Below the pieces are notes generated by a model. The model had not been told where the DNA came from. It made no database searches and worked only from the letters and a program-made list of their open reading frames with translations. A stretch of 64,000 nucleotides of DNA from Lusitaniella coriacea LEGE 07157 (GTDB taxonomy: Bacteria; Cyanobacteriota; Cyanobacteriia; Cyanobacteriales; Spirulinaceae): contig NZ_JADEWZ010000001.1 of NCBI RefSeq assembly GCF_015207425.1, positions 186,001 through 250,000 of the forward strand. The letters are read 5' to 3'. Of the stretch, positions 1 through 64,000 are shown piece after piece (positions within the stretch are counted from its first letter, which is position 1; each line of letters begins with the position of its first letter). The position numbers were made by a program, and so were the translations under genes.

Positions 1-68
1 AAATTGATAGATGCGGCACCGCCTGCCCAACTATTGCATCAACATCACTCTTGAGGAGGACTCCCCCA

Positions 69-1085
69 ATGCTGGCATACATCCTAGCAATCGCCGTCGG
101 TCTTGGTAGCTTTGCGTTTCTTATGGCAGCGTTCTTTTTCACAGAAGTCCATCGAAAAATTGACTTTCTTTGGAGTGGTGTCGGACTGTTTTACGCTTTA
201 GTCCTGTGGATTTGTGCCGGACGCATGACAGGGGGCGTTTTATTGGGGCAAACCGCAGCAGTCTCCCTTATCGTTGCATTAGGTTGGCAACTCCTCACCT
301 TACGCCGCGCCAAAACCCCTAGCGCAGAACAAACCGAAATTTCGCCGGAAGTCGAAGAAAAAGTCAAAGGATTTACCCCCGCTTCCATTTTTTCTCCGGT
401 TACAAAACTTTTTCGCAAACCTAAACCCACCTCAACACCTGCCGAACCCGTACAATCCGTTGCAACTCTCGTAGAACCCGAAATGGCGACAGAAGTTAAA
501 CCTGCGGATGTAAAAGAAGAGACGGCTGAATTCCCCGTAACCGAAACATTTGGTGCAGAGGAAGAAGCAATTGCAGAAAGCGACAGTCCAGAAATGACTG
601 AATCCCCCGCAATCGAAACATTTGGTACAGAGGAAGAAGCAATTGCAGAAAGCGACAGTCCAGAAATGACTGAATCCCCCGCAATCGAAACATTTGGTAC
701 AGAGAATGAAGTCATTGCAGAAAGCGACAGTCCAGAAATAGCCGAATCCCCCACAATCGAAACATTGGGTGCAGAGGAGGAGATAGAAGCAGAGAATACG
801 ATAACTGAACTCCCAGAGTCCGAGGAAGATAAAACTTCAGCCTCGCCAGAAGAAATAGAAGAATCAATCCCAGAAGGCGTTGTGTCTTCCGCAACGCACT
901 CTTCTCCCAATCCCCCCAAACCCCCAGCCGCCGATTTACTGGAAGCATCCCAAGAAGACAAAAAGCAAGGCAGCAGTCAGGGAACGCCAGTTGAGGAATT
1001 TGCCCCCGAAGTTGAACTCGCACCCTTTGCCGAACCGCCAGAGATGAACGACGCGGTTCCCAACGGTAAAGATGAGGAAAATTAA
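69..1085 (+). CDS. Ycf66-family membrane protein with repetitive acidic tail
   Basis: 338 residues. The first ~80 form three hydrophobic segments (about 1-24, 33-51, 58-78) and match what I recall of the Ycf66 family of cyanobacteria and plastids, whose function is unknown. The rest is a soluble, Glu/Ser/Pro-rich, probably disordered tail containing 24-residue tandem repeats of the type ETFGxEEEAIAESDSPEMTE. The ATG at 69 is preferred over the in-frame TTG at 51 because AGGAGGA (54-60) makes a strong ribosome binding site 8 nt upstream and lies inside the longer frame. Seen: membrane segments, repeats and RBS. Known: the family name only. The tail is probably fast evolving. Confidence 0.8.
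   Translation: MLAYILAIAVGLGSFAFLMAAFFFTEVHRKIDFLWSGVGLFYALVLWICAGRMTGGVLLGQTAAVSLIVALGWQLLTLRRAKTPSAEQTEISPEVEEKVKGFTPASIFSPVTKLFRKPKPTSTPAEPVQSVATLVEPEMATEVKPADVKEETAEFPVTETFGAEEEAIAESDSPEMTESPAIETFGTEEEAIAESDSPEMTESPAIETFGTENEVIAESDSPEIAESPTIETLGAEEEIEAENTITELPESEEDKTSASPEEIEESIPEGVVSSATHSSPNPPKPPAADLLEASQEDKKQGSSQGTPVEEFAPEVELAPFAEPPEMNDAVPNGKDEEN
542..829 (+). repeat. 72-bp in-frame tandem repeat in the Ycf66-like gene
   Basis: The block beginning CGAAACATT recurs at 542, 614, 686 and 758, exactly 72 bp apart. The first two units are almost identical in DNA and the fourth is diverged. The unit is a multiple of three, so copy-number change by slippage would keep the reading frame and vary only the length of the acidic tail. 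Confidence 0.9.
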
Positions 1086-1185
1086 CACATCAGTAGATTA
1101 GGATATTGCGTAGAGCGGACAATGCCCGTTAGCTAAAGATTATCGCTTTTTGAATTGCGTATTTCTGGCGGCGTAACGTGATAAA

Positions 1186-1208
1186 AGGGAACGGATTGAC
1201 CGTTCCCT
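1186..1208 (-). terminator. Hairpin terminator between convergent genes
   Basis: A perfect 9-bp stem AGGGAACGG/CCGTTCCCT with a 5-nt loop. Read on the minus strand it is followed by TTTTAT, which fits an intrinsic terminator for the leftward gene ending at 1292. It may also stop transcripts of the rightward gene ending at 1085. Confidence 0.65.
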
Positions 1209-1291
1209 AATTTACGCATTTGCTACCCGTGAATCCCAACAATTTAAAGATCGGGAGTTCTCATTTGTAGCGCTTGTTTTGCGATTTCACA

Positions 1292-1831
1292 CTAATTGAA
1301 GCGATAGCCTACACCCGCTTGGAAACTTACCGCATCCGCAGGGCTATTTTCGTAGGCATTGATGCCCCACTTCGCATCGCCGTAGACAACAACGCTGTCA
1401 AAAAATTCAGCTTCGCCACCAACAACAATAACGGGTGCATCGTCATTTCCCAGAGGAGTGGGTTGACCGTTTGCTTCGACAAAAGAATACCCCGCACCCA
1501 CGTAAACGTTAGCATTATCAGCAACTGCTTGGTCGTAGGACACAATGGGCATAATTGCGCTGGTTTCATCGCTAAAGAGAACCGCACCTCGAACAGAAAC
1601 CGGGGCATTAGGAATCGCAACGCGCCCTTGAATATTTCCGCCAAAGGTAGCTGCGTCTCCGGTTTGTCCGCCATTGGTTACGCCGGCAGAAACTCCCGCG
1701 CCAATATAGCTTGCATCGGTTCCAGGTTTATCCGCTTCCACTCTATAGGGATTTGCTGAAGCGGTTCCTGCCGATAAGACAATAGCAGAAAAAGCAGAAA
1801 GCGCGATCGCGGACTTTAGAAAACTCTTCAT
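1292..1831 (-). CDS. Secreted outer-membrane beta-barrel-like protein
   Basis: 179 residues. The N-terminus is a signal peptide (Lys, then a hydrophobic stretch, ending near TASA-NP). The mature part is rich in alternating Gly/Ala/Val/aromatic residues and ends in GVGYRFN, a terminal aromatic pattern typical of outer-membrane beta-barrels. I infer a small barrel of the OmpA/OprF-like superfamily and cannot assign a substrate. The ATG at 1831 is chosen because GAGG lies about 9 nt upstream, whereas the longer TTG start at 1846 has no site. It is alone in its transcript, with a hairpin terminator after the stop. Confidence 0.6.
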   Translation of the reverse strand: MKSFLKSAIALSAFSAIVLSAGTASANPYRVEADKPGTDASYIGAGVSAGVTNGGQTGDAATFGGNIQGRVAIPNAPVSVRGAVLFSDETSAIMPIVSYDQAVADNANVYVGAGYSFVEANGQPTPLGNDDAPVIVVGGEAEFFDSVVVYGDAKWGINAYENSPADAVSFQAGVGYRFN

Positions 1832-2175
1832 AATTTCCATCCTCAATAAGTAATATGTCTCAGATCGTTTGTTCCGTTTACAATGTCGTTTTCTGTCTCA
1901 ATAAGTTTCCAGATTTTTTGAGAACATAGAAACGAATCCAAAGAATCAAATTCATCCTCAATCATTCAAACAAGAGCAACTCTCTCAACTATTTAAGTGA
2001 AGTTTGTTACCTCTGATAGAACTTATGACCGTAGCGCCCGATTAAAGTTTCCTATTTCCTTCTATGAGTGGACTGTTTCTAAACTGTCACGTAATCTGAA
2101 AGGGTTTAATATTTGCCCCACAAGACTGATGCGGGAAGGGAGAGACACGGAGATGTGCAGAGATAGTTCGTTGAA
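1832..2175. other. Noncoding spacer upstream of the beta-barrel-like gene
   Basis: This 344-bp stretch must hold the promoter of the leftward barrel-like gene and the 3' flank of the FAD oxidoreductase. It is AT-rich. I see no RNA gene and no clear hairpin. A rightward open frame from 1997 overlaps the end of the oxidoreductase gene and resembles no protein I know. Confidence 0.4.
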
Positions 2176-4059
2176 TTATTTTCGCAATTTCAGCCCTTTG
2201 ATTTTTCTCAAAAAACCCTTCAAAATCCGTTGAATAAAAAACGTCCCACGTCCTACTGTTTGAGGAACCAACTGTTTTTCTTCCCCTTCTCTCTCAATCT
2301 CCCGCAACTTTTCTACCACTAGCCATCCCCCCGAAAAATTGCAAATTCCCCAAACCGCAATCTCTTGACCCTCAGCACAGCACTCCAGCTTTTGATTCAC
2401 CTCCGGACGCAGTGCAATCAGCGACCAACTTTTCTTCGCCGCCGTCCTATCCTTCAATTGCAACAAATAGCCCTTTTCCTTCAATCGCCGTAACGTCCCC
2501 TCATACCGTTCTCCCACTTCAACCTCGCTGGAAAAATCGCTGCGACGCAGGCAATTCCCATCCATCGGATAGGCATCGGGATTATCCAAATAGTAGCGCT
2601 GCCACTTCAGCCATTCCGGATGTTCTGGGGGCAAATTCAACAGCGGAACCACCGCAGCAGGCGCAATAGAATCTTGTAATAATGCCTCTTGCAACTCTCT
2701 GACGGGTAATTCTTGAGGCTGACAATTCCGTTCCACACACAACGCCGCAGCCATCCCCGCCGCTTGTCCGATATTCATCACCGTCGGTTGCAAGCGAGTC
2801 GAACCGTTGGCAATGTGAGACACCGAAATATTTTTCTCGCAAACCAGTAACCCTTCTGTCTCCATTGGGACGAGGGCATCGTAGGGAATCGTGAAAGGCG
2901 TTCCCGTCCATCGCCCACCCCAACGCATTGATTTAGGTCGTAAGGGGAATTTAACGCCGGGATAGTGATGGTCGTTGGCATAGTTGCCAAACGCAACCGG
3001 ACTCGCTTCTCCCCTCCCATTGCGCGGTAACGTTGCGACGCAGCCACCCGGTATGGGTAAAATTGATTCCTCAGTAACCGTTCCCCGCCCTTGTAAGCGG
3101 CGACTTTCTCGGTAGTAGGGGTGCAGAGCAAACGCACTTTTTGCAGCGTCCTGTGTGGGGAAAACACCCTCTGCTAGACCATAACGACGACCGAGTTGGG
3201 TTTGAATGAAATGGGCAAAACTTTGGGAGTGCCAGAGGGCTTCTTGGTGAAATTCTTCTCTCGCTGCTGGGGACTCAACCAAACGCCCGACTTTTTCCCC
3301 GTAGTCATTGCCGAATTTGGGCCAATTGATCATAAATAGACCCCCCGGCAAACGTCCGTAATTTAAGAATTTTTCCGCCCCATAGCCTTCCCACGCACCG
3401 ATAAATTGTTCTGGATGGTGGAGGGGAGGGGGTGTAATTTCCGGCGCTTGTGCGGATTCTCCATAATCTTTCAACAAAAATACCCAAGTGGGGGCTTGTA
3501 CGGGATAGCGTTCGGTTAAGGCATTTAATTCAGCAGGGGCGCTGGGTTCGTTGAATTCTTTTTGTAATTCCCAACCCCAACGATGGGGTATGTCTGCGAG
3601 GGCGAGTAAATCGCCAAGTTCGGTACCGTCGAGGATGATTTTTGCTGCAATTTCATACTCAGTAAAGCGAACCCCCGTCACTCGATTATCTTGCTTGAGA
3701 ACCTCTAGGGGAATTTGTCCTTGAATCCATCGCAAATTGGGCAATTGTTCGACCCATTGGGAAAAGATTGTTGCACCTGTGCGGGGATGATAGGTAAAGA
3801 GGCTCACCCAACTGTGGTTTAATCCTTCCGGTTGCTGTTGTTGTAAGGCGCGGATATAAGCACCCCAAAGCCCGGTTTGTAGGGCAGCGAGTTCGTTACC
3901 ATCGGGGGCGACAACGCCTGCACCAGTCAGCATTCCTCCCAACCAGGAAAATTCGCTCACAATGATGGTATTCGCACCGCGACGGGCGGCTTGGAGGGCT
4001 GCTGCGGTTCCTCCCGTTCCTCCACCCACAACGAGAACATCGGTTTTAAGTTGGAGCAT
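2176..4059 (-). CDS. FAD-dependent oxidoreductase
   Basis: 627 residues. The N-terminus carries a textbook Rossmann ADP-binding fold: strand DVLVVGGG, then GTGG, then an acidic end near IIVSE (residues 7-36). A second conserved block near SWLGGMLTGAGVV is typical of the FAD-dependent oxidoreductase family that includes fumarate-reductase-like and squalene-desaturase-like enzymes of unknown substrate. The last ~100 residues look like a separate small beta-rich domain. There is no signal peptide, so it is probably cytoplasmic. It is a single gene whose upstream region contains one copy of a promoter-like element also found at 5882. Substrate unknown. Confidence 0.75.
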   Translation of the reverse strand: MLQLKTDVLVVGGGTGGTAAALQAARRGANTIIVSEFSWLGGMLTGAGVVAPDGNELAALQTGLWGAYIRALQQQQPEGLNHSWVSLFTYHPRTGATIFSQWVEQLPNLRWIQGQIPLEVLKQDNRVTGVRFTEYEIAAKIILDGTELGDLLALADIPHRWGWELQKEFNEPSAPAELNALTERYPVQAPTWVFLLKDYGESAQAPEITPPPLHHPEQFIGAWEGYGAEKFLNYGRLPGGLFMINWPKFGNDYGEKVGRLVESPAAREEFHQEALWHSQSFAHFIQTQLGRRYGLAEGVFPTQDAAKSAFALHPYYRESRRLQGRGTVTEESILPIPGGCVATLPRNGRGEASPVAFGNYANDHHYPGVKFPLRPKSMRWGGRWTGTPFTIPYDALVPMETEGLLVCEKNISVSHIANGSTRLQPTVMNIGQAAGMAAALCVERNCQPQELPVRELQEALLQDSIAPAAVVPLLNLPPEHPEWLKWQRYYLDNPDAYPMDGNCLRRSDFSSEVEVGERYEGTLRRLKEKGYLLQLKDRTAAKKSWSLIALRPEVNQKLECCAEGQEIAVWGICNFSGGWLVVEKLREIEREGEEKQLVPQTVGRGTFFIQRILKGFLRKIKGLKLRK

Positions 4060-4140
4060 AGATCGAACTTTTTGTATTTCTGAACTCTTCTAGGAATACA
4101 ACCTTTTCCTGGAGGTTGGAAGGGTTTTGAGGGTTTCGCG

Positions 4141-4192
4141 CGCTAAGTCTTTTCGACTCGAAGATTGTACAATTAGGGCAAGACTCAATCCA
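4141..4192 (+). promoter_or_regulatory. Copy 1 of a duplicated promoter-like element
   Basis: About 50 bp nearly identical to 5882-5933: TAAGTCTTTTCGA, then a TTGTACAAT core with TACAAT as a plausible -10 box, then AGGGCAAGACTCAATCC. It points rightward, away from the FAD oxidoreductase gene, and no obvious rightward gene follows. It could drive a small transcript or be an ancestral copy. Confidence 0.5.
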
Positions 4193-4274
4193 ACATTCTG
4201 ACCTTTGACGCTTTACACTCAGCTATTAATGCTGAAGGCTGAATGCTTACAGAAGTTTTATAGCGCTACGCGAT

Positions 4275-4589
4275 GTCTCATGTGAACACCCTGAAACCCT
4301 TGCTAGGACAAGGGAACAGGGAACAGGGAATAGTTCAGGAAAAGGTAGTGATGCAAAGGTAATGATATTGCTACAGCACAATCGGCAATTTGCTTAGGTT
4401 TATCGTTACATCTTTAGGACTACCCAGGAAAATAGCGAACAGTCCTCACCCCGTCTCCCCGTCTCCCCGTCCCCATTTCTCCCGGTCACTGAGCGTATCG
4501 AAGTGCCGTCTCCCCGTCCTCTCTCCGTGTCTCCCACTCTCCCCATCACCGCGTCATCCCAAATCACAATTTAAATGCATAACGGCTTA
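4275..4589. repeat. Composite dispersed repeat, copy R1
   Basis: This gene-free stretch combines modules that recur elsewhere in the window: an end block (ATGTGAACACCCTGAAACCCTT), heptamer tracts of AGGGAAC (near 4310-4332), CCCCGTCT-type pyrimidine tracts (4443-4550), and a closing block (CACAATTTAAATGCATAACG) that runs into the stop codon of the leftward ABC ATPase gene. Confidence 0.7.
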
Positions 4590-5606
4590 TTTCATTGCCT
4601 GTTTTTTCTCCTTTTTGAGATCGCGACTTCCCGCCGCCGCTAACTCTTCATCCATGAGGGTGCGTCCAGTTGCGGCGAGATAAACATCATCGAGACTGGG
4701 ACGAGATTGAGCCATGCTGAAGATGGGCAAATCCATTTCTGTTAGGGTGGTTTCGATTTGACTTAAGGGATTGCTCTGCCGTTTTACGACTAAGTTGAGC
4801 GTATTCCCTTGAGCGGTATTCACAATAATTTCTTCGACAAAAGGTAGGGTTTGTAACTTGTCTTTTGCTTGTATTGCTTCTTCTTCGGCGGTAAATTCGC
4901 GAATGCGCAAGGTAACGCGATCTCCGCCAACGCGATCTTTGAGTTGGGAGGGGGTTCCTTCTGCAATAACGACACCGCGATCGATAATGGCTAAACGATC
5001 GGCTAGGGCATCAATTTCTTCTAAGTAATGACTGGTAATCAGTACTGTTGTCCCCGCTTCTCGCAGTTGTCGCAAGAAGTCCCACACCACAACGCGACTT
5101 TCGATATCTAACCCCACGGTGGGTTCGTCTAAAACGAGTAAATCCGGTTGGTGCAATAGTCCCGCTGCTAAGTCCAATCGCTTGCGCAGTCCGCCGGAAT
5201 AGGTTCCGGTTTTTTGTTCTGCATAGTCTGTCAAACCGAGGAGGGTCAGTAATTGCTCGATTCGTTCTTTCGCCGCAGCGCTGGGTAAATGGTAGAGTGC
5301 GGCTTGGAGTTGTAATAATTCTCGTCCGGTTAAAACTTTGTCTAAGGCGACTTCTTGGGCGATGTAACCGAGTCTGCGTCTTGCGAGTTTGGGTTGCGCG
5401 ATCGCGTCGATGCCACAGACTTCCACTTTACCCCCGTCCGGCTTGGTTAGGGTACACAAACAGCGAATGGTTGTGGTTTTTCCTGCGCCGTTGGGTCCCA
5501 AAAGTCCGAAAATTTCGCCGCGTTCGACTTTAAAGGAAATATCTTTAACCGCAGGGATGGAACCGTAGCTTTTTTTTAGGGTTTCAATTAAAACAGCCGC
5601 AGCCAT
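4587..5606 (-). CDS. ABC transporter ATP-binding protein, DrrA type
   Basis: 339 residues, cytoplasmic. All ATPase motifs are present: Walker A GPNGAGKT (37-44), signature SGGLRKRLDLA (137-147), Walker B LLVLDE (156-161), D-loop GLD (165-167) and switch His 193. The C-terminal ~100 residues form the extra domain of the daunorubicin-resistance (DrrA) subfamily, which pairs with an ABC-2 permease to export drugs or lipids. No permease gene is adjacent, so the partner must lie elsewhere. The stop codon falls at the boundary of a dispersed repeat. The exported substrate cannot be told from sequence. Confidence 0.85.
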   Translation of the reverse strand: MAAAVLIETLKKSYGSIPAVKDISFKVERGEIFGLLGPNGAGKTTTIRCLCTLTKPDGGKVEVCGIDAIAQPKLARRRLGYIAQEVALDKVLTGRELLQLQAALYHLPSAAAKERIEQLLTLLGLTDYAEQKTGTYSGGLRKRLDLAAGLLHQPDLLVLDEPTVGLDIESRVVVWDFLRQLREAGTTVLITSHYLEEIDALADRLAIIDRGVVIAEGTPSQLKDRVGGDRVTLRIREFTAEEEAIQAKDKLQTLPFVEEIIVNTAQGNTLNLVVKRQSNPLSQIETTLTEMDLPIFSMAQSRPSLDDVYLAATGRTLMDEELAAAGSRDLKKEKKQAMK

Positions 5607-5690
5607 ATTTTGTAAACAAATCTAAACAATATCTTCTTTTTATTGTAGAAGCTGAGGGAATTTCTGAATTACCAATTCCTAATTCACGTC

Positions 5691-5820
5691 TAATGTGAAT
5701 TACCTAAAACCCTTGCCAGGACGAGGGAAGAGGGAACAGGGAACAGGGAATAGGGAAGAGTAAGGAGAAATTACCGCAGAGTAAGGGTTTTAGCTTCTGA
5801 TACGCATTAAGCGTAATTCA
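5691..5820. repeat. Composite dispersed repeat R2 with inverted ends
   Basis: An 11-bp perfect inverted pair, CTAAAACCCTT (5704-5714) and AAGGGTTTTAG (5783-5793), is nested in an outer pair TGAATTA/TAATTCA (5696-5702, 5814-5820). Between them lie AGGGAAC/AGGGAAT heptamers. The whole resembles a small MITE-like or hairpin-forming element. It fills most of the 337-bp gap before the dioxygenase gene. Confidence 0.7.
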
Positions 5821-5881
5821 CCCAATCTTTTGACTTATGGTTGCAAAAATGGTGGAATTTCTTGATTTTGTGCGCGATCGC

Positions 5882-5933
5882 GCGTTAAGTCTTTTCGATC
5901 GGAGATCGTACAATGAGGGCAAGACTCAATCCT
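5882..5933 (+). promoter_or_regulatory. Copy 2 of a duplicated promoter-like element
   Basis: This is the near-identical partner of 4141-4192 (TTAAGTCTTTTCGA, core CGTACAATGAGGGCAAGACTC). TTAAGT and TACAAT are 18 bp apart, acceptable as -35 and -10 boxes. It sits directly before the GTG start at 5944, so it probably drives the dioxygenase gene. Confidence 0.55.
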
Positions 5934-5943
5934 CGCTCTTAAC

Positions 5944-6639
5944 GTGACCTCAATCGCATCCTACACAGAGCAAATTGAACGAGACGGATTTGCTTGCATT
6001 CCCAAAGTTTTGGATGAAGCCCAAATTTCAAAACTTAAAGAGGCATTGTACGCGATCGCGCGCGGAAATAAATCGCAACCTTATGGACTCCGCCGCCTCC
6101 TGGAGAAAGTTCCCGCAATCCGAAACCTTTGCACTCAATCCTGCATTCGCCATTGGGTAGAACCCATTCTTGGGGAAAATGCCTTTCCCGTTCGCGGACT
6201 TTTTTTCGATAAAACCGTTAATGCCAATTGGGGAATTCGCTGGCATCAAGATGTTACGATCGCGGTGCAACAGCGTTTAGAGGCTCCTGGATTTAGCCCT
6301 TGGTCGCAAAAAGAAGGCGTTTGCCACGTTCAACCCCCCCTCGAAGTTCTCGAAAAAATGCTCGCCTTGCGCGTTCACCTCGACGATACAGGCGCGGATA
6401 ATGGCTGTCTTTGGGTGGTTCCCGGTTCGCACCGTTGCGGACGTTTATCGCGCCAACAGGTTCAAAAATTAACAGAACGCGGCAATGCGCACCCCATTCC
6501 TCGTGGCGGAATCCTCGCAATGAAACCCCTACTCCTCCATTCTTCCCGCCGCGCCGCAACACCCCGCCATCGGCGCATTCTCCACCTTGAATTTGCGACT
6601 GAGGCACTTCCCCACGGATTGAAATGGTACGGTTCTTGA
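5944..6639 (+). CDS. Phytanoyl-CoA dioxygenase-like Fe(II)/2-oxoglutarate oxygenase
   Basis: 231 residues. The jelly-roll dioxygenase signature is visible: His101-x-Asp103 in RWHQD, a distal His199 in MKPLLLHSS, and an Arg about 10 residues later (R208 or R210) that would bind 2-oxoglutarate. The DNGCLWVVPGSH block is typical of the phytanoyl-CoA dioxygenase (PhyH) family. These enzymes hydroxylate small molecules or lipids using O2; the substrate here is unknown. The start is GTG at 5944, immediately downstream of a promoter-like element. It appears to be a single-gene unit. Confidence 0.8.
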   Translation: MTSIASYTEQIERDGFACIPKVLDEAQISKLKEALYAIARGNKSQPYGLRRLLEKVPAIRNLCTQSCIRHWVEPILGENAFPVRGLFFDKTVNANWGIRWHQDVTIAVQQRLEAPGFSPWSQKEGVCHVQPPLEVLEKMLALRVHLDDTGADNGCLWVVPGSHRCGRLSRQQVQKLTERGNAHPIPRGGILAMKPLLLHSSRRAATPRHRRILHLEFATEALPHGLKWYGS

Positions 6640-6716
6640 TATTCTCCCGACACTCCAGCTTGCGACGCGAGCGAGGCAACCTTCTTGAGTACTTACTGTC
6701 AACATAGGCTAGGATT

Positions 6717-7505
6717 TTGAGTAAAAAAAAGATAAAAAGAACGCACTCTTCCTACTTCCCCCTTCGAGAGATTGACGTGGAAACATGGCAAGTTCTTGGA
6801 GTTGGATTGGGATTGGCTCTTTTGCTAATAAGCATCCCGTTTTTAAACTTCATTTTTAGTTATCTTCTCATCGTTATTCACGAATTGGGTCATGCGTTTA
6901 CTGCTTGGATTTTTGGTTATCCAGCTATTCCCGCTTTTGACTTTATCTTTGGTGGCGGCGTAACTTCAATTGGCGATCGCGTGGGCGGTTTAGTCGTTTT
7001 CATTTACTGTTGCATTGCTTTCTTGTTGTACTCCGTTCGCTTTAATCCCTTTGCCTTAAAATTTTTGGGCGGATTGAGCCTGCTCTATAGCGTTTTCTCC
7101 TTTTTCCCAATTCACCGTAGCCTAAGAACTTTTATGGGGCATGGCTTTGAATTGATTTTTGCAGGAATCTTTCTTTACCGAGGAATAAGCGGTTTTGCTT
7201 GTCAGCATTCTGGCGAGCGTTCTCTCTATGCTATGCTCTCTTTTTTTACTGTTTTCAATAACTTTTACCTCTCTGGCAGCCTCATTTTTAGCGAGTCTGC
7301 ACGAGTGATTTATGAGCAAGGAAAAGGTGGAATTATAGATAGCGATTTCGTCGTTTTAGCAAATCAATTTCAGGTTAGTGTATCCTCAATCGCTGCTTTT
7401 TTTATACTCTGTTGCTTGATAACGCCCGCGATCGCGTTTTTGTTCTATTTCTATCGCAGTTGGTGGGGAGACATTCTCCTGAGAATTACGTCTAATGTGA
7501 ACTAA
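6717..7505 (+). CDS. M50-like integral membrane metallopeptidase homologue
   Basis: 262 residues, with about six hydrophobic segments. HELGH (55-59) within the second segment is the zinc motif of site-2-protease-type M50 peptidases. I do not see the second family motif (N-x-x-P-x4-D-G) that supplies the third zinc ligand, so activity is uncertain and it may be a membrane protein of another role. The start is TTG at 6717, weakly supported by AGGA just upstream; no better start is visible. The last codons and stop lie in a fragment of a dispersed repeat (7484-7502), suggesting its C-terminus was replaced or extended. Confidence 0.6.
   Translation: MSKKKIKRTHSSYFPLREIDVETWQVLGVGLGLALLLISIPFLNFIFSYLLIVIHELGHAFTAWIFGYPAIPAFDFIFGGGVTSIGDRVGGLVVFIYCCIAFLLYSVRFNPFALKFLGGLSLLYSVFSFFPIHRSLRTFMGHGFELIFAGIFLYRGISGFACQHSGERSLYAMLSFFTVFNNFYLSGSLIFSESARVIYEQGKGGIIDSDFVVLANQFQVSVSSIAAFFILCCLITPAIAFLFYFYRSWWGDILLRITSNVN
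7484..7502. repeat. Dispersed repeat fragment R8 inside a gene end
   Basis: AATTACGTCTAATGTGAAC matches the end block of the repeats at 5686-5702 and, in variant form, at 60247-60266 and 4275-4288. Here it encodes the last residues (TSNVN) of the M50-like protein. Confidence 0.6.
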
Positions 7506-7610
7506 AAAGAGAGAAGAACGCGCGATCGGTTTTTATACAATGAAATGACCGATTCTGATTCCAAGCTGGTAAATGGATAGCCGATGTTTTTTTAATGACT
7601 GGTAACTGAA

Positions 7611-8204
7611 ATGATTTCTCATCAAACCATTGCGGTCAATCTTCCTTCTTCGCTCAAACTGACCCTAACTTACGAACAGTTCGTGCAACTCGCGATCGCG
7701 AACCGAGATTTACAATTAGAACGAACCGTAACTGGAGAGTTAATCGTGAATCCCCCAACTGGAAGCGAAACGGGCAATCGAAATTCAGATTTAACCGGAC
7801 AACTTTGGCTGTGGAATCGCCAAGCTAAACTGGGCGTAACCTTTGACTCCTCAACCGGGTTTCACCTTCCCAATGGATCTGCTCGCGCTCCCGATGCGGC
7901 GTGGGTGCGCCAAGACAGATGGGATGCATTGACTCCAGAACAGCGTAAGGGTTTTGCCCCTCTTGCACCGGATTTTGTCGTAGAGTTGCGCTCGCAAACC
8001 GATCGAATCGAGTCGTTGCGAGACAAAATGAGAGAATATCAAGCCAATGGCGTTCTTTTAGGGTGGTTAATCGATCGCGCGCGCAAAGCAGTAGAGGTGT
8101 ACCGATTGGGTCAAGAGGTGGAAGTATTGGAGCATCCGATGAGTTTATCTGGGGAGAATATTCTACCGGGTTTTGTTTTAGATTTAACCGAGATTTGGAA
8201 CTAG
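7611..8204 (+). CDS. Uma2-family (DUF820) putative endonuclease
   Basis: 197 residues. The family block is clear: PDFVVELRS with D121, E125 and R127 (usually Lys), then a basic helix ending KMREYQANGV and GWLID. Uma2/DUF820 proteins have a restriction-endonuclease-like (PD-(D/E)xK) fold and are hugely expanded in cyanobacteria; their role is unknown. The start codon is the ATG at 7611, and no strong RBS is visible. It stands alone, 41 bp before the ABC importer operon, and could be co-transcribed with it. The Lys-to-Arg change at the last catalytic position is common in the family, so activity cannot be judged. Confidence 0.8.
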   Translation: MISHQTIAVNLPSSLKLTLTYEQFVQLAIANRDLQLERTVTGELIVNPPTGSETGNRNSDLTGQLWLWNRQAKLGVTFDSSTGFHLPNGSARAPDAAWVRQDRWDALTPEQRKGFAPLAPDFVVELRSQTDRIESLRDKMREYQANGVLLGWLIDRARKAVEVYRLGQEVEVLEHPMSLSGENILPGFVLDLTEIWN

Positions 8205-8245
8205 CCATCTCACATAGAGCAATGCAGGATTGAGGAGGAAGCTAA

Positions 8246-9172
8246 ATGAGTCTTATCGCTTTTTTTGGGGCGCTGGAAATTGGCTTCCTTTATGGTTTGG
8301 TGGGTTTGGGGGTGTATTTATCCTTCCGCATTTTGGACTTTCCCGATTTAACCGTTGATGGGAGTTTTCCGTTAGGGGGCGCGATCGCGGCAACCTTAAT
8401 TGTATCGGGCGTAAACCCTTTTATTGCAACGTTTGTGGCGTTTTTGGGAGGCGGCGTTGCGGGGTTGGTGACGGCGTGGCTGAACGTCCAGTTTCAAATT
8501 TTACACCTCCTAGCGAGCATTCTTACCGCGATCGCGCTCTATTCGATTAATCTGCGAATTATGGGAAGACCCAATATTCCCCTCCTGGGAGAAGATACGA
8601 TTTTTACGCCTTTGGAGAAGGGAATTATTGCACCCTTACCGGAAGCATGGATGGGGGGTGCGGTGCTGGCATTGAGCGTGGGCGCGATCGTTTTTGCCGC
8701 TAAAATTGCTCTCGATGGCTTTCTCAACTCCCAATTGGGTTTGGGGATGCGAGCAACGGGGGTAAATCCTGTGATGGCAAGCGCTCAAGGAATTTCTACG
8801 GTCAGCACGATCCTTTGGGGAATTGCCTTAAGTAATGCTCTCGTTGCCGTGGCAGGGGCGATGTTTGCACAACTCAACGGTTCTGCGGATGTGACGATGG
8901 GCGTGGGAACGATTATTTTTGGATTGGCGGCAACGATTGTGGGGGAAACGGTGCTTTCTCCTATTACGATTCGACGGGCAACCCTTGGGGTTCTCATCGG
9001 TTCGATTTTGTATCGTCTTGCGGTGGGACTCGCCCTCAACGCCGATTTTATTGGCTTGCAAGCCCAGGATTTGAATTTAGTCACGGCGGTTTTGGTCGCC
9101 CTTGCTCTGGTTTTACCCCGATACCGCGATCGGTTAAAGTCAATGTGGCGCGATCGCGCACAGAACGGATGA
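8246..9172 (+). CDS. ABC importer permease, TrpY/COG4120-like
   Basis: 308 residues, with 8-9 hydrophobic segments, related to the bacterial inner-membrane permeases of the branched-chain amino acid/ribose class. The GLYTFRILDFPDLTVDGS-like N-terminal block and the downstream partners identify the uncharacterised importer whose lipoprotein belongs to the ABC_sub_bind family; some members import tryptophan or tyrosine. A strong RBS (TGAGGAGG, 8231-8238) precedes the ATG. The TGA stop overlaps the ATG of the ATPase gene (ATGA, 9169-9172), so the two are translationally coupled. Confidence 0.85.
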   Translation: MSLIAFFGALEIGFLYGLVGLGVYLSFRILDFPDLTVDGSFPLGGAIAATLIVSGVNPFIATFVAFLGGGVAGLVTAWLNVQFQILHLLASILTAIALYSINLRIMGRPNIPLLGEDTIFTPLEKGIIAPLPEAWMGGAVLALSVGAIVFAAKIALDGFLNSQLGLGMRATGVNPVMASAQGISTVSTILWGIALSNALVAVAGAMFAQLNGSADVTMGVGTIIFGLAATIVGETVLSPITIRRATLGVLIGSILYRLAVGLALNADFIGLQAQDLNLVTAVLVALALVLPRYRDRLKSMWRDRAQNG

Positions 9173-9963
9173 TTGAACTCGAAACCATTTACGTCACCTT
9201 CAATCCCGGAACCCCGTTAGAAACGAGGGCGTTAAACGGCGTTGACTTAACCATTCCCGACGGTCAATTTGTCACGGTAATCGGCAGCAATGGCGCGGGA
9301 AAATCCACCCTCCTCAATACCATAAGCGGCGATATTATCCCCGATCGCGGAAAAGTCAAAATTGCCGAACAAACCGTTACCAAACTCCCCACCCACAAAC
9401 GAGCCAAATTCGTCGCCAGAGTCTTCCAAAATCCCCTTGCGGGTTCCTGCGCCCACCTCACTGTTGAAGAGAACCTCGCCCTGGCATATCGTCGCGGCAA
9501 ATCCAGGGGGTTGCGTTCTGCCCTCAATCGCCGCCTACGAGAGGACTTGCGCGCCCAACTTGCCACATTAGGATTGGGATTAGAAAATCGGTTGCGCGAT
9601 CGTATGGGACTCCTTTCCGGGGGGCAACGCCAAGCCGTCAGCCTGTTAATGTCCACCCTCGCCCCCAATAAAATCCTACTCCTCGACGAACACACCGCCG
9701 CCCTCGATCCCAAAACTGCCGAATCCGTCCTGCAACTCACCCGCCAAATCGTCGAACAGCGACAGTTGACAACGCTCATGATTACCCACAGTATGCGTCA
9801 AGCACTGGATTTCGGCGATCGCGTCCTTATGTTACACCAAGGTAAAATTATTTTCGATCTTGCCGGAACGGAACGCAATGGATTGGAAGTCAAAGATCTA
9901 TTGCAACTCTTCGAGGAAAAGCAGGACAATTTCCTCAGTGATGATTCCTTACTTTTAGGGTAG
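9169..9963 (+). CDS. ABC importer ATP-binding protein
   Basis: 264 residues, cytoplasmic ATPase of the preceding permease. Walker A GSNGAGKST (39-47), signature LSGGQRQAVSL and Walker B ILLLDE followed by HTAALDP are all intact. The family (COG1101) pairs with the COG4120 permease and COG2984 binding protein. The ATG at 9169 is chosen over a longer start because it overlaps the permease stop and begins with MIELE, as usual for the family. Transcription may continue through the repeat-bearing 230-bp gap into the binding-protein gene. Ligand unknown. Confidence 0.87.
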   Translation: MIELETIYVTFNPGTPLETRALNGVDLTIPDGQFVTVIGSNGAGKSTLLNTISGDIIPDRGKVKIAEQTVTKLPTHKRAKFVARVFQNPLAGSCAHLTVEENLALAYRRGKSRGLRSALNRRLREDLRAQLATLGLGLENRLRDRMGLLSGGQRQAVSLLMSTLAPNKILLLDEHTAALDPKTAESVLQLTRQIVEQRQLTTLMITHSMRQALDFGDRVLMLHQGKIIFDLAGTERNGLEVKDLLQLFEEKQDNFLSDDSLLLG

Positions 9964-10193
9964 CTATCAGTTATCAGCGCTTGACGGCGAGGGAATAGGG
10001 GCAAACCTACGCCGACAAAGAAAGGGAGAAACTTCAGCAATGTAGAACATAAGAACTTAATCAGCAAGTAGTTTCTGAAGAGTCAATAGTCAGAACAGTC
10101 CAAATTCATAGCTTCCCCCGCTTCCCTAGCTTCCCCAGCTCCCCGTCACCGCGTCAGCCTTAGTCACAATTTTAAATACACAACAGCGTACTC
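9964..10193. repeat. Composite dispersed repeat, copy R3
   Basis: It contains TAGCTATCAGTTATCAGC heptamer remnants, CTTCCC/CCCCGTC pyrimidine tracts (10106-10155) and the closing block CACAATTTTAAATACACAACAG (10165-10186), which ends 7 nt before the start codon of the binding-protein gene. The repeat therefore forms that gene's leader. Confidence 0.65.
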
Positions 10194-11174
10194 ATGGCTC
10201 AAACTCCACTCAAAACCGCAATGCTGGCAGCCACCTTTGCTGCAACCCTCCTCGGATGCAATCCCCAAACCCCCCAATCTGCCCAGAAATTTGTTGCTCT
10301 GACTCAATTCGTCGAACACCCCTCCCTCGACGCAACCCGCAAGGGCATTGAAGAGGAATTAGCCGAGGCGGGATTTAAAGAAGGGGAAACCCTAAAATTC
10401 AAGCAGGAAAGCGCCCAAGGAAACCCCAGTACTGCCGCCCAAATCGCCACCCAATTCGTGGGAGAGAACCCCGATGTCATTGTCGCCATTGCCACCCCAT
10501 CCGCTCAAGCTGTCGCATCGGCAACAAAAGAAATTCCTATTGTTTTCTCCGCCGTTACCGACCCCATAAGTGCTAAATTAGCGAGTAATTTGGAGAAACC
10601 GGGAGGAAATGTCACGGGTGTAACCGATCTGTCTCCCATCGACAAACATTTAGATTTAATTGCTGAAATTACCCCTCAAGCAAAACGCATTGGCGTTCTG
10701 TATAATGCCGGGGAAACAAATTCTATTACCCTTTTAGATTTGCTCAAAGAAGAAGCTCCAAAACGGGGAATGACGATTGTTGAAGCCACCGCAGCCAACT
10801 CTAGCGGCGTGTTAACCGCAGCACGAAGTTTAGTGGGAAAAGTGGATGCAATTTACGTGCCAACGGATAATACTATCGCCTCTGCATTGGAAGCCGTGAT
10901 TCAAGTGGGTCAAGATGCGAAACTCCCCGTCTATGCGGGAGACACCGACTCTGTAGCGCGGGGCGCGATCACGGGACTCAGTTTCAACTACTATGATGTG
11001 GGTCGTCAAACTGGAAAAGTCATCGTACAAATTCTTGATGGCACCAATCCCGGCGAAATCCCCGTTCGTTCTGTCGAAAAACTCGAACTGCACCTCAACC
11101 CCAAATCCGCACAAACAATGGGCGTAACCCTTCCCGAAGCGATATTGGAAAAAGCCGATAAGGTGATTGAGTAG
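10194..11174 (+). CDS. ABC importer substrate-binding lipoprotein (ABC_sub_bind family)
   Basis: 326 residues. The signal peptide ends in a lipobox, LLGC, with the lipidated Cys near residue 22, so the protein is anchored on the periplasmic side. The body matches the ABC_sub_bind/TrpX-like family: NPDVIVAIATPSAQA, PIVFSAVTDP, NVTGVTDLSP, RIGVLYNAGE and VPTDNTIASALE blocks of a two-lobe type I binding protein. Together with 8246-9963 it makes a complete importer. Known members bind aromatic amino acids; the ligand here is an inference at best. Confidence 0.87.
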   Translation: MAQTPLKTAMLAATFAATLLGCNPQTPQSAQKFVALTQFVEHPSLDATRKGIEEELAEAGFKEGETLKFKQESAQGNPSTAAQIATQFVGENPDVIVAIATPSAQAVASATKEIPIVFSAVTDPISAKLASNLEKPGGNVTGVTDLSPIDKHLDLIAEITPQAKRIGVLYNAGETNSITLLDLLKEEAPKRGMTIVEATAANSSGVLTAARSLVGKVDAIYVPTDNTIASALEAVIQVGQDAKLPVYAGDTDSVARGAITGLSFNYYDVGRQTGKVIVQILDGTNPGEIPVRSVEKLELHLNPKSAQTMGVTLPEAILEKADKVIE

Positions 11175-11261
11175 CCCTTCAGCCTTCTTGAGTCGATCCT
11201 ACTGTTAAGCTAAAACACATTCAAATTGGGGATCTGGCGCTCTGTATCAAAGCCTTCAATC

Positions 11262-11335
11262 CCTCACCCCGTCACCCTGTCACCCCGTCTCCGCGTCAGT
11301 CTCAGTCGCAATTTTAATGTATAACAGCTTATCCT
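11262..11335. repeat. Composite dispersed repeat, copy R4
   Basis: CACCCCGTCACCCTGTCACCCCGTC tracts are followed by GCGTCAGTCTCAGTCGCAA and the closing block TTTTAATGTATAACAGCTTATCC. The order and sequence match the closing part of R3 (10140-10190) and R1. It lies downstream of the binding-protein gene. Confidence 0.65.
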
Positions 11336-11378
11336 GTCCGCGATCGCGTTTTCAATTTTTGCTGCTTCTAATCACAAC

Positions 11379-13101
11379 TCACAACCCATTGCCAATCAAA
11401 ATAAAAGCAGCCCAATAATAAGGATGGCTCAACCCCTCCTCCACCTCCGGTTCTATGCCGTCGCGCGATCGCACCGCCACAATTCCCCGCTCCCCTCCCA
11501 CCGCGCTGTAATCCCCCGTAATCAACGCAATCTGCGCCTGACGGAGCGCCTCAGCCTTCGTCATTCCCGACCCTTGCAGCGCTCCGTAAAACCCATTCAT
11601 CAACGCCTGAGTTCCCCCATCATCCACCGACCACAAAGAAGCCATCGCCGCCCTCGCCCCCGCCCGTTGGAACTGGTAGCCCAAACCCAGAATCTCCTCC
11701 CCATTCTCAAACTTCCCTCCCAATCCCGTCTGACACGCAGAAAGAACCACCAAATCCACATTCGTCAGCGACCAATTTTGAATCTCCCGCAGCGTCGCAA
11801 TCTTCCCATCCCCAAACAGAATAAACGAATCCTCCGGCGTGCCGACGACAAATGCCCCGTGGGTTGCCAAATAGCGCCTGAAAATACTGTCCTTGACGCT
11901 CATAAACCAGTCCAATATTATTTAAAACTGTTCCTTCACCTTGACGATTGCCGACTTTTAAATAAATAGCTAAAGCTTGTTGCTGTGATTCCAATGCGCG
12001 ATCGTATTCACCCAATCGACGGTAAACAACACCAATGTTATTGAGAATCGTTACTTCGCTGGAACGATTTCCGATTTCTCTGTGAACTACAAGAGCCTGT
12101 TGAAACGAATCTAGCGCTTGAGGATATTGCTCTAAACGTTCGTAAACTCTTCCTAGATTAGATAATAACCCACTTTCACTCGAACGATCGCCAATGGTTC
12201 GACTTATTTCTAAAGCTTGCTGGAAAGAATTAAGTGCTTGAGAGTACTGACCTAGAGATTCATAGACGCTTCCAAGATTATTGATGGCTATCAGTTTTCC
12301 AGAGAGATTGCCAATTTCTTGCTCAATGGCTAAGGCTTGATTAAAGTACTCTAATGCTCGATCGTAATTGCCTAATTGAGAGTAAACAGAACCGAGGTTA
12401 TTTAGGCTAGTAGCCACACTAGGATCGTTAACTCCTAAAGTTTGTTGGCGAATTGCAAGAGAACGTTGCAAAAGAGGTTCTGCTGCATTAGCATCTCCCA
12501 TACGCAAGTATAGCAATGCTAAGTTATTTAAACTTGCAGCAACATCAGGATGATTGAAACCTAAAACTTGTTCGCGAATTGCAAGAGAACGCTGCAAAAA
12601 TTCAAGGGCTTTGGGGTACTGACTCAGAATTTCATAAATGCTTCCAATACCGTTGAGAATTGTCGCTTCGCCAATATCGTTACCTATTTCTCGATAAACT
12701 ATTAAAGCTTGGTTCAAAAAATCTAATGCTTGAGAGTACTGACCGAGATTAATGTGAACAATCCCAATACTGTTAAGAGTATTTCCTTCGCCTTCGCGAT
12801 TGCGAATTTCTCTGAAAATAATTAAAGCTCGTTCAAATTTCTCCAAGGCTTCTAGATACTGACCTCTGTTAAATAGTTGGACTCCTTCCTGATAAAGTTG
12901 TACCGCTTCAATATGTCTATCGTCTGTTGGTTGTGCCTGTGCCAATTGTTCTGGGGTTGCACCATCTGCGAGAAAACGAAAACCATTTTGTGCCTGCGCG
13001 GAAATTGGGAAGTAGGCAGCAGACAGCAGGAGAGCAAGCGTTAAGCCAGCATTGGGGTTGAGGGAAAGATGCAGAGGTTTCATAGGGAAGCAGAAATGCA
13101 T
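11379..13101 (-). pseudogene. TPR-CHAT gene broken by an internal deletion
   Basis: Read leftward, a signal peptide is followed by about nine TPR units (YLEALEKFERAL, YPQALDSFQQAL and so on), open as 464 codons to 11707. Near 11865-11882 the TPR frame becomes gibberish, while another frame opens with YLATHG, then DSFILFGDG, LSACQTGLG, ARAAMASLWSVDD and HPYYWAAFILIGNG, to a stop at 11379. That second part is the end of a CHAT (caspase-like) domain including the catalytic His (ATHG) and Cys (SACQTG). The linker and first half of CHAT, several hundred residues in intact relatives, are missing and the join is out of frame. The start at 13101 has GAGG 5 nt upstream. A TPR-only secreted protein with a nonsense tail may still be made. 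Confidence 0.8.
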
Positions 13102-13107
13102 TTTCCT

Positions 13108-13266
13108 CTATATATCTCTCACTCTTACAGCGTTATGCAAGTGTTGAATCGCTTTTGGAAAGTCGATTTGGTTCCCAATCCCGGCACGGTAGAGAATTTC
13201 CAGTAATCCCGTCACTACAAGAGCGCGATAAGCTAGATTTTGGGTCTGATGCAACGACCTAACTCA
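13108..13266 (-). pseudogene. Possible remnant of a PIN-like (DUF3368-type) protein
   Basis: Leftward, a 51-codon open stretch without a normal start encodes a segment containing LAYRALVVTGLLEILYRAG and FPKAIQHLHN. This resembles, by memory only, the C-terminal part of DUF3368 PIN-like toxins (helix, then GTLGILL-like turn). It sits between two degraded genes. Low confidence; a profile search would decide. Confidence 0.25.
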
Positions 13267-13278
13267 CAAGCCAAGGAT

Positions 13279-13464
13279 ATGAAGGTCAGAGATATAATCA
13301 AACTCATTGAGAAAGATGGGTGGTATTTGGCTCGAACGTGAGGAAGCCACCGTCAATACAAACATCCTACAAAATCGGGCTTGGTGACGATTCCTGGCAA
13401 ACCCAGTGACGATCTAGCGGTAGGAACGCTCGGCAGTATTTTAAAACAGGCAGGCTTGAAATAA
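13279..13464 (+). pseudogene. hicA: hicA toxin inactivated by one stop codon
   Basis: The frame translates as a complete HicA mRNA interferase of 61 codons: MKVRDIIKLIEKDGWYLART, then a TGA stop at 13339-13341, then GSHRQYKHPTK, LVTIPGK and LKQAGLK to TAA. HicA proteins normally read T-R-G-S-H at this point, so a single C-to-T change of CGA to TGA explains the break just before the catalytic His of GSH. The rest of the frame is intact, so the mutation is recent or a sequencing error. Its TAA overlaps the hicB ATG by one base. Confidence 0.85.
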
Positions 13465-13676
13465 TGCAATATCTCATTATCATTGAACCCACAGAAACGG
13501 GATATTCGGCTTACTCTCCCGATTTGCCGGGTTGCGTTTCGACAGGTGCAACTCGCGAAGAACTCGAACGAAATATGCACGAGGCAATTGAGCTTCATTT
13601 GGAAGGATTGAAGGATGAGGGATTAGAAATTCCACCACCGACAACGACATCGACTTACGTTGAAATTGCAGCGTAA
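13464..13676 (+). CDS. hicB: HicB-family antitoxin beside a dead hicA
   Basis: 70 residues. The HicB partial RNase H-like fold is obvious: YLIIIEPTETGYSAYSPDLPGCVSTGATREELERNMHEAIELHLEGL. HicB neutralises HicA and usually represses its own operon. The ATG at 13464 is the only sensible start and overlaps the stop of the hicA pseudogene (TAATG). With the toxin truncated after 20 residues, this antitoxin has no functional local target; it could still counter other HicA proteins, including the intact one at 27310. Confidence 0.88.
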   Translation: MQYLIIIEPTETGYSAYSPDLPGCVSTGATREELERNMHEAIELHLEGLKDEGLEIPPPTTTSTYVEIAA

Positions 13677-13740
13677 TGCTTCTGTTAAGCTAGGGCGTAG
13701 TGTCTAGCTCCAATCAAGGTAAAAGAACACAGGATTGAGA

Positions 13741-14088
13741 ATGTCCGATAAACCCATTTTCTGGCTCGGCACTGCCCGAAAAGATTTAGCTAACTTCCCC
13801 GATTTTGTGAAGCGTAAAATGGGTTTTCAATTACGCTCCCTTCAACAAGGTCAACAACCGACAGATTTCAAACCGATTCCCGCAGTTGGACAAGGAGTTG
13901 AAGAAATCCGAGTTCAAGTTGGAGAGGCTTACCGAGTTTTTTACGTTGCAAAATTTTCAGAAGCAATTTACGTCCTCCACGCATTTCAAAAGAAAACCCA
14001 GAAGACTTCTAAAACAGACTTGAAGCTCGGAAAACAACGTTATAACGCCCTACTAGAATTTAGGAGGCAGCAAAAATATGACACCTGA
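13741..14088 (+). CDS. HigB/RelE-type toxin (phage Gp49-like family)
   Basis: 115 residues. The sequence FWLGTARKDLANFPDFVKRKMGFQL, IPAVGQGVEEIRVQVGEAYRVFYVAKF and YVLHAFQKKTQKT is the phage-derived Gp49-like/HigB family of RelE-fold ribosome-dependent mRNases. ATG at 13741 is preferred over TTG at 13735 because AGGA (13731-13734) is correctly spaced. It overlaps the downstream antitoxin gene by 11 bp, the usual toxin-first HigBA order. Confidence 0.85.
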   Translation: MSDKPIFWLGTARKDLANFPDFVKRKMGFQLRSLQQGQQPTDFKPIPAVGQGVEEIRVQVGEAYRVFYVAKFSEAIYVLHAFQKKTQKTSKTDLKLGKQRYNALLEFRRQQKYDT

Positions 14089-14386
14089 CGAATTGATAAC
14101 GATTTCAATCGAATCGGGTAGTGACAACCTTTTTGAGGATATCGGCTTTACCCCGGAAGAAGCAGCAAGCCTCAAAATCAAGTCCGATCTGGCTTTGAAG
14201 TTACGTCAACACCTCGAAGAACAACGATTGGATTCAGATGAGATAACGCAATTTTTCGGTTCAAACGCAATAAAAATTGAAGATATTATCGAAGGCGAAC
14301 TCGATCGGTTCACGATAGAAGAATTGGTTGCTTTGTTGTTGCATATTGGTTTGCAAGTAAAGGTAGAAATTTCCCCCTTAGTCTAG
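14078..14386 (+). CDS. HigA-like helix-turn-helix antitoxin
   Basis: 102 residues. The middle contains a Xre-type helix-turn-helix: LALKLRQHLEEQ, then LDSDEITQFFG, IKIEDIIEGELDRFTIEELVALL. It belongs to the antitoxins that follow Gp49-like toxins. A very strong RBS (AGGAGG, 14062-14067) sits inside the toxin coding sequence, which would favour antitoxin excess. It probably binds its own promoter with the toxin. Confidence 0.82.
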   Translation: MTPDELITISIESGSDNLFEDIGFTPEEAASLKIKSDLALKLRQHLEEQRLDSDEITQFFGSNAIKIEDIIEGELDRFTIEELVALLLHIGLQVKVEISPLV

Positions 14387-14444
14387 TCCGCGATCGAATC
14401 TGTCTTCTTCGTTAGCAAACGAAATATGCGCAACGCGCGTTGTG

Positions 14445-14470
14445 AAAGGCAGATATTTTCGCGATCGCGC
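14445..14470. repeat. Toxin-antitoxin zone repeat, copy 1
   Basis: AAAGGCAGATATTTTCGCGATCGCGC. The same ~27-bp block recurs at 14781-14807 and 15404-15430, each time just outside a toxin or antitoxin gene, and each preceded by a GCGCG-rich stretch. Confidence 0.6.
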
Positions 14471-14530
14471 ACCCCAAACCAATCCAGTTGATATTTTAAA
14501 GTAGAGATCGTTCTGACTCGCTTTAAACCC

Positions 14531-14740
14531 ATGATTAACCGCGAACAGCTAAAACGCGAGATCGATTTAGTCAATGATGCCTATCTCGAAATTCTCTATC
14601 GCATTATTCAAGCGTTTAAAATCCCTCTGACAGAAACTTCGCTAACCGTTGAGGAAATGTCCACAACCAATCCTCTCAAAGAAAGCGTCATTTTTGAGGG
14701 CGATTTGATATCTCCGATTGACGAAACTTGGATCGACTGA
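14531..14740 (+). CDS. Small orphan antitoxin-like protein
   Basis: 69 residues. It begins with an amphipathic helix (REQLKREIDLVNDAYLEILYRIIQAF) and ends with NPLKESVIFEGDLISPIDETW. This layout recurs in small cyanobacterial proteins that I remember as sitting upstream of PIN or RelE toxins, which suggests an antitoxin. No toxin follows; the next 75 bp contain only a repeat. The family assignment is from memory. ATG at 14531 is the only good start. Confidence 0.6.
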   Translation: MINREQLKREIDLVNDAYLEILYRIIQAFKIPLTETSLTVEEMSTTNPLKESVIFEGDLISPIDETWID

Positions 14741-14780
14741 TGTTGAGATTGCTGCATAATGTCGGAAAGATGCGCGCTGC

Positions 14781-14807
14781 CCAAGGCAAATATTTTCGCG
14801 ATCGCGC
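14781..14807. repeat. Toxin-antitoxin zone repeat, copy 2
   Basis: CCAAGGCAAATATTTTCGCGATCGCGC, preceded by TGCGCGCTGC. It ends 9 bp before the stop of the leftward antitoxin gene. Confidence 0.6.
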
Positions 14808-14815
14808 ATTCAATC

Positions 14816-15061
14816 CTAATCCAGCAATCTCGCTCTTGCTTCGGCAGCAGATACCGTTTGTGTCGCTTCAGCACGGCGATTGAGGAAGTCCATTAACTCT
14901 TCGTTCTGGCGAGTCAATTCAATTTCTCGATCGAAGTCGTCCAGCTCGGCTAGGATAAACTCTAAACCATCCGCCGTCCGCAAAATCAGGTTCTCGTGCT
15001 GGGCTGCTTCTAAAAGGGTCGCGAGCGTTGTTGAATCCTCAGAAACTTGAATAACCTTCAT
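14816..15061 (-). CDS. Phd-like antitoxin
   Basis: 81 residues. N-terminus MKVIQVSEDSTTLATLLEAAQHENLILRTADGLEFILAELDDFDREIE looks like the Phd/YefM DNA-binding fold (strand, helix, two short strands), followed by a charged helical tail that would wrap the toxin. It is the second gene of a leftward pair; its ATG overlaps the toxin TGA (ATGA, 15058-15061). The order toxin-antitoxin is reversed relative to classical Phd/Doc, but is common with RelE/ParE partners in cyanobacteria. Confidence 0.75.
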   Translation of the reverse strand: MKVIQVSEDSTTLATLLEAAQHENLILRTADGLEFILAELDDFDREIELTRQNEELMDFLNRRAEATQTVSAAEARARLLD

Positions 15062-15366
15062 AACTCAAACTCTTTCCCCCGAATCAATAGCGTGTTGTGC
15101 TGTTTAAAGCCTACCGCCTCGATTTTAACAATATTAACGCTCTCGGTATTCGCGCCCTTAAGAACGTCATAAAACACGCGATATTTTCCGACTCGTAATT
15201 CCCATTCTGCCAGTTGATTGGGGCGAAGACGTTTGCGGTTCTTGGTTTCAACAGTTGGCTCGTAAAGTAGTTGGCGATCGACTGCATCAAGGATCTGCCG
15301 ACGCTCGGATTTCCGAAAATGCTCTAAATCTAAAAGAGCTTCTTCTGTGTATTCAATGAAATACAT
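15058..15366 (-). CDS. RelE/ParE-type toxin
   Basis: 102 residues. MYFIEYTEEALLDLEHFRKSERRQILDAVDRQL is the paired helical hairpin of the RelE/ParE superfamily, followed by the sheet block NQLAEWELRVGKYRVFYDVL and a final IVKIEAVGFKQHNTL strand. It is either an mRNA interferase or a gyrase poison; I cannot tell which. It is the first gene of the pair and is probably autoregulated with the antitoxin at 14816. Confidence 0.82.
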   Translation of the reverse strand: MYFIEYTEEALLDLEHFRKSERRQILDAVDRQLLYEPTVETKNRKRLRPNQLAEWELRVGKYRVFYDVLKGANTESVNIVKIEAVGFKQHNTLLIRGKEFEL

Positions 15367-15403
15367 TTTTGATTTCTAGAATATCTCGGACGGGCGCGCG
15401 CTG

Positions 15404-15430
15404 CCAAAGGTAGATATTTTCGCGATCGCG
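15404..15430. repeat. Toxin-antitoxin zone repeat, copy 3
   Basis: CCAAAGGTAGATATTTTCGCGATCGCG, preceded by GGGCGCGCGCTG. It lies 38 bp upstream of the toxin start codon and could be part of its control region. Confidence 0.6.
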
Positions 15431-15634
15431 TACCCTCAAGAATATCCCCTACGCCACGCCAAACCCCGTAGATAGCCAGGTTTCAATCAATGCGCGATAA
15501 TCGGTTACTCGCTCCATTTCAAAATCGCCTCCTCAATGGGATCGTGTACCCTGAACAAATAGAGATGTAATTCCGCGCGATCGCGCCGCCAACTTGATAA
15601 GACGAACCTTACGGCAAAACCTCTGGCGCTTCCT

Positions 15635-16495
15635 CTACGACTTGCTCTTTGCCTGAGATAACAACTCAATCAACCAATTATTGTCTCGAAAATTATCAAA
15701 ACTGGGTTCGGATGAAATAGAGTTCAAAGACCAATCCGGATGCAGGTGAATGGCACGTTCTAAACTGCTAATCATCCCTGCGAGATCGCCGAGGCGGGAA
15801 TAACAACAGGCTTGTTCGTACCAAGCATAGGGATCGTCGGGTTCTGCGGTTAGGGCTTGAATGTAACTTTGAATTGCGGTTTCCCAACGTCCGAACTGTC
15901 TTAAAATTTTGGCCCGTTGATACCACGCCCAATAATCGCCCGGTTTACAAGCTAAGGCTTTGTCGTAGCAAGCGATCGCGCGATCGAATTTTCCCCAGTC
16001 TCGAAGGGCATCCCCACGGCGATACCACGCCCAATAATTGTTGGGATACAGCTCTAAAATTTTATCAAAACAGACGATCGCGCCCTGATAGCGTCCTCGT
16101 TTGCGCAAGGCTTCTCCTTTGCGGTAATAACTCCAATAATCATCGGGTTTAGTCTGAAGCGTGCGGTTAAAACAAAGGATCGCGCGATCGTAGTCGTGTA
16201 ATTCCTTAAGGGCAATATAGCCTTGAGCGTACCACCCCCAGTAATTATCCGGCTGCACCATTGAAGCGCAATCGTAACTGTCTGCGGCTTCCCCATAACG
16301 CCCCAAATCCTCCAACACTTTACCCCGTTCGTACCACGTCCAATAATCTTGGGGATAATATTCGAGCGCTTTTTCGTAGCTGTTGAGTGCTTCTTTATAA
16401 CGCCGCCAATGGTGCAACTGTTTCCCTTGTTGGTACCACGCCTGATAGCTATCGGGGCGACATTCCAAAGGGCGGTAAAGGGTGGATTGGATCAT
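15635..16495 (-). CDS. Tetratricopeptide repeat protein
   Basis: 286 residues, made of about seven consecutive 34-residue TPR units of the pattern YWxWYxRGxxLxxxGRYxxAIxCYDKAL, plus a shorter C-terminal stretch. The repeats are unusually regular and rich in Trp/Tyr (YWAWY, YWTWY). No signal peptide or membrane segment, so it is cytoplasmic and probably a protein-binding scaffold. It is transcribed divergently from the kinase pair at 16951-20434. No enzymatic function is visible. Confidence 0.85.
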   Translation of the reverse strand: MIQSTLYRPLECRPDSYQAWYQQGKQLHHWRRYKEALNSYEKALEYYPQDYWTWYERGKVLEDLGRYGEAADSYDCASMVQPDNYWGWYAQGYIALKELHDYDRAILCFNRTLQTKPDDYWSYYRKGEALRKRGRYQGAIVCFDKILELYPNNYWAWYRRGDALRDWGKFDRAIACYDKALACKPGDYWAWYQRAKILRQFGRWETAIQSYIQALTAEPDDPYAWYEQACCYSRLGDLAGMISSLERAIHLHPDWSLNSISSEPSFDNFRDNNWLIELLSQAKSKS

Positions 16496-16950
16496 GGCTG
16501 ATGAAACCTGAATTCGATGCGGAAGAAAAGTGTAAAGGAATTCTTGTATTTATTTTGTATCTTAAAGGAAGCAGTAGAGCGCTATAAACCTAAGCGGTTA
16601 CGTATTTTAACTTCTAAGAGCGCGAGAACATAAATTTCCGAGCTGTACGTGAAGCCTCAGAAATTTCGTAGGGTGGGCAGCGCCCACCAGCCTTAAGTCA
16701 GTGCCATTCCGGATAAACACGGAAAAAGCAGAATAATGGATCGAACCTAGGTTGTTGATAGCGAATTGTTTTACCTTCGGAAGATCGATCGCGGTGGTGC
16801 ATTGTGACTGACGAGCAAGGAAGAATGCTTGAAGTTGGAGTGCGTGCGACCCAACAAAAGATCCTAGAGGGATTACTGACTCAATGATGTATTAATGCGA
16901 CAGGTCGAACGGGGTGCATAAGAGCGAGTTACTTGTGGGGGAATTTAAAA
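16496..16950. other. Divergent spacer between TPR and kinase genes
   Basis: This 455-bp region should hold promoters for both flanking genes. It contains a perfect short hairpin at 16672-16688 and a 27-codon open frame at 16804-16887 (starting GTG, ending TGA) that I cannot support as a gene. No RNA gene recognised. Confidence 0.4.
16672..16688. repeat. GGTGGGC/GCCCACC hairpin
   Basis: A 7-bp perfect stem GGTGGGC-AGC-GCCCACC flanked by GTAG and AGCC. Similar hairpins are dispersed in many cyanobacterial intergenic regions, as far as I recall. It is followed by CTTAAG rather than a T-run, so a repeat is more likely than a terminator. Confidence 0.5.
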
Positions 16951-18924
16951 ATGTTAAAAGTCGGTTCAAATGCTGCCGCACCAGAACGGTTATTGAATAA
17001 ACGCTATCACGTTATTGCCGTTCTCAGTAGTGTCGGTTTGGGGAAAACTTACACGGCAGTTGATACCTATCGGCCGGGACAACCGAAATGTGTTATCAAG
17101 TGTCTTACGCCGGTCAGTCGCGATCGCGATTGTCTGCAAGTGGTGAGACATTTGTTCGATCGCGAGGCTCAAATTTTAGCAGCTTTGGAAGATTGCGATC
17201 GCGTGCCTCAATTATTCGATCGCGTCGAGATCGATCGAACCTTTTATTTAATTCAAGAATTTATTGAAGGACAATCCCTCAACGAAATTTTCCACCTCAG
17301 CCGTCCTTGGAACGAACCTCAAACTGTCGCATTTCTTCAGGATATTTTAGGGATTTTAGCCTTCGCGCACCCTAAAGGAATTATTCATAGCGATTTGCGA
17401 CCGGATAAGCTCATTCTCCGTCAAAAAGATGCAAAATGGGTCTTAACCGGATTCAATGTCCTCAATCAAGAACGGAGTCAATGGGCAAATCTCCCCAACC
17501 AAATCAGCGCGAGTATTGCTTTGGGAACTTTGGGTTATATGCCTGTCGAACAGTTACGCGGCAAACCTTTACCGAGTAGCGATATCTATTCTCTCGGAAT
17601 GATGGGGATACAAGCCTTAACGGGGTTAAATCCGGTGGAATTGGAGGAAGATCCCCGAACGGGTGAAGTTCTCTGGCAACATCAGGCGAATGTTAGCGAT
17701 GAATTAGCGGCAATTTTATCAAAAATGGTCTGCTACCACATTCGCGATCGTTACAGCGATGTACAGGAAGTATTGGAAGCCCTGCAAGCCTTACCCATTG
17801 TCGATTCAGAACCCATCGATCGGCTACCGCAAGAAGCGCCAGTTTCTTCCCTCGCTGTGGTTCCGCCTCCCCCCGAACCGCAAGCCGGATGGTATTTGTC
17901 TAGTTTGAGAGCGGCGAGTTTGGTGACGTTTATCTCTGCAATTGCGGGAGCGAGCGGTTTCTTTTTCCTGCGATCGCCTGAATTATTAAGCCAGATCGAG
18001 CAATGGTTTGATTTTGGTCGCGATCCCCTTGCTCAAGCGAAGGGCAAGTATCAAGATGGGGAATTGGAAGCCGCGATCGCGCTGGCACGATCCATTGCAC
18101 CTGAAAGTCCTGTCTATTCTGACGCTCAGTCCGCGATCGCGCAATGGCAAAAAGATTGGAAAAATGCTCAAACCACCGTTGAAGCAGCGACTCAAGCTTT
18201 TCAGAAAGGTCAGTGGCAAACCGTTCTCCAAAAAGCAGAGCAAATCCCCGATATTAAATATTGGCAGGAAAAAGTTGCCACCCTTGTCGAACGCGCCACA
18301 ATCAACCTCGATCGGCAAGCACAACAGACTTTAGAAGAAGCTTACAGCCAAGCGAGGGATAAAAACTTTACCCGCGCCTTAGACACCCTCAAGGAGATTC
18401 CCCCCAAAACCGCAACCCACGCCAAAGCCAAAGAAAAGATCGCTGAATATCGCACAAAACAGAGCATTAGAGCCAATTATTTTCTCCAGCAAGCCTACAA
18501 TCGAGCCGTTGAAAGGGATTTTACCGAAGCTTTGGATTTTCTCGCCAAAATCCCCCCCCAAACGCCCGCTTACGCCACTGCACAAGGTAAAGTTGCTGAA
18601 TACAAGCGCAAACAGAATATTAAAGCCAACCATCTCCTGCAACGCGCCTACAATCGCGCGATCGTCCGAGACTTTAACGGAGCCTTGCGTCATTTACAAC
18701 AAATCCCGGAAAATACAATTGCCTATGCCAAAGCTCAGGAAAAGATTGCGGAATATTCATCCGTACAAGGTCGTTCCATCACACCTCAACCCCAACCTTT
18801 TAAGTCAGATCCTTTCATTCGTTCCCAAAAATCCCAGCAACCGGAAGCGATTCCCACTAGCACCCTTCCCCTTCCTCCCAATCTCAATCCCGGAAACCAA
18901 CTCTACGAAATTAACACGCCTTAA
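16951..18924 (+). CDS. Membrane-anchored kinase-fold protein, probable pseudokinase
   Basis: 657 residues: kinase fold (about 15-285), Pro-rich linker, one transmembrane helix (about 324-342), then three ~47-residue repeats of the type AYNRAxxRDFxxALxxLxxIPxxTxAYAKAQ (about 460-600) and a Pro-rich tail. The Gly-rich loop (VGLGKTYTAV) and the VIK lysine are kept, but HRDLKPEN reads HSDLRPDK (His146-Ser-Asp148) and the DFG motif is replaced by T-G-F at 166-168. Without the metal-binding Asn and Asp, phosphotransfer is unlikely. ATG 16951 is chosen over the TTG at 16933 because GGGGGA lies 9 nt upstream. It is directly followed by an intact kinase gene. Confidence 0.8.
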   Translation: MLKVGSNAAAPERLLNKRYHVIAVLSSVGLGKTYTAVDTYRPGQPKCVIKCLTPVSRDRDCLQVVRHLFDREAQILAALEDCDRVPQLFDRVEIDRTFYLIQEFIEGQSLNEIFHLSRPWNEPQTVAFLQDILGILAFAHPKGIIHSDLRPDKLILRQKDAKWVLTGFNVLNQERSQWANLPNQISASIALGTLGYMPVEQLRGKPLPSSDIYSLGMMGIQALTGLNPVELEEDPRTGEVLWQHQANVSDELAAILSKMVCYHIRDRYSDVQEVLEALQALPIVDSEPIDRLPQEAPVSSLAVVPPPPEPQAGWYLSSLRAASLVTFISAIAGASGFFFLRSPELLSQIEQWFDFGRDPLAQAKGKYQDGELEAAIALARSIAPESPVYSDAQSAIAQWQKDWKNAQTTVEAATQAFQKGQWQTVLQKAEQIPDIKYWQEKVATLVERATINLDRQAQQTLEEAYSQARDKNFTRALDTLKEIPPKTATHAKAKEKIAEYRTKQSIRANYFLQQAYNRAVERDFTEALDFLAKIPPQTPAYATAQGKVAEYKRKQNIKANHLLQRAYNRAIVRDFNGALRHLQQIPENTIAYAKAQEKIAEYSSVQGRSITPQPQPFKSDPFIRSQKSQQPEAIPTSTLPLPPNLNPGNQLYEINTP

Positions 18925-19006
18925 GGTTGTAGAAACGTGCGAATTTTAGGGAATGGAGGAGATTGCAATTGAAGTAATCGCAAGACGCAACCCAGGGGAT
19001 ACGCAA

Positions 19007-20434
19007 ATGATCGGTCAATGCTTGCGCGATCGCTACCAGATTGAATCGCTTCTCAGTCGCCAAAGAGGACGCAGAACCTTTCTCGCGAGGGATTTAGACG
19101 CGCAATCTCCCGTTGTCATTAAATTGCTCCTTTTCGATCCGGATTTTGTTTGGGACGATCTCAAGCTGTTTGAACGAGAAGCAGAAACCCTTAAATCTCT
19201 CAATCACCCTTCTATTCCGAAGTATCTCGATAGCTTTGATGTGGCGTTGGAATGGGGGAAAGGGTTTGCCTTCGTGCAAAATTATATCGACGCGCGATCG
19301 CTTCAGGATTGGGTGCAGTCGGGACGGAGGTTTAGCGAAGACGAACTGAAAATGATGGCTAAGGAACTCCTCGAAATTCTCGACTATCTCCATACGCGCC
19401 AACCCCCGGTCATTCATCGAGATATTAAGCCCAGTAATATTTTATTGCGCGATCGCAGTGGCAACAATCCCGGCGAACTCCATCTCGTTGATTTTGGTTC
19501 GGTACAAACCGCCATACATAGCGGAACCGTTACCATTGTTGGAACCTACGGCTATATGCCTCCCGAACAATTTGGCGGACGAACCGTCCCCGCATCCGAT
19601 CTCTACAGTCTGGGTGCAACCTTAATCTATCTATCCACAGGACAGCATCCCGCCGATCTCCCTCAAAAAGATTCTCACCTTCAATTTGAGCGATTGGTGC
19701 AACTGAGTCCCACTTTTAAAAAATGGTTGAGCCAAAGCATCAAACCCAGTTTAGAAAAGCGTTTTAAATCAGCAAAAACAGCACTCCAAGCCTTAAACAA
19801 TCCCGAACGCACCGATATACTCCCTTCACTCAAACAGCGACCTGCCTGGAGTCGTATTGGGTTTATAAAGAATGAAGAAGAATTGAAAATAACGTTCCCA
19901 AGATATCTCAATAGAAGAAAAACAAGCTGGGACAGACAAGAATCAGAAATAGGATGTGGAGGCTGTCTATCAATTATTGCATCGTTATTTATTCTTTTTA
20001 TTGGATCGCTATTTATTCTTTTTCTTCTTTCAATATTCTTTGCCTTTTATCCAATTACAGTATGCAGTATTTTTGTAATTCTGTTGTCTGTCCTAATTAT
20101 TACGTTTAATTTAGCGACAGAATATTATCTCAACCGCGAAATTCTTGTTATCAAAACGAAATTGTTCGGTCAAACAATCAGCAAGGGTCATCCAATACCA
20201 CGAGAAGCCATTTGTAAGCTAGAAGTCACAAAACCGTACTTTAAAGAAATTTTTATCGGTGGCACTCCTTCCTTCATTAATCCTCAAATTATTCTTTGGA
20301 CAGGAATAAACCCAACTCCGATTGTACTAAAAGGCGCGCAAGGACCCGAAATCGATTGGCTCGCCGCAGAACTCAGCAATTGGCTAGGAATCCCCATTCA
20401 ATATCAAGAAATCCCCATTATTAAATCTCTATAA
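19007..20434 (+). CDS. Serine/threonine protein kinase, membrane-bound
   Basis: 475 residues. The Hanks-type kinase domain (about 1-270) has VIK lysine, HRDIKPSN (His137-Arg-Asp139), DFG (162-164), the APE-like PPEQFGG and the D-x-YSLGAT block, so it should be active. Two or three close-packed hydrophobic helices follow (about 319-367), then a ~100-residue C-terminal domain of mixed strands. ATG 19007 is favoured over 18953 because AGGGG sits 9 nt upstream and the protein then starts MIGQCLRDRYQI, as usual for cyanobacterial kinases. It likely shares a transcript with the upstream pseudokinase gene (82 bp gap). Confidence 0.88.
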   Translation: MIGQCLRDRYQIESLLSRQRGRRTFLARDLDAQSPVVIKLLLFDPDFVWDDLKLFEREAETLKSLNHPSIPKYLDSFDVALEWGKGFAFVQNYIDARSLQDWVQSGRRFSEDELKMMAKELLEILDYLHTRQPPVIHRDIKPSNILLRDRSGNNPGELHLVDFGSVQTAIHSGTVTIVGTYGYMPPEQFGGRTVPASDLYSLGATLIYLSTGQHPADLPQKDSHLQFERLVQLSPTFKKWLSQSIKPSLEKRFKSAKTALQALNNPERTDILPSLKQRPAWSRIGFIKNEEELKITFPRYLNRRKTSWDRQESEIGCGGCLSIIASLFILFIGSLFILFLLSIFFAFYPITVCSIFVILLSVLIITFNLATEYYLNREILVIKTKLFGQTISKGHPIPREAICKLEVTKPYFKEIFIGGTPSFINPQIILWTGINPTPIVLKGAQGPEIDWLAAELSNWLGIPIQYQEIPIIKSL

Positions 20435-20442
20435 CCAAAACT

Positions 20443-20471
20443 AATCCCGACAGCAACTCGCCGCCGGGATT
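20443..20471 (+). terminator. Hairpin between convergent genes
   Basis: Stem AATCCCG (20443-20449) pairs with CGGGATT (20465-20471), followed by TTAC on the plus strand. It lies between the end of the kinase gene and the end of the leftward anti-sigma gene, so it may serve both. Confidence 0.5.
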
Positions 20472-20490
20472 TTACAACTGTAGAAAATTT

Positions 20491-20916
20491 TTATACCTCT
20501 GCTGGGGGCAAACTCGTCTCAAGCTTAAGACAATTGCGACCATTCACCTGTAAGCGATACTCTACGCGATCCATCAATCGATTCATAATTAACCAACCAT
20601 ATCCCCCTTCCTTCTTCTCATCGGGTTTAGGAGGCAAATAGGTGGAGAGGTCAAACCCATTACCATGATCCCAGATTTCTAATGCAAGATCGCGATCGTC
20701 TAACTCTAAACGCAGAAGAACCGGAATGTGGGGCTGTTCTTTGTGGGCGTGGCGAACGACATTGGAATAAGCTTCAACCAAAGCCAATCGCAGACGACTG
20801 GACTGGCGAGGCCAATCCACAGAATCGCCCAACTCAATCTCCAGACAGTCTAGCAGCCAGCATTCGACAACAGCTAAGAATTTCAAATCGCTTGGGATGT
20901 GTAGTTCTGTTTTCAT
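20491..20916 (-). CDS. RsbW-like anti-sigma factor / serine kinase
   Basis: 141 residues. HATPase_c_2 fold: the N-box VEAYSNVVRHAH and the G1-box LEIWDHGNGFD are clear, with GGYGWLIMNRLMDRVEY near the end. Such proteins bind a sigma factor and phosphorylate a STAS-domain antagonist on serine. The gene lies 3 bp after the SpoIIE-phosphatase gene in the same direction, forming two of the three parts of a partner-switch. No STAS gene or sigma factor is adjacent. Confidence 0.85.
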   Translation of the reverse strand: MKTELHIPSDLKFLAVVECWLLDCLEIELGDSVDWPRQSSRLRLALVEAYSNVVRHAHKEQPHIPVLLRLELDDRDLALEIWDHGNGFDLSTYLPPKPDEKKEGGYGWLIMNRLMDRVEYRLQVNGRNCLKLETSLPPAEV

Positions 20917-20919
20917 TAA

Positions 20920-22593
20920 CTACAGAACCTCCAGAGATAGCATAGTTTGGTCATCTTCTTGAATTTGGTTCGTATATTCGCGAAAGCGCTCTAAAAGGGC
21001 AGTGAGATCGAAAGATTGAGTGTCCTGCAAAATAAGATGCCAGAGTCCTTCTTGATTGAGAAAGGAACTGCTATCGGGAGAGGGCGGCCCTCCTGAATTA
21101 ATATCCTTTACCACAGTAGCTTCTGTAATCCCATCACTTGTTACAAGCAATATATCACCTTGTTCTAAAACCATTTCTCCTGCCTTAGCTTTCCAAACGG
21201 GCAAAATTCCAACAGGAACGCCTCGAACTTTCAAGTAATCGGGTTCTTCTTCTGGGCTGGCTTGGTGATTCCAAACCATTGGATAAATATGACCTGCATT
21301 CGCATAAACCAGTTTATAGGTTGTGGGAGTATAACGAGCAATGACCATTGTAATGAAGCAATTCGTACCGAATAAATCCTCATTCATCGTCTGATTTAAA
21401 TTTCGCATCACCACATCGGGTTCCGGGGAAATTTCTTGAGATAATTCTCGTCGAAGAATAGAAATCGCACTCGCCATAAACAAAGCCGCCGGAACGCCTT
21501 TACCCGAAACATCGCCAACTGCTAACCAAACATCACCTTGGGGGTGAACGTACACTTCAAAAAAGTCGCCACCCACCTCCCGCGCGGGATAGCAGCTTGC
21601 TTGCACTTTTGCCCCTTCAACCTCACCCCAGCTTTGTCGCAGCAAATTATGCTGAATTTGCCGAGCAACCTCCAACTCCGCTCGCATTTTCTGGGCTTGT
21701 TGCTGAGTGCGTTGATACAGTTTAGCCTGAGAGAGGGCAAGTGCTGCTTGTTCGGCGACCGACTCCAACAATTTAATATCAGAATCCGTCCAATTTCCCG
21801 AACGAGTCAGGCGAGCGAGGTATAAAACGGCTAGGGGTTGCTGCTGAACGGTTAAGGGAATCGCCAATTCCATCCAACTGCGCTCCTTGATATCTCCTTC
21901 AGTGGTTTGTGTTTGATGGGTTTCTAGGACTTTTTCAATGGCAACAGTTGCATCGGGAAAACTATCGCCAATCTCTTCTATAACATCCTCCGCCTTATAA
22001 GAGAAAGATTCAGGCATTGCAGGAGCGCTTTCAATCGGATGTAAAATACTTCGGCTTGCCCCAAAATTTTGCCCAATTGTCCTCACAATGGTTTGGAGCA
22101 TTTTTTCGTAGTCAAGCGCCTCCTCGCGAATTGCAGCCATTACTAGGTTTAGGGCTTCTTCTCGCCGTAAAGCGCGGCGTAGCTCGTTGGTTCTTTGTTT
22201 GAGAACTTTATAGGTTTCGGAAGCTTGTTGAACGACGGCTTTTAAATTTTCTGGATTCCACGGTTTAGTGATGTATTTAAAAACTTTACCGGAGTTAATA
22301 GCATCAACTAAATCTTCAACATCTGTGTATCCAGTTAAAAGAATGCGAATGGTTTCGGGAAAGCGTTCGACGGTTTTTCCGAGGAACTCCGTGCCGTTCA
22401 TGACAGGCATCCGTTGGTCGGAAATAATCACTGCCATTTCCCCTTCCTTATCCAAAACTTCCAATGCGCTCACTGCACTTTCTGCTTTAAAAACGCGGAA
22501 ATCTCTACGAAAGGTACGGTAAAGTAAATCGAGGTTGTCAGGTTCGTCGTCTACCACCATTAATTTCAATTTCTTGCTACTTGCCTGACTCAT
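20920..22593 (-). CDS. Response regulator with GAF and SpoIIE phosphatase domains
   Basis: 557 residues. Domains in order: receiver (about 8-130; acidic VVDDE, phospho-acceptor Asp in VIISDQRMP, Lys in KYITKPW); GAF-like sensor (about 160-295); coiled coil (about 295-320, YQRTQQQAQKMRAELEVARQIQ); and PP2C/SpoIIE phosphatase (about 325-557; GGDFFE and GDVSGKG metal sites). Phosphorylation or ligand would switch the phosphatase, which dephosphorylates a STAS antagonist controlled by the anti-sigma kinase encoded next. Similar proteins are annotated IcfG/RsbU-like in cyanobacteria. Confidence 0.9.
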   Translation of the reverse strand: MSQASSKKLKLMVVDDEPDNLDLLYRTFRRDFRVFKAESAVSALEVLDKEGEMAVIISDQRMPVMNGTEFLGKTVERFPETIRILLTGYTDVEDLVDAINSGKVFKYITKPWNPENLKAVVQQASETYKVLKQRTNELRRALRREEALNLVMAAIREEALDYEKMLQTIVRTIGQNFGASRSILHPIESAPAMPESFSYKAEDVIEEIGDSFPDATVAIEKVLETHQTQTTEGDIKERSWMELAIPLTVQQQPLAVLYLARLTRSGNWTDSDIKLLESVAEQAALALSQAKLYQRTQQQAQKMRAELEVARQIQHNLLRQSWGEVEGAKVQASCYPAREVGGDFFEVYVHPQGDVWLAVGDVSGKGVPAALFMASAISILRRELSQEISPEPDVVMRNLNQTMNEDLFGTNCFITMVIARYTPTTYKLVYANAGHIYPMVWNHQASPEEEPDYLKVRGVPVGILPVWKAKAGEMVLEQGDILLVTSDGITEATVVKDINSGGPPSPDSSSFLNQEGLWHLILQDTQSFDLTALLERFREYTNQIQEDDQTMLSLEVL

Positions 22594-22784
22594 TCACTCA
22601 CTCCGGTTGGGCAACTCACTAACAACACGATATCAAAATAGATAGAGGATAGTTGGTGGTAGAGAGCAATTAATACATTCTCTATTAAGTCAAAGTTCTC
22701 TAGATCGTCCTGGAAGTATCGATCTGCTAGAGCCTTGGCGTACAAGCCTCTTGACTTATCTAAATCTATGGAAAAGCATAGCAT
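22590..22784 (-). CDS. Short hypothetical protein overlapping the regulator start
   Basis: 64 residues from the ATG at 22784 (an open TTG start lies further up, at 22883). The TGA stop overlaps the ATG of the response regulator (ATGA), typical of coupled genes. The sequence (AKALADRYFQDDLENFDLIENVLIALYHQ) is helical with a hydrophobic end, but I recognise no family and no strong RBS is visible. It could be a leader peptide or just an open frame in the control region. Confidence 0.3.
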   Translation of the reverse strand: MLCFSIDLDKSRGLYAKALADRYFQDDLENFDLIENVLIALYHQLSSIYFDIVLLVSCPTGVSE

Positions 22785-22916
22785 TTTTCGCCGCTCGTAC
22801 CGAACCGAGTATAGCCCTAAATCCGTTTGCTTTTTTACGTAATAACACTTATGGCGTTTTCCGACCCGGTGAGGTACGTGCAATCCGCCATCAGCTCGTG
22901 AGATTGACGGAGTTCC

Positions 22917-24776
22917 TTACATGGGCAAATTGACACCGACGCTACTGGCAGAATTGTGGGCTGTTGCCCCTGAATAGACCATGCCTCGTTGAGCGTCAAT
23001 GCTTAAAATAGCCCCTTCGCGAATCACCTCTGTTGCATTCTTTAATCCGACGATCGCGGGAATGCCAAGGCGCAGCCCAATCACTGCGGCATGACTGGTT
23101 AAACTGGACTCTTCGGTAATGATTCCCGCAGCTTTGCGAATGACCTCGACGTAATCGGCATTGGTGGACGGTGCGACGAGAATTTCTCCGGGGCTGAAGT
23201 TAGCGATTTCTTTGGGATTGCGGACGACGCGGGCGCGACCGCTCACCGATCCTTCGCCGATGCCAATCCCTTGACCGAGAATTGCCGTGACCACTTCAAC
23301 TTTGATGAGATCTGTCGAGCCTGCAACGCCCTGTAGGGTTCCGGCGGTGAGGACAACCAAATCGCCTTCTGCTAAGAGTTGTTTTTCCTGGGCAACATTA
23401 ATCGCGGCTTGGAAGGTTTCTCCGGTTGAGGGGAGATCGAGAACGAGTAGGGGTTTTACGCCCCAAACAAGCTGCAATTGCCGCGCGACATCAACGTGGG
23501 GCGTAACGGCTAGGATGGGGGTTTGCGGGCGAAATTTGGAGACATTGCGGGCGGTCGATCCGGTTTTGGTGAGGGTCATGATCGCTGAGGCTTCGAGTTG
23601 TTCGGCAATCTGACCAACCGCTTCGGAAATGGCGTTGGGGATCGATCGCGTCAAAATTGCCATATTTCGCGTTCGGGGCAATTCCTGCTCCATACGAATG
23701 GCAATCTTATCCATAATCGAGACGGCTTCAACGGGATAGTTGCCAACGGCGGTTTCGTTGGAGAGCATGACCGCATCGGTTCCATCCAAAATGGCGTTCG
23801 CCACGTCGGAAATTTCAGCACGGGTGGGACGGGGATTGTTCACCATGCTGTCGAGCATTTGCGTGGCGGTAATCACCGGAATGCCCAACTGATTGGCAGT
23901 GGCAATGAGTCGTTTTTGCAAAATCGGCACGTCTTCGGCGGGAAGTTCAACGCCTAAGTCTCCCCTGGCAACCATTACGCCGTCGCACAGGGAGAGAATC
24001 GCTTCCATTTGCTGGATAGCTTCGTGTTTCTCGATTTTGGCAATGACAGGGACGGATTTCCCGGCGTTGGCAATCAGTTCTTTGATTTCGAGGATATCTT
24101 GGGGATTGCAAACAAAGCTGAGGGCGACCCAATCGACTCCTTGATCTAGACCGAACATTAAATCTATGCGGTCTTTTTCTGTTAATGCTTTGATGGAAAG
24201 GCTGACATTGGGGAAATTAACGCCTTTGTTATTGGAGAGAACGCCGCCGACGCGCACGCGACAGTGGAGGTTTTGATTTTCGCGATCGATTTCTTCAACT
24301 TGCATCTCAACTTTCCCATCGTCGAGCATGATGATTGCGCCGGGGGGGACTTCGTTGGCAAGATTTTTGTAGCTGACGTAGCCGATTTCTCGATCGCAAA
24401 TGCGTTGGTGACTGGTGAGCGTGAAGGGGTCGCCTTTCTCCAGTTGAATCGAACCGTTTTCAAATTTCCCCAACCGAATTTTGGGTCCCTGTAAGTCTTG
24501 TAAAATTCCGACGGGTCGATCGAGTTCAAATGCCGTTTGACGAATCAAGCGAATGGCTCGTTGGTGATCTTCGTGGGTTCCGTGGGAAAAGTTCAATCGT
24601 AGCGTGGTAGCGCCCGCTTCGATTAAGCTCCGCAATACGGAAGGCTTGAGGGTTGCAGGCCCGACAGTGGCGACGATTTTTGTCCGACGGGGAAAACCCG
24701 ATCCGGCGAAGGGAAGGCGCATGGGGGGGGCAGTCTGAAGTCTCTCAGCATCGGCGGGGTTAAAGATCGATCGCAT
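22917..24776 (-). CDS. pyk: Pyruvate kinase with C-terminal PEP-utilizer domain
   Basis: About 619 residues. The glycolytic enzyme phosphoenolpyruvate + ADP to pyruvate + ATP is recognised by RTKIVATVGPA, LRLNFSHGTHEDH, GILQDLQGPKIRLG, the VIAKIEKHEA catalytic Lys block, MVARGDLGVELP and TATQMLDSM. The last ~90 residues (GEILVAPSTNADYV, ESSLTSHAAVIG, GIPAIVGLKNAT) are the swivelling PEP-utilizer domain found on many cyanobacterial and Bacillus pyruvate kinases; here the usual catalytic-type His of TSHAA is kept. The start at 24776 (MRSIFN) is preferred over a TTG at 24800. Confidence 0.95.
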   Translation of the reverse strand: MRSIFNPADAERLQTAPPMRLPFAGSGFPRRTKIVATVGPATLKPSVLRSLIEAGATTLRLNFSHGTHEDHQRAIRLIRQTAFELDRPVGILQDLQGPKIRLGKFENGSIQLEKGDPFTLTSHQRICDREIGYVSYKNLANEVPPGAIIMLDDGKVEMQVEEIDRENQNLHCRVRVGGVLSNNKGVNFPNVSLSIKALTEKDRIDLMFGLDQGVDWVALSFVCNPQDILEIKELIANAGKSVPVIAKIEKHEAIQQMEAILSLCDGVMVARGDLGVELPAEDVPILQKRLIATANQLGIPVITATQMLDSMVNNPRPTRAEISDVANAILDGTDAVMLSNETAVGNYPVEAVSIMDKIAIRMEQELPRTRNMAILTRSIPNAISEAVGQIAEQLEASAIMTLTKTGSTARNVSKFRPQTPILAVTPHVDVARQLQLVWGVKPLLVLDLPSTGETFQAAINVAQEKQLLAEGDLVVLTAGTLQGVAGSTDLIKVEVVTAILGQGIGIGEGSVSGRARVVRNPKEIANFSPGEILVAPSTNADYVEVIRKAAGIITEESSLTSHAAVIGLRLGIPAIVGLKNATEVIREGAILSIDAQRGMVYSGATAHNSASSVGVNLPM

Positions 24777-25007
24777 ATCCAAGAAAGTCTTAACGAACAA
24801 ACGGTACTGTTAAATTCTGAGGGAGAATTTGGGCGCTTCCAAAGTCCGCCCGCACCGCCAGAAGTCGATGACTTATCCTCTCACAAATAAGACCTGAAAT
24901 ACTAACCAAGTTACTGGGGCGAGGAAATATGGGGAGCTGGGGGAGATTGGTCAATCCATTCTTCTGCCTCTTGCCCTTGCTGATGACTGAATGGCGGGGG
25001 TGGCGAG

Positions 25008-25466
25008 TTATGGACTTTGCGATTGAGATTGTTCGGTTTCGGCAATTTTGCCGGAGGGCATTGTGGTTCCTGTCAAGTTCGCACCACTGAAATCCGCAGG
25101 TTCGAGAGCTGTTGCGCGAAATAAGGTGGCATAGCTGAGGTTGGCAAATTGAAATCGCGCGCCGCTAATATTGGCATTGAGGAGCAGGGCATAATTCAAG
25201 GTGGCGTAGTTTAAGGTGGCTTGGCTGAGGTTGGCTCCTACCAATTGCGCCCCGGTGAGGTTGGCTCCGGTTAAGTCTGCTCCTGCGAGATTTGCGCCGC
25301 TGAGATCGAGGTTGCCTAAGTTGGCGCGGGTTAGGTTGCATCGCTGACATTGGTTGGTTTTGAGCAGTCGGGAAAGGTGGCGGGAATTAACGGCTTGTAC
25401 CGGCGCGATCGCGGATAGGGCGATAATTGTTGTGAAGATTGCAGTGGCGCTAACTTTCATTGACAT
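25008..25466 (-). CDS. Secreted pentapeptide-repeat protein
   Basis: 152 residues. A signal peptide ends near PVQA-VNSR. After a CxxC-like N-LLKTNQCQRC stretch, 17-18 pentapeptide units of the A(D/N)LxX type follow (ANLGNLDLSGANLAGADLTGANL). These fold into a right-handed quadrilateral beta-helix. The role is unknown. Two start codons (25466 and 25460) share the GGAGGAGA site. Its start overlaps the end of the NUDIX gene, so the two are probably co-transcribed. Confidence 0.85.
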   Translation of the reverse strand: MSMKVSATAIFTTIIALSAIAPVQAVNSRHLSRLLKTNQCQRCNLTRANLGNLDLSGANLAGADLTGANLTGAQLVGANLSQATLNYATLNYALLLNANISGARFQFANLSYATLFRATALEPADFSGANLTGTTMPSGKIAETEQSQSQSP

Positions 25467-26019
25467 TCTCCTCCCTCATCCGTATTTGCTCCAATGGTAG
25501 GAGCTTTTCGCCTAAAAGCGCAAGCAAAATGGGGGCAAGGTGGAGGGCGTGGTTGAATTGGTTCTGGCGAACGAGATTGAGGAAATCTTGGGGGGGACAG
25601 AGGATGACTTCTATGTTTTCTTCGGGTCGCGCGCCCAGGGCATTTGGGGTAACATTGGGGGCAAAATAGCACCACATTTTGTTGGAAAAGCGACCGGTAT
25701 CCGGAACGAAATCCCCTAAAAATTCTAATTCCCCCGCATCGTACCCGGTTTCTTCTCGTAGCTCCCGTCGGGCAGTGTTTTGGGGGTCTTCTCCCGGTTC
25801 CACATGACCGCTCGGTAATTCGAGGGTATAAGTCTCAACCGCAGGGCGATATTGGCGCACGAGGACGAGTTCTTGGTTTGGGGTCAAGGGGACAATAACC
25901 GCGTAATCGTGCAGTTCCAGGGCGTAGTAGGGTTCGTTGGGGTTGCCGGAATTGAGAGTTTTGGCAATGATATTAAACCAGGGCGTTGAAAACACGCGAT
26001 CGCGCTTAAGGATTTCCAC
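25450..26019 (-). CDS. NUDIX hydrolase, ADP-ribose pyrophosphatase-like
   Basis: 189 residues. The NUDIX box is complete: G-x5-E-x7-REUxEExGU as GHVEPGEDPQNTARRELREETGY, with flanking VPLTPNQELVLVRQYRPAVE and TYTLELPSG strands characteristic of the ADP-ribose/GDP-mannose pyrophosphatase group. It would cleave nucleoside diphosphate sugars in the cytoplasm. It is first of a leftward pair with the pentapeptide gene. Confidence 0.88.
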   Translation of the reverse strand: MEILKRDRVFSTPWFNIIAKTLNSGNPNEPYYALELHDYAVIVPLTPNQELVLVRQYRPAVETYTLELPSGHVEPGEDPQNTARRELREETGYDAGELEFLGDFVPDTGRFSNKMWCYFAPNVTPNALGARPEENIEVILCPPQDFLNLVRQNQFNHALHLAPILLALLGEKLLPLEQIRMREENVNES

Positions 26020-26081
26020 TAGAGATGATTATTCCGTATTAAAATTTTGTATAGAATTCCGCAGGAGCGCCGATAGAGTCT

Positions 26082-26720
26082 GTGAATCAGGATCGACAAC
26101 GCCCCCAACCCACTCAACGCCAGCTTTCCCCGCAAGGACGATTGGTCAATAGTTACTACGGGCTGTTAGGGGTTCATGCCTCTGCCTCGGTTATCGAGAT
26201 TCGGCGTGCCTATCGAGAGTTGAGCAAGCGCTATCATCCCGACACCACAACTTTACCGTCCGCGATCGCGATCGCCAAATTTCAACAACTCAACGAAGCC
26301 TACGCCACCCTGAGCAATCCCGAACGCAGATCGAACTACGACAACAAAATTGGCTATTCTCGCCTCAATGTCATTCAAGTCCCGCAAGATCCAGCACAAA
26401 CTCACGCTAATGCTAAAAATCAACTTTTCTCTAACTCTGCCTATCTCGATCCCACCGATCGCCCCCTCTCCACCGGAGAACTCTTTGCCCTATTTATTCT
26501 CGGTGCGACCTTTCTAGGATGCTTGCTCCTCGCCATTTTCATTGGTTTAACCAGAGGCGATGCCGCATTCCAAATTCCCACCGTCTCCCTTACTCCCGTA
26601 ACCCAGTCAGAACGAGTTCGACTTACCTCACCCCTCTACTCGCAGCTCACCCCTTCCTACGCTACGCTGGTTGAGATGGATAGTTTGTCCTCATCCCTCA
26701 ATGCCCCATTCATTCCCTAA
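26082..26720 (+). CDS. J-domain protein with C-terminal membrane helix
   Basis: 212 residues. An N-terminal J domain (about 22-90) carries YYGLLGVHASASVIEIRRAYRELSKRYHPD, with HPD at the canonical place, so it can stimulate a DnaK ATPase. A transmembrane helix (about 125-150, LFALFILGATFLGCLLLAIFIGL) anchors it. The start is GTG at 26082. It is followed 22 bp later by the DUF3143 gene, a pairing I remember as conserved in cyanobacteria. Confidence 0.88.
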   Translation: MNQDRQRPQPTQRQLSPQGRLVNSYYGLLGVHASASVIEIRRAYRELSKRYHPDTTTLPSAIAIAKFQQLNEAYATLSNPERRSNYDNKIGYSRLNVIQVPQDPAQTHANAKNQLFSNSAYLDPTDRPLSTGELFALFILGATFLGCLLLAIFIGLTRGDAAFQIPTVSLTPVTQSERVRLTSPLYSQLTPSYATLVEMDSLSSSLNAPFIP

Positions 26721-26742
26721 AGACCTAAATTTTCTAGATCGT

Positions 26743-27051
26743 ATGTCTCGTTCCAATCCCGATGTGCCATTACCGAATCACCCCCTGCCCAATTCCGATA
26801 CGCCCTTATATAATCACCCGCTACCCGATATCGAACAGTGGCTCATACAGCTTGGCTGTCAGCAAGATCCCCAAAATCCCCACTGCTGGAACGTCGAGCG
26901 ACCCAGTTGGAAAGCCGAACTATGCTTAGAAATTGAAGAATTAGCCGTGCGCTACATCGACCTAGTGGGGGAAACCAAAGACATCAAACGCTCATTCAAA
27001 TATTCCCTCAGTCGTCACGACATTGAGGCTGCGGTATTTTCTGGGCCCTAG
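26743..27051 (+). CDS. DUF3143-family protein
   Basis: 102 residues. MSRSNPDVPLPNHPLPNSDTPLYNHPLP is a short Pro-rich duplicated N-terminus. The rest (IEQWLIQLGCQQDPQNPHCWNVERPSWKAELCLEIEELAVRYI, then FKYSLSRHDIEAAVFSGP) matches the cyanobacterial DUF3143 family, of unknown function and often next to a DnaJ-like gene. ATG 26743 gives the family start; longer frames overlap the J-domain gene. It is the last gene before the HIP1-poor island. Confidence 0.82.
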   Translation: MSRSNPDVPLPNHPLPNSDTPLYNHPLPDIEQWLIQLGCQQDPQNPHCWNVERPSWKAELCLEIEELAVRYIDLVGETKDIKRSFKYSLSRHDIEAAVFSGP

Positions 27052-27094
27052 TTTCCTCATTACAGAGCTAAACAATAGAGGAGTTCGCAACGAA

Positions 27095-27313
27095 TCAAGC
27101 TACTTGAAGTGTTCTGGGTTCGGGAATAGCCTCACCTTCTGCCTGCCAAGCCTCCAGGTACATTTCCATCACTTCTTCACCATTGCGAATCGCTTCTTCA
27201 CGAGTTTTTCCGTGAGTACAAGGCATCACCACAAGATCGGAAAATTCCGGGATCGTGACCAGGAAAAGCCGATCTTCATCAGACCATTGAACAATCATGC
27301 TATATCGATTCAT
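27095..27313 (-). CDS. hicB: HicB-family antitoxin
   Basis: 72 residues. Compact HicB-like fold: SMIVQWSDEDRLFLVTIPEFSDLVVMPCTHGKTREEAIRNGEEVMEMYLEAW. It is the second gene of a leftward pair; its ATG overlaps the toxin stop (27310-27313). It should bind and inhibit the HicA-like protein and repress the operon. In this pair both genes are intact, unlike the pair at 13279. Confidence 0.82.
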   Translation of the reverse strand: MNRYSMIVQWSDEDRLFLVTIPEFSDLVVMPCTHGKTREEAIRNGEEVMEMYLEAWQAEGEAIPEPRTLQVA

Positions 27314-27534
27314 AAATTCCTGTCCTCTCTCAACTCTTCTAGTTCGGTAAGTAGTTTTGCTAGTTGTTTTTCTAGGTAGCGTGGCACATCATCTCCATCG
27401 TTGCCTGGGATTGTTAGTGTTTTTCTAATCAAAGGATGTCGCCAACGCTCATGGCTACCCTTGCCGCGCTTGGGTAAGTAAACAAATCCTTCACGCACAA
27501 TTTGAGCTTTCAACTCTCGAATCTTCCTGGGCAT
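27310..27534 (-). CDS. hicA: HicA-like mRNA interferase toxin
   Basis: 74 residues. A small dsRNA-binding-like fold with KRGKGSHERWRHPLIRKTLTIPGNDGDDVPRYLEKQLAKLL; the catalytic His of the GSH motif is present. It cleaves mRNA when free. It overlaps hicB by ATGA. The pair sits just inside the left edge of the island that contains the NTPase system and may stabilise it. Confidence 0.82.
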   Translation of the reverse strand: MPRKIRELKAQIVREGFVYLPKRGKGSHERWRHPLIRKTLTIPGNDGDDVPRYLEKQLAKLLTELEELREDRNL

Positions 27535-27632
27535 GGATATTATTTTTGCGTTCCACTCTATTTTCTCACTTCCCCCAAAAAATGCTTGTGTCTCTGCTAC
27601 TACTCAATTCCCAAAACTTATGCCTCGTCTAA

Positions 27633-28127
27633 TCACTGCTTTTCCTGAATCTTCTGGATCACATCCCCCATCTCAAAATCGCCCTCGACTCCTAAATTGC
27701 GCCCAAGAATCTGCTCTGCCGCACTGTATTCGCTCACTTGTTCAATATTTCCGATTTTTGCACTACCCTTAATTCGCACTGTATTCAAAACAAGCTGTAC
27801 AGTAGGTGATTGAGCCTGAATCTGCTGAATCAGTGCTTCTAATTGAGCCGCAAATTCTTTGCTCTCTTCCATCTGGTTGACCAGTTCTCCCTCAAGAACC
27901 TGAATATTCTGCTCAGTAGGCTTTTCCTCCGCACGTTTGAGCAAACCAGCCGTTCCTGCTGCTTGGAGCTTGCCCTGTACTGTCTTGCGAACCAATTGAA
28001 TCGTCTCACCACTGTTTTCAATGGCTGCCTCACCCAATTTTTCACCAATTTTCTCACCTGCCTTCTCTAGCACCCTGGGTAAAATCATGGTAGTAACAAA
28101 ACCAGCCAGCATAGAAAAGGGTTCCAT
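27633..28127 (-). CDS. Small helical protein with two copies of an NTPase-matching motif
   Basis: 164 residues. The N-terminus has a hydrophobic segment (about 5-22), then amphipathic helices rich in Glu/Lys and a helical block (LLKRAEEKPTEQNIQVLEGELVNQMEESKEFAAQLEALIQQ, about 62-102). I saw no catalytic motif. The C-terminus contains two 14-residue motifs, VRIKGSAKIGNIEQ (117-130) and LGVEGDFEMGDVIQ (145-158), matching the pattern at residues 18-31 of the neighbouring NTPase. The helical part resembles, from memory, membrane-disrupting Bell/HeLo-like effector domains. It is divergent from the NTPase, with 144 bp between starts. I infer it is the effector of a cell-death or defence pair. Confidence 0.6.
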   Translation of the reverse strand: MEPFSMLAGFVTTMILPRVLEKAGEKIGEKLGEAAIENSGETIQLVRKTVQGKLQAAGTAGLLKRAEEKPTEQNIQVLEGELVNQMEESKEFAAQLEALIQQIQAQSPTVQLVLNTVRIKGSAKIGNIEQVSEYSAAEQILGRNLGVEGDFEMGDVIQKIQEKQ

Positions 28128-28271
28128 AGACTTCTCCTTAATAGATGGGATTTAGATACAGTCTCTACGACCTTCTATTCAGAGGGACGCTATCTTTATT
28201 TTATGAGCTAGCTGGATCTAACTAAGAATTGATACCCGCCTCTTTTTCCTTGCTTTTATTGAACCCAAGCT

Positions 28272-31200
28272 ATGAGCGATCGCCCAGAATCTCAGAACCC
28301 CAAACAACGTGTCCTTGAAAATGTCACTGTTGGGCGAAATCTCACGACAGGCGATATTCATCAAACGCAAAATATTACGAACATTTTTCAGGACCCAACA
28401 CCTCTACCCGAAACTGTCCTTGAGTGGCTGAAGCAGAACTTTGAGCGGTCAAGGAATAGCTGGTTGAGCAATCGCTACTCCCCCGATCTTCATCAAACTG
28501 GTCAAATAGAAGCGGATCTACAGTTGCGCTTGAATGGTCCGTCTTTTCAGTCGAAGTGGCTCGACGAGGTAAGGCAGATTCGTGTCCAACTCGAAGATGT
28601 CCACTTGGCAGTCTTGCGTCTGAGACGATACCCGCAGTTTGTGCAGCGGGATGATGCCGAGGATCTCATTAGAAAGGCCGGAGAATGGATAGTAGCCGCA
28701 ATCTCTGAGCAACAAGAATTAGCAAAGCGCATTTCACAGGGGAACTCTTTCCCTCTTCCTGATTTTGAAAAGGAAGTCACTGGTGAAGCTGCCCCTTGGT
28801 CACTTATCAACATCATTTTGTCAGGCGAAAAGCAATTTCCAGAATCACCAACTGCGGATATTGGAAAGCAACTGGAGATTACCCTAAACAGTTGGCTTGC
28901 CCGGAAAGTTACACCAAGACACTTGAGAACGTTAGGACAGCCCGCTGCCTATGTCGGTGAACCTGGAGTCGGGAAAACACACGCCCTTGCTCATACAATT
29001 CACAATCGGCTTGCCGACGGTAAGCCTGCAATTTTAATCCGTGCTAAAGAGATTGATTTAGCAAAAAGTTGGGATGTTATCTTGGCTGAAGCGATCGGGA
29101 TGCCCGGATCGAATATCCACCAAGTTCTGGATGCACTAGAAGCTACTGCTACTCAAGTTGAGACATCGAATACATCAGATGGTCTAAATAACTCACAATT
29201 TCAATCTATTCGTACTCTAATTGCAATTGACGGTCTTGATGAAACCCCTAGAGCAGAGCGTTGGACAGACAAACTAGGGGAATTAATCTCTCTTGCCAAG
29301 CAATACCCTAAAATCCTTTTTGTTTGTTCCTTGCGTACTAACCTTTTCCGCCGCATAACTCTTCCAGGTGGAATTAATCCAGTTCACTTGAGTGGGTCAG
29401 ATGCAACTCTCGGTGAGATTTTTGAATCTTATTGCAAGGTTAACCGAATTGAATGTCCTCCCATTTTGCGCTGGGCATTGTCAACCCCACTTACAATTCG
29501 ACTCTTTGCTGACTTGTACCAGGGGCAGCAGATTAACACTGTTACCCTTCAAGAGTTCTCACTGGTGAGCCTGATTAACCGGAAGATTGATTATGCCGAG
29601 CGTGCCATTCGAGAAAACGACCCAGAGGGTTGGAGCGAAAACATTACCCCAGTTCGCGATACTTTGCGTGCAATCGTCAAAGCCTGTCTATCTCAAGCAG
29701 AACTTTTGCAGGCAGAAGCCTTGCAAGTTATTGACAATGCTCAAAGAACACCTGGTATTTTGTCTCACCAACAGTTATCGAACATCCTCGACAAATGTCT
29801 GGATCACGGGCTTTTATTGCTTAGAAAACAACCTTCAGAAGATCCATTTGAGGGCGATCTCCTTTTCTGGGAACCTGCCTATGAAACTGTAACGGACTTT
29901 CTACTTGCTTGGGAAGCCTGTAACGAGGCAGCAACGAACCTAAGTAATCCAGAAATGCCAGCATATTTACGGTATCGAGGCAACGCGATTGCGCTTGCTG
30001 CCTATCTCTTGGGTATGAAGGGCTATGACCTTTTTACTACAGAGTTATGGTCAAACAGCTTGAGTCTTAAAGAACGAGAAGCACTACACCTGACGACTAT
30101 TTTGATGATGCCTCCCGAAAAAGGGGAGAATTACCGAGCCTGGGTCATCGAAATTTTCAAGAGAAATATGCCCAGTTGCCGAAAAGTTCTGGATAGGCTG
30201 GTGATTCCCGGACTTAGAATACCTGGCTATCTGTATGGCGCTCAGTTCGTTCATGAGGTTCTACTCCCAATGCAGGTGGCAGAACGCGATTTGTTCTGGT
30301 CGGGTCCCGATTATATCCGACATAATCATGACGCACCTTGGGAAGGCCTTGGCAAAGCAGTACTAGACGAACTGGAAATAGCCGATGACGATACTTGGAA
30401 TACGGCTCCGTTGCTGTTAGCTTGGGGAATGACAACAGTCAAAAATGACAGCCGCAGAAAGATGCGAGGCAAGCTCGCGGTATGGGGCAGTCAAAATCCT
30501 GATGGACTATTTGCCCTCCTTAAAGAAGCTTGTCAAACCAACGATCCACAGATGAAGGAGGATATTCTCTCTGCTACTTATGGGGCTTCATGTTTAACTC
30601 GGCCGGACGAGAAATGGCTTCCACTCTGCAACTGGATAATCGATAACTTTTGTACATCCCATTCACCGCTTTACAGCCACAACATAGTTATTCGGCATAG
30701 CGCTCAGAGTTTTATTGAGCGGTGCGCTGCCTGTAATGTCGCTGTCGATGAAGATTGTTTAACGAATATTCGTAGTCCTGATGTCAATTCTGATGAACTA
30801 CTTCCTATCGATAGGCAAGTAGCAATCGATGCAGATGAGTATTGGAGGATTGGACTGATCAATTGGGATTTATCTCGATATGTCATCTCTAGGGCAACCC
30901 AGCCTTTTTTCTATGAGGAAAGATTTTCAAGAATTCAGAAAAGCAGTAGTCAGTCAAAGGATAAAGAGGATCGAGATGAGTTTGAGGATATCGATGAAAG
31001 TTTGCTTATACAATTTGCTGAAGGTTCTTTGCGAAAATCCGCTAATCTTGATGCTAGGAACCGTGTAAGTGAAATTCTCCGTGCAAGAGCAGAACTACAA
31101 GCGATGGTTGAAACTTTTTATTCTGCGACAGAAGAAGAGCAACAAAAGCTATTAATTGAGTGGGGAATTTCCGATCAGGAGATAGAAGAAGGCGATCGGA

Positions 31201-32519
31201 AAGTAGTTTCCGACACTCAGCAAGAGTCAGAATATTCAAAATCAGCTCAAAATCTTTTGGCAAAACACGCAGCAGCAAATAATCTTTCCAGCTTGAAGCC
31301 AAATCAGTTTGCAGTAGGCTTTATTACTGCATATGCAACACAACTTGGCTGGTCTAGAGAAATTTTCATTAAAGAACCTAAAGGCGAAGAACCCGGTGAA
31401 ATCCTCGGCGCAGACATTGCTGTTTTAAGAGAGTATCCGCAAGCAACTCATGGATCTCGTAGTTCTACCGCAACATTTGGTGAGAAATATGTTTGGGTTG
31501 CAAAAAATGAGTTAATTGGGTTTCTTGCAAGTCGTATTCCAGCATATGACTGGAATAAATACTTTGAACCTCCTGTCGATCTAAGTCTATTTACTACAGT
31601 AGAGAACCCGGCATCAGATCTTAGTTATGGTCAATTAACACTAAATCAAGTACTAGAATTTCCAGAACTTGTCCCTGACGCTGAATTATCTGAATTCGAT
31701 CAGGTTGAGCGAGCCAATGAGTGGGTTCAAAAAGCACCTCTGCCCGATATTCCCCCCTTACTGCTCCAGCACTCGGATCGACTTCCTGGCTGGGCTAGAG
31801 ATGATGAATGGCTTGTTCTGCGCTCGTTCGCCATTAGACGTAATTCGGATAGTCAAGCAGAATCAGTATTACGCACATCAAGTTTTCTACTTCCATCAAA
31901 GGCTTTGCCCTTAATAGAAGAGGATATCCAGTTTGGAGTACTGCCTGATGTATACGCTCCATACGAATTTTCTTCAGGAGTTGCTTCAGTCGAAGTTTAT
32001 CGCGATCCCTGTGAAGTTGTCTGGGCACCCTGGATTCAAGAAATTGAGGGAGTAGTTAGCCACAAAACTTTAGATGAGTTCGGTAATCCCCTAAGAATAG
32101 AACTTCAGGCAACAACTTGTCAGTTTCATTGGAAAGCTCCAGATGGAGAACAGGAAGAATCGGTGCCTGCAAAAACTCTTCGAGAACTACTTGAGATTGT
32201 TGATTTTCGAGGAGGCAAGTTTCTGACAGCTAATGGGCAAGTTCAAGCGTTTACCTTTGATAGTCCAGGAGAACGTTGGCATACATCATCTTGTCAAATG
32301 GTATTAATTCGTCGTGCCGCGATCTTGGAAGCTATCTCAAGCCAAGGTTTGAGCATTGGTTGGGGCATCTGGTTAAATCGTGAACCAGCTTACCCACTTA
32401 TTGCCATTTCAGGCAAAAAAAGAATGTTCAGAAATTGGCACGCAATTGCACTTTGGAGTAACGACACCTTCAATATCATTCCCTACAAGGATGAAATTGA
32501 GCCCTGGTACAAGGATTAA
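28272..32519 (+). CDS. Large NACHT/STAND-type NTPase, candidate NLR-like sensor
   Basis: 1415 residues. Order: N-terminal motif VTVGRNLTTGDIHQ (18-31); ~190 residues of helical linker; P-loop NTPase with Walker A GEPGVGKT (229-236), Walker B LIAIDGLDE (316-324, the DGLDE type of NACHT NTPases) and a basic sensor block LFVCSLRTNLFRR; then about 1000 residues of mixed helices without recognisable repeats, including TFGEKYVWVAKNELIGFLASR at about 1066-1086. Cytoplasmic, no membrane segment. It is probably a signal-sensing ATPase that oligomerises; the long C-terminus would be the sensor. Only one HIP1 octamer occurs in the gene, at its very start. Specific function is inference. Confidence 0.7.
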   Translation: MSDRPESQNPKQRVLENVTVGRNLTTGDIHQTQNITNIFQDPTPLPETVLEWLKQNFERSRNSWLSNRYSPDLHQTGQIEADLQLRLNGPSFQSKWLDEVRQIRVQLEDVHLAVLRLRRYPQFVQRDDAEDLIRKAGEWIVAAISEQQELAKRISQGNSFPLPDFEKEVTGEAAPWSLINIILSGEKQFPESPTADIGKQLEITLNSWLARKVTPRHLRTLGQPAAYVGEPGVGKTHALAHTIHNRLADGKPAILIRAKEIDLAKSWDVILAEAIGMPGSNIHQVLDALEATATQVETSNTSDGLNNSQFQSIRTLIAIDGLDETPRAERWTDKLGELISLAKQYPKILFVCSLRTNLFRRITLPGGINPVHLSGSDATLGEIFESYCKVNRIECPPILRWALSTPLTIRLFADLYQGQQINTVTLQEFSLVSLINRKIDYAERAIRENDPEGWSENITPVRDTLRAIVKACLSQAELLQAEALQVIDNAQRTPGILSHQQLSNILDKCLDHGLLLLRKQPSEDPFEGDLLFWEPAYETVTDFLLAWEACNEAATNLSNPEMPAYLRYRGNAIALAAYLLGMKGYDLFTTELWSNSLSLKEREALHLTTILMMPPEKGENYRAWVIEIFKRNMPSCRKVLDRLVIPGLRIPGYLYGAQFVHEVLLPMQVAERDLFWSGPDYIRHNHDAPWEGLGKAVLDELEIADDDTWNTAPLLLAWGMTTVKNDSRRKMRGKLAVWGSQNPDGLFALLKEACQTNDPQMKEDILSATYGASCLTRPDEKWLPLCNWIIDNFCTSHSPLYSHNIVIRHSAQSFIERCAACNVAVDEDCLTNIRSPDVNSDELLPIDRQVAIDADEYWRIGLINWDLSRYVISRATQPFFYEERFSRIQKSSSQSKDKEDRDEFEDIDESLLIQFAEGSLRKSANLDARNRVSEILRARAELQAMVETFYSATEEEQQKLLIEWGISDQEIEEGDRKVVSDTQQESEYSKSAQNLLAKHAAANNLSSLKPNQFAVGFITAYATQLGWSREIFIKEPKGEEPGEILGADIAVLREYPQATHGSRSSTATFGEKYVWVAKNELIGFLASRIPAYDWNKYFEPPVDLSLFTTVENPASDLSYGQLTLNQVLEFPELVPDAELSEFDQVERANEWVQKAPLPDIPPLLLQHSDRLPGWARDDEWLVLRSFAIRRNSDSQAESVLRTSSFLLPSKALPLIEEDIQFGVLPDVYAPYEFSSGVASVEVYRDPCEVVWAPWIQEIEGVVSHKTLDEFGNPLRIELQATTCQFHWKAPDGEQEESVPAKTLRELLEIVDFRGGKFLTANGQVQAFTFDSPGERWHTSSCQMVLIRRAAILEAISSQGLSIGWGIWLNREPAYPLIAISGKKRMFRNWHAIALWSNDTFNIIPYKDEIEPWYKD

Positions 32520-32529
32520 TCAATAACTA

Positions 32530-33576
32530 CTACAAAAGCGCAGCAATCCGTTCCGCACTGTCCCGTACCATTAGAGCCGCCGTGCGATCGCGCATCTCCC
32601 CCAACAAATCCGGAGCATTCAACAAACGCAAAACTTCATCGCTGAGGTGTTGAGAAGTTAACTCCTCTTGAGGATAGAGCAACGCTGCGCCCAATTTCTC
32701 AAACTCCCTGGCATTAAAGGTTTGATGATCCTCTGCTGCAAAAGGATAGGGAATAAGTAAGGCTGGGGTTTGGGTTGCTGCCAGTTCCGCTAGGGTTCCC
32801 GCTCCCGCGCGGCTGACAGCTAAGGTTGCCCTTTGCAAAAGTCCTGCCATATTCTCATAAAAGGAAAGGGGGAAATACTGGGGATGGTGCAAGCTGTCTG
32901 CATTGGGATCGCAATTCCCCGTGAGATGAACCACATAAGCTCCCGCATCAAACCAATCTGCCGCCGCTTGGCGTACCAGTTGATTGACCGCTACAGCACC
33001 CTGAGAACCCCCAACCACAACAATTAGAGGAGCTGTTTTAGGAATGGGTAAATCGAGGGTTTGAGGCTCTAGAAAACTCGAACGAACGGGCGTTCCCACC
33101 CAAACTGTTCGGCTGGTGGCGAGATATTTCGCCGCATCTTTAAAACCGAGAGCAACCGTCGTACAAAACGGGGCGAGCCAGCGCGTCACTTTTCCCGGTA
33201 AGGCATTGGATTCGTGGAGAATCACCGGAAGTCCCTGCAAGCGTGCAGCGAGAATAGCAGGTGCGGCAATATAACCCCCAGTGGTGAAGACTGCTTGAAT
33301 GTTGCGCTCCACCAACAATCGCTTGACCTGAAGAATAGAAGCGGCAAAACGTCTCAGAATGCGAAGCGTCCCGAAGCCCAAGCGCGTTTGGAAACCTTCG
33401 AGATCGATCGCGTGGAGAGGATAATGTTCGGGAATGAGGGTTTGTTCGAGGCGATTGGGAACCCCAAGCCATTCGATTTCGCAGTCGGTTAGTCGTTGAG
33501 CAACAGCGAGAGCGGGAAATAGGTGTCCGCCAGTTCCACTAGCAGCGATCAGTAAGCGAGTTGTTCGATGAGACAC
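32530..33576 (-). CDS. murG: UDP-GlcNAc:lipid I N-acetylglucosaminyltransferase MurG
   Basis: About 348 residues. LLIAASGTGGHLFPALAVAQRL, EWLGVPNRLEQ, IVVVGGSQGAVAVNQ, ALAVSRAGAGTLAELAATQTPALLIPYPFAAEDHQTFNARE are the MurG signatures. It adds GlcNAc to lipid I at the inner face of the cytoplasmic membrane in peptidoglycan synthesis. The GTG at 33576 (VSHRTTRLLIAASGTGGH) fits the usual family start; the open frame continues to TTG 33624 but no RBS supports either. It is a core gene flanking the NTPase island; the two stop codons are 10 bp apart. Confidence 0.93.
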   Translation of the reverse strand: MSHRTTRLLIAASGTGGHLFPALAVAQRLTDCEIEWLGVPNRLEQTLIPEHYPLHAIDLEGFQTRLGFGTLRILRRFAASILQVKRLLVERNIQAVFTTGGYIAAPAILAARLQGLPVILHESNALPGKVTRWLAPFCTTVALGFKDAAKYLATSRTVWVGTPVRSSFLEPQTLDLPIPKTAPLIVVVGGSQGAVAVNQLVRQAAADWFDAGAYVVHLTGNCDPNADSLHHPQYFPLSFYENMAGLLQRATLAVSRAGAGTLAELAATQTPALLIPYPFAAEDHQTFNAREFEKLGAALLYPQEELTSQHLSDEVLRLLNAPDLLGEMRDRTAALMVRDSAERIAALL

Positions 33577-33678
33577 AGACTTTGTTTCGTTAATAATGCA
33601 AAACTTGGCGCTGGAAATACACAATACCCAATTTAGAATTGTTACATTAATTCTGACAACTATTCAACAGGATCGCTA

Positions 33679-34515
33679 ATGGGTATTCTTGGAACGGTTC
33701 GGCAACGCTGCTCGCGCGCCTTTGCTTGGGGGGGATCCCTCTCTTTTGTGGTGAGTTTGGGGTTAACTTTAAGCTGGGGATCGGTCGTTCGTGCGGCAAG
33801 TCCGGATACGGCTCCGCCCGAAGTCACAAACATCCTCCGCCAGATTGAAACCGCCGCAAATAGTCGCAGTCTGGAAGCGGTGATGGATTACTATAGCCCC
33901 GATTTCACGAACTCGGATAATTTAAATCGCTCGGACTTTTCCGAAGCGCTCTCTCAACTGTGGGAACGCTATCCTCAGCTTGACTATCGCACGGAGTTAC
34001 AAGAATGGGAAACCCGCGATGGCGGGTTGATTACGGAGACAGTGACTTATATTACTGGCGTGCGGAAAAATGGCGGACAGGGCATTAAGTTAGAAGCAAC
34101 GGTGCGATCGCGCCAATTAATTGAAAATAACAAAATTGTCCGCCAGGAAATTCTCTCAGAACGCTCTCAACTGTCCGTTGGCAACAACCCCCCAGAGGTG
34201 CGGGTGAATTTGCCCGAACGAGTGCGTCCCGGCGAACGCTACAACTTTGATGCCATCGTTACCGAGCCTTTGGGAGAAGATTTATTGCTCGGCGCGGCGC
34301 TAGAGGAAAAAATTGAGGGGGAACGTTACCTCGAACCGGGGGCGTTTGATTTAGAATTGCTCCAAGCAGGCGGTCTGTTCAAGGTGGGTCGAGCGCCCGA
34401 AGAAGAGGATAATCATTGGGTTTCTGCTATTTTGATCCGGGGAGATGGCATGACTGTTATTACCCAGCGCTTGCAAGTGGGCGAACAGTCTTCTGTCTTG
34501 GGTTCGGGACGCTAA
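33679..34515 (+). CDS. Secreted NTF2/SnoaL-like protein of unknown function
   Basis: 278 residues. A signal peptide (hydrophobic 17-38, ending VVRA-ASP) is followed by a region like the SnoaL/NTF2 cone fold: ILRQIETAANSRSLEAVMDYYSPDFTNSDNLNRSDFSEAL. A beta-rich C-terminal domain (NPPEVRVNLPERVRPGERYNFDAIV) follows. It seems to be a conserved cyanobacterial periplasmic protein of unknown function. Its start is 54 bp from the MurG open frame start on the other strand. No catalytic residue recognised. Confidence 0.7.
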   Translation: MGILGTVRQRCSRAFAWGGSLSFVVSLGLTLSWGSVVRAASPDTAPPEVTNILRQIETAANSRSLEAVMDYYSPDFTNSDNLNRSDFSEALSQLWERYPQLDYRTELQEWETRDGGLITETVTYITGVRKNGGQGIKLEATVRSRQLIENNKIVRQEILSERSQLSVGNNPPEVRVNLPERVRPGERYNFDAIVTEPLGEDLLLGAALEEKIEGERYLEPGAFDLELLQAGGLFKVGRAPEEEDNHWVSAILIRGDGMTVITQRLQVGEQSSVLGSGR

Positions 34516-34613
34516 CATAAAGAAAAAAAGACAACAGATTCCAAGCTACCAACGTGAGGTGGTAGTCACTGATAACGAATGACTGAAATGACCCTCATTC
34601 CTGGCTAAATTTT

Positions 34614-35807
34614 ATGAGCGAATCATCGAGACGCATTTGCATTCTAGGGGGTGGCTTTGGCGGACTCTATACGGCACTGCGCCTGAGCGAGCTGCCCTGG
34701 GAACCTTCCTGCAAACCGGAAATTATTTTAATCGATCGGCGCGATCGCTTTCTGTTTTCCCCCCTGCTCTACGAGTTGATTAGCGGGGAGTTGCAAACTT
34801 GGGAAATTGCACCACCGTTTGTGGAATTGCTAGAAAATACGGGAGTGACGTTCAAACAAGCTCGCGCGATCGACATCAATTTTGAAGAACGACAGATTCA
34901 CCTCGCCGAACAATCGCCCCTATCCTACGACCAGTTGGTGTTGGGCATTGGCGGCAAAACCCCCTTCAAGGGCATTCCCGGAGTCGCAGACCACGCGCTG
35001 CCCTTCCGCACCCTTGAAGATGCCTATTCTCTCAACGAACGCCTGCGAGCTTTAGAATGCTCCGATCGCGATAAAATCCGCGTGGCGATTGTTGGAGGCG
35101 GTTATAGCGGGGTTGAGTTGGCGTGTAAGGTGGCGGATCGTTTAGGAGAACGCGGTCGCTTGCGCATTATCGATCGCGGAACCGAAATTTTGCACGATTC
35201 CCCGGAGTTTAATCGCGAGACAGCCCAAAAAGCCTTAGAAGAGCGCGGGGTTTGGCTCGATCTCGAAACCACTGTCGATTCCCTAGAAGCAGACTCGATT
35301 TCCTTAAAATATAAAGAACAAGTCGATGAAATCCCCGTGGATATCGTCTTGTGGACGGTGGGAACCCAAGCGCCGGATTTGATTCAATCTTTTCCCTTAA
35401 AGCGCGATCGCGCGGAGTTACTCATCACAACCCCCACCCTACAACTAATCGACCGTCCGGAGATTTTTGCAGTGGGCGATGTGGCAAGCTGTCAAGATGC
35501 CACAGGACAAAAGGTTCCAGCCACCGCCCAGGTTGCCATCCAACAGGCAGACTACTGCGCTTGGAATCTGTGGGCTTCTCTAACGAACCGTCCTCTGCTA
35601 CCCTTCCGTTATCAACCCTTGGGAGAAATGATGGCGTTAGGCATCGAGAATGCGACGGTATCCGGTTTAGGGGTGAAACTGGAGGGAAGAGCTGCCCATC
35701 TCGCGCGCAGACTTGCCTACCTTTATCGCTTGCCAACCCTCAAACACCAACTCACCGTTGGGTTAAACTGGATGGCGCAGCCACTAAGGGAATTGTTATC
35801 CCCGTAG
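34614..35807 (+). CDS. ndbB: Type II NAD(P)H dehydrogenase, NdbB-like
   Basis: 397 residues. Two dinucleotide-binding sites: FAD site ICILGGGFGGLYTALRL (8-24) and NAD(P) site VAIVGGGYSGVELACKVA near the middle; then AVGDVAS, which binds FAD. The closest family I know is NdbB/NDC1, which in Synechocystis reduces demethylphylloquinone and feeds electrons to quinones at the membrane. The assignment to NdbB rather than NdbA/C rests on the DRRDRFLFSPLLYELI and TWEIAPPFVELL blocks. Single-copy type II enzymes are not proton-pumping. Confidence 0.8.
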   Translation: MSESSRRICILGGGFGGLYTALRLSELPWEPSCKPEIILIDRRDRFLFSPLLYELISGELQTWEIAPPFVELLENTGVTFKQARAIDINFEERQIHLAEQSPLSYDQLVLGIGGKTPFKGIPGVADHALPFRTLEDAYSLNERLRALECSDRDKIRVAIVGGGYSGVELACKVADRLGERGRLRIIDRGTEILHDSPEFNRETAQKALEERGVWLDLETTVDSLEADSISLKYKEQVDEIPVDIVLWTVGTQAPDLIQSFPLKRDRAELLITTPTLQLIDRPEIFAVGDVASCQDATGQKVPATAQVAIQQADYCAWNLWASLTNRPLLPFRYQPLGEMMALGIENATVSGLGVKLEGRAAHLARRLAYLYRLPTLKHQLTVGLNWMAQPLRELLSP

Positions 35808-35823
35808 GGAATTTAAAGTCCAG

Positions 35824-36483
35824 ATGCACAAACCGAAAGTCATTTTTTTAGATGCAGTGGGAACGCTGTTTGGGGTGCGCGGTAGCGTGGGGGAAGTGTA
35901 CGGCGCGATCGCGCGCGACTTTGGAGTCGATCTCCCTTGCGATCGCCTCAACCAAGCCTTCTCCCAAAGTTTCAAAGAATCTAAACCCTTGAGTTTTCCG
36001 GGGATGGAACTGATCGAAATTCCCGAAAAAGAATTTGAGTGGTGGCAAGCTATTACAACAGCAACCTTTGAGAAAATCGGGGCGCGCGATCGTTTTTCCG
36101 ATTTTGGCGCGTTTTTCAACAAACTCTACGGACACTTTGCCACGCCCGCACCCTGGCAAGTCTATCAAGACATTCTGCCCGTCCTCGACACCTGGAGAAA
36201 AGAGAAAATCGAGTTGGGAATCATCTCCAATTTCGACTCCCGCCTCCACGCCGTCCTAGAAAGTTTAGACTTGGGGAAATACTTTCAAAGTATTACCATT
36301 TCCTCTTGTACTGGGGTTGCCAAACCCAATACGGAGATTTTCGCGATCGCGCTGGCAAAACACGACTGTCCCCCCGAACAAGCTTGGCATATCGGCGACA
36401 GCATCGAAGAAGACTACCGCGGCGCTCAAGCAGCCGGACTCAAGGCTATTTGGCTGAAGCGTTCGGATCGCCTTGAAGGTTAA
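35824..36483 (+). CDS. HAD-superfamily hydrolase, subfamily IA
   Basis: 219 residues. Motif I IFLDAVGTLFG (nucleophile Asp, with Ala-Val-Gly instead of the common Thr-Xaa), cap domain of helices, motif II LGIISNFDS, motif III Lys near VAKPNTEIF, and motif IV HIGDSIEEDYRGAQAAGL. It should be a small-molecule phosphatase similar to the REG-2-like group. It is 16 bp from the ndbB stop, so likely co-transcribed. Substrate unknown. Confidence 0.87.
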   Translation: MHKPKVIFLDAVGTLFGVRGSVGEVYGAIARDFGVDLPCDRLNQAFSQSFKESKPLSFPGMELIEIPEKEFEWWQAITTATFEKIGARDRFSDFGAFFNKLYGHFATPAPWQVYQDILPVLDTWRKEKIELGIISNFDSRLHAVLESLDLGKYFQSITISSCTGVAKPNTEIFAIALAKHDCPPEQAWHIGDSIEEDYRGAQAAGLKAIWLKRSDRLEG

Positions 36484-36609
36484 GACTTTATGAACTTCTC
36501 AGCAAACGAAAATTGCCGACAACCAACCATCACCCCTCAAGGAATGGTCATTAGAATTATTCGCTGCGCGCAAAAATTTCGGCTATCTTGAAATGAAATT
36601 GACGTTCAA

Positions 36610-37536
36610 ATGGGAGGGATTGCCTTGGATAGTGCCAGCCATCAGAAAATATTAGGCTATTTCATCGAAGAAGCGAAAGAACACTTGGAAACCCTCGAAC
36701 AAGGGTTGATGGATTTGACATCAGTGGTCAACGATCCCGAAAAAATCAACGAAATGTTCCGAGCAGCCCACTCCATCAAAGGAGGAGCGGCTATGCTGGG
36801 CTATAACAGCATTCAAAAAACAGCCCACCGCTTAGAAGATTGTTTTAAAATCCTTAGAGAGCAAGATGTTCCAGTCGATCGGGAATTAGAAAACTTATTT
36901 TTTAAAGTGTACGACACGCTACACGAATTGCTCGACCAATTGGAAGGTCCCTTTGGCTTACAGGATGAAGAAGCAAAAAACATCGTCAAAGCCGCAGAAC
37001 CCGATTTTGTGAGATTGCAGGATTATCTTCAGAAACTCGTTGGCAGCGATGCAACGTTACCTGGGGTTGAAATGCCCCAAATTCCCCAATCCGTCGCACC
37101 TTCCCCCGCCGAAATGGACTTTACCGTTCAAGTAAAAGCGATTCTAAAAGAGATGTTGCAACTCTTCAAAAAGAAATCCAACGCTCAGAATCGAAAAGAA
37201 ATAAAAGACTTTTGCGTAAAACTTGCTAAATTAGCACCCAAGGAAAAAGGTTGGCAGCTTTTAACAAATAATGCTTATAAAGCCATTTCTAATCCAAAAT
37301 TTACGTACCGAACCTTAGCTCCGATAATTATCAAAGAAATTAAACAAGGTGGGGATCTCATTGCTCTCGGACAAGGAAATAGCGTCGAACCTAGTCCCGA
37401 CTTAAAGCGTCTTGCAACGGCAAAAGTTCCTCAAATTTTAATCCCCATCGAACCGAAAGAAGCTGCAAAAACCCTAAAGCATACTTTCAACGCCAAACAA
37501 ATCTCTCAACTCGTTCAATTACTCGGCGTAAAATAG
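36610..37536 (+). CDS. Hpt-domain protein
   Basis: 308 residues. An N-terminal histidine-phosphotransfer domain (about 10-130) has the key block FRAAHSIKGGAAMLGYNSIQKTAHRLED, where His is the phospho-acceptor. The second half (about 170-308) is helical, ends in LKHTFNAKQISQLVQLL and matches nothing I know. No kinase domain follows, so this is a free Hpt relay protein, perhaps linked to type IV pilus-type chemotaxis. ATG at 36610 precedes GGGAGG, so a TTG at 36625 is a real alternative start. Confidence 0.8.
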   Translation: MGGIALDSASHQKILGYFIEEAKEHLETLEQGLMDLTSVVNDPEKINEMFRAAHSIKGGAAMLGYNSIQKTAHRLEDCFKILREQDVPVDRELENLFFKVYDTLHELLDQLEGPFGLQDEEAKNIVKAAEPDFVRLQDYLQKLVGSDATLPGVEMPQIPQSVAPSPAEMDFTVQVKAILKEMLQLFKKKSNAQNRKEIKDFCVKLAKLAPKEKGWQLLTNNAYKAISNPKFTYRTLAPIIIKEIKQGGDLIALGQGNSVEPSPDLKRLATAKVPQILIPIEPKEAAKTLKHTFNAKQISQLVQLLGVK

Positions 37537-37574
37537 AATCAGGCATTTTTACTCTGTCTAAACGCTTTTTCCTA

Positions 37575-38021
37575 ATGGATGATATTACCAACTACTACCT
37601 GGTTACCGATAATATTGCCACATCGGGACAACCGAACCCCGAACAATTTCAAGCCATTGCAGAAGCGGGTTATGAAGTAATTATCAATTTGGCAATGCCG
37701 ACATCGGATAATGCGTTGGCGGATGAAGGTGCTATTGTTACGCAGTTAGGAATGAGTTACATTCATCTCCCTGTTGTTTGGGAAGCACCTAAACTCGATG
37801 AAGTTCGGCTGTTTTTCGGCATCATGCAAGTGTTTGAAGATCGCAAAGTTTGGGTGCATTGCGCGTTGAATATGAGGGTGTCTTGTTTCCTGTATTTATA
37901 TCAAAAGCACGTCCTTGAATTCCCTGACGCGCGATCGCGCGTTCCCATGATTAATCTTTGGCAACCCAATCCAGTATGGCAAAAATTAATCCAAGAGGCT
38001 GAATCTGCTTTTGCTCAATAA
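37575..38021 (+). CDS. DUF442-type protein tyrosine phosphatase-like
   Basis: 148 residues. ITNYYLVTDNIATSGQPNPEQFQAIAEAGYEVIINLAMP is the N-terminal block of the DUF442/beta-lactamase-hydrolase-like phosphatases. The active-site loop reads VHCALNMRVS; the spacing from Cys to Arg is four residues, not the five of classical protein tyrosine phosphatases, though this seems usual in this subgroup (CAxN-x-R-V-S). It may act on small sulfur or phosphate substrates. It lies 38 bp after the Hpt gene and 24 bp before the DRE-TIM gene, suggesting an operon. Confidence 0.75.
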   Translation: MDDITNYYLVTDNIATSGQPNPEQFQAIAEAGYEVIINLAMPTSDNALADEGAIVTQLGMSYIHLPVVWEAPKLDEVRLFFGIMQVFEDRKVWVHCALNMRVSCFLYLYQKHVLEFPDARSRVPMINLWQPNPVWQKLIQEAESAFAQ

Positions 38022-38045
38022 AAAACGCGATCATTTGAAAGTTTA

Positions 38046-38888
38046 ATGAGCGAAAAATCCCCCACCAAAATTAATATTTTTGATACCACCCTGCGCGACG
38101 GAGAATTAACGCCGGAGGTGACGATGAACCTTCAACAAAAAATTGAAATCGCCCAGCTTCAGGAAGCAATAGGTGTTGACATTATTGAAGTGGGGTATCC
38201 CGGCGCTTTTCCCAAAGACTTTGACGAAGTTTTAGCATTAGCAAAAATAATTAAAAATTCCACGGTTTGCGGTTTGGCGAGTTCAAAATCTAGCGAAATC
38301 GAACGAGTAGCAGAGGCAATTAAACCGGCAAATCGCGGCAGAATTCATCTCTATTCAACAGTTAACCTTAAAGATCGCTCGCAAACTCTAAAAAATCATG
38401 CATTGAACCTCATTAAAAATAGTATTACTCTCGCAAGAAACTATTGTGATGATGTTGAATGGTCTGCTTTTGATGCCGCACGCAGCGATCGCGGTTTTTT
38501 ATGCAAATCCGTCGAACTAGCCATCAGCAGTGGCGCAACAACCGTCAGCATTCCCGATAGTTTTGGTTCTTTAACCCCAGAGGAATTTTCAGAATTAATT
38601 GCAACAGTTGTCAATCAAGTTCCCAATATCGATCGCGCGATCCTCTCCGTTCACTGTCATAACGATCGCGGTTTTGCCGTGGAAAACTCCCTCGCAGCAC
38701 TCCCCCACGGCGTTCGACAAATTGAATGTTCCGTAAATGGGTTGGGTGCAAGGAAAGGGAATGCCGATCTCTCGCAAATCGTGATCGCGCTATCCCCCTC
38801 TCCCGACTACTTTACAGATATTAATCCAGAATCGTGCAACAATGTATCTCAACTCGTCACTCAAATAACAGGTATCGAACCGCCTTAA
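38046..38888 (+). CDS. Short DRE-TIM metallolyase (isopropylmalate synthase-like)
   Basis: 280 residues. The TIM-barrel motifs are FDTTLRDGE (12-20; Asp13 metal ligand, Arg17/Asp18), HCHND (about 201-205) and VNGLGARKGNADL. Homologues condense acetyl-CoA with 2-oxoacids (LeuA, homocitrate, citramalate synthases) or cleave 3-hydroxyacids (HMG-CoA lyase). DGEQ is DGEL here. It lacks the ~120-residue regulatory domain of LeuA. Its stop codon overlaps that of the convergent PP-loop gene on TTAA (38885-38888). Substrate unknown; the pair may form a small pathway. Confidence 0.75.
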   Translation: MSEKSPTKINIFDTTLRDGELTPEVTMNLQQKIEIAQLQEAIGVDIIEVGYPGAFPKDFDEVLALAKIIKNSTVCGLASSKSSEIERVAEAIKPANRGRIHLYSTVNLKDRSQTLKNHALNLIKNSITLARNYCDDVEWSAFDAARSDRGFLCKSVELAISSGATTVSIPDSFGSLTPEEFSELIATVVNQVPNIDRAILSVHCHNDRGFAVENSLAALPHGVRQIECSVNGLGARKGNADLSQIVIALSPSPDYFTDINPESCNNVSQLVTQITGIEPP

Positions 38889-40210
38889 GTCACGCGATCG
38901 CTAGAAGGCGGATAATTCAACTCCTCCTCCCCATTAAACATCAATTCAATTCGGCGCTGCAATCTCCCCGCCTTTGCCTTAAACCGATTCACTTTGAGCT
39001 TTTCTTGCAACCAATCCCCTTGACGTTGTATTGGTTGAACGAGCATTACCGATGTCATAGAACCGATCAATTGACCAAAAGTTTGCTCCTGCAAAAAGAT
39101 CGCACACTTTGCCGTTTCAATCTTACGAGAAAGCGTCTTCACAATCTGCGTTTCTGCACCCGCTTCCCTCGCCAAATCTAAAATTGCTTCTGCATGAGCG
39201 AGATCGTGTTCGTCCTTAATTTCCAGAATTTTATCCCAATTCTTCGGCAGTGAATTAGGGAACGTTTGGAACATCGACAACTTTCCTGAAATTTCCAACG
39301 GAAGCATCGTTCTGACGCACTTCGTACACTTGCCACAATTCCCTGCACCGCCATAATTCTTTAAACACACCCTCAAATACTTCATTGCCAGTGCATTTTG
39401 CGTTAAAAACTTTGCCGTTTTTTCTGCTCTTTCCACTTCCGAACCATCATGAACCAGTTCGGTATTTTCTGTTGACCATAAATGATCGATCAACGGACTG
39501 CTTCCCCAATGAAAAATCTTTTTATAGGAATCCGTTGAAGGTAATAAAACAGAATTGAATCCTCCAGATAGCGAAAGCGCAACCGAAGCTAGAGCCGCAC
39601 CATGATAATACAATCCCCATTTCAAAGGAAAATGACTGCGGATATTCGTTTCGCCAAAAACAACATCAATATTAGTTGCTCGTGCAACCTCTTCAATTCT
39701 TTGATTCACCTCTTGTTCGCGATCGTCTTTGTAGTAAGACAAGGGGAACTCAATCCCCTTCATATGAATCAAATGAGAGATTTTGGGTAATAAAGGATTA
39801 TTTGGGTGAATGTGTTTATGGAACGTGTAAAAAGAATCAACACCCAAAGAAAAGAACGCACCAACATGACTCCTATTCGGTAATTTTCGCTTAACGACAT
39901 TACGAGCAAAAACCAAAATTTGTTTAAAATTTTCTGGATGCCACTGACAAAAAATATCCTGAATCTTTCGGGTATTGCGAAACAGCTTTTCTGAAATTGG
40001 CGGTTCTATTTCTAGACTTTCTCCCATTTCCATTGCAGGAAGCAGCAATGCCGGAACAAACGCATCTGCATCTTCACTTAAACAGTCAGCAAATCTTTTA
40101 GGGTACTCAAAATAGATTTCTATCTCTTTACATAAAGTCTCAACCTCAATAGTGCCAATTATTCGCACGCGATTGTTATCAATTTTTTTCTCAATAGATT
40201 TTAATTTCAT
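38885..40210 (-). CDS. PP-loop (QueC/ExsB-like) adenylating protein
   Basis: 441 residues. The P-loop of the adenine nucleotide alpha-hydrolase class is SLGVDS (121-126, usually SGGxDS). Cys282 and Cys292-x2-Cys295-x2-Cys298 (NCGKCTKCVR) make a probable zinc site like the one near the end of QueC. The N-terminus and the ~130-residue C-terminus are helical and unfamiliar. Such enzymes activate a carboxylate or amide by adenylation using ATP. It is transcribed alone from a long AT-rich upstream region. Exact reaction unknown. Confidence 0.65.
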   Translation of the reverse strand: MKLKSIEKKIDNNRVRIIGTIEVETLCKEIEIYFEYPKRFADCLSEDADAFVPALLLPAMEMGESLEIEPPISEKLFRNTRKIQDIFCQWHPENFKQILVFARNVVKRKLPNRSHVGAFFSLGVDSFYTFHKHIHPNNPLLPKISHLIHMKGIEFPLSYYKDDREQEVNQRIEEVARATNIDVVFGETNIRSHFPLKWGLYYHGAALASVALSLSGGFNSVLLPSTDSYKKIFHWGSSPLIDHLWSTENTELVHDGSEVERAEKTAKFLTQNALAMKYLRVCLKNYGGAGNCGKCTKCVRTMLPLEISGKLSMFQTFPNSLPKNWDKILEIKDEHDLAHAEAILDLAREAGAETQIVKTLSRKIETAKCAIFLQEQTFGQLIGSMTSVMLVQPIQRQGDWLQEKLKVNRFKAKAGRLQRRIELMFNGEEELNYPPSSDRVT

Positions 40211-40824
40211 GTCTTTTCCTCAAGAGTAAAATGTACTACGCCAAATAAACAATTGACGAAATACTGCTAATACAGGTATTTGTATTAACAAGATCGCTAG
40301 TCTTGCGAAGAGAGATGTTTTTAATTTGCCAGTTGTCAATAGCAAAAAAATTGAACTTCTAGTTACTAGCAACTATAACGGGAAATCTTAAGAACTCCTA
40401 GTCTATTTACACCTTCTTTACCAAGAAAAAATAGTATTAACTTTCTTGAATCGCGTGTAAACACATAAGTAATTACCACAAAACCAATATCTTTTCGGGC
40501 ATTTTTCTGATTTGGAAGGGAAACATCTCGCATCGTCTAAAATAAAGTTTCTGTGAACTGAGTGTTTTTTGCTTGACAAAAAGAGTTGTTTGTGTAAGTA
40601 CCAATGAGTCTTGTGAGATGTGCCAGCGTTCCTCGCGCTGTATCTCCGTACCAATAAAACAGAAGAGAGTATGTTATTTGCTCAAGGGTAGAGGTAAGCG
40701 CTAACATCAAATTACTTTTGCGTTACGAGACTGAACGATTTCTAAAACTCGTTACGAAGGAAGCGAACAATCAGATATTTTCCACGCAATTAGCAATTTT
40801 TGAAACCTACCTTATTCAATTAAT
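40211..40824. other. 614-bp AT-rich intergenic region
   Basis: It lies upstream of the leftward PP-loop gene and downstream of the leftward PEP-CTERM gene. It must contain the promoter of the former. A 78-codon leftward frame (40418-40654) has no homology I recognise. No RNA or strong hairpin seen. Confidence 0.4.
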
Positions 40825-41478
40825 CTATTTGCTATCTTCACCTAAATTTCCTTTTTTCTGTTTGCGCTTGAGCAATGAACCCGTACCCAAAACGCCAACA
40901 GCAAAGAGGCTCACTACAGAAGCAGGTTCGGGAACATCTACACCTAGGGAAAGTTCAGCACGAGATACAATAGCATCATCTCGATAAACAAAGGGAAGTT
41001 TGCCTTTATTCTCATTGAAAACTTTTGTTAGTTGGCTAGAGCTGTAGAAATCCAGCAAATTGATAAAGACATCCTGCTTTTTCCCCACCTCAAGATTGTG
41101 AATAATATCAGTATTGATGAACTTTAATCCGTCAATTTTAAATTCATCAGTATCGATAAGGGAGCTTTTGGGGGTCAGATCTAAAATGAGTCCTGCTTGA
41201 AAGACAGATTTTACATTTTTAACTGGAGAAAAATCAAAAGTCCAAGTTGTCTCCTCGTCTACTCCATCACCGACTATTGGACGGAAAGGATCTGGTTTAA
41301 TTAGAAAATCTCCATTGTAGACAGGGGAACCATCCGTTGAAATGCTAGGATTTTCAAATCCCAAAGCTTTTTCTACAGGAAGAATTTTTTTCAGCGCAAG
41401 TGCTTCTCCTGTTGTTGCAAAACCAATTGTTGTAACCGTCGCAGTCAATATTCCAAGATTTTTCATTAAAGACATCAT
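40825..41478 (-). CDS. PEP-CTERM sorted secreted protein
   Basis: 217 residues. A signal peptide (ILTATVTTIGFATTGEALA) precedes a beta-rich body with several short TWTFDFSP-like strands. The end is a PEP-CTERM tag: VPEPAS, a hydrophobic helix and RKQKK. In cyanobacteria this tag is handled by an exosortase and goes with extracellular polysaccharide. The ATG at 41478 is chosen since GAGGAA sits 7 nt before it. No exosortase is adjacent. Confidence 0.8.
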   Translation of the reverse strand: MMSLMKNLGILTATVTTIGFATTGEALALKKILPVEKALGFENPSISTDGSPVYNGDFLIKPDPFRPIVGDGVDEETTWTFDFSPVKNVKSVFQAGLILDLTPKSSLIDTDEFKIDGLKFINTDIIHNLEVGKKQDVFINLLDFYSSSQLTKVFNENKGKLPFVYRDDAIVSRAELSLGVDVPEPASVVSLFAVGVLGTGSLLKRKQKKGNLGEDSK

Positions 41479-41940
41479 TTCTTTCTTCCTCTGTATGACT
41501 TGACTTGTATTTTTGATAGAGAAAACTTCACCAAACACCACTTACGGTAAACCTAAAAGCGCGTGTAGATGAAATAGTTGGTATTGACAATGCCAACTTA
41601 TTGCTGATGCAAATTGAAGTGGCGATTATCTTCTCTACTTATTTATGGCTTTCCCGAAAGAGATGTGACACACTTTAGGGAAATTTTTGGAGATGGCTAA
41701 GAGAATTTCTTCTTTTCACAAAAATTCATATCTGCGAAATCTCATGAATAACCAGTGTTTTCGCGCTTGTAATTGGAGGAAACAGGTTGGACTTCGGGGA
41801 AATACTGTCACACTTTTAAGTAAAAACCCATAAAACTGTAGTAGAAGAAGCCCGAAAAATCTATAAAATACCACGATCTTTGAGTGTGACTGGGGAAATG
41901 TTCGACAACTAAGCATTAGGGACACATATAAAAATGTGAT
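41479..41940. other. Divergent control region, PEP-CTERM and sigma-like genes
   Basis: 462 bp between two divergent starts. It is AT-rich. I see no RNA gene. TATAAAAATGTG just before the sigma-like gene could include a -10 box, but the start of transcription cannot be set from sequence. Confidence 0.35.
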
Positions 41941-42585
41941 ATGGACGATTTAGACAGAAAGAAAACGCTGTGCGAACTCGAACAGTTTGCGAGGAATGCA
42001 ATTTTGGACTCAAATAAAGATATTCACTTAATTCTTCCCTTTATTAAGTTCCAACTGTATCGCTTTAGACTTTATCCTCAATATGATGTACATGAGGTTT
42101 TTACAGAAGCCTATTGTCGAGCGAGAAATTGTATTCGTTTTTGCGAGGAAGAACGATTCAGAAAGCTTTCTGAAAATATTCCAGGGTGGTTTAAGGCAAC
42201 AATTTTCAATATCGTCCGCGAATATAAAAAAAATTGTCAATCTTATTCAAATTGCGCTGAAAAAGCAAAGAATCTGAGCGATACAACTATCCCTGATTTG
42301 GAGATAGATAATTATTCTAATCCAGAGAATTTGGAAAGACTGAAAGAAGGTCTTACAGCTCTCAGACCGGAGGATCGCTCGATTCTCTATTTGAGATTTG
42401 TTATGGAATGGAGTTGGAAGGAAATTGGTGATGATTTGTTGCGTTGTGGTTTTTTTCCAGACCGACAAAATGATAGCGGTTTTTGGGCATTTCTTCGCAA
42501 GCGAGGGGAACGAACATTAAACCGATTGCGCCGAAACTTTTTTTCCGAACAACTGTTGGCAACGACTCATCTAAGCGAGCATTAA
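41941..42585 (+). CDS. Sigma-70 family-like protein
   Basis: 214 residues. The middle to end shows a sigma region 4-like helix-turn-helix: LTALRPEDRSILYLRFVMEWSWKEIGDDLL, and the N-terminal FIKFQLYRFRLYPQYDVHEVFTEAYCRARN resembles region 2 (helical, aromatic). It looks like an ECF-type or degenerate sigma factor found in some cyanobacteria; DNA-binding specificity is unknown. It ends 4 bp before the glycosyltransferase start, so the two form a unit. Confidence 0.6.
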   Translation: MDDLDRKKTLCELEQFARNAILDSNKDIHLILPFIKFQLYRFRLYPQYDVHEVFTEAYCRARNCIRFCEEERFRKLSENIPGWFKATIFNIVREYKKNCQSYSNCAEKAKNLSDTTIPDLEIDNYSNPENLERLKEGLTALRPEDRSILYLRFVMEWSWKEIGDDLLRCGFFPDRQNDSGFWAFLRKRGERTLNRLRRNFFSEQLLATTHLSEH

Positions 42586-42589
42586 TCCC

Positions 42590-43834
42590 GTGAAGACAAC
42601 GTTTAGTATTGTTATTACAACCTATAATCGCCTTCTATTTCTCAAGCAGGCGGTTGCATCGGCACTCTCTCAAACGCTTCCATGCGAAATCATTGTGATT
42701 GACGATTGTTCCCAAGATGGTACTCAGGAGTACGTTCAACACTTGGAAAACCGCGTCGTTTATCACCGCAATTCTACTAGTCAAGGATGGGGAAAGTGCG
42801 TGAATATTGGGGTGGAATTGGCTGGTGGAGAATGGATTAAATTTCTCGATGATGATGATTATCTTGCTCCCCATTGTATTGAAGAAATGAGTCGCGCGAT
42901 CGCGGCGTTTCCGGAATCGGTTATTCTCTCTTGTCAAGCAATTCGAGTCAACGAAACCCGAACCGAATTAAACATAACACCCCAAGTGGGAAGCGGCGAG
43001 GCGGTTCGCGTTCTCCAAGAGGATATCCACTATCAAATGCTTTTTGACCGCCTTCCCTTTGGTACAACGGTGCAAGTCGCAGCGAAAAAAGTAGCGTTCT
43101 TGAATTCTGGGGGATGGAATTCCCAACTCGCGGATAGTGGTTTTGAGGCGATTGATAGCTGGGTCAGAATTGCGGAGTATGGCGACGGGATTTTCGTCAA
43201 TCAGCCTCTAGGTTATCGCCGGCTTTGGTGGGGGAATATTTCGCAACAGCGTAGTATCCAAGAGCGACTTAATGCCAATATTACGCTCAAACACAATATT
43301 TATTCTCTCGTCCACGAAAAATATCAGGCTAAACTTCCCGAAGATCGAGAGTGTCAAGAATTTCTCGAACTATACTGGGGGATGGTGGGCTTAAAACATG
43401 GCACGCTTAATGAAGCATGGCACGTTGCTCAACCTTCTTTATTTTCCTTTAAAGCCTGGAACCGATTGCTCCAAGTCATTTATATGAAAAAATTCCGGCA
43501 TCGGATTGATAGTGCTAGCTTAAATCGCTTAGAACAAATTGCGATAGAGTACTACAATCTTTCGGTTTGCTCTGAATTATCCGAATCAGAAATCGAGCGA
43601 ATAGAAGAGATTCTGAAAGAGGCTGAATCCGAACCGTGTTTGAGTCTTTTACTCGATGAGGTGGATTGTTTGGTTCTCAAACAGTTAAATTTTTTGGAGG
43701 AAGATGGCGATTACTATCAACAGCAGTCTGCCAAAATACGCAAGTTTATTGAAGAGACAATTGTTCCTGAATCTTCTGTACTTTTGAATTGCTGGAAAAA
43801 TACTGCTTGGGAAATTCGCGAGTTCCCTATTTAA
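42590..43834 (+). CDS. Family 2 glycosyltransferase
   Basis: 414 residues. The GT-A fold is at the N-terminus: FSIVITTYNRLLFLKQAVASALSQ, EIIVIDDCSQDGTQEYV, then WIKFLDDDDYL with the DXD-like Asp cluster. The C-terminal ~180 residues are helical and less conserved. It would transfer a sugar to a polysaccharide or protein at the cytoplasmic face. The GTG start at 42590 follows the stop of the sigma-like gene by 4 bp. Donor and acceptor unknown. Confidence 0.87.
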   Translation: MKTTFSIVITTYNRLLFLKQAVASALSQTLPCEIIVIDDCSQDGTQEYVQHLENRVVYHRNSTSQGWGKCVNIGVELAGGEWIKFLDDDDYLAPHCIEEMSRAIAAFPESVILSCQAIRVNETRTELNITPQVGSGEAVRVLQEDIHYQMLFDRLPFGTTVQVAAKKVAFLNSGGWNSQLADSGFEAIDSWVRIAEYGDGIFVNQPLGYRRLWWGNISQQRSIQERLNANITLKHNIYSLVHEKYQAKLPEDRECQEFLELYWGMVGLKHGTLNEAWHVAQPSLFSFKAWNRLLQVIYMKKFRHRIDSASLNRLEQIAIEYYNLSVCSELSESEIERIEEILKEAESEPCLSLLLDEVDCLVLKQLNFLEEDGDYYQQQSAKIRKFIEETIVPESSVLLNCWKNTAWEIREFPI

Positions 43835-43984
43835 TTAAGGATTAAAGCAATTTTCTAGAATATTTCACCCGCTTTGAGTTCGCATTCAAGGCTAGCAGCT
43901 TACGCGGTTTCATTCGTATCAACTCACCGAAAGATGAATTGGGGTATCTTCCCAAATAAATGTTAATAGCTTGATCGTATAAAA

Positions 43985-44058
43985 TCGGGATGACTGGATT
44001 TGAACCAGCGGCCCCTTCGTCCCGAACGAAGTGCGCTACCAAGCTGCGCTACATCCCG
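43985..44058 (-). tRNA. tRNA-Pro (anticodon CGG)
   Basis: The leftward strand folds as a cloverleaf: acceptor CGGGATG/CATCCCG, anticodon stem CTTCG/CGAAG with loop TTCGGGA (anticodon CGG, reading CCG), and T-arm loop GTTCAAATC. The discriminator is A. No CCA is encoded. Confidence 0.93.
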
Positions 44059-44101
44059 AAGCTACTCTTTTTAATCTTAACATCTCCCGCGCTTTTGACG
44101 T

Positions 44102-44124
44102 AAGGGTGCAGGCATTGCACCCTT
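44102..44124 (-). terminator. Hairpin after the Dps-like gene
   Basis: Stem AAGGGTGCA (44102-44110) pairs perfectly with TGCACCCTT (44116-44124) over a 5-nt loop, next to an ATTTT run. It lies 20 bp beyond the Dps stop, between it and the tRNA-Pro. Confidence 0.6.
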
Positions 44125-44144
44125 ATTTTGAAAACTAAAAGAGC

Positions 44145-44699
44145 TTATCCTCTGCCATTGCCGACAAAGGATAGGGTTAAGCTATCGCCGACGAGGAAGT
44201 GGTTGAGGTGATAGGCGCGTTCTTCGGTTTCTAGGAGAATTTTCTCATATAAGTAGCGAGTCGCGCGATCGCCAAGGCTTTCGGCTTGGGAGGCTTGGCG
44301 ACGAATCATTTTGATGACTTCTTGTTCGGCAGCGAGATCGTGTTCGACCATTGCACGACAATGATAGGCTCCATCGCTTTCTGGGGTGAAGCAACAGAGT
44401 TCGGCTAGTTTGGTGAAACTGGCGGCGGGAATCCCTCCTAGACCGTTTAAGCGTTCTCCAAGGTCGTGAACGTGACCTTGTGCGGCTTCGTAACTTTCTG
44501 AAAAGAAGTTGTGTAGAGAATAAAATTCAGATCCTTCGACAACAAAATGATGCTTTTGATATTGCAGGTAGAGTGCTTGGAAGCTGGCTAGGGCAATATT
44601 CAATCCCTCGCAAACGGGTTCGGTTACGCTTTTATCGAGAACGACTGAATTATCTTCGACTTGACCGAAAGGACGCAATAAACCTTGTGTAGTAGACAT
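44145..44699 (-). CDS. dps: Dps-family ferritin-like protein
   Basis: 184 residues. Four-helix ferritin-like fold: [49 protein letters not shown] has the shared ferroxidase residues of Dps (the His in KHH, then Asp and Glu of HDLGERL). It stores iron and shields DNA from peroxide, forming dodecamers. This is the cyanobacterial type with an N-terminal extension. It is divergent from the HIT gene across 153 bp; redox control is expected but no site was recognised. Confidence 0.88.
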
Positions 44700-44816
44700 G
44701 ATCGTGTTCTGCTCTTGTTAAGGATTATTTTGAGACGATATTATGGTACGTCAAAACTCAGATCGGTACGGGTTCTCCCGAACACTATTTATGAAATTGC
44801 CCTCTGAAGTTGATAA

Positions 44817-45194
<378 letters not shown>

Positions 45195-45349
45195 TATGAA
45201 ATGGTTTTAAGTTTGCTACACAAGGCTGACACGGTGAGAGATCTGTAGCATTGTTTTCGCGATTTCATATAAGCATTTAGCCTTCAGAGATATTCCCGCT
45301 TCCCAACGCAGGGAAAAATGGGAAAAACTCCCTATGGTTAATTTTAAAT

Positions 45350-46228
45350 TCAAGCGCGCGATCGCGGATTGAAAATTTCGCTCAACCCTTCCCCCAATAA
45401 TGATAGCCCCGTCACCATTGCGGTCATTGCCAATCCCGGAAATAAAGTCGCCCACCATCCCCCCGTGGACAAAATCTCTAGGGCTAACTTCAAATCGTGT
45501 CCCCACTCCGGAACCTCCTCTGGCAAACCCAACCCCAAAAAACCCAGCGCTCCCAAAATTAAAATCGCATCCGCCGTATTCAAGGCAAATAAAACTGGAA
45601 CGCTTTGAATCGCGTTGAAAAATAGGTAGCGCGATAAAATGCGTCGAGGCGATGCCCCCAACGCCTTCGCCGCTTCAACAAATAACTCCGTTTTGATGCT
45701 CGTCGTATGATTGCGCACCACACGATAGTATTGGGGAACGTAGGAAATGCTCAACGCGATCGCGGCATTAAACACCCCTCGACCTACCACAAACGCCAGG
45801 GTCATCGAAAGCAGCAATCCCGGCAGCGTATAGACGGTATCCATCAAAAACAGCAGAACCTTATCAATTTTCCCCCCGAAATAACCGCTAATTAACCCCA
45901 ACGGCACGCCCACCACCAACGATAGCGTTGTCGCCAAAATCACCACCTTAAACGCCGCCTGCGTCCCAAACAGCGTGCGAGAAAACACATCGTATCCCTG
46001 AAGCGTCGTGCCAAACCAATGCTCTCCACTGGGCGGCGACTTGGGTGAATTGCTCAAAAACTCCAACGGATCTTGCAGCCACCCCCAACTTTGAAACAAC
46101 GGCGCGCCCAATGCCACCAGCAGAAAAAATAAAGTAATGACTAATCCGACTAACATCAACCACTTCGAGAGACTCGGATTAGCAAAAAAGCGCGATCGCC
46201 GCGACGATAAAGATTGAACCCAACTCAT
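45350..46228 (-). CDS. ABC transporter permease, DppC/OppC-like
   Basis: 293 residues (ATG at 46228). Six hydrophobic segments with the DppC N-terminal cytoplasmic loop, a HWFGTTLQGYDVFSRTLFGTQ block and the EAA loop EAAKALGASPRRILSRYLFFNAI. It should be part of a dipeptide/nickel-type ATP importer. Binding protein, second permease and ATPases are not adjacent, so it is an orphan gene here. The AGG 7-8 nt upstream of the start is acceptable. Confidence 0.85.
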   Translation of the reverse strand: MSWVQSLSSRRSRFFANPSLSKWLMLVGLVITLFFLLVALGAPLFQSWGWLQDPLEFLSNSPKSPPSGEHWFGTTLQGYDVFSRTLFGTQAAFKVVILATTLSLVVGVPLGLISGYFGGKIDKVLLFLMDTVYTLPGLLLSMTLAFVVGRGVFNAAIALSISYVPQYYRVVRNHTTSIKTELFVEAAKALGASPRRILSRYLFFNAIQSVPVLFALNTADAILILGALGFLGLGLPEEVPEWGHDLKLALEILSTGGWWATLFPGLAMTAMVTGLSLLGEGLSEIFNPRSRA

Positions 46229-46480
46229 AGAATTGCCTGCCAACACCAGTGCTTCAGCGAGACAAGTTTAGCTCAATCCGTTCCCTGTTTACTCCTCTCG
46301 CCCAGTATTAGGAGAGGGCATCCTGGATTAAGCGCGAGAGAAAGAAAAAAAAGGCACGCGATCGGTTTCTTCTTCCAGATGGGTACTCTGAGGATAAGGA
46401 TAAAAAAACGAACGCGATCGTTAATACCCAAACCATTTATACCCATCGCCATCCCCCACGAGTAAATCAGGGAAGCCATT

Positions 46481-49400
46481 ATGTCCAGACGCAAACCAAA
46501 AAAGTCGATTAACATCGTCTCCCAAACCTTGCGCCAAGCCGCCCAAGCACTCAGTCGCTTATTCCAAAGCCTGTTCGATGGAATACTGCGCAGACAACTG
46601 AACCTCGGACGACAGCGCCCCAAAACCAACGCAGGGTTTATCTTGCCCACCGTCGTGATGGTCATGCTGGTCGTCACCCTTCTCGTCCTGACCATCGTCT
46701 TTCGTTCCTTCGACCGAGCGAAAAACGCCAGCAACGTTCGCGTCAGCCAAGTTGCCCTAGAATCCGCAACCCCCGCTGTTTCGCGTTCCACCGAAAAACT
46801 CAAATCCCTCTTCGGTAACCCTCGACTTCCTCGTGGAACTCCCTCAGACGACGCACTATACAATCTCCTAAGTGAGGTTCCTGACCAGAATAACTCTGCA
46901 ACGGATGACTTTACCTACGAAGACGAAGTTCGCCTCAAACTCGCCTATGATCTTGATGGCGATAATAATATTGAAGAAAACGAAGATCTCCTCGAGGAGC
47001 GAGAAGTTATAAACACTGCTTGGAGATTTCCTGTCGATACCGACAACAACGGCAAATTCGACAGCTTTACCGTTTACAGCATTCTCTTCCGCACCCCCGC
47101 CCAAGAAAAGAACGGCGATATTAAGCGAGAAAGACAACCTCTAGAATCCAGAACTCCCCCCATGGACGAAGGGTTGGGTGCTGGCACGTGCGAAGCAGCC
47201 CTCACTACCAGTGCAAAACTCGTCAGTCAAGGCGGTTGGTACAAATCCGGTAGCGCCCTCAAAAAAAGCTTCTTTATTTATACCGCTACAATTCCCATTA
47301 CCAATAAAGACCAAGATGGCTTGATTCCAAATATTGGGTCGGCTCGTATTCAAGACAAAAATAACTATGAAAATAGTACTGATACTCGTACCTTCTCTGC
47401 TCTAGAGTACCAACAAGATCAATCCCGAATTCCTCTCGCTAACTTTGCTGTTGTCTTTGATGACGACTTGGCAATTGTTTCTGGTACAGATCTCTTCCTC
47501 AATGGCAGCGTTCTCGCCAACAGCAATCTTTATCTATCCCCAAGTCAAGGACGATCGAACACAGTCGAACTGTATCAAGTCAGCGCCCCCAAGTCCTGCT
47601 TCTATACAGAAGAAAACAGTAAGATTTTTGTTGGCGGTCAGCTTGTTAACTCCCCACCAGCCTTCAACTCTTATCAAGGAAATACAGTCAAAGCCCATTT
47701 ATTCAGAGAAGGTGCTACCCCAAATCAAGGAGGAGATAGCCAAGTCAAACAAAACAACCAATCCGTTCAAAACGAAGCGCCTGATAAAACGCAATACAAT
47801 AACCAAGCCTATGTCGATCGAATTGATTACCTTGTAGATCGATGGATTGCGGCGAAGCCCGATGAAAACAGCGCAGAAGTGCTAGATCCGCAATTAGAAG
47901 TGAATGTAACGCGAATCTATCACAACGACGACCCCAAGGACGTTCAAGACAGTCTGACGGGATTGAGCAGTCCCAACGGCAGATCTGAAAAGCGGAGAGA
48001 AGCCTTATTCGACTACTTCAAAGCTCGTATGAGGCGCGTTCCTTACGATGAAGTGAGCTACGCAGTTAGCAGCAGTGCTGCGGGTGAAAACTTTGCAGGT
48101 AAGAACTTTATCAGTACAGGAGATCGCCTGCGTCCGCCAAAAGAATGGATGTTCCCCTACGAACCCACAGATGGAAGAAGCGAGGGGAGCTATGCCAAGA
48201 TTGCCCTCAATATTGCTGGGAATAAAGTCAAACCCGAAGCGACCGAACCCGAAACCCTGTCTGATGACACTCAGGAAAACCACGTTGGAGATCGCATCCT
48301 AATCGGTAATAGCTTGCCCGCCATCTGGTACAAAATGACCAACTACGGGCAATATACCAATGGAAACGATACCACTGGAGTCTTTGTTCAAGAAGACAGC
48401 GGAGAATTTCAGCCCATTCAAGACAAAATATGGGATACAGACGAAAACGATCCTAGGCGCACTCGCGGCCGTCTCACTCGCCAGCGCATCCTCTCAGACG
48501 TTGGAGACACCGGGCGCAGTGGCTTCTGGGAAGAAGCAGCCGCCACTCAACCAGAAACTAAGCTCGACCCTATTGGCGGTTTGCGAGTCATTACCGGAGC
48601 CGGAATCTACGATCCAGAACCGACAAACAATGTAACTGGAAATAACTTTTACCGTAAAGGGCAAGAAATTTATTACAGTGGTGGATTTACACCTCCCGCC
48701 GATCCTACGGGTAGCGGTTACACCGTCGTTTGGCCCGACACAATGCCCTCCCAAGGCAACCTAAAAATGCGGGCAACCGCCGTCTATCACTACGCGCGAG
48801 ATGCGGCATTCTCTAAGGCAGAAGGCACTCAAGCTGCAAACAATGATGGCGACCAAAAACTCTTGGCGTGCGTCAGCAGCTACTACGATCCCACCAATGC
48901 TACAACGGCAAGAAACCGCAACGACCTCTCCGCCGATGTGAGTGGAGAGCCAAATAACGGTGGTACTCGACCGACAGTCAGCGATTTAGGTTGGTCGAAC
49001 AATGGCATTGTCTACAACCCAAGTTTTACTCGACCCACTAGTGCAAGTCGAGGTACGGTTCCCCAAGACGATCCTACAACTGGGCTATTCGGTGGAGCGC
49101 CAACAAACCTCACGACAGGCAGTAATGCCAACCAAGTTCTTGCGTACCAAGCGAATTTAGTCTTTCCCGACGGTCGCTTTGTCAACGAACCTCTGCGTCG
49201 TGCTTTGCTGACCCTTGCTAGAGGGACAAAGCCAAGTTTGTCCGAGCAAGCGAGTATTGACTCAACCCTCTGTGCTTGGCAAATTCTCAACAGTCCTACG
49301 GGAGGTCAAAGCACGGCGTTTATCGAACATGGAGCAATAAAAGAAGCAGCTTTCCTCAATAGCAGACAGGTTAAAACCCTTGAGCAAAAAGGTTCTCGCG

Positions 49401-52400
49401 CCACCTTCGTCGGGGAATACGACCTCGCTATTGAAGAACGCCAGCCCCTGGAAATCCGCGTGACGATGCTCAATCTTGACAAACTGCGCAAAAAGGAAAT
49501 TGGCTTCCAACAGAGTATCGATCAAACTTCCCCGTCTCCGGAATTCATGCTTCCCAATAGCGGAATTATTTATGCCAGCCGAGATGATGCTCTGCCAGAC
49601 ATCAGCGATGCACCCGTAGCCGACAATACTGCCGACCCGGCAGATATCGCCAAAAGCGCAGTAGACTATCAACTTGACCCTACTCGCCGTCCCAATGGCG
49701 TTCTGGTCTACAACGGTGAAAAACTCGGTCGTAGGGATGACAACAACAGCTTTAAAACAGTCACTCCCGGTGAAGCAGAGAAAGGATTAACCTTTGTAAG
49801 CAATCTACCTGCTTATATTTGGGCATGGTCTGATGCTAACAACAACGGCGTTGTGGAAGGTGGTGAGAATTCGAGGTTCAACGCTCACACTCAAAATGAA
49901 TTTACCGACAGCGCTGATTTCCTCAATTACAATCGCAACAACCTCAACCCGAACTTTGCGTGTCGTAAAGAGGATTCCCGTCTTCCCGGCTGTACAACAG
50001 GTGATAGATGGCGACCCGCTAACATATTGGCAGATTCAGTCGCCTTGCTCTCCAAAGATTTCCGCTTTGGCTTCCGTAATGAAGGGGACTTCGACCTGAG
50101 AAATAACATTGATGCTTATCCTCACGAAGGTTCCTATAGCCCTTATCTTCCCACTACGGCGGCTCGCCAAAAGCGCAAGCAAAACGGTTTCTTTGACAAT
50201 AACTATGTCACAAACGGTTTGAGCAGCAGGAGTTTAACTGTGAACTACAACGGGGGAAATCGAACTCCAAACGATCAAGATTACACAGCACAACCCAATG
50301 CAAATAACGATGCTGTTCCTAGTTCCTACTTCACCAACTTCGTCACCCCCATCCAGCGACGACGGAATAATTTCTCGGAATACGTGATGGAAACCTGTCG
50401 CAAAACTCCGGTATCTGCTTGTCAGCCTAATGATTGGGTTATTGCTGGCTACGATGCAAGTGGAAACGGCGACCTGAATCAAAATGGAATCGATGAAACA
50501 AATATCCTTGGTTCGGGGGTTGCACTCGACCTGAATGGAAATAGTACGACGGATACCAATCTGCCTGAAACAACTGCAATTCCAACCTGGATAGTGGTGC
50601 AAGCAATTGATAACGGTCAAACAATTGCTATGAATCGCCTAGGATCGGGAACAACAGCACAACCGCCTATCAGTTTGGATGACCAGCATTTTCCTCGTCG
50701 TGTTGCCTTTGTGCGCGACCAGAACAATCAGTTAGCGTTAACAGATACATGGACTGGAACCAGTGCGGGCAATATAGACAGCAGCATACGTGTAACTCCA
50801 ATCGCCCTAGGTCGCGATGGCGCAAATGTTGGCAAGTTTGGATATGATGTGGCTCCACCCAATTCAAATCCAGATAATAACCTCCCCGAACTTTGGTTTA
50901 AAACCACAACTAATGGAGATGGTCGCCCTGCTACTCAGACCGGCAACATCACCTACAATAACGACCAGCTTTACTACAAACCTCCTGCAACTGAAATAGA
51001 TGAGTTCCTCTTACCGGATGTACTCAATCTGTCTCAGGATGAAATGGGAACCCTCGGCGGAGAAGCAGCAAAACTCAGGACAATCTTTCAGGCGCTTAAT
51101 GGCTATGCCTATCCTGTAACTGGGACTTTTACGCCTTCAACCACCATCAATAGCGATAAGTCTGCTGACTTTGCCTTTTGTATTGATGGAACGGATGCTA
51201 ATGGACGCGGACGATTACAAGCCTACACAGGGGCTAACCTGAGTGCGGACTGTAATGGAACAATCCTTGGGAATGTTGAAACCGCACGTACAAATCTGAT
51301 GAGTTTGAACATCGCTCCAATCTCACCGATTGCGGAGACTGGAAATACAGCGTTTGTTGCCGACAAAAAAGTGAATGTTTATCAGTTTACGAACACTAAC
51401 AATACTCTCGGTAATGGTGGAACAGAAACGATTAGCCTTGAACGAGGCAACCAAGAAGACCCAATCTTTGTTCTCAGGGCTAATGGAAACACCCCTATTA
51501 CATTCAACGGCGTTACTCTCCAACTCAATGGCGTTAACCCCAACAATGTATTCTGGGTTTCCAACAGTGGCATGAAATTCCAAGGGACGAATGAGTTGGC
51601 AGGCAACTTTATTGGCAACCGAGCTAATAACGTCGATAACAACCTAGATATGAACGTTGATGGTGCTTCAACCACTGCTATACGAGGCGGTCGCTTCCTA
51701 GGTTTCTACGGAAGTCAGTACAATGCGAATGCAAATCATTTACGGGCTGACTTTGCAGGTTCAGGGGTTGCCTTCAACGCGATTACTACCCAGTTCGAAC
51801 CCCTTCTAGAACCCGTTCTGCAACTTCATGACGTTGATACTGATAATAATTTCAGGGAGGGTAATATCGGTCAAGGCGCTAACGTCAGTGGAACCAAATG
51901 GTTAACCCCTGCGACAGACAACACTGAGTTTCATATCCTATTTGCTGGAGGTAATACACCGACTCGTCCTGAACGAACTGTTAGTGGGACAAACCACAAT
52001 AGCGAACCGGATGGTGGTATTGCTAACTTCCCTCGCCTACTCGAAAACTGGTTAAGCAAAGACCTCCGAATCAACGGGTCGATGATGGAATTCGAGCGTA
52101 GCAAATATGCTACGGGGCCTTTCCGTCCATTGGAAAAAGATTCTGGAGATGCAGTACGTAGTGGCCCGTTCAACTACTTGCAACGGTATAAAGCCGCAAA
52201 CTTGGGTGGTCGCATTCCTTATAATGAAGCGCCAAATCGTCTCTATGGTTACGATGTTGCTCTGTTAACTCAAACCCCCGACCTGTTCAGCAGTCGCTTT
52301 ACTGGTCCCCCTGCGGGAGACCCCGATGAATTCTTCCGAGAAGTTAGCCGAGACGATGATTGGGTGCGGACGCTTCTCTGTGCTAAGACCCATAAAGAGA

Positions 52401-52465
52401 ATAAGAAAGCTGTGAACGACAATCAACGTCCAATCGACTTCTGCAAAAAGAGAGCAGGAGATTAA
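46481..52465 (+). CDS. hpsA: Hormogonium polysaccharide biosynthesis protein HpsA
   Basis: 1994 residues. The N-terminus is basic (about 1-50) and then has a pilin-like hydrophobic helix, NAGFILPTVVMVMLVVTLLVLTIVFRSF (about 51-78), whose G-F pair looks like a prepilin cleavage site. The very large remaining part is extracellular, beta-rich and Asn/Asp/Gly-rich with no enzyme motif I recognise. It matches HpsA, the first gene of the Nostoc punctiforme hps locus, needed for hormogonium polysaccharide release and gliding. The next three genes are pseudopilins. Asn/Gly/Asp bias is typical of large secreted proteins. Confidence 0.85.
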   Translation: MSRRKPKKSINIVSQTLRQAAQALSRLFQSLFDGILRRQLNLGRQRPKTNAGFILPTVVMVMLVVTLLVLTIVFRSFDRAKNASNVRVSQVALESATPAVSRSTEKLKSLFGNPRLPRGTPSDDALYNLLSEVPDQNNSATDDFTYEDEVRLKLAYDLDGDNNIEENEDLLEEREVINTAWRFPVDTDNNGKFDSFTVYSILFRTPAQEKNGDIKRERQPLESRTPPMDEGLGAGTCEAALTTSAKLVSQGGWYKSGSALKKSFFIYTATIPITNKDQDGLIPNIGSARIQDKNNYENSTDTRTFSALEYQQDQSRIPLANFAVVFDDDLAIVSGTDLFLNGSVLANSNLYLSPSQGRSNTVELYQVSAPKSCFYTEENSKIFVGGQLVNSPPAFNSYQGNTVKAHLFREGATPNQGGDSQVKQNNQSVQNEAPDKTQYNNQAYVDRIDYLVDRWIAAKPDENSAEVLDPQLEVNVTRIYHNDDPKDVQDSLTGLSSPNGRSEKRREALFDYFKARMRRVPYDEVSYAVSSSAAGENFAGKNFISTGDRLRPPKEWMFPYEPTDGRSEGSYAKIALNIAGNKVKPEATEPETLSDDTQENHVGDRILIGNSLPAIWYKMTNYGQYTNGNDTTGVFVQEDSGEFQPIQDKIWDTDENDPRRTRGRLTRQRILSDVGDTGRSGFWEEAAATQPETKLDPIGGLRVITGAGIYDPEPTNNVTGNNFYRKGQEIYYSGGFTPPADPTGSGYTVVWPDTMPSQGNLKMRATAVYHYARDAAFSKAEGTQAANNDGDQKLLACVSSYYDPTNATTARNRNDLSADVSGEPNNGGTRPTVSDLGWSNNGIVYNPSFTRPTSASRGTVPQDDPTTGLFGGAPTNLTTGSNANQVLAYQANLVFPDGRFVNEPLRRALLTLARGTKPSLSEQASIDSTLCAWQILNSPTGGQSTAFIEHGAIKEAAFLNSRQVKTLEQKGSRATFVGEYDLAIEERQPLEIRVTMLNLDKLRKKEIGFQQSIDQTSPSPEFMLPNSGIIYASRDDALPDISDAPVADNTADPADIAKSAVDYQLDPTRRPNGVLVYNGEKLGRRDDNNSFKTVTPGEAEKGLTFVSNLPAYIWAWSDANNNGVVEGGENSRFNAHTQNEFTDSADFLNYNRNNLNPNFACRKEDSRLPGCTTGDRWRPANILADSVALLSKDFRFGFRNEGDFDLRNNIDAYPHEGSYSPYLPTTAARQKRKQNGFFDNNYVTNGLSSRSLTVNYNGGNRTPNDQDYTAQPNANNDAVPSSYFTNFVTPIQRRRNNFSEYVMETCRKTPVSACQPNDWVIAGYDASGNGDLNQNGIDETNILGSGVALDLNGNSTTDTNLPETTAIPTWIVVQAIDNGQTIAMNRLGSGTTAQPPISLDDQHFPRRVAFVRDQNNQLALTDTWTGTSAGNIDSSIRVTPIALGRDGANVGKFGYDVAPPNSNPDNNLPELWFKTTTNGDGRPATQTGNITYNNDQLYYKPPATEIDEFLLPDVLNLSQDEMGTLGGEAAKLRTIFQALNGYAYPVTGTFTPSTTINSDKSADFAFCIDGTDANGRGRLQAYTGANLSADCNGTILGNVETARTNLMSLNIAPISPIAETGNTAFVADKKVNVYQFTNTNNTLGNGGTETISLERGNQEDPIFVLRANGNTPITFNGVTLQLNGVNPNNVFWVSNSGMKFQGTNELAGNFIGNRANNVDNNLDMNVDGASTTAIRGGRFLGFYGSQYNANANHLRADFAGSGVAFNAITTQFEPLLEPVLQLHDVDTDNNFREGNIGQGANVSGTKWLTPATDNTEFHILFAGGNTPTRPERTVSGTNHNSEPDGGIANFPRLLENWLSKDLRINGSMMEFERSKYATGPFRPLEKDSGDAVRSGPFNYLQRYKAANLGGRIPYNEAPNRLYGYDVALLTQTPDLFSSRFTGPPAGDPDEFFREVSRDDDWVRTLLCAKTHKENKKAVNDNQRPIDFCKKRAGD

Positions 52466-52488
52466 ACAGAGGTAGCTGTCTTAAAATT

Positions 52489-52552
52489 GGTGGGTTACGG
52501 TGAATAATAAATCAGAAATTGGATTCCCCGTCCAGTTACCGCCTAACCCACC
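52489..52552. repeat. Long hairpin GGTGGGTTA ... TAACCCACC
   Basis: GGTGGGTTACGG (52489-52500) and its partner CCGCC-TAACCCACC (to 52552) frame a ~40-nt loop, in the gap between hpsA and hpsB. Similar GGTGGGTTACG-type hairpins are dispersed in cyanobacterial genomes, as far as I recall. It may also weaken read-through. Confidence 0.55.
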
Positions 52553-52649
52553 TTCTGTTCCCTCTGTATTCTTTGTAGTTCAATCCTCTAGATAACGTTG
52601 ATGACTGTCTCTCGTATTTTTCCAAATTGTTGAAGTCAATTCTCCTCTC

Positions 52650-53354
52650 ATGAACCCTCACAAAATCTTCAAGCATCTTCAATCGCAATCTGACGAATCC
52701 GGCTTAACGATTATTGAATCCCTCGTGGCGATTATTGTCGTTAGCATTATGTTGGTTTCTATTGCACCTGTCCTCACTCTCTCCGTCGCCAACCGCTTAC
52801 AGGCGAAGCAAACTGAAGCAGCAACAAAAGCAGCTCAAGCTTATATTGACGGTATTCGTTCTGGAACCATCGACCACCCCCCTGTCATGCGAAAAGGGGA
52901 TGATACTCTCGGAAAATACAATGCACCCCAGACAGGCAATTTAACCTGCAATGATGCCAATAAAAAGGAATATTGTACGGCACCTGCCAATAATTTGTTT
53001 TGTATTGATGGCGATGGAGAGGATGTGAAAAATGCTGGCGATAAGTATAAATGTACGAAAGATAGCCACAGAGATATGATCGTTCAGGGATTTGGCTACG
53101 TACCCGATCCCGATCGATCGAAAGGATATCGCAGCTATAAACTCGGCGTGCGTGTCTATCGCGCTGATGCTTTTGCTTTGAGTGGAAAACTACTAAAGCA
53201 TTCTGATACAGGAGTAGAAGGAAAGAAGCAATCAAGTTTCGGGTATTTCAAAAAGAAAACTCCTTTGCTGGAAACAACTAGTGAAATTGAAGTGGATGAT
53301 AGTAGTGAATTTGACAAACTCTGCAAAAAAGCGGGTTTCCAAAATTGTTTCTAA
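52650..53354 (+). CDS. hpsB: Pseudopilin HpsB
   Basis: 234 residues. A short basic leader is followed by SGLTIIESLVAIIVVSIMLVSI (about 16-37): cleavage after Gly and Glu at +5 as in type IV pilins, then the typical hydrophobic helix. The remainder is a secreted beta-rich domain with several Cys. In Nostoc HpsB-D are pseudopilins proposed to push polysaccharide through the type IV pilus-like machine. The assignment to HpsB is by gene order after hpsA. Confidence 0.75.
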   Translation: MNPHKIFKHLQSQSDESGLTIIESLVAIIVVSIMLVSIAPVLTLSVANRLQAKQTEAATKAAQAYIDGIRSGTIDHPPVMRKGDDTLGKYNAPQTGNLTCNDANKKEYCTAPANNLFCIDGDGEDVKNAGDKYKCTKDSHRDMIVQGFGYVPDPDRSKGYRSYKLGVRVYRADAFALSGKLLKHSDTGVEGKKQSSFGYFKKKTPLLETTSEIEVDDSSEFDKLCKKAGFQNCF

Positions 53355-53436
53355 TTAAAGGATTTTAGTTGATAGGTAGTTATTGAATTTCAAGCAGCAG
53401 TACGATCTAAGGGGTCGAACCCAGGGAGAGACAAAA

Positions 53437-54459
53437 ATGATGCGAACAATCCAGTTTTTATTAAGAAATCAGCTTCAACGGAAAAAATACAAAAAGGGTA
53501 ATGATGGTTTTACTCTTATTGAGCTGCTGGTTGCCATGATAATTGCTGCAATTATCATTACACCATTACTTGGCTTTATGCTCAATGTGATGAGAACCGA
53601 TCAACAGGAACAAGCCAAAGTTTCTTCAGAGCAAGAATTGCAGGCGGCGATTGATTTCATTAGTCAAGACTTGCAACAAGCAGTTTATGTTTATGACAAC
53701 GATGGCTTAAGTAGAAATAATAACGCAGGTACTCCCAAAAACTCAGGGATTAAAGATCAGTTACCAAATTGTCCAGCAAGCACAAAATGTACTCCCGTTT
53801 TAGTGTTTTGGAAGCGTCTCTTTCTCGATAAAGAAATGTCTCTTGCGAAAAAGGGAGGTGGAAGTATTCAGGTAAAAGAGGCGATTAAAACTGCTCAAGG
53901 GCAAGAAGGCGATACATTTGTGTATTCTTTGGTCGGATATTACTTGGTTGAGGATAATAATACCAATAATAATAATCCTTGGTCTGATGTGGCTCGGATT
54001 CATCGCTTTGAAATTAGAGATGGGATAAAAACGGCGGACAGAAAAGAATTCTTAGCGATTCCAAGCAATGGGTTTGCTCCTCCTCCGTTAGGAAAAACCG
54101 GAAATCTCAAAACGAAGATGAATCAGTGGAAAAAAGGTAACGGAAATTATGATGTGGGAGACGTTGTTATTGATTACGTTGAAAAAATCGACTCTAAGGC
54201 TCCACAAGCGATGGAGTGTGACACAACAAGGTCAGGTATAGATATAAGCGAGCAGCGCGTTCCCAGCGATAAAAATAAATACAAAAGCTTTGTTGCTTGT
54301 GTTAATTCCAAGAAAAATTCAGTTCGAGTTTATATTCGTGGAAATGCTTTAGCAAGAATTAATCTACGTAAGACGAATGATTATACAGATGGCTTGTCAT
54401 CTTATTTCCCTGTGGTTAGTACTCAAGTGAAAGGACGAAGTTTCTTGTTTTCAAAATAG
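53437..54459 (+). CDS. hpsC: Pseudopilin HpsC
   Basis: 340 residues. After a ~24-residue basic leader, GFTLIELLVAMIIAAIIITPLLGFML is a classical prepilin signature (Glu at +5). The rest is a beta-rich secreted head with Cys pairs. ATG 53437 is chosen because AGGGAGAG is 7 nt upstream, whereas the longer TTG start (53383) has no site. It is third in the hps order and transcribed with its neighbours. Named by order and length. Confidence 0.75.
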   Translation: MMRTIQFLLRNQLQRKKYKKGNDGFTLIELLVAMIIAAIIITPLLGFMLNVMRTDQQEQAKVSSEQELQAAIDFISQDLQQAVYVYDNDGLSRNNNAGTPKNSGIKDQLPNCPASTKCTPVLVFWKRLFLDKEMSLAKKGGGSIQVKEAIKTAQGQEGDTFVYSLVGYYLVEDNNTNNNNPWSDVARIHRFEIRDGIKTADRKEFLAIPSNGFAPPPLGKTGNLKTKMNQWKKGNGNYDVGDVVIDYVEKIDSKAPQAMECDTTRSGIDISEQRVPSDKNKYKSFVACVNSKKNSVRVYIRGNALARINLRKTNDYTDGLSSYFPVVSTQVKGRSFLFSK

Positions 54460-54606
54460 TGAGTGAGGTTGAATGGTAAAAAAGCTCAACTCACTTACTA
54501 GTTCGTATAAAAAGAATTAAGTCGAATGAAGAATAAATCTGTACAAATCCAAGTTTGTATTTATTTTTCCCAGATTTAAACTATGTAAATTGAAAGGGGA
54601 ATTGAT

Positions 54607-55347
54607 ATGATGAATGGCTTGAGTTTACTGAGGAAACGGCTGCTGAATTCAAAACAATTGTTTAAAAAACAAGCTGAACCAGATACCGGATTTACACTAA
54701 TTGAGGTGTTAGTAGTAATTGTTATTGTTGGTATTTTGGCGGCTATTCTGTCACCAAGTTGGCTGCGATTTGTGAACCAGCGTAAGGTGAATGCTATTAA
54801 TAATGAGATTTTTCGGGCAATCCAGGAAGCGCAGAGTAAAGCAAAGGCGACGAATAGAAGCTATAGCGTAAGTTTCCGAACAAATAATCGCATCCCGGAG
54901 ATTGCGGTTTATCCGGCTGGGTATTTTGAGATCAATCAGAACATAGAGTTCAGGTTCGATCCTTATATTGGTCAGTTTAAAGGTTGGAAGCCTTTAGGAG
55001 AAGAGGCATCACTGCAACCAGGACAGGTGGTTTTGGGTGCAAACTTTGATGGAGTCAATAAAATTACGGGAAGTCAATTAGTTTTTGCTCGCAAGCCAAC
55101 GAATTATAACGATAAGCCGCAGACAATTACATTCGACCATACAGGCATTTTAGATCCGGCAGTGGGTCCTAATTTGGGGACGGGTACGAATCCAGATGGA
55201 ATTATTATTACGGTGGCGGAACCGAAGGGAAAAGAAAATAATACGAATTATAATCAACCGATTGAGGGTACTAAGCGTTGCGTGAAGGTTAAAACATTGT
55301 TGGGAGCGTTGGAGATGGCGGAGGGGAAGGATTGCGAGAAGTCTTAA
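54607..55347 (+). CDS. GspH/FimT-like pseudopilin of the hps locus
   Basis: 246 residues. GFTLIEVLVVIVIVGILAAILSPSWLRFVNQRKV is the most canonical prepilin N-terminus of the three, and the following NAINNEIFRAIQEAQSKAKATNRSYSVSF block is typical of GspH/FimT-type minor pseudopilins. It may correspond to HpsD by order, which I cannot confirm. AGGGGA sits 5-6 nt upstream of the ATG. The gene stops 3 bp from the convergent dehydratase gene; there is no terminator between them. Confidence 0.75.
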   Translation: MMNGLSLLRKRLLNSKQLFKKQAEPDTGFTLIEVLVVIVIVGILAAILSPSWLRFVNQRKVNAINNEIFRAIQEAQSKAKATNRSYSVSFRTNNRIPEIAVYPAGYFEINQNIEFRFDPYIGQFKGWKPLGEEASLQPGQVVLGANFDGVNKITGSQLVFARKPTNYNDKPQTITFDHTGILDPAVGPNLGTGTNPDGIIITVAEPKGKENNTNYNQPIEGTKRCVKVKTLLGALEMAEGKDCEKS

Positions 55348-55350
55348 GGT

Positions 55351-56316
55351 TTACAGCAGCGATAAGACGTGTTTCAGGGCAACATTGCCTCCACTAATGA
55401 TAATTCCTATTTTGGAGCCTTCTGCTTGGATGTAGCCTTCGAGGAGTGCGGTTGCAGCTAAAGCACCTGTGGGCTCGACGACAATTTTCAGGCGTTCCCA
55501 GAGAAAAAACATGGTGCGGATAAGTGCGTCATCGGGAACGGCAACCATGTCATCGACGTAATGCAGAACGAGGGGAAAGGTGAGATCCCCTAGGCTGGGG
55601 GTTCTTGCGCCGTCGGCGATGGTGTTGGGGTTGTGTACGGTTTGTAGGGTTTTAGTGTGGAAGGAGCGCGTAGCATCGTCTCCGGCGAGGGGTTCTACGC
55701 CTATGATGCGACAATGGGGAGAGAGGGTTTTGGTCGCGATCGCGCACCCACTGAGTAAACCACCTCCACCACAGCACACGAGGAGCATATCGAGTTCTCC
55801 GACTGCTTCAATTAATTCCTTAGCTGTCGTTCCTTGTCCGGCGATGATGTGGGGATGGTTATAGGGGGGAATGAGGGTTAAGCCGCGTTCTTGGGACAGT
55901 GTGCTGGCAATTTCTTCCCGTACCGCGATCGCGCGATTGTAGAGAATAATTTCTGCACCGTAATCTCGCGTTGCTGCAATCTTAACCCCTGGCGCATCTT
56001 GAGGCATCACAATTGTAGTGGGAATCCCCAACAAACTGCCTGCAAGGGCAATTGCTTGGGCGTGATTGCCCGATGAATAGGTCAGTACGCCTTGTTTTTT
56101 CTGTTCGGAAGAGAGTTGAGAAAGGGCGTTATAGGCACCGCGAAATTTAAAAGACCCCGCCCGTTGAAAGTTTTCGCACTTAAAAAAAACCTCAGCTCGA
56201 ACGCGCGAATTAACCGTTCTAGAGGTCATCACCGGAGTTTGATTGGCAACCCCCTTTAAGCGCTCTGAAGCAGCTTGGATGTCCTGGTAGGTTACTTGTG
56301 CGAGAGAATCGGGCAT
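55351..56316 (-). CDS. PLP-dependent serine/threonine dehydratase
   Basis: 321 residues. Fold-type II PLP enzyme: the Schiff-base Lys lies in GSFKFRGAYNAL, the phosphate-binding loop is CCGGGGLLSG, and SSGNHAQAIALAG is also conserved. The length lacks the ACT regulatory domain of biosynthetic IlvA, so it is catabolic threonine dehydratase/serine racemase-like. It deaminates serine or threonine to 2-oxoacids, or racemises serine. Leftward, convergent with the hps genes. Confidence 0.87.
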   Translation of the reverse strand: MPDSLAQVTYQDIQAASERLKGVANQTPVMTSRTVNSRVRAEVFFKCENFQRAGSFKFRGAYNALSQLSSEQKKQGVLTYSSGNHAQAIALAGSLLGIPTTIVMPQDAPGVKIAATRDYGAEIILYNRAIAVREEIASTLSQERGLTLIPPYNHPHIIAGQGTTAKELIEAVGELDMLLVCCGGGGLLSGCAIATKTLSPHCRIIGVEPLAGDDATRSFHTKTLQTVHNPNTIADGARTPSLGDLTFPLVLHYVDDMVAVPDDALIRTMFFLWERLKIVVEPTGALAATALLEGYIQAEGSKIGIIISGGNVALKHVLSLL

Positions 56317-56326
56317 CTTCAGTTAA

Positions 56327-56377
56327 CAATTGCCAATTACCAGTTACCAATTTAAATGCGTAACAGCTTACCCTGTC
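56327..56377. repeat. Composite dispersed repeat, copy R5
   Basis: Heptamers AATTACC AGTTACC lead into AATTTAAATGCGTAACAGCTTACCCTG, the same closing block found in R1, R3, R4 and, inverted, R7. It lies between the dehydratase start and the HD-protein stop. Confidence 0.65.
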
Positions 56378-56453
56378 GTATCGCAACACTGCCTTAATCT
56401 TGTCCTGTTTGCAGCAAAAGCGAAGTAACCTCTCTGAATTTCGATCTCACAAA

Positions 56454-57308
56454 CTACGCTGCGGCTGATTTACGATCTTGTTCGTGTTCGATGCGGAAAA
56501 CCGTGGCGTAGAGATTGGCTAAAATTTGCTTCCCTGACTGCGTGACGTTCAAGTGCGTCAATGCCGTCGGTAAGTAGGGATGGACGGCGTTCCAATAAAA
56601 GCTGGGATATTTGGTGCGTAAATCTCCGGGGGTTTTGTAGCCCAAGATTTTGTTGGTTCCCATTTCTTCAAATTCGTAGAAAAGCGCGGGAATTTTCTGT
56701 AAATAGCGCGGATCGCTCAGTTGACCGATGAGATCGGCTGCTCTGACCAAACCGGGATAATTTTCTGTGTCCTTGTGATCCTCATCGGCGGGAACGGGAA
56801 ATCGAGTCAGTTCGATATTTTCCTTTAGCATTTCAGCGTCAATGAGTTTGTGACCGCCAAACCGTTCCTGGACGAATAATTTTCCGCGATCGACGTGATA
56901 GGGAGCCATACAAGCATCGCTTGCGCCGGGGGGAGTGTGCATCATTTCATTGCCGACTCCGGTGGCATACAATCCTTTCCGCGCGCGATCGGCTTGGCAC
57001 ACGCCCCGAACGTACCCGATATCGTGACAAAGCAAAGAGATTTGAAAGTGTAACCAGTCTTCGCAACTAACCCCTCCTTCTTGTATGTGGCGACCTCGGA
57101 GAACTTCTTGACCGACGAGGGTTACAAAAATCGTATGTTCGACGTTGTGATAAAGAGCATCGCTGTTAGCAATGTTCTCTAATGCCATCCCTGCCGCCCA
57201 AGCGATAATTTCTGCATACTCGGATTTCAAACCGCCATAGGTTCGGCGGTAGCCGTCAGTCAGTTGTTTGATTAAGTTGTCAATGAGAAGGTTGGTGGAC
57301 AGAAACAT
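56454..57308 (-). CDS. HD-domain metal-dependent phosphohydrolase
   Basis: 284 residues. The HD pair is LLCHDIGY, with an upstream His near ALYHNVEHT and further metal ligands later (AADLIGQ). The family hydrolyses cyclic nucleotides or other phosphoesters, and this is the cyanobacterial form with long C-terminal helices. The ATG at 57308 is taken rather than a TTG at 57347. Single transcript; substrate unknown. Confidence 0.8.
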   Translation of the reverse strand: MFLSTNLLIDNLIKQLTDGYRRTYGGLKSEYAEIIAWAAGMALENIANSDALYHNVEHTIFVTLVGQEVLRGRHIQEGGVSCEDWLHFQISLLCHDIGYVRGVCQADRARKGLYATGVGNEMMHTPPGASDACMAPYHVDRGKLFVQERFGGHKLIDAEMLKENIELTRFPVPADEDHKDTENYPGLVRAADLIGQLSDPRYLQKIPALFYEFEEMGTNKILGYKTPGDLRTKYPSFYWNAVHPYLPTALTHLNVTQSGKQILANLYATVFRIEHEQDRKSAAA

Positions 57309-57435
57309 GGTTGCCGTTTTACAACGTTGAGGTTCTGAGAGAGGCAAAGTTTTTTTTGGGAATTCAGATGGGAATGAAAATGTTTAACCTTTTTTATTAT
57401 TGTATGCTCTCAAGCTGGAAAATAGGGAGCAGGAG

Positions 57436-57650
57436 ACAGTTATAGCAGCAAGCAATCAGCCGTCAGCCGTCAGCCGTCAGCTATCAGCCAAAACCTTACT
57501 ATTTCCAGCTTGTCGCTTTGTGCAATGTTCCAACTTTAATGCGTCGTGCTATATTCTCTCACCCCGTCACCCCATCCCCCCGTCACCCCATCTCCGCGTC
57601 TCCCACTCTCCGCGTCTCCCCATCACCGTTTCCCCGTGTCAATCTTCCCC
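57436..57650. repeat. Composite dispersed repeat, copy R6
   Basis: Heptamers CAGCCGT x3 (57459-57482), then AAACCTTACTATTTCCAGCTTGTCGC (matching the inverse of 60330-60365), then CACCCCGTCACCCC/CCCCGTC tracts to 57650. Its last part overlaps the coding end of the response regulator at 57583. Confidence 0.7.
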
Positions 57651-58032
57651 CGTCCTCCCAGTTCAAAATTTCTGCGACCTGTCGAGCAAGAGTAACGGGT
57701 TTGAAGGGTTTCGCGATCGCGCCCATCACGCCTAACCCATCGAAACGTTGCAATTCATTGGGTTGTACCTTCGCCGTGAGCAGAATGACTGGAATGTGTT
57801 GCGTTTCTTGTTGTTCTTGAAGGCGTTTGAAGGTGGCAACGCCGTCCATATCGGGCATCATCACATCGAGCAAAATTGCATCGGGTTGTTGAGTTTTAGC
57901 AATTTTCAATCCATCTTGACCGCAGCACGCGATCGCGACAGTCCAATCCCCAAGGGTTTCAAGGGCGAGTTGGACGACCTCTCGAATGTCTTCGTCATCG
58001 TCAATAATCAAAATCTGTTTAACCCGCGTCAT
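57583..58032 (-). CDS. Single-domain response regulator with a repeat-derived tail
   Basis: 149 residues. A complete receiver (ILIIDDDEDIREVV, phospho-acceptor Asp in AILLDVMMPDMDG, Lys in AIAKPF) fills residues 1-125. The last ~22 residues (GGRLTRGNGDGETRRVGDAEMG) are not receiver-like: they are encoded by the CCCCGTC dispersed repeat read backwards. The gene begins within the end of the hybrid kinase gene (14 bp overlap), so it likely receives phosphate from that system. Confidence 0.87.
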   Translation of the reverse strand: MTRVKQILIIDDDEDIREVVQLALETLGDWTVAIACCGQDGLKIAKTQQPDAILLDVMMPDMDGVATFKRLQEQQETQHIPVILLTAKVQPNELQRFDGLGVMGAIAKPFKPVTLARQVAEILNWEDGGRLTRGNGDGETRRVGDAEMG

Positions 58033-60123
58033 TGCGATTTTCCTCTTTGCCTTGCACCACGCGATCGAGAAGCGCGATCGCGCGTTGCTCGAATTGCTCT
58101 GGGGTAATGCAACCTTTGGTTAAAAAAACCGTTTGTCCCAATCTCAGCCGTTCTCGTTCGCCATCCTCTAAATCCTTGGATGTGTAGACCACTAAAGGGA
58201 CGTAACACAAAGCATTATGCTGACGCAACCAGTCTACAACGGCAAAACCATCGTACTGTGGCAAAATTAAATCGAGAACAAGCAAATCTGGCATGATTTG
58301 CTGACTCAATTGAATAGCTTCCCGTCCCGTTTGTGCGTGATAGGTTTCAATTCCGTGGCGCTCGAACAGGGTAATTAGCACTTGAGCGAGATCCACATCA
58401 TCTTCAACAATTAACACGCGAGTTTGCCGATTTTTCTTGCGCAGGGAGCGTTCTAGGGCTTGGAACAGCAAGTGTTCGTCTGGGGGTTTAACAATCCAAT
58501 CGTCAACTCCGTCGGGGGGTGCTTCCCTTGCATCGGGCAAAATTCCACTGAGAATAATTGCCGGAATATTTTTGGTATTAATCTGTGCTTTGAGTGCCTC
58601 TAGGGTTTCCCAGCCATTCATTTGGGGCATCATCAGATTGAGTAAAATGGCATCTGGTTGATACTGGGCGGCTTGTTGCAGGGCTTCTTGACCGGATTCG
58701 ACCGCGATCGCGCGATAATTTTGTCGTTCGAGCAGATTTTTTAACACAGCACGCACGGATGCATCATCATCGCAAATTAGAATTAACGGATGGTTTGAAT
58801 TCGCGGGAACCCTCTTAACTGCCGAAACTTCTTTTGCTTCTGGGACGAGGTTGAGGGCGACAGGAAGGGCGACAAAAAACGCACTGCCTTCCCCCATCGT
58901 GCTTTCTGCCCAAATTCGTCCCCCGTGGTGTTGGACGATGCTGCGACAAACTGCCAAACCCAACCCCGTACCGCCTTTGCTGCGAGAATCCGACGCATCT
59001 ACTTGCTCGAAGCGGTTGAATATCTTTTCTAACTTATCTGGGGGAATGCCGCGACCGCAATCCTTGACTTTAAAACACAGCATTTCCGCTTCGCCCGGAG
59101 AGTTCGTTCGCTTGGCACTCAACTCAATTGTGTCCCCTGGGGCAGAAAATTTAATGGCGTTACTGAGTAAATTCGTGAGAACTTGGACGATGCGATCGCG
59201 ATCGACAAACAAACGAAGGGAAAGAGGGGAAACAGAGAGGGAAATACTGGCTTCTTGCATCAGGGGTTGCATCGCCTCAACGGAAATGCGCATTAAGTTC
59301 GCCGCATCGCACTCTTGGGGAGTCATTGCAACTTTACCTGATTCAATCCGTTCGATATCGAGCATATCGTTAATTAATCGAACCAAACGCTCGGAATTTT
59401 TTGCCGCAATTGGAGCATTCGCTGGGCTTTTTCAGGGCGTTCGCTTAGAACGCCACTGGCAAGGAGGTCTAAGGCACCAAGGATTGAAGTCAAGGGGGTG
59501 CGCAGTTCGTGGCTGACTACCGAAATAAATTCATCTTTGAGTCGTTCGACTTCCCGGCGATCGCTGATATCAATGCAAGAACTGATATAACCGCTAAATC
59601 GACCGTCGGAGGTGAATTTGGGTTTTCCCGTATCCAATATCCAACGATATTCCCCATCCGCGCGCCGGAGGCGATATTCCATTTGAAATACTTGACGTTT
59701 CTCGAAGGCGGTGGTGTAGGTTGCCAAGCAAGATTCGAGATCGTTGGGATGTATGCCTTTTGTCCATCCTTGCCCTTGTTCTTGTTCGAGGGTACGTCCG
59801 GTGAAGATCAACCAACTTTGATTGAAAAAGATACAGTCGCCCTTTTCATCGGAGATCCACAGTAAAACGGGGGCGCTGTCTGCGATCGCGCGGAATTGAG
59901 CCAATTGTTCGTCCTGGGAGGGCTGGGCAGAATTAAGCCAATCGGCTGGGCGAGTCAGGAGAATCAGCGCGATCGCGCCGGGGAATAACGCGATCGCGAA
60001 TAATCCAACTTCAAATAGGATCGAGCGCTCTGGCAACGACAACAGCAATCCCAGTAATCCCAAGGGGACGAGCGCGATCGCGCCCAATCTAACCTTAATG
60101 TTTTGCCCGACACTCCTACTCAT
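58019..60123 (-). pseudogene. Hybrid sensor histidine kinase with a 1-nt frameshift
   Basis: The upstream part (60123-59374) encodes two membrane helices, a PAS domain and HisKA with VSHELRTPLTSILGALDLL. The downstream part (59386-58019) continues with VRLINDMLDIERIESGKVAM, a HATPase domain (GRGIPPDKLEKIFNRFEQVD, GGTGLGLAVC) and two receivers (CDDDASV and VEDDVDL). The two frames join if one T is restored near 59410 (GCAATTGG read as GCAATTTGG), giving MLQIAAKNSERLVRLIND as in relatives. Full length would be about 700 residues: a TM-PAS-HisKA-HATPase-REC-REC kinase. Either a recent loss or a sequencing error. Confidence 0.85.
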
Positions 60124-60224
60124 AAACCCCTCAACCCGGAAAAGAATCTATGCTAGCAATTCTTCGATGGAAATATAGCGCTAAATTAGAGGCGCGATCG
60201 CGTGCCAGATATTTCGATTGATGT

Positions 60225-60380
60225 GGGATAAGCTGTTACGCATTTAAATTACGCCTGATGTGAACGCCCTAAAACCCTTGCTAGGAAAAGGGGAGAGTAA
60301 GAAGAAATCACCGCAGAGTAGGAGATTCCGAAAAGCGACAAGCTAGAAATAGCAAGGTTTTGGTTGATAGCTGATAGCTT
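60225..60380. repeat. Composite dispersed repeat, copy R7 (inverted order)
   Basis: It starts with the inverse of the closing block (GATAAGCTGTTACGCATTTAAAT), then TTACGCCTGATGTGAACGCCCTAAAACCCTTGCTAGG as in R1/R2, then GAGTAAGAAGAAATCACCGCAGAGTA as in R2, then the inverse of the R6 segment, and ends in TTGATAGCTGATAGCTTA, whose last bases lie in the stop codon of the next leftward gene. Confidence 0.7.
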
Positions 60381-62688
60381 ACAAATCCTTCGCCAAAATG
60401 CGCTCCCCTCCTTCTATTTTCGCCCGCTCTAATAACTGTATGGCAGCGCGATACAAATGGCTTCGATCTTTCCCATCGCGAGGATATTCAACCAAACCCG
60501 CACTAAATGTCACCGCTAAGGGCGTTTCTTGGGCGGGGAGAAAGGACTCTCGGCGCAGGAGATCGAGCAACTCGGCAACTCGGCGATTGCCTTCCTGACA
60601 GGTCATACCGTACATTCCCACCGCAAAAACCGCGCCACCCCATCGCGCGACAATCTCTTCTTTTGGGAAAAGCTGCTGGAGCAATTGTCCCAATCGAACG
60701 AGGACGCGATCGCCCGTGCTATAGCCGTATTGATTGTTAATGCGATCGAGTCCATCCACATCGAGAAGGGCAAGACAGCAGGGCTGACGGTAGCGTTCGG
60801 CGCGTTGCAGCAATGGATTGAAGGTGGATGAGAATTTGCGACGATTGGCAAGATTTGTCAAAGGATCGATTTCGCTGCGATTTCGCAGGAGGCGCGATCG
60901 CTCCAAGCGATTGAGAATGCGAGTCACGAGTTCTGGTTCGACAATGGGTTTGCTGACATAATCATCTGCTCCGACTTCAAAGACGCGCTTCATGATTTTT
61001 GCATCGGTGTGAGCGGTGAGAAACAAAATTGGCAATCCCGCCCACCGCGAGTCATTGCGAGCAACTTGGCACAATTCAAGACCGTTGACCTGGGGCATTT
61101 CTATATCCAAAATCAATAAATCTGGTGCGGTTGCTTCCAGGACGGGTAAAAAGTCGAGGGGGCTTTCTAGGGTGACAACTTTCAGACCCCAAGGTTTCAG
61201 GAGTGCGGCTAGGGTTGTGAGGATCTGGAGGTCGTCATCGACAACCATCACCGTTGCTTCTGTACCGCGGGACGCGCGTTGGATCGCTTGGGCAACAGTT
61301 TCTAGGAGTTGAGCGGGAGAGAGAGAATTTTCCACGAAAAATCGCCCTCCCGCACGAGCGACTTTGACGCGATCGCGCAGGCTATCTTGATGGGTGAGAA
61401 CCAAGGCGGGAATCGGGGGTTTGCAAGCATTGAGTTCTTCTAGCAAACTCAGATCGCTATCGCTCGCGCTGCCTTTCGAGAGATCGAGCAACACGCCATC
61501 GGGACGGTTTGTATTTAACCCTTCTCGGACAACAGTTGTATTTTCTGCGATCGCGCCCTGCAAGCCCCAATTTTCTGCCTCCCGCATCCAAACCCTTGCC
61601 CGATCTGACTCTGCGGTGACAATCGATAGCACGGGGCGTTTTGGGGTGGAGGGTTGCGAAAAGTCTGTGGGATGTGCTTTCTGCAAGCAGGCGTGTAGGT
61701 TAGCAACTGTGGTTTGGAGAGTTTGCTTTTGTTGGCGGTCGATCGGTTTTTTTCCCTGCAAGAGGCGTTCGATTTCTTTGGCAAGGCGAGAACCTTCATC
61801 GAGATTGAAGACCCCTAAAGACCCCGCTAATTGATGCGCCGCGATCGCGGCGGCATCTCGCAAGTCCTCATCCCAATGATTTTCTGAGAGTGCTTGGGTT
61901 GCTCGTTGGATCGTTGCGAGGCGAGTTTGGGATTTTTCTTGGACGCGCTGCCAAATGGCTTCGAGCTTCCCGTTGGCTTTATGAGCGGTTTTTTTGCTCT
62001 GAGGCATTGGGGTAACTGGGGGTTTGAGGCGATATCCCATGCCGTAGATCGTTTCGATAGGATCTTCCAACAAGTTTGCTGCCTTCAGTTTCATTCGTAA
62101 CCCTTTAATGTGGGAGGTTACCGTGTCTTCTCCGGGGAAGGTTTCTAGGGACCAAAGGCGATCGAGAATTTCCCCTCGACTGAAAATGCGGTGGCGATTG
62201 CGCAGAAAGAGTTCTAGCAGGCTGTATTCTTTGGGGGTTAAGGGAATCCCTTGATGGTTGTGGGTGACTTCGCAGTTACTGGGGTCGAGTTTGAGGTTCC
62301 CCCAGGTGAGAATGGGAGGCAATTCCGTACTTCCCCGTCGCAGAAGCGCGCGAACGCGAGCGAGCAATTCTTGGGTGTCAAAGGGTTTGGTCACATAATC
62401 GTCGGCTCCTGCATCCAACCCTTCCACTTTGTAGGTGCTGTTATCTTGAGCGGTTAACAGGAGAATGGGGACGCTTAAACCGCGCGATCGCAATTGCTGA
62501 CAGAAGGCAATGCCATCGAGTCTGGGCAAAACCACATCGAGTAAAATCAAGTCGTAGGTGCAGGCTTCCACCAGTTCCCATCCCGCTTGACCGTCGGCGG
62601 CAATATCCACGGTATAGTGCTGTTCGCTCAGTACCCTATCCAGCATTTGAGCGACTAATTCATCATCTTCAACAATCAGAATTCTCAT
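60379..62688 (-). CDS. Multidomain regulator: REC-wHTH-Hpt-REC-REC-GGDEF
   Basis: 769 residues. Order: receiver (1-120, acceptor Asp in LILLDVVLP, Lys in VTKPF), OmpR-type winged helix (about 128-225), Hpt-like helix bundle (about 270-335, IAAHQLAGSLG), a weak receiver (about 350-470; acidic pair missing but LLDLS kept), a full receiver (about 478-600, VVDDDLQ, LILDIEMP, SKPI) and a GGDEF-like domain (about 615-765). In the last, the GGDEF loop reads GGAVF, so cyclic-di-GMP synthesis is unlikely. This combines a DNA-binding regulator with relay parts, as in cyanobacterial PatA-like or phytochrome-linked regulators. It starts the cluster 57583-62688. Confidence 0.85.
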   Translation of the reverse strand: MRILIVEDDELVAQMLDRVLSEQHYTVDIAADGQAGWELVEACTYDLILLDVVLPRLDGIAFCQQLRSRGLSVPILLLTAQDNSTYKVEGLDAGADDYVTKPFDTQELLARVRALLRRGSTELPPILTWGNLKLDPSNCEVTHNHQGIPLTPKEYSLLELFLRNRHRIFSRGEILDRLWSLETFPGEDTVTSHIKGLRMKLKAANLLEDPIETIYGMGYRLKPPVTPMPQSKKTAHKANGKLEAIWQRVQEKSQTRLATIQRATQALSENHWDEDLRDAAAIAAHQLAGSLGVFNLDEGSRLAKEIERLLQGKKPIDRQQKQTLQTTVANLHACLQKAHPTDFSQPSTPKRPVLSIVTAESDRARVWMREAENWGLQGAIAENTTVVREGLNTNRPDGVLLDLSKGSASDSDLSLLEELNACKPPIPALVLTHQDSLRDRVKVARAGGRFFVENSLSPAQLLETVAQAIQRASRGTEATVMVVDDDLQILTTLAALLKPWGLKVVTLESPLDFLPVLEATAPDLLILDIEMPQVNGLELCQVARNDSRWAGLPILFLTAHTDAKIMKRVFEVGADDYVSKPIVEPELVTRILNRLERSRLLRNRSEIDPLTNLANRRKFSSTFNPLLQRAERYRQPCCLALLDVDGLDRINNQYGYSTGDRVLVRLGQLLQQLFPKEEIVARWGGAVFAVGMYGMTCQEGNRRVAELLDLLRRESFLPAQETPLAVTFSAGLVEYPRDGKDRSHLYRAAIQLLERAKIEGGERILAKDL

Positions 62689-62981
62689 GACAGTTCGTTA
62701 CCGCCTGTCATTCAGGAATAAGGGTTTTGTTATAGAAAAATGGGGTATTGTTCAATTGATTTGCGAGCTGAAAACAATAAGCTTTCAAGCGTTACAAAAA
62801 TCTACAATACCAAGAATTCAAAAGGGGTTTTTTCAAAAAGGATACAAACGACTCGCGCCCAATTTTTCGGATTGGGAACGAGTTTCTGCGGTTTTAATCG
62901 AGAAAGTTACTCAAACCCACCGCAATGGGTAGAAGTCGTACTTGCCTCGATTGACGTAGGTTCCCACCGCTCAATTTAACA

Positions 62982-64000
62982 TCATTGAGCAGTCTCTGCA
63001 TCTTCAAGGATCGCCAGATGGAAGATTCCATCTCCTTGATTCACTAAGGGATTTTGCCGATAGCAGATTGCCAATCCATCGCAATTGGCGCGAACTTTAA
63101 TGCTGTCCTCTCCAAAGGCATCGGAAATGGTTCCAATGATTTGTTTTTTTACCACGCGATCGCCTAATGCCACATTAACGCGCAAAATCCCGCTACGAGC
63201 GGCTCGAACCCATTTTGATTTGGAGATTTCAATGGAAGAAGTGGGGGAAGGGAGCGCAGAACTTTCGTACATTCCCAAACACGCCATGACGCGCAACACC
63301 CCTTCCCTGCCAATTTGAATGGCTTTCTCATCGAATCGCAAGGCTTCTCCTGCTTCGTAGAGCAAAATGGGGATATTGCGTTGTGCGGCTGCTTCTCGTA
63401 GGGAGCCATCGCGGGTGGTGGCGTGCATCATGACTGGCGCGCCGAAGGCTTTGGCACAGCGATAGGTTTCGGGGTTTTCTAAGTTGGCGCGAATTTGGGG
63501 GAGGTTGACGCGATGATCGGAGGCGGTGTGTAAGTCGATGCCGTGGGTACTTTGACAGACGATTTCTGTCATGAAGAGATGCGCTAAACGGGAGGCGAGG
63601 GATCCGGTTGCCGAACCGGGAAAACATCGGTTTAAATCCCTTCTGTCGGGGAGATAGCGGGATTGTTCGATGAACCCAAAGACGTTGACAATCGGCACGG
63701 CAATTAGCGTTCCCCGTAGGTTTTGGGGGTTAACCTGCTGCAAGACTTGGCGGATAATTTCTACGCCGTTGAGTTCGTCGCCGTGAATGGCAGCACTTAC
63801 CCAAAGTCGAGGTCCGGGGTGTATGCCATTGATGACGGTGACGGGGAGAGAGAGAAAGGTTTGGGTGGGTAGGCGAGCAACGGGGATGTCCACGCGCTGG
63901 CACTGTCCGGGGAGAATGGTTTCCCCCGCGATTTTGCAAAGCTGTTCCTCCGGCGCGTGCCGCGAAGCGAATCCCTGTGGGATCGCGATAGGATTGTTTT
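62982..64000 (-). CDS. Succinylglutamate desuccinylase/aspartoacylase-family protein (partial)
   Basis: M14-like zinc hydrolase: AAIHGDELNGVE (His/Glu ligands) and GIDLHTASDHR (His ligand), then a C-terminal biotinyl-like barrel (VRAARSGILRVNVALGDRVVKKQ). Known relatives remove acyl groups from amino acids. The only nearby start is GTG 63893, but the frame stays open to the edge, and the residues above it (KIAGETILPGQCQR) look like the normal family N-terminus. The true start is therefore probably beyond 64000; the segment 63951-63990 has repeat-like DNA (GATTCGCTTCGCGGCACGCGCC) and may be an insertion. Substrate unknown. Confidence 0.75.
   Translation of the reverse strand, partial: NNPIAIPQGFASRHAPEEQLCKIAGETILPGQCQRVDIPVARLPTQTFLSLPVTVINGIHPGPRLWVSAAIHGDELNGVEIIRQVLQQVNPQNLRGTLIAVPIVNVFGFIEQSRYLPDRRDLNRCFPGSATGSLASRLAHLFMTEIVCQSTHGIDLHTASDHRVNLPQIRANLENPETYRCAKAFGAPVMMHATTRDGSLREAAAQRNIPILLYEAGEALRFDEKAIQIGREGVLRVMACLGMYESSALPSPTSSIEISKSKWVRAARSGILRVNVALGDRVVKKQIIGTISDAFGEDSIKVRANCDGLAICYRQNPLVNQGDGIFHLAILEDAETAQ

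What the first reader, a model, noticed from the sequence alone, without database searches (positions are those of the whole stretch)
16951..20434. Pseudokinase followed by active kinase, both membrane-bound
The first protein keeps the ATP-loop and VIK lysine but has HSDLRPDK in place of HRDLKPEN and T-G-F in place of DFG, with a transmembrane helix and three ~47-residue repeats outside or at the C-terminus. The second has all catalytic motifs and its own transmembrane helices. An inactive receptor may regulate or scaffold the active one, comparable to pseudokinase partners in eukaryotes.
Basis: partly seen in the sequence, partly recalled or inferred. Interest (0 to 1): 0.58.

Follow-up and report, generated by a model that had tools for sequence, protein, structure and literature searches.

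The report
Dead receptor kinase kept by selection
This cyanobacterial gene encodes a membrane protein whose kinase part has lost residues needed for catalysis yet, in its relatives, is still preserved by selection, so it probably works as a sensor or scaffold; the active kinase gene beside it is not a conserved partner.

Summary
P0001 (16951-18924) has a kinase fold (PknB, Z 26.5) with both Mg-ligand positions changed (HSDLRPDK; DFG is GFN) and two glycine-loop glycines lost; beta3 Lys, alphaC Glu and HxD Asp remain. It has one weak transmembrane segment and three 51-residue TPR-like repeats. P0002 (18953-20434) is a kinase with intact K/HRD/DFG. Adjacency is not conserved (0 of 10 other pseudokinase loci; 0 of 29 P0002 homologues). 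P0001 belongs to a cyanobacterial kinase-TM-repeat family and, within it, to a 12-member clade in which every member lost the Lys or a catalytic Asp, by several routes. Dead domains of relatives evolve under purifying selection (dN/dS 0.13-0.16) like live ones (0.12-0.13), apart from a noisy close group. All 12 genomes carry a second family member, but in 5 it too is dead or lacks a kinase domain. Best reading: a non-catalytic receptor or scaffold descended from a receptor kinase; ligand and partner unknown. Bacterial pseudokinases are a known kind; I did not find this clade described in what I read.

The parts
16951..18924 (+). pseudokinase gene P0001, 657 aa: kinase-like domain, one weak TM segment, TPR-like repeats, conserved tail
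16996..17799 (+). kinase-like domain (about residues 16-283); fold matches PknB
   Evidence: Pfam; PknB 5u94 Z 26.5, rmsd 2.7, 243 residues aligned
17023..17052 (+). degraded glycine loop LSSVGLGKTY (third Gly only)
   Evidence: alignment; position
17098..17100 (+). retained beta3 lysine K50
17386..17409 (+). catalytic loop HSDLRPDK: Asp148 kept, Asn replaced by Lys153
17449..17457 (+). GFN in place of DFG
17914..17970 (+). single hydrophobic segment, residues 322-340
   Evidence: KD mean 1.86; weak
18325..18783 (+). three 51-residue TPR-like repeats (18325-18477, 18478-18630, 18631-18783)
18883..18921 (+). C-terminal tail LNPGNQLYEINTP, matching the family tail LxPGxxLQE(I/V)N
18953..20434 (+). 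adjacent kinase gene P0002, 493 aa (probable start at 19007): K57, HRD, DFG intact; about two TM helices
19415..19438 (+). P0002 catalytic loop HRDIKPSN
19490..19498 (+). P0002 DFG

Best explanation
P0001 is a catalytically degraded paralogue of a cyanobacterial single-pass receptor Ser/Thr kinase (N-terminal kinase domain, one TM segment, C-terminal TPR-like solenoid with a conserved tail). Its clade gave up phosphotransfer but kept the folded kinase domain. Most likely it works without catalysis: the C-terminal repeats (outside the cytoplasm if the protein is single-pass, inferred) bind a ligand or partner, and the cytoplasmic kinase fold, perhaps still able to hold a nucleotide through K50 and E72, acts as a docking or conformational module for other proteins. 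SHOWN by sequence: architecture, clade, residue losses, intact reading frames, purifying selection on dead domains of relatives, no conserved neighbour. INFERRED: topology, loss of kinase activity, scaffold or sensor role. UNKNOWN: ligand, partner. The active kinase next door is most likely an incidental or lineage-specific neighbour.
For: Full-length family with a C-terminal profile found in 146 of 388 genomes of the order. 12-row clade with SH-aLRT 100 on the C-terminal domain and 98.8 on the kinase domain with motif columns removed. 12 of 12 clade rows lack K, HxD-Asp or DFG-Asp: K to R (4 rows), HxD Asp to Ala (3), to Asn (1), K to Q plus Asp to Asn plus DFG-Asp to Gly (2), HCH (1), window DFG-Asp to Gly plus Asn to Lys (1); the DFG Gly is Ser or Asn in all 12. 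dN/dS of the kinase domain: 0.152, 0.152, 0.157 and 0.128 in four dead pairs against 0.121 and 0.125 in two intact pairs. Elsewhere in the family the kinase domain is gone: G215, G173, G246 and G257 keep only TM plus repeats. AF2 keeps the kinase fold.
Against: No experiment. The window protein keeps K50, E72 and D148, so weak or Mg-independent activity is possible. Missing motifs do not prove inactivity: SpkE of Synechocystis lacks the Asp and was first reported inactive (PMC2176072, passages), later active (PMC11863333, passages). The dN/dS test uses relatives, not the window gene, which has no close sequence; six dead pairs of one close group (g46) give noisy 0.28-0.64 with dS under 0.07. 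The TM segment is weak (1.86), and a simple hydropathy cut of 1.5 found none in 31 of 79 family rows.
Confidence: 0.6

Rival explanations
1. One reading: P0001 and P0002 are an operon pair in which the dead receptor activates, inhibits or scaffolds the live kinase (STRAD-LKB1-like).
For: Same strand, 28 bp apart (82 bp from the likelier start), no forward promoter-like site in the gap.
Against: Adjacency absent in 10 of 10 other clade loci examined and beside 29 of 29 P0002 homologues. P0002's family is common (192 of 243 genomes at E 1e-40), sometimes in tandem with its own kind, and occurs without P0001's clade.
Confidence: 0.12
2. P0001 regulates the catalytically intact paralogue of its own family in the same genome (G000 contig C7, HCD plus DFG) by heterodimerising through the shared architecture.
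For: 12 of 12 clade genomes carry a second family member; 7 of these 12 keep K/D/D, including the window genome's.
Against: In 5 of 12 genomes the second member is itself dead (2 HGN) or has no kinase domain (3), so no live family partner was found there.
Confidence: 0.18
3. P0001 is an unconventional kinase like CASK, active without Mg: it lost both Mg-ligand positions but keeps Lys, alphaC Glu and HxD Asp.
For: K50, E72, D148 kept; DFG to GFN and Asn to Lys. CASK (GFG) phosphorylates without Mg (passages in PMC2686265 and PMC2639636); that CASK also lacks the Asn is recalled, not read here.
Against: CASK has an intact glycine loop, P0001 does not, and PMC2639636 treats that as informative; but only 53.3% of cyanobacterial kinases have an exact GXGXXG (PMC2176072, passage). 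All sister proteins lost other essentials, as expected if catalysis was already dispensable.
Confidence: 0.1
4. A decaying, functionless gene copy.
For: Long branch (0.42 and 0.58); several motifs lost.
Against: Open over 657 codons with fold, repeats and tail intact; dead relatives under purifying selection; the clade persists in 12 genomes.
Confidence: 0.05

Closest known systems
EssB/YukC, membrane pseudokinase of type VIIb secretion
   Same: Membrane protein with a cytoplasmic kinase fold and degraded motifs, non-catalytic scaffold (PMC12599244, section 4 read)
   Different: All three motifs and activation loop degraded, fixed in a secretion system; P0001 keeps Lys and HxD Asp, has TPR-like repeats, and I noticed no secretion genes nearby
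CP1 bacterial (pseudo)kinases
   Same: Cyanobacterial; about 40% degraded, by varied motif losses (PMC12599244, section 10)
   Different: CP1 lack TM regions and their pseudokinases are fused to COG3899; P0001 has a TM segment and no such domain was seen
SpkE (Slr1443) of Synechocystis
   Same: Cyanobacterial Hanks-type kinase lacking the HxD Asp (PMC2176072, passages)
   Different: Activity disputed: none at first, later detected (PMC11863333, passages); P0001 keeps that Asp. Sequence not compared here
PknB/Stk1-type receptor kinases
   Same: N-terminal kinase, one TM, C-terminal repeats outside (recalled); best structural match to P0001's kinase domain
   Different: PASTA ectodomain and intact catalysis; P0001 scores 92 bits against the PknB_PASTA model, cut-off 450
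STRAD and CASK of animals
   Same: Kinase folds without normal Mg binding that still bind ATP (PMC2686265, passages)
   Different: Not homologous receptors; an analogy of mechanism only

Membership tests
bacterial Ser/Thr pseudokinases (one or more of beta3 Lys, HRD Asp, DFG Asp missing) | protein-kinase fold | tested here: met
   Pfam Pkinase 74.7 bits; PknB Z 26.5
bacterial Ser/Thr pseudokinases (one or more of beta3 Lys, HRD Asp, DFG Asp missing) | at least one of the three residues missing | tested here: met
   DFG Asp is Gly167
bacterial Ser/Thr pseudokinases (one or more of beta3 Lys, HRD Asp, DFG Asp missing) | no phosphotransfer | not testable with these tools
   needs an assay
CP1 family | no transmembrane region | tested here: inconclusive
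   one weak TM segment, KD mean 1.86
CP1 family | fused to a COG3899 ATPase domain | tested here: inconclusive
   657 aa with only a kinase and a repeat match over cut-off, but COG3899 itself is not in the libraries searched
PASTA kinases (PknB/Stk1) | score over NF033483 cut-off, PASTA repeats | tested here: not met
   92.1 against 450 bits; no PASTA match
PD-T4-6 defence kinases | catalytically active defence kinase with PADLOC model match | tested here: inconclusive
   best model E 6.3e-81 over the kinase domain, but P0002 matches the same models; no cut-off given; catalytic residues lost
conserved pseudokinase-kinase operon | adjacency kept in related genomes | tested here: not met
   0 of 10, 0 of 29
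TPR repeat proteins | 34-residue TPR units and superhelix | tested here: inconclusive
   51-residue period, long helix of about 32 plus short one of 9; local matches of about 50 residues at 1.3-2.5 A to TPR proteins, no good global one; ARM_TT21 51.2 bits over cut-off 27

The most novel reading that the evidence does not exclude
In this cyanobacterial receptor family the constant functional unit is the TM plus extracytoplasmic repeat module, not the kinase. Catalysis has been switched off repeatedly: by different residues within one paralogous clade, again in the other paralogue lineage (HGN, GFS), and by outright deletion of the kinase domain in relatives, while dead kinase domains that remain are held by selection as strong as live ones. 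That would make it a natural series for how a bacterial receptor kinase turns into a pure sensor or scaffold.
Probability: 0.45. Interest if true: 0.6.

Novelty: new member of a known kind. Interest (0 to 1): 0.42.

Why it matters
Bacterial pseudokinases are largely unstudied, and functions are known for few. Here a single family offers live, dead by several routes, and kinase-less versions, often two in one genome, with measurable selection on the dead domain. That makes the question 'what is a dead kinase domain for in a bacterial receptor?' directly testable by swapping versions in a tractable cyanobacterium.

Tried and rejected
Conserved operon: rejected. In one search some loci do have a kinase neighbour, but in other orientations: divergent in L072 and L021 (both of the pseudokinase clade), tail-to-tail in L083, L085 and L090, and same-strand 1.9 kb downstream in L075.

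Synteny of the window's flanking genes in its family, to ask whether the pair is an insertion: the two flanking genes lie on different contigs or far apart in the relatives listed; uninformative.

Lateral origin of P0001: the window genome's other copy (C7) groups with its own family f1, P0001 with a clade otherwise seen only in family f15; GC3 of P0001 (0.447) is ordinary for the window. Transfer or differential loss cannot be told apart.

Root of the clade: the kinase tree puts it beside the outgroup rows, the C-terminal tree inside the family; so whether it branched first or later is open.

Full-length P0001 fold search returned only kinase-domain matches, so the repeats were folded alone. 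Their matches are local TPR ones; the best Z is 10.1 with rmsd 15.1, not a global match. Known families absent from the fold lists are not thereby excluded.

Paper searches. No description of this clade was seen in what was listed or read; the 42-family atlas itself (reference 72 of PMC12599244) was not read.
Full report
THE LOCUS. The window lies in a 5.86 Mb draft genome. All 20 named relatives of P0001 returned are cyanobacteria. Two co-directional genes follow each other: P0001, 657 aa (16951-18924), and P0002, 493 aa (18953-20434; homologues align only from about residue 15-24, so the start is probably Met19 at 19007). Both match Pkinase. P0001 is one of several degraded kinases of this genome: of 59 kinase domains (61 aligned stretches, two domains split in two) in a census built on the Pfam matches, seven lack the HxD or DFG Asp: P0001, L203, L219, L221, L222, L229 and L231 (read by eye from an HMM alignment; stretches without the N-lobe could not be judged for Lys).

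WHAT IS MISSING IN P0001. Against family members with LGAGVFGQTY, VVK, HCDIKPEN and IDFG, P0001 has LSSVGLGKTY, VIK, HSDLRPDK and TGFN. So K50, E72 and D148 remain, while the Asn of the catalytic loop is Lys153, the DFG Asp is Gly167 and the DFG Gly is Asn169. Both Mg-ligand positions are gone. AlphaFold2 (13 sequences, mean pLDDT 78.5) still gives a kinase fold, closest to M. tuberculosis PknB (5u94, Z 26.5, rmsd 2.7, 243 aligned). The C-terminal part, folded alone from two sequences, is an all-helical solenoid (mean pLDDT 92.7) of about 32-residue and 9-residue helices with a 51-residue period, TPR-like locally.

FAMILY. A profile of the C-terminal part (A1, 16 rows) finds the family in 146 of 388 genomes of the order and, in a phylum-wide sample, in 37 of 292, only one of them (partial) outside the order. 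Members share kinase, a hydrophobic segment, repeats and often a tail LxPGxxLQE(I/V)N. I fetched only part of the matches: the best 30, plus regions picked by hand to cover genomes with two copies and distant families. After removing duplicates and one cut copy of the window locus, 78 rows with a kinase domain (including 4 outgroup-like rows with weak repeat matches) and 4 rows without one were analysed.

THE CLADE. Twelve rows, one per genome, form one clade with SH-aLRT 100 on the C-terminal domain and 98.8 on the kinase domain after removing the motif columns (quick trees, no bootstrap). Eleven genomes are of one family, f15 (one of them is Coleofasciculus sp. S288, since L173 of G266 and L021 carry the identical ORF); the twelfth is the window's genome, of family f1. 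No other of the 13 f1 genomes searched showed a second full-length member. All 12 lack the beta3 Lys, the HxD Asp or the DFG Asp, but not the same one: K to R in four; Asp to Ala in three; Asp to Asn in one; K to Q, Asp to Asn and DFG-Asp to Gly in two; HCH with the loop Asn changed to His in one; in the window DFG-Asp to Gly and Asn to Lys. The DFG Gly is Ser in 11 and Asn in the window. In all, 15 of 78 rows lack one of the three; the tree needs at least 3 changes for that label. The other three are L046 and the pair L160/L161, in the other paralogue lineage.

SECOND COPIES. All 12 genomes carry another family member. It keeps K/D/D in 7 (four HRD; HCD in the window genome, contig C7; HGD with DFG in G266, whose N-lobe start is cut; HGD with DFS in G241), is HGN in 2 (G230, G101) and has no kinase domain in 3 (G215, G173, G246). 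A fourth kinase-less copy is in G257, on another branch. In these four the TM-plus-repeat ORF stands alone, and tblastn with four family proteins finds no family kinase domain attached to it; L163 has a separate, convergent kinase gene nearby, and L175 a piece of one at its contig start. L198 (G163) looks frameshifted and was not counted. So the dead clade cannot everywhere be a regulator of a live family partner.

SELECTION. Nei-Gojobori dN/dS on the kinase domain: dead clade pairs 0.152, 0.152, 0.157 (three genomes, Asp to Ala) and 0.128 (two genomes, triple loss); the HGN pair L160/L161 0.193; intact pairs 0.121 and 0.125. In the close group g46 all values are noisy (dead copies 0.277-0.641, intact copies 0.361-0.724, dS at most 0.128). 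I read this as: dead domains are conserved about as strictly as live ones where divergence suffices. The window gene itself could not be tested, as no close relative was found.

NEIGHBOURS. For 10 of the other 11 clade loci (G241 not included), no gene family recurs beside the gene except within closely related species and a few shared genes in pairs or trios at some kb, and none has a same-strand kinase downstream (held downstream flank about 1.7 to 7.5 kb). Across 21 wider-family loci one has a same-strand kinase downstream, 1.9 kb away; others have divergent or tail-to-tail kinases. From the other side, 29 distinct P0002 homologues with at most about 1.5 kb flanks (one also with 7 kb) have no P0001-type gene; five stand in tandem with their own kind. 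P0002's family is found in 192 of 243 genomes at E 1e-40. The pair in the window may be co-transcribed but is not a conserved system.

MECHANISM. Best supported is a non-catalytic receptor or scaffold. Steps shown: fold (predicted), losses, clade, selection, absence of a conserved partner gene. Steps inferred: cytoplasmic kinase fold and outside repeats (single weak TM; positive residues before it in family members), no phosphotransfer, docking role by analogy with EssB/YukC (PMC12599244, sections 4, 10, 12 and 14 read). The window protein, alone in its clade, keeps Lys, alphaC Glu and HxD Asp while losing both Mg ligands, so a CASK-like Mg-independent activity stays open; against it, its glycine loop is degraded, whereas CASK's is intact (PMC2639636, passages). 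Caution on naming it dead comes from SpkE: lacking the Asp and first reported inactive (PMC2176072, passages), later reported active (PMC11863333, passages).

NOVELTY. Bacterial pseudokinase families are described, seven of them named in PMC12599244. From the sections read (CP1, DYD; passages for GLW, DLHK and ActPs) none fits well: CP1 pseudokinases are fused to COG3899 and lack TM; DYD is actinobacterial and firmicute; DLHK lacks TM; GLW is mainly proteobacterial. The ActPs sections were not read beyond passages. So this is filed as a new member of a known kind, with an unusually complete series of live, dead and kinase-less relatives.

Noticed in passing
L162:6705-7724, L163:6540-7418, L175:6036-6983, L178:6364-7353: Family members reduced to TM plus repeats, with the kinase domain gone; three also share the genome with a dead kinase copy.
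   Followed up: yes
L203, L219, L221, L222, L229, L231 (window genome): Six further kinases of this genome lack the HxD or DFG Asp; pseudokinases are routine here.
   Followed up: partly
window 20494-22593, - strand: HATPase_c_2 protein next to a receiver-GAF-SpoIIE phosphatase (Rsb-like partner-switching pair), convergent with the kinase pair; the phosphatase is found in 13 of 13 genomes of the family.
   Followed up: partly
window 11382-13101, - strand: TPR protein and CHAT domain in overlapping different frames: looks like a frameshifted TPR-CHAT gene.
   Followed up: no
window 28272-32516: 1415-aa protein matching Avs2 defence models (E 4.7e-47) with no Pfam match at 0.001; a small divergent gene lies just upstream.
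   Followed up: partly
window 13735-14383 and 14819-15366: Two toxin-antitoxin-like pairs: Gp49 with HTH_37, and ParE-like with a small partner.
   Followed up: no
L083, L085, L090: In three loci of family f33 a second kinase of about 705-710 aa lies tail-to-tail within about 130 bp of the family member.
   Followed up: no
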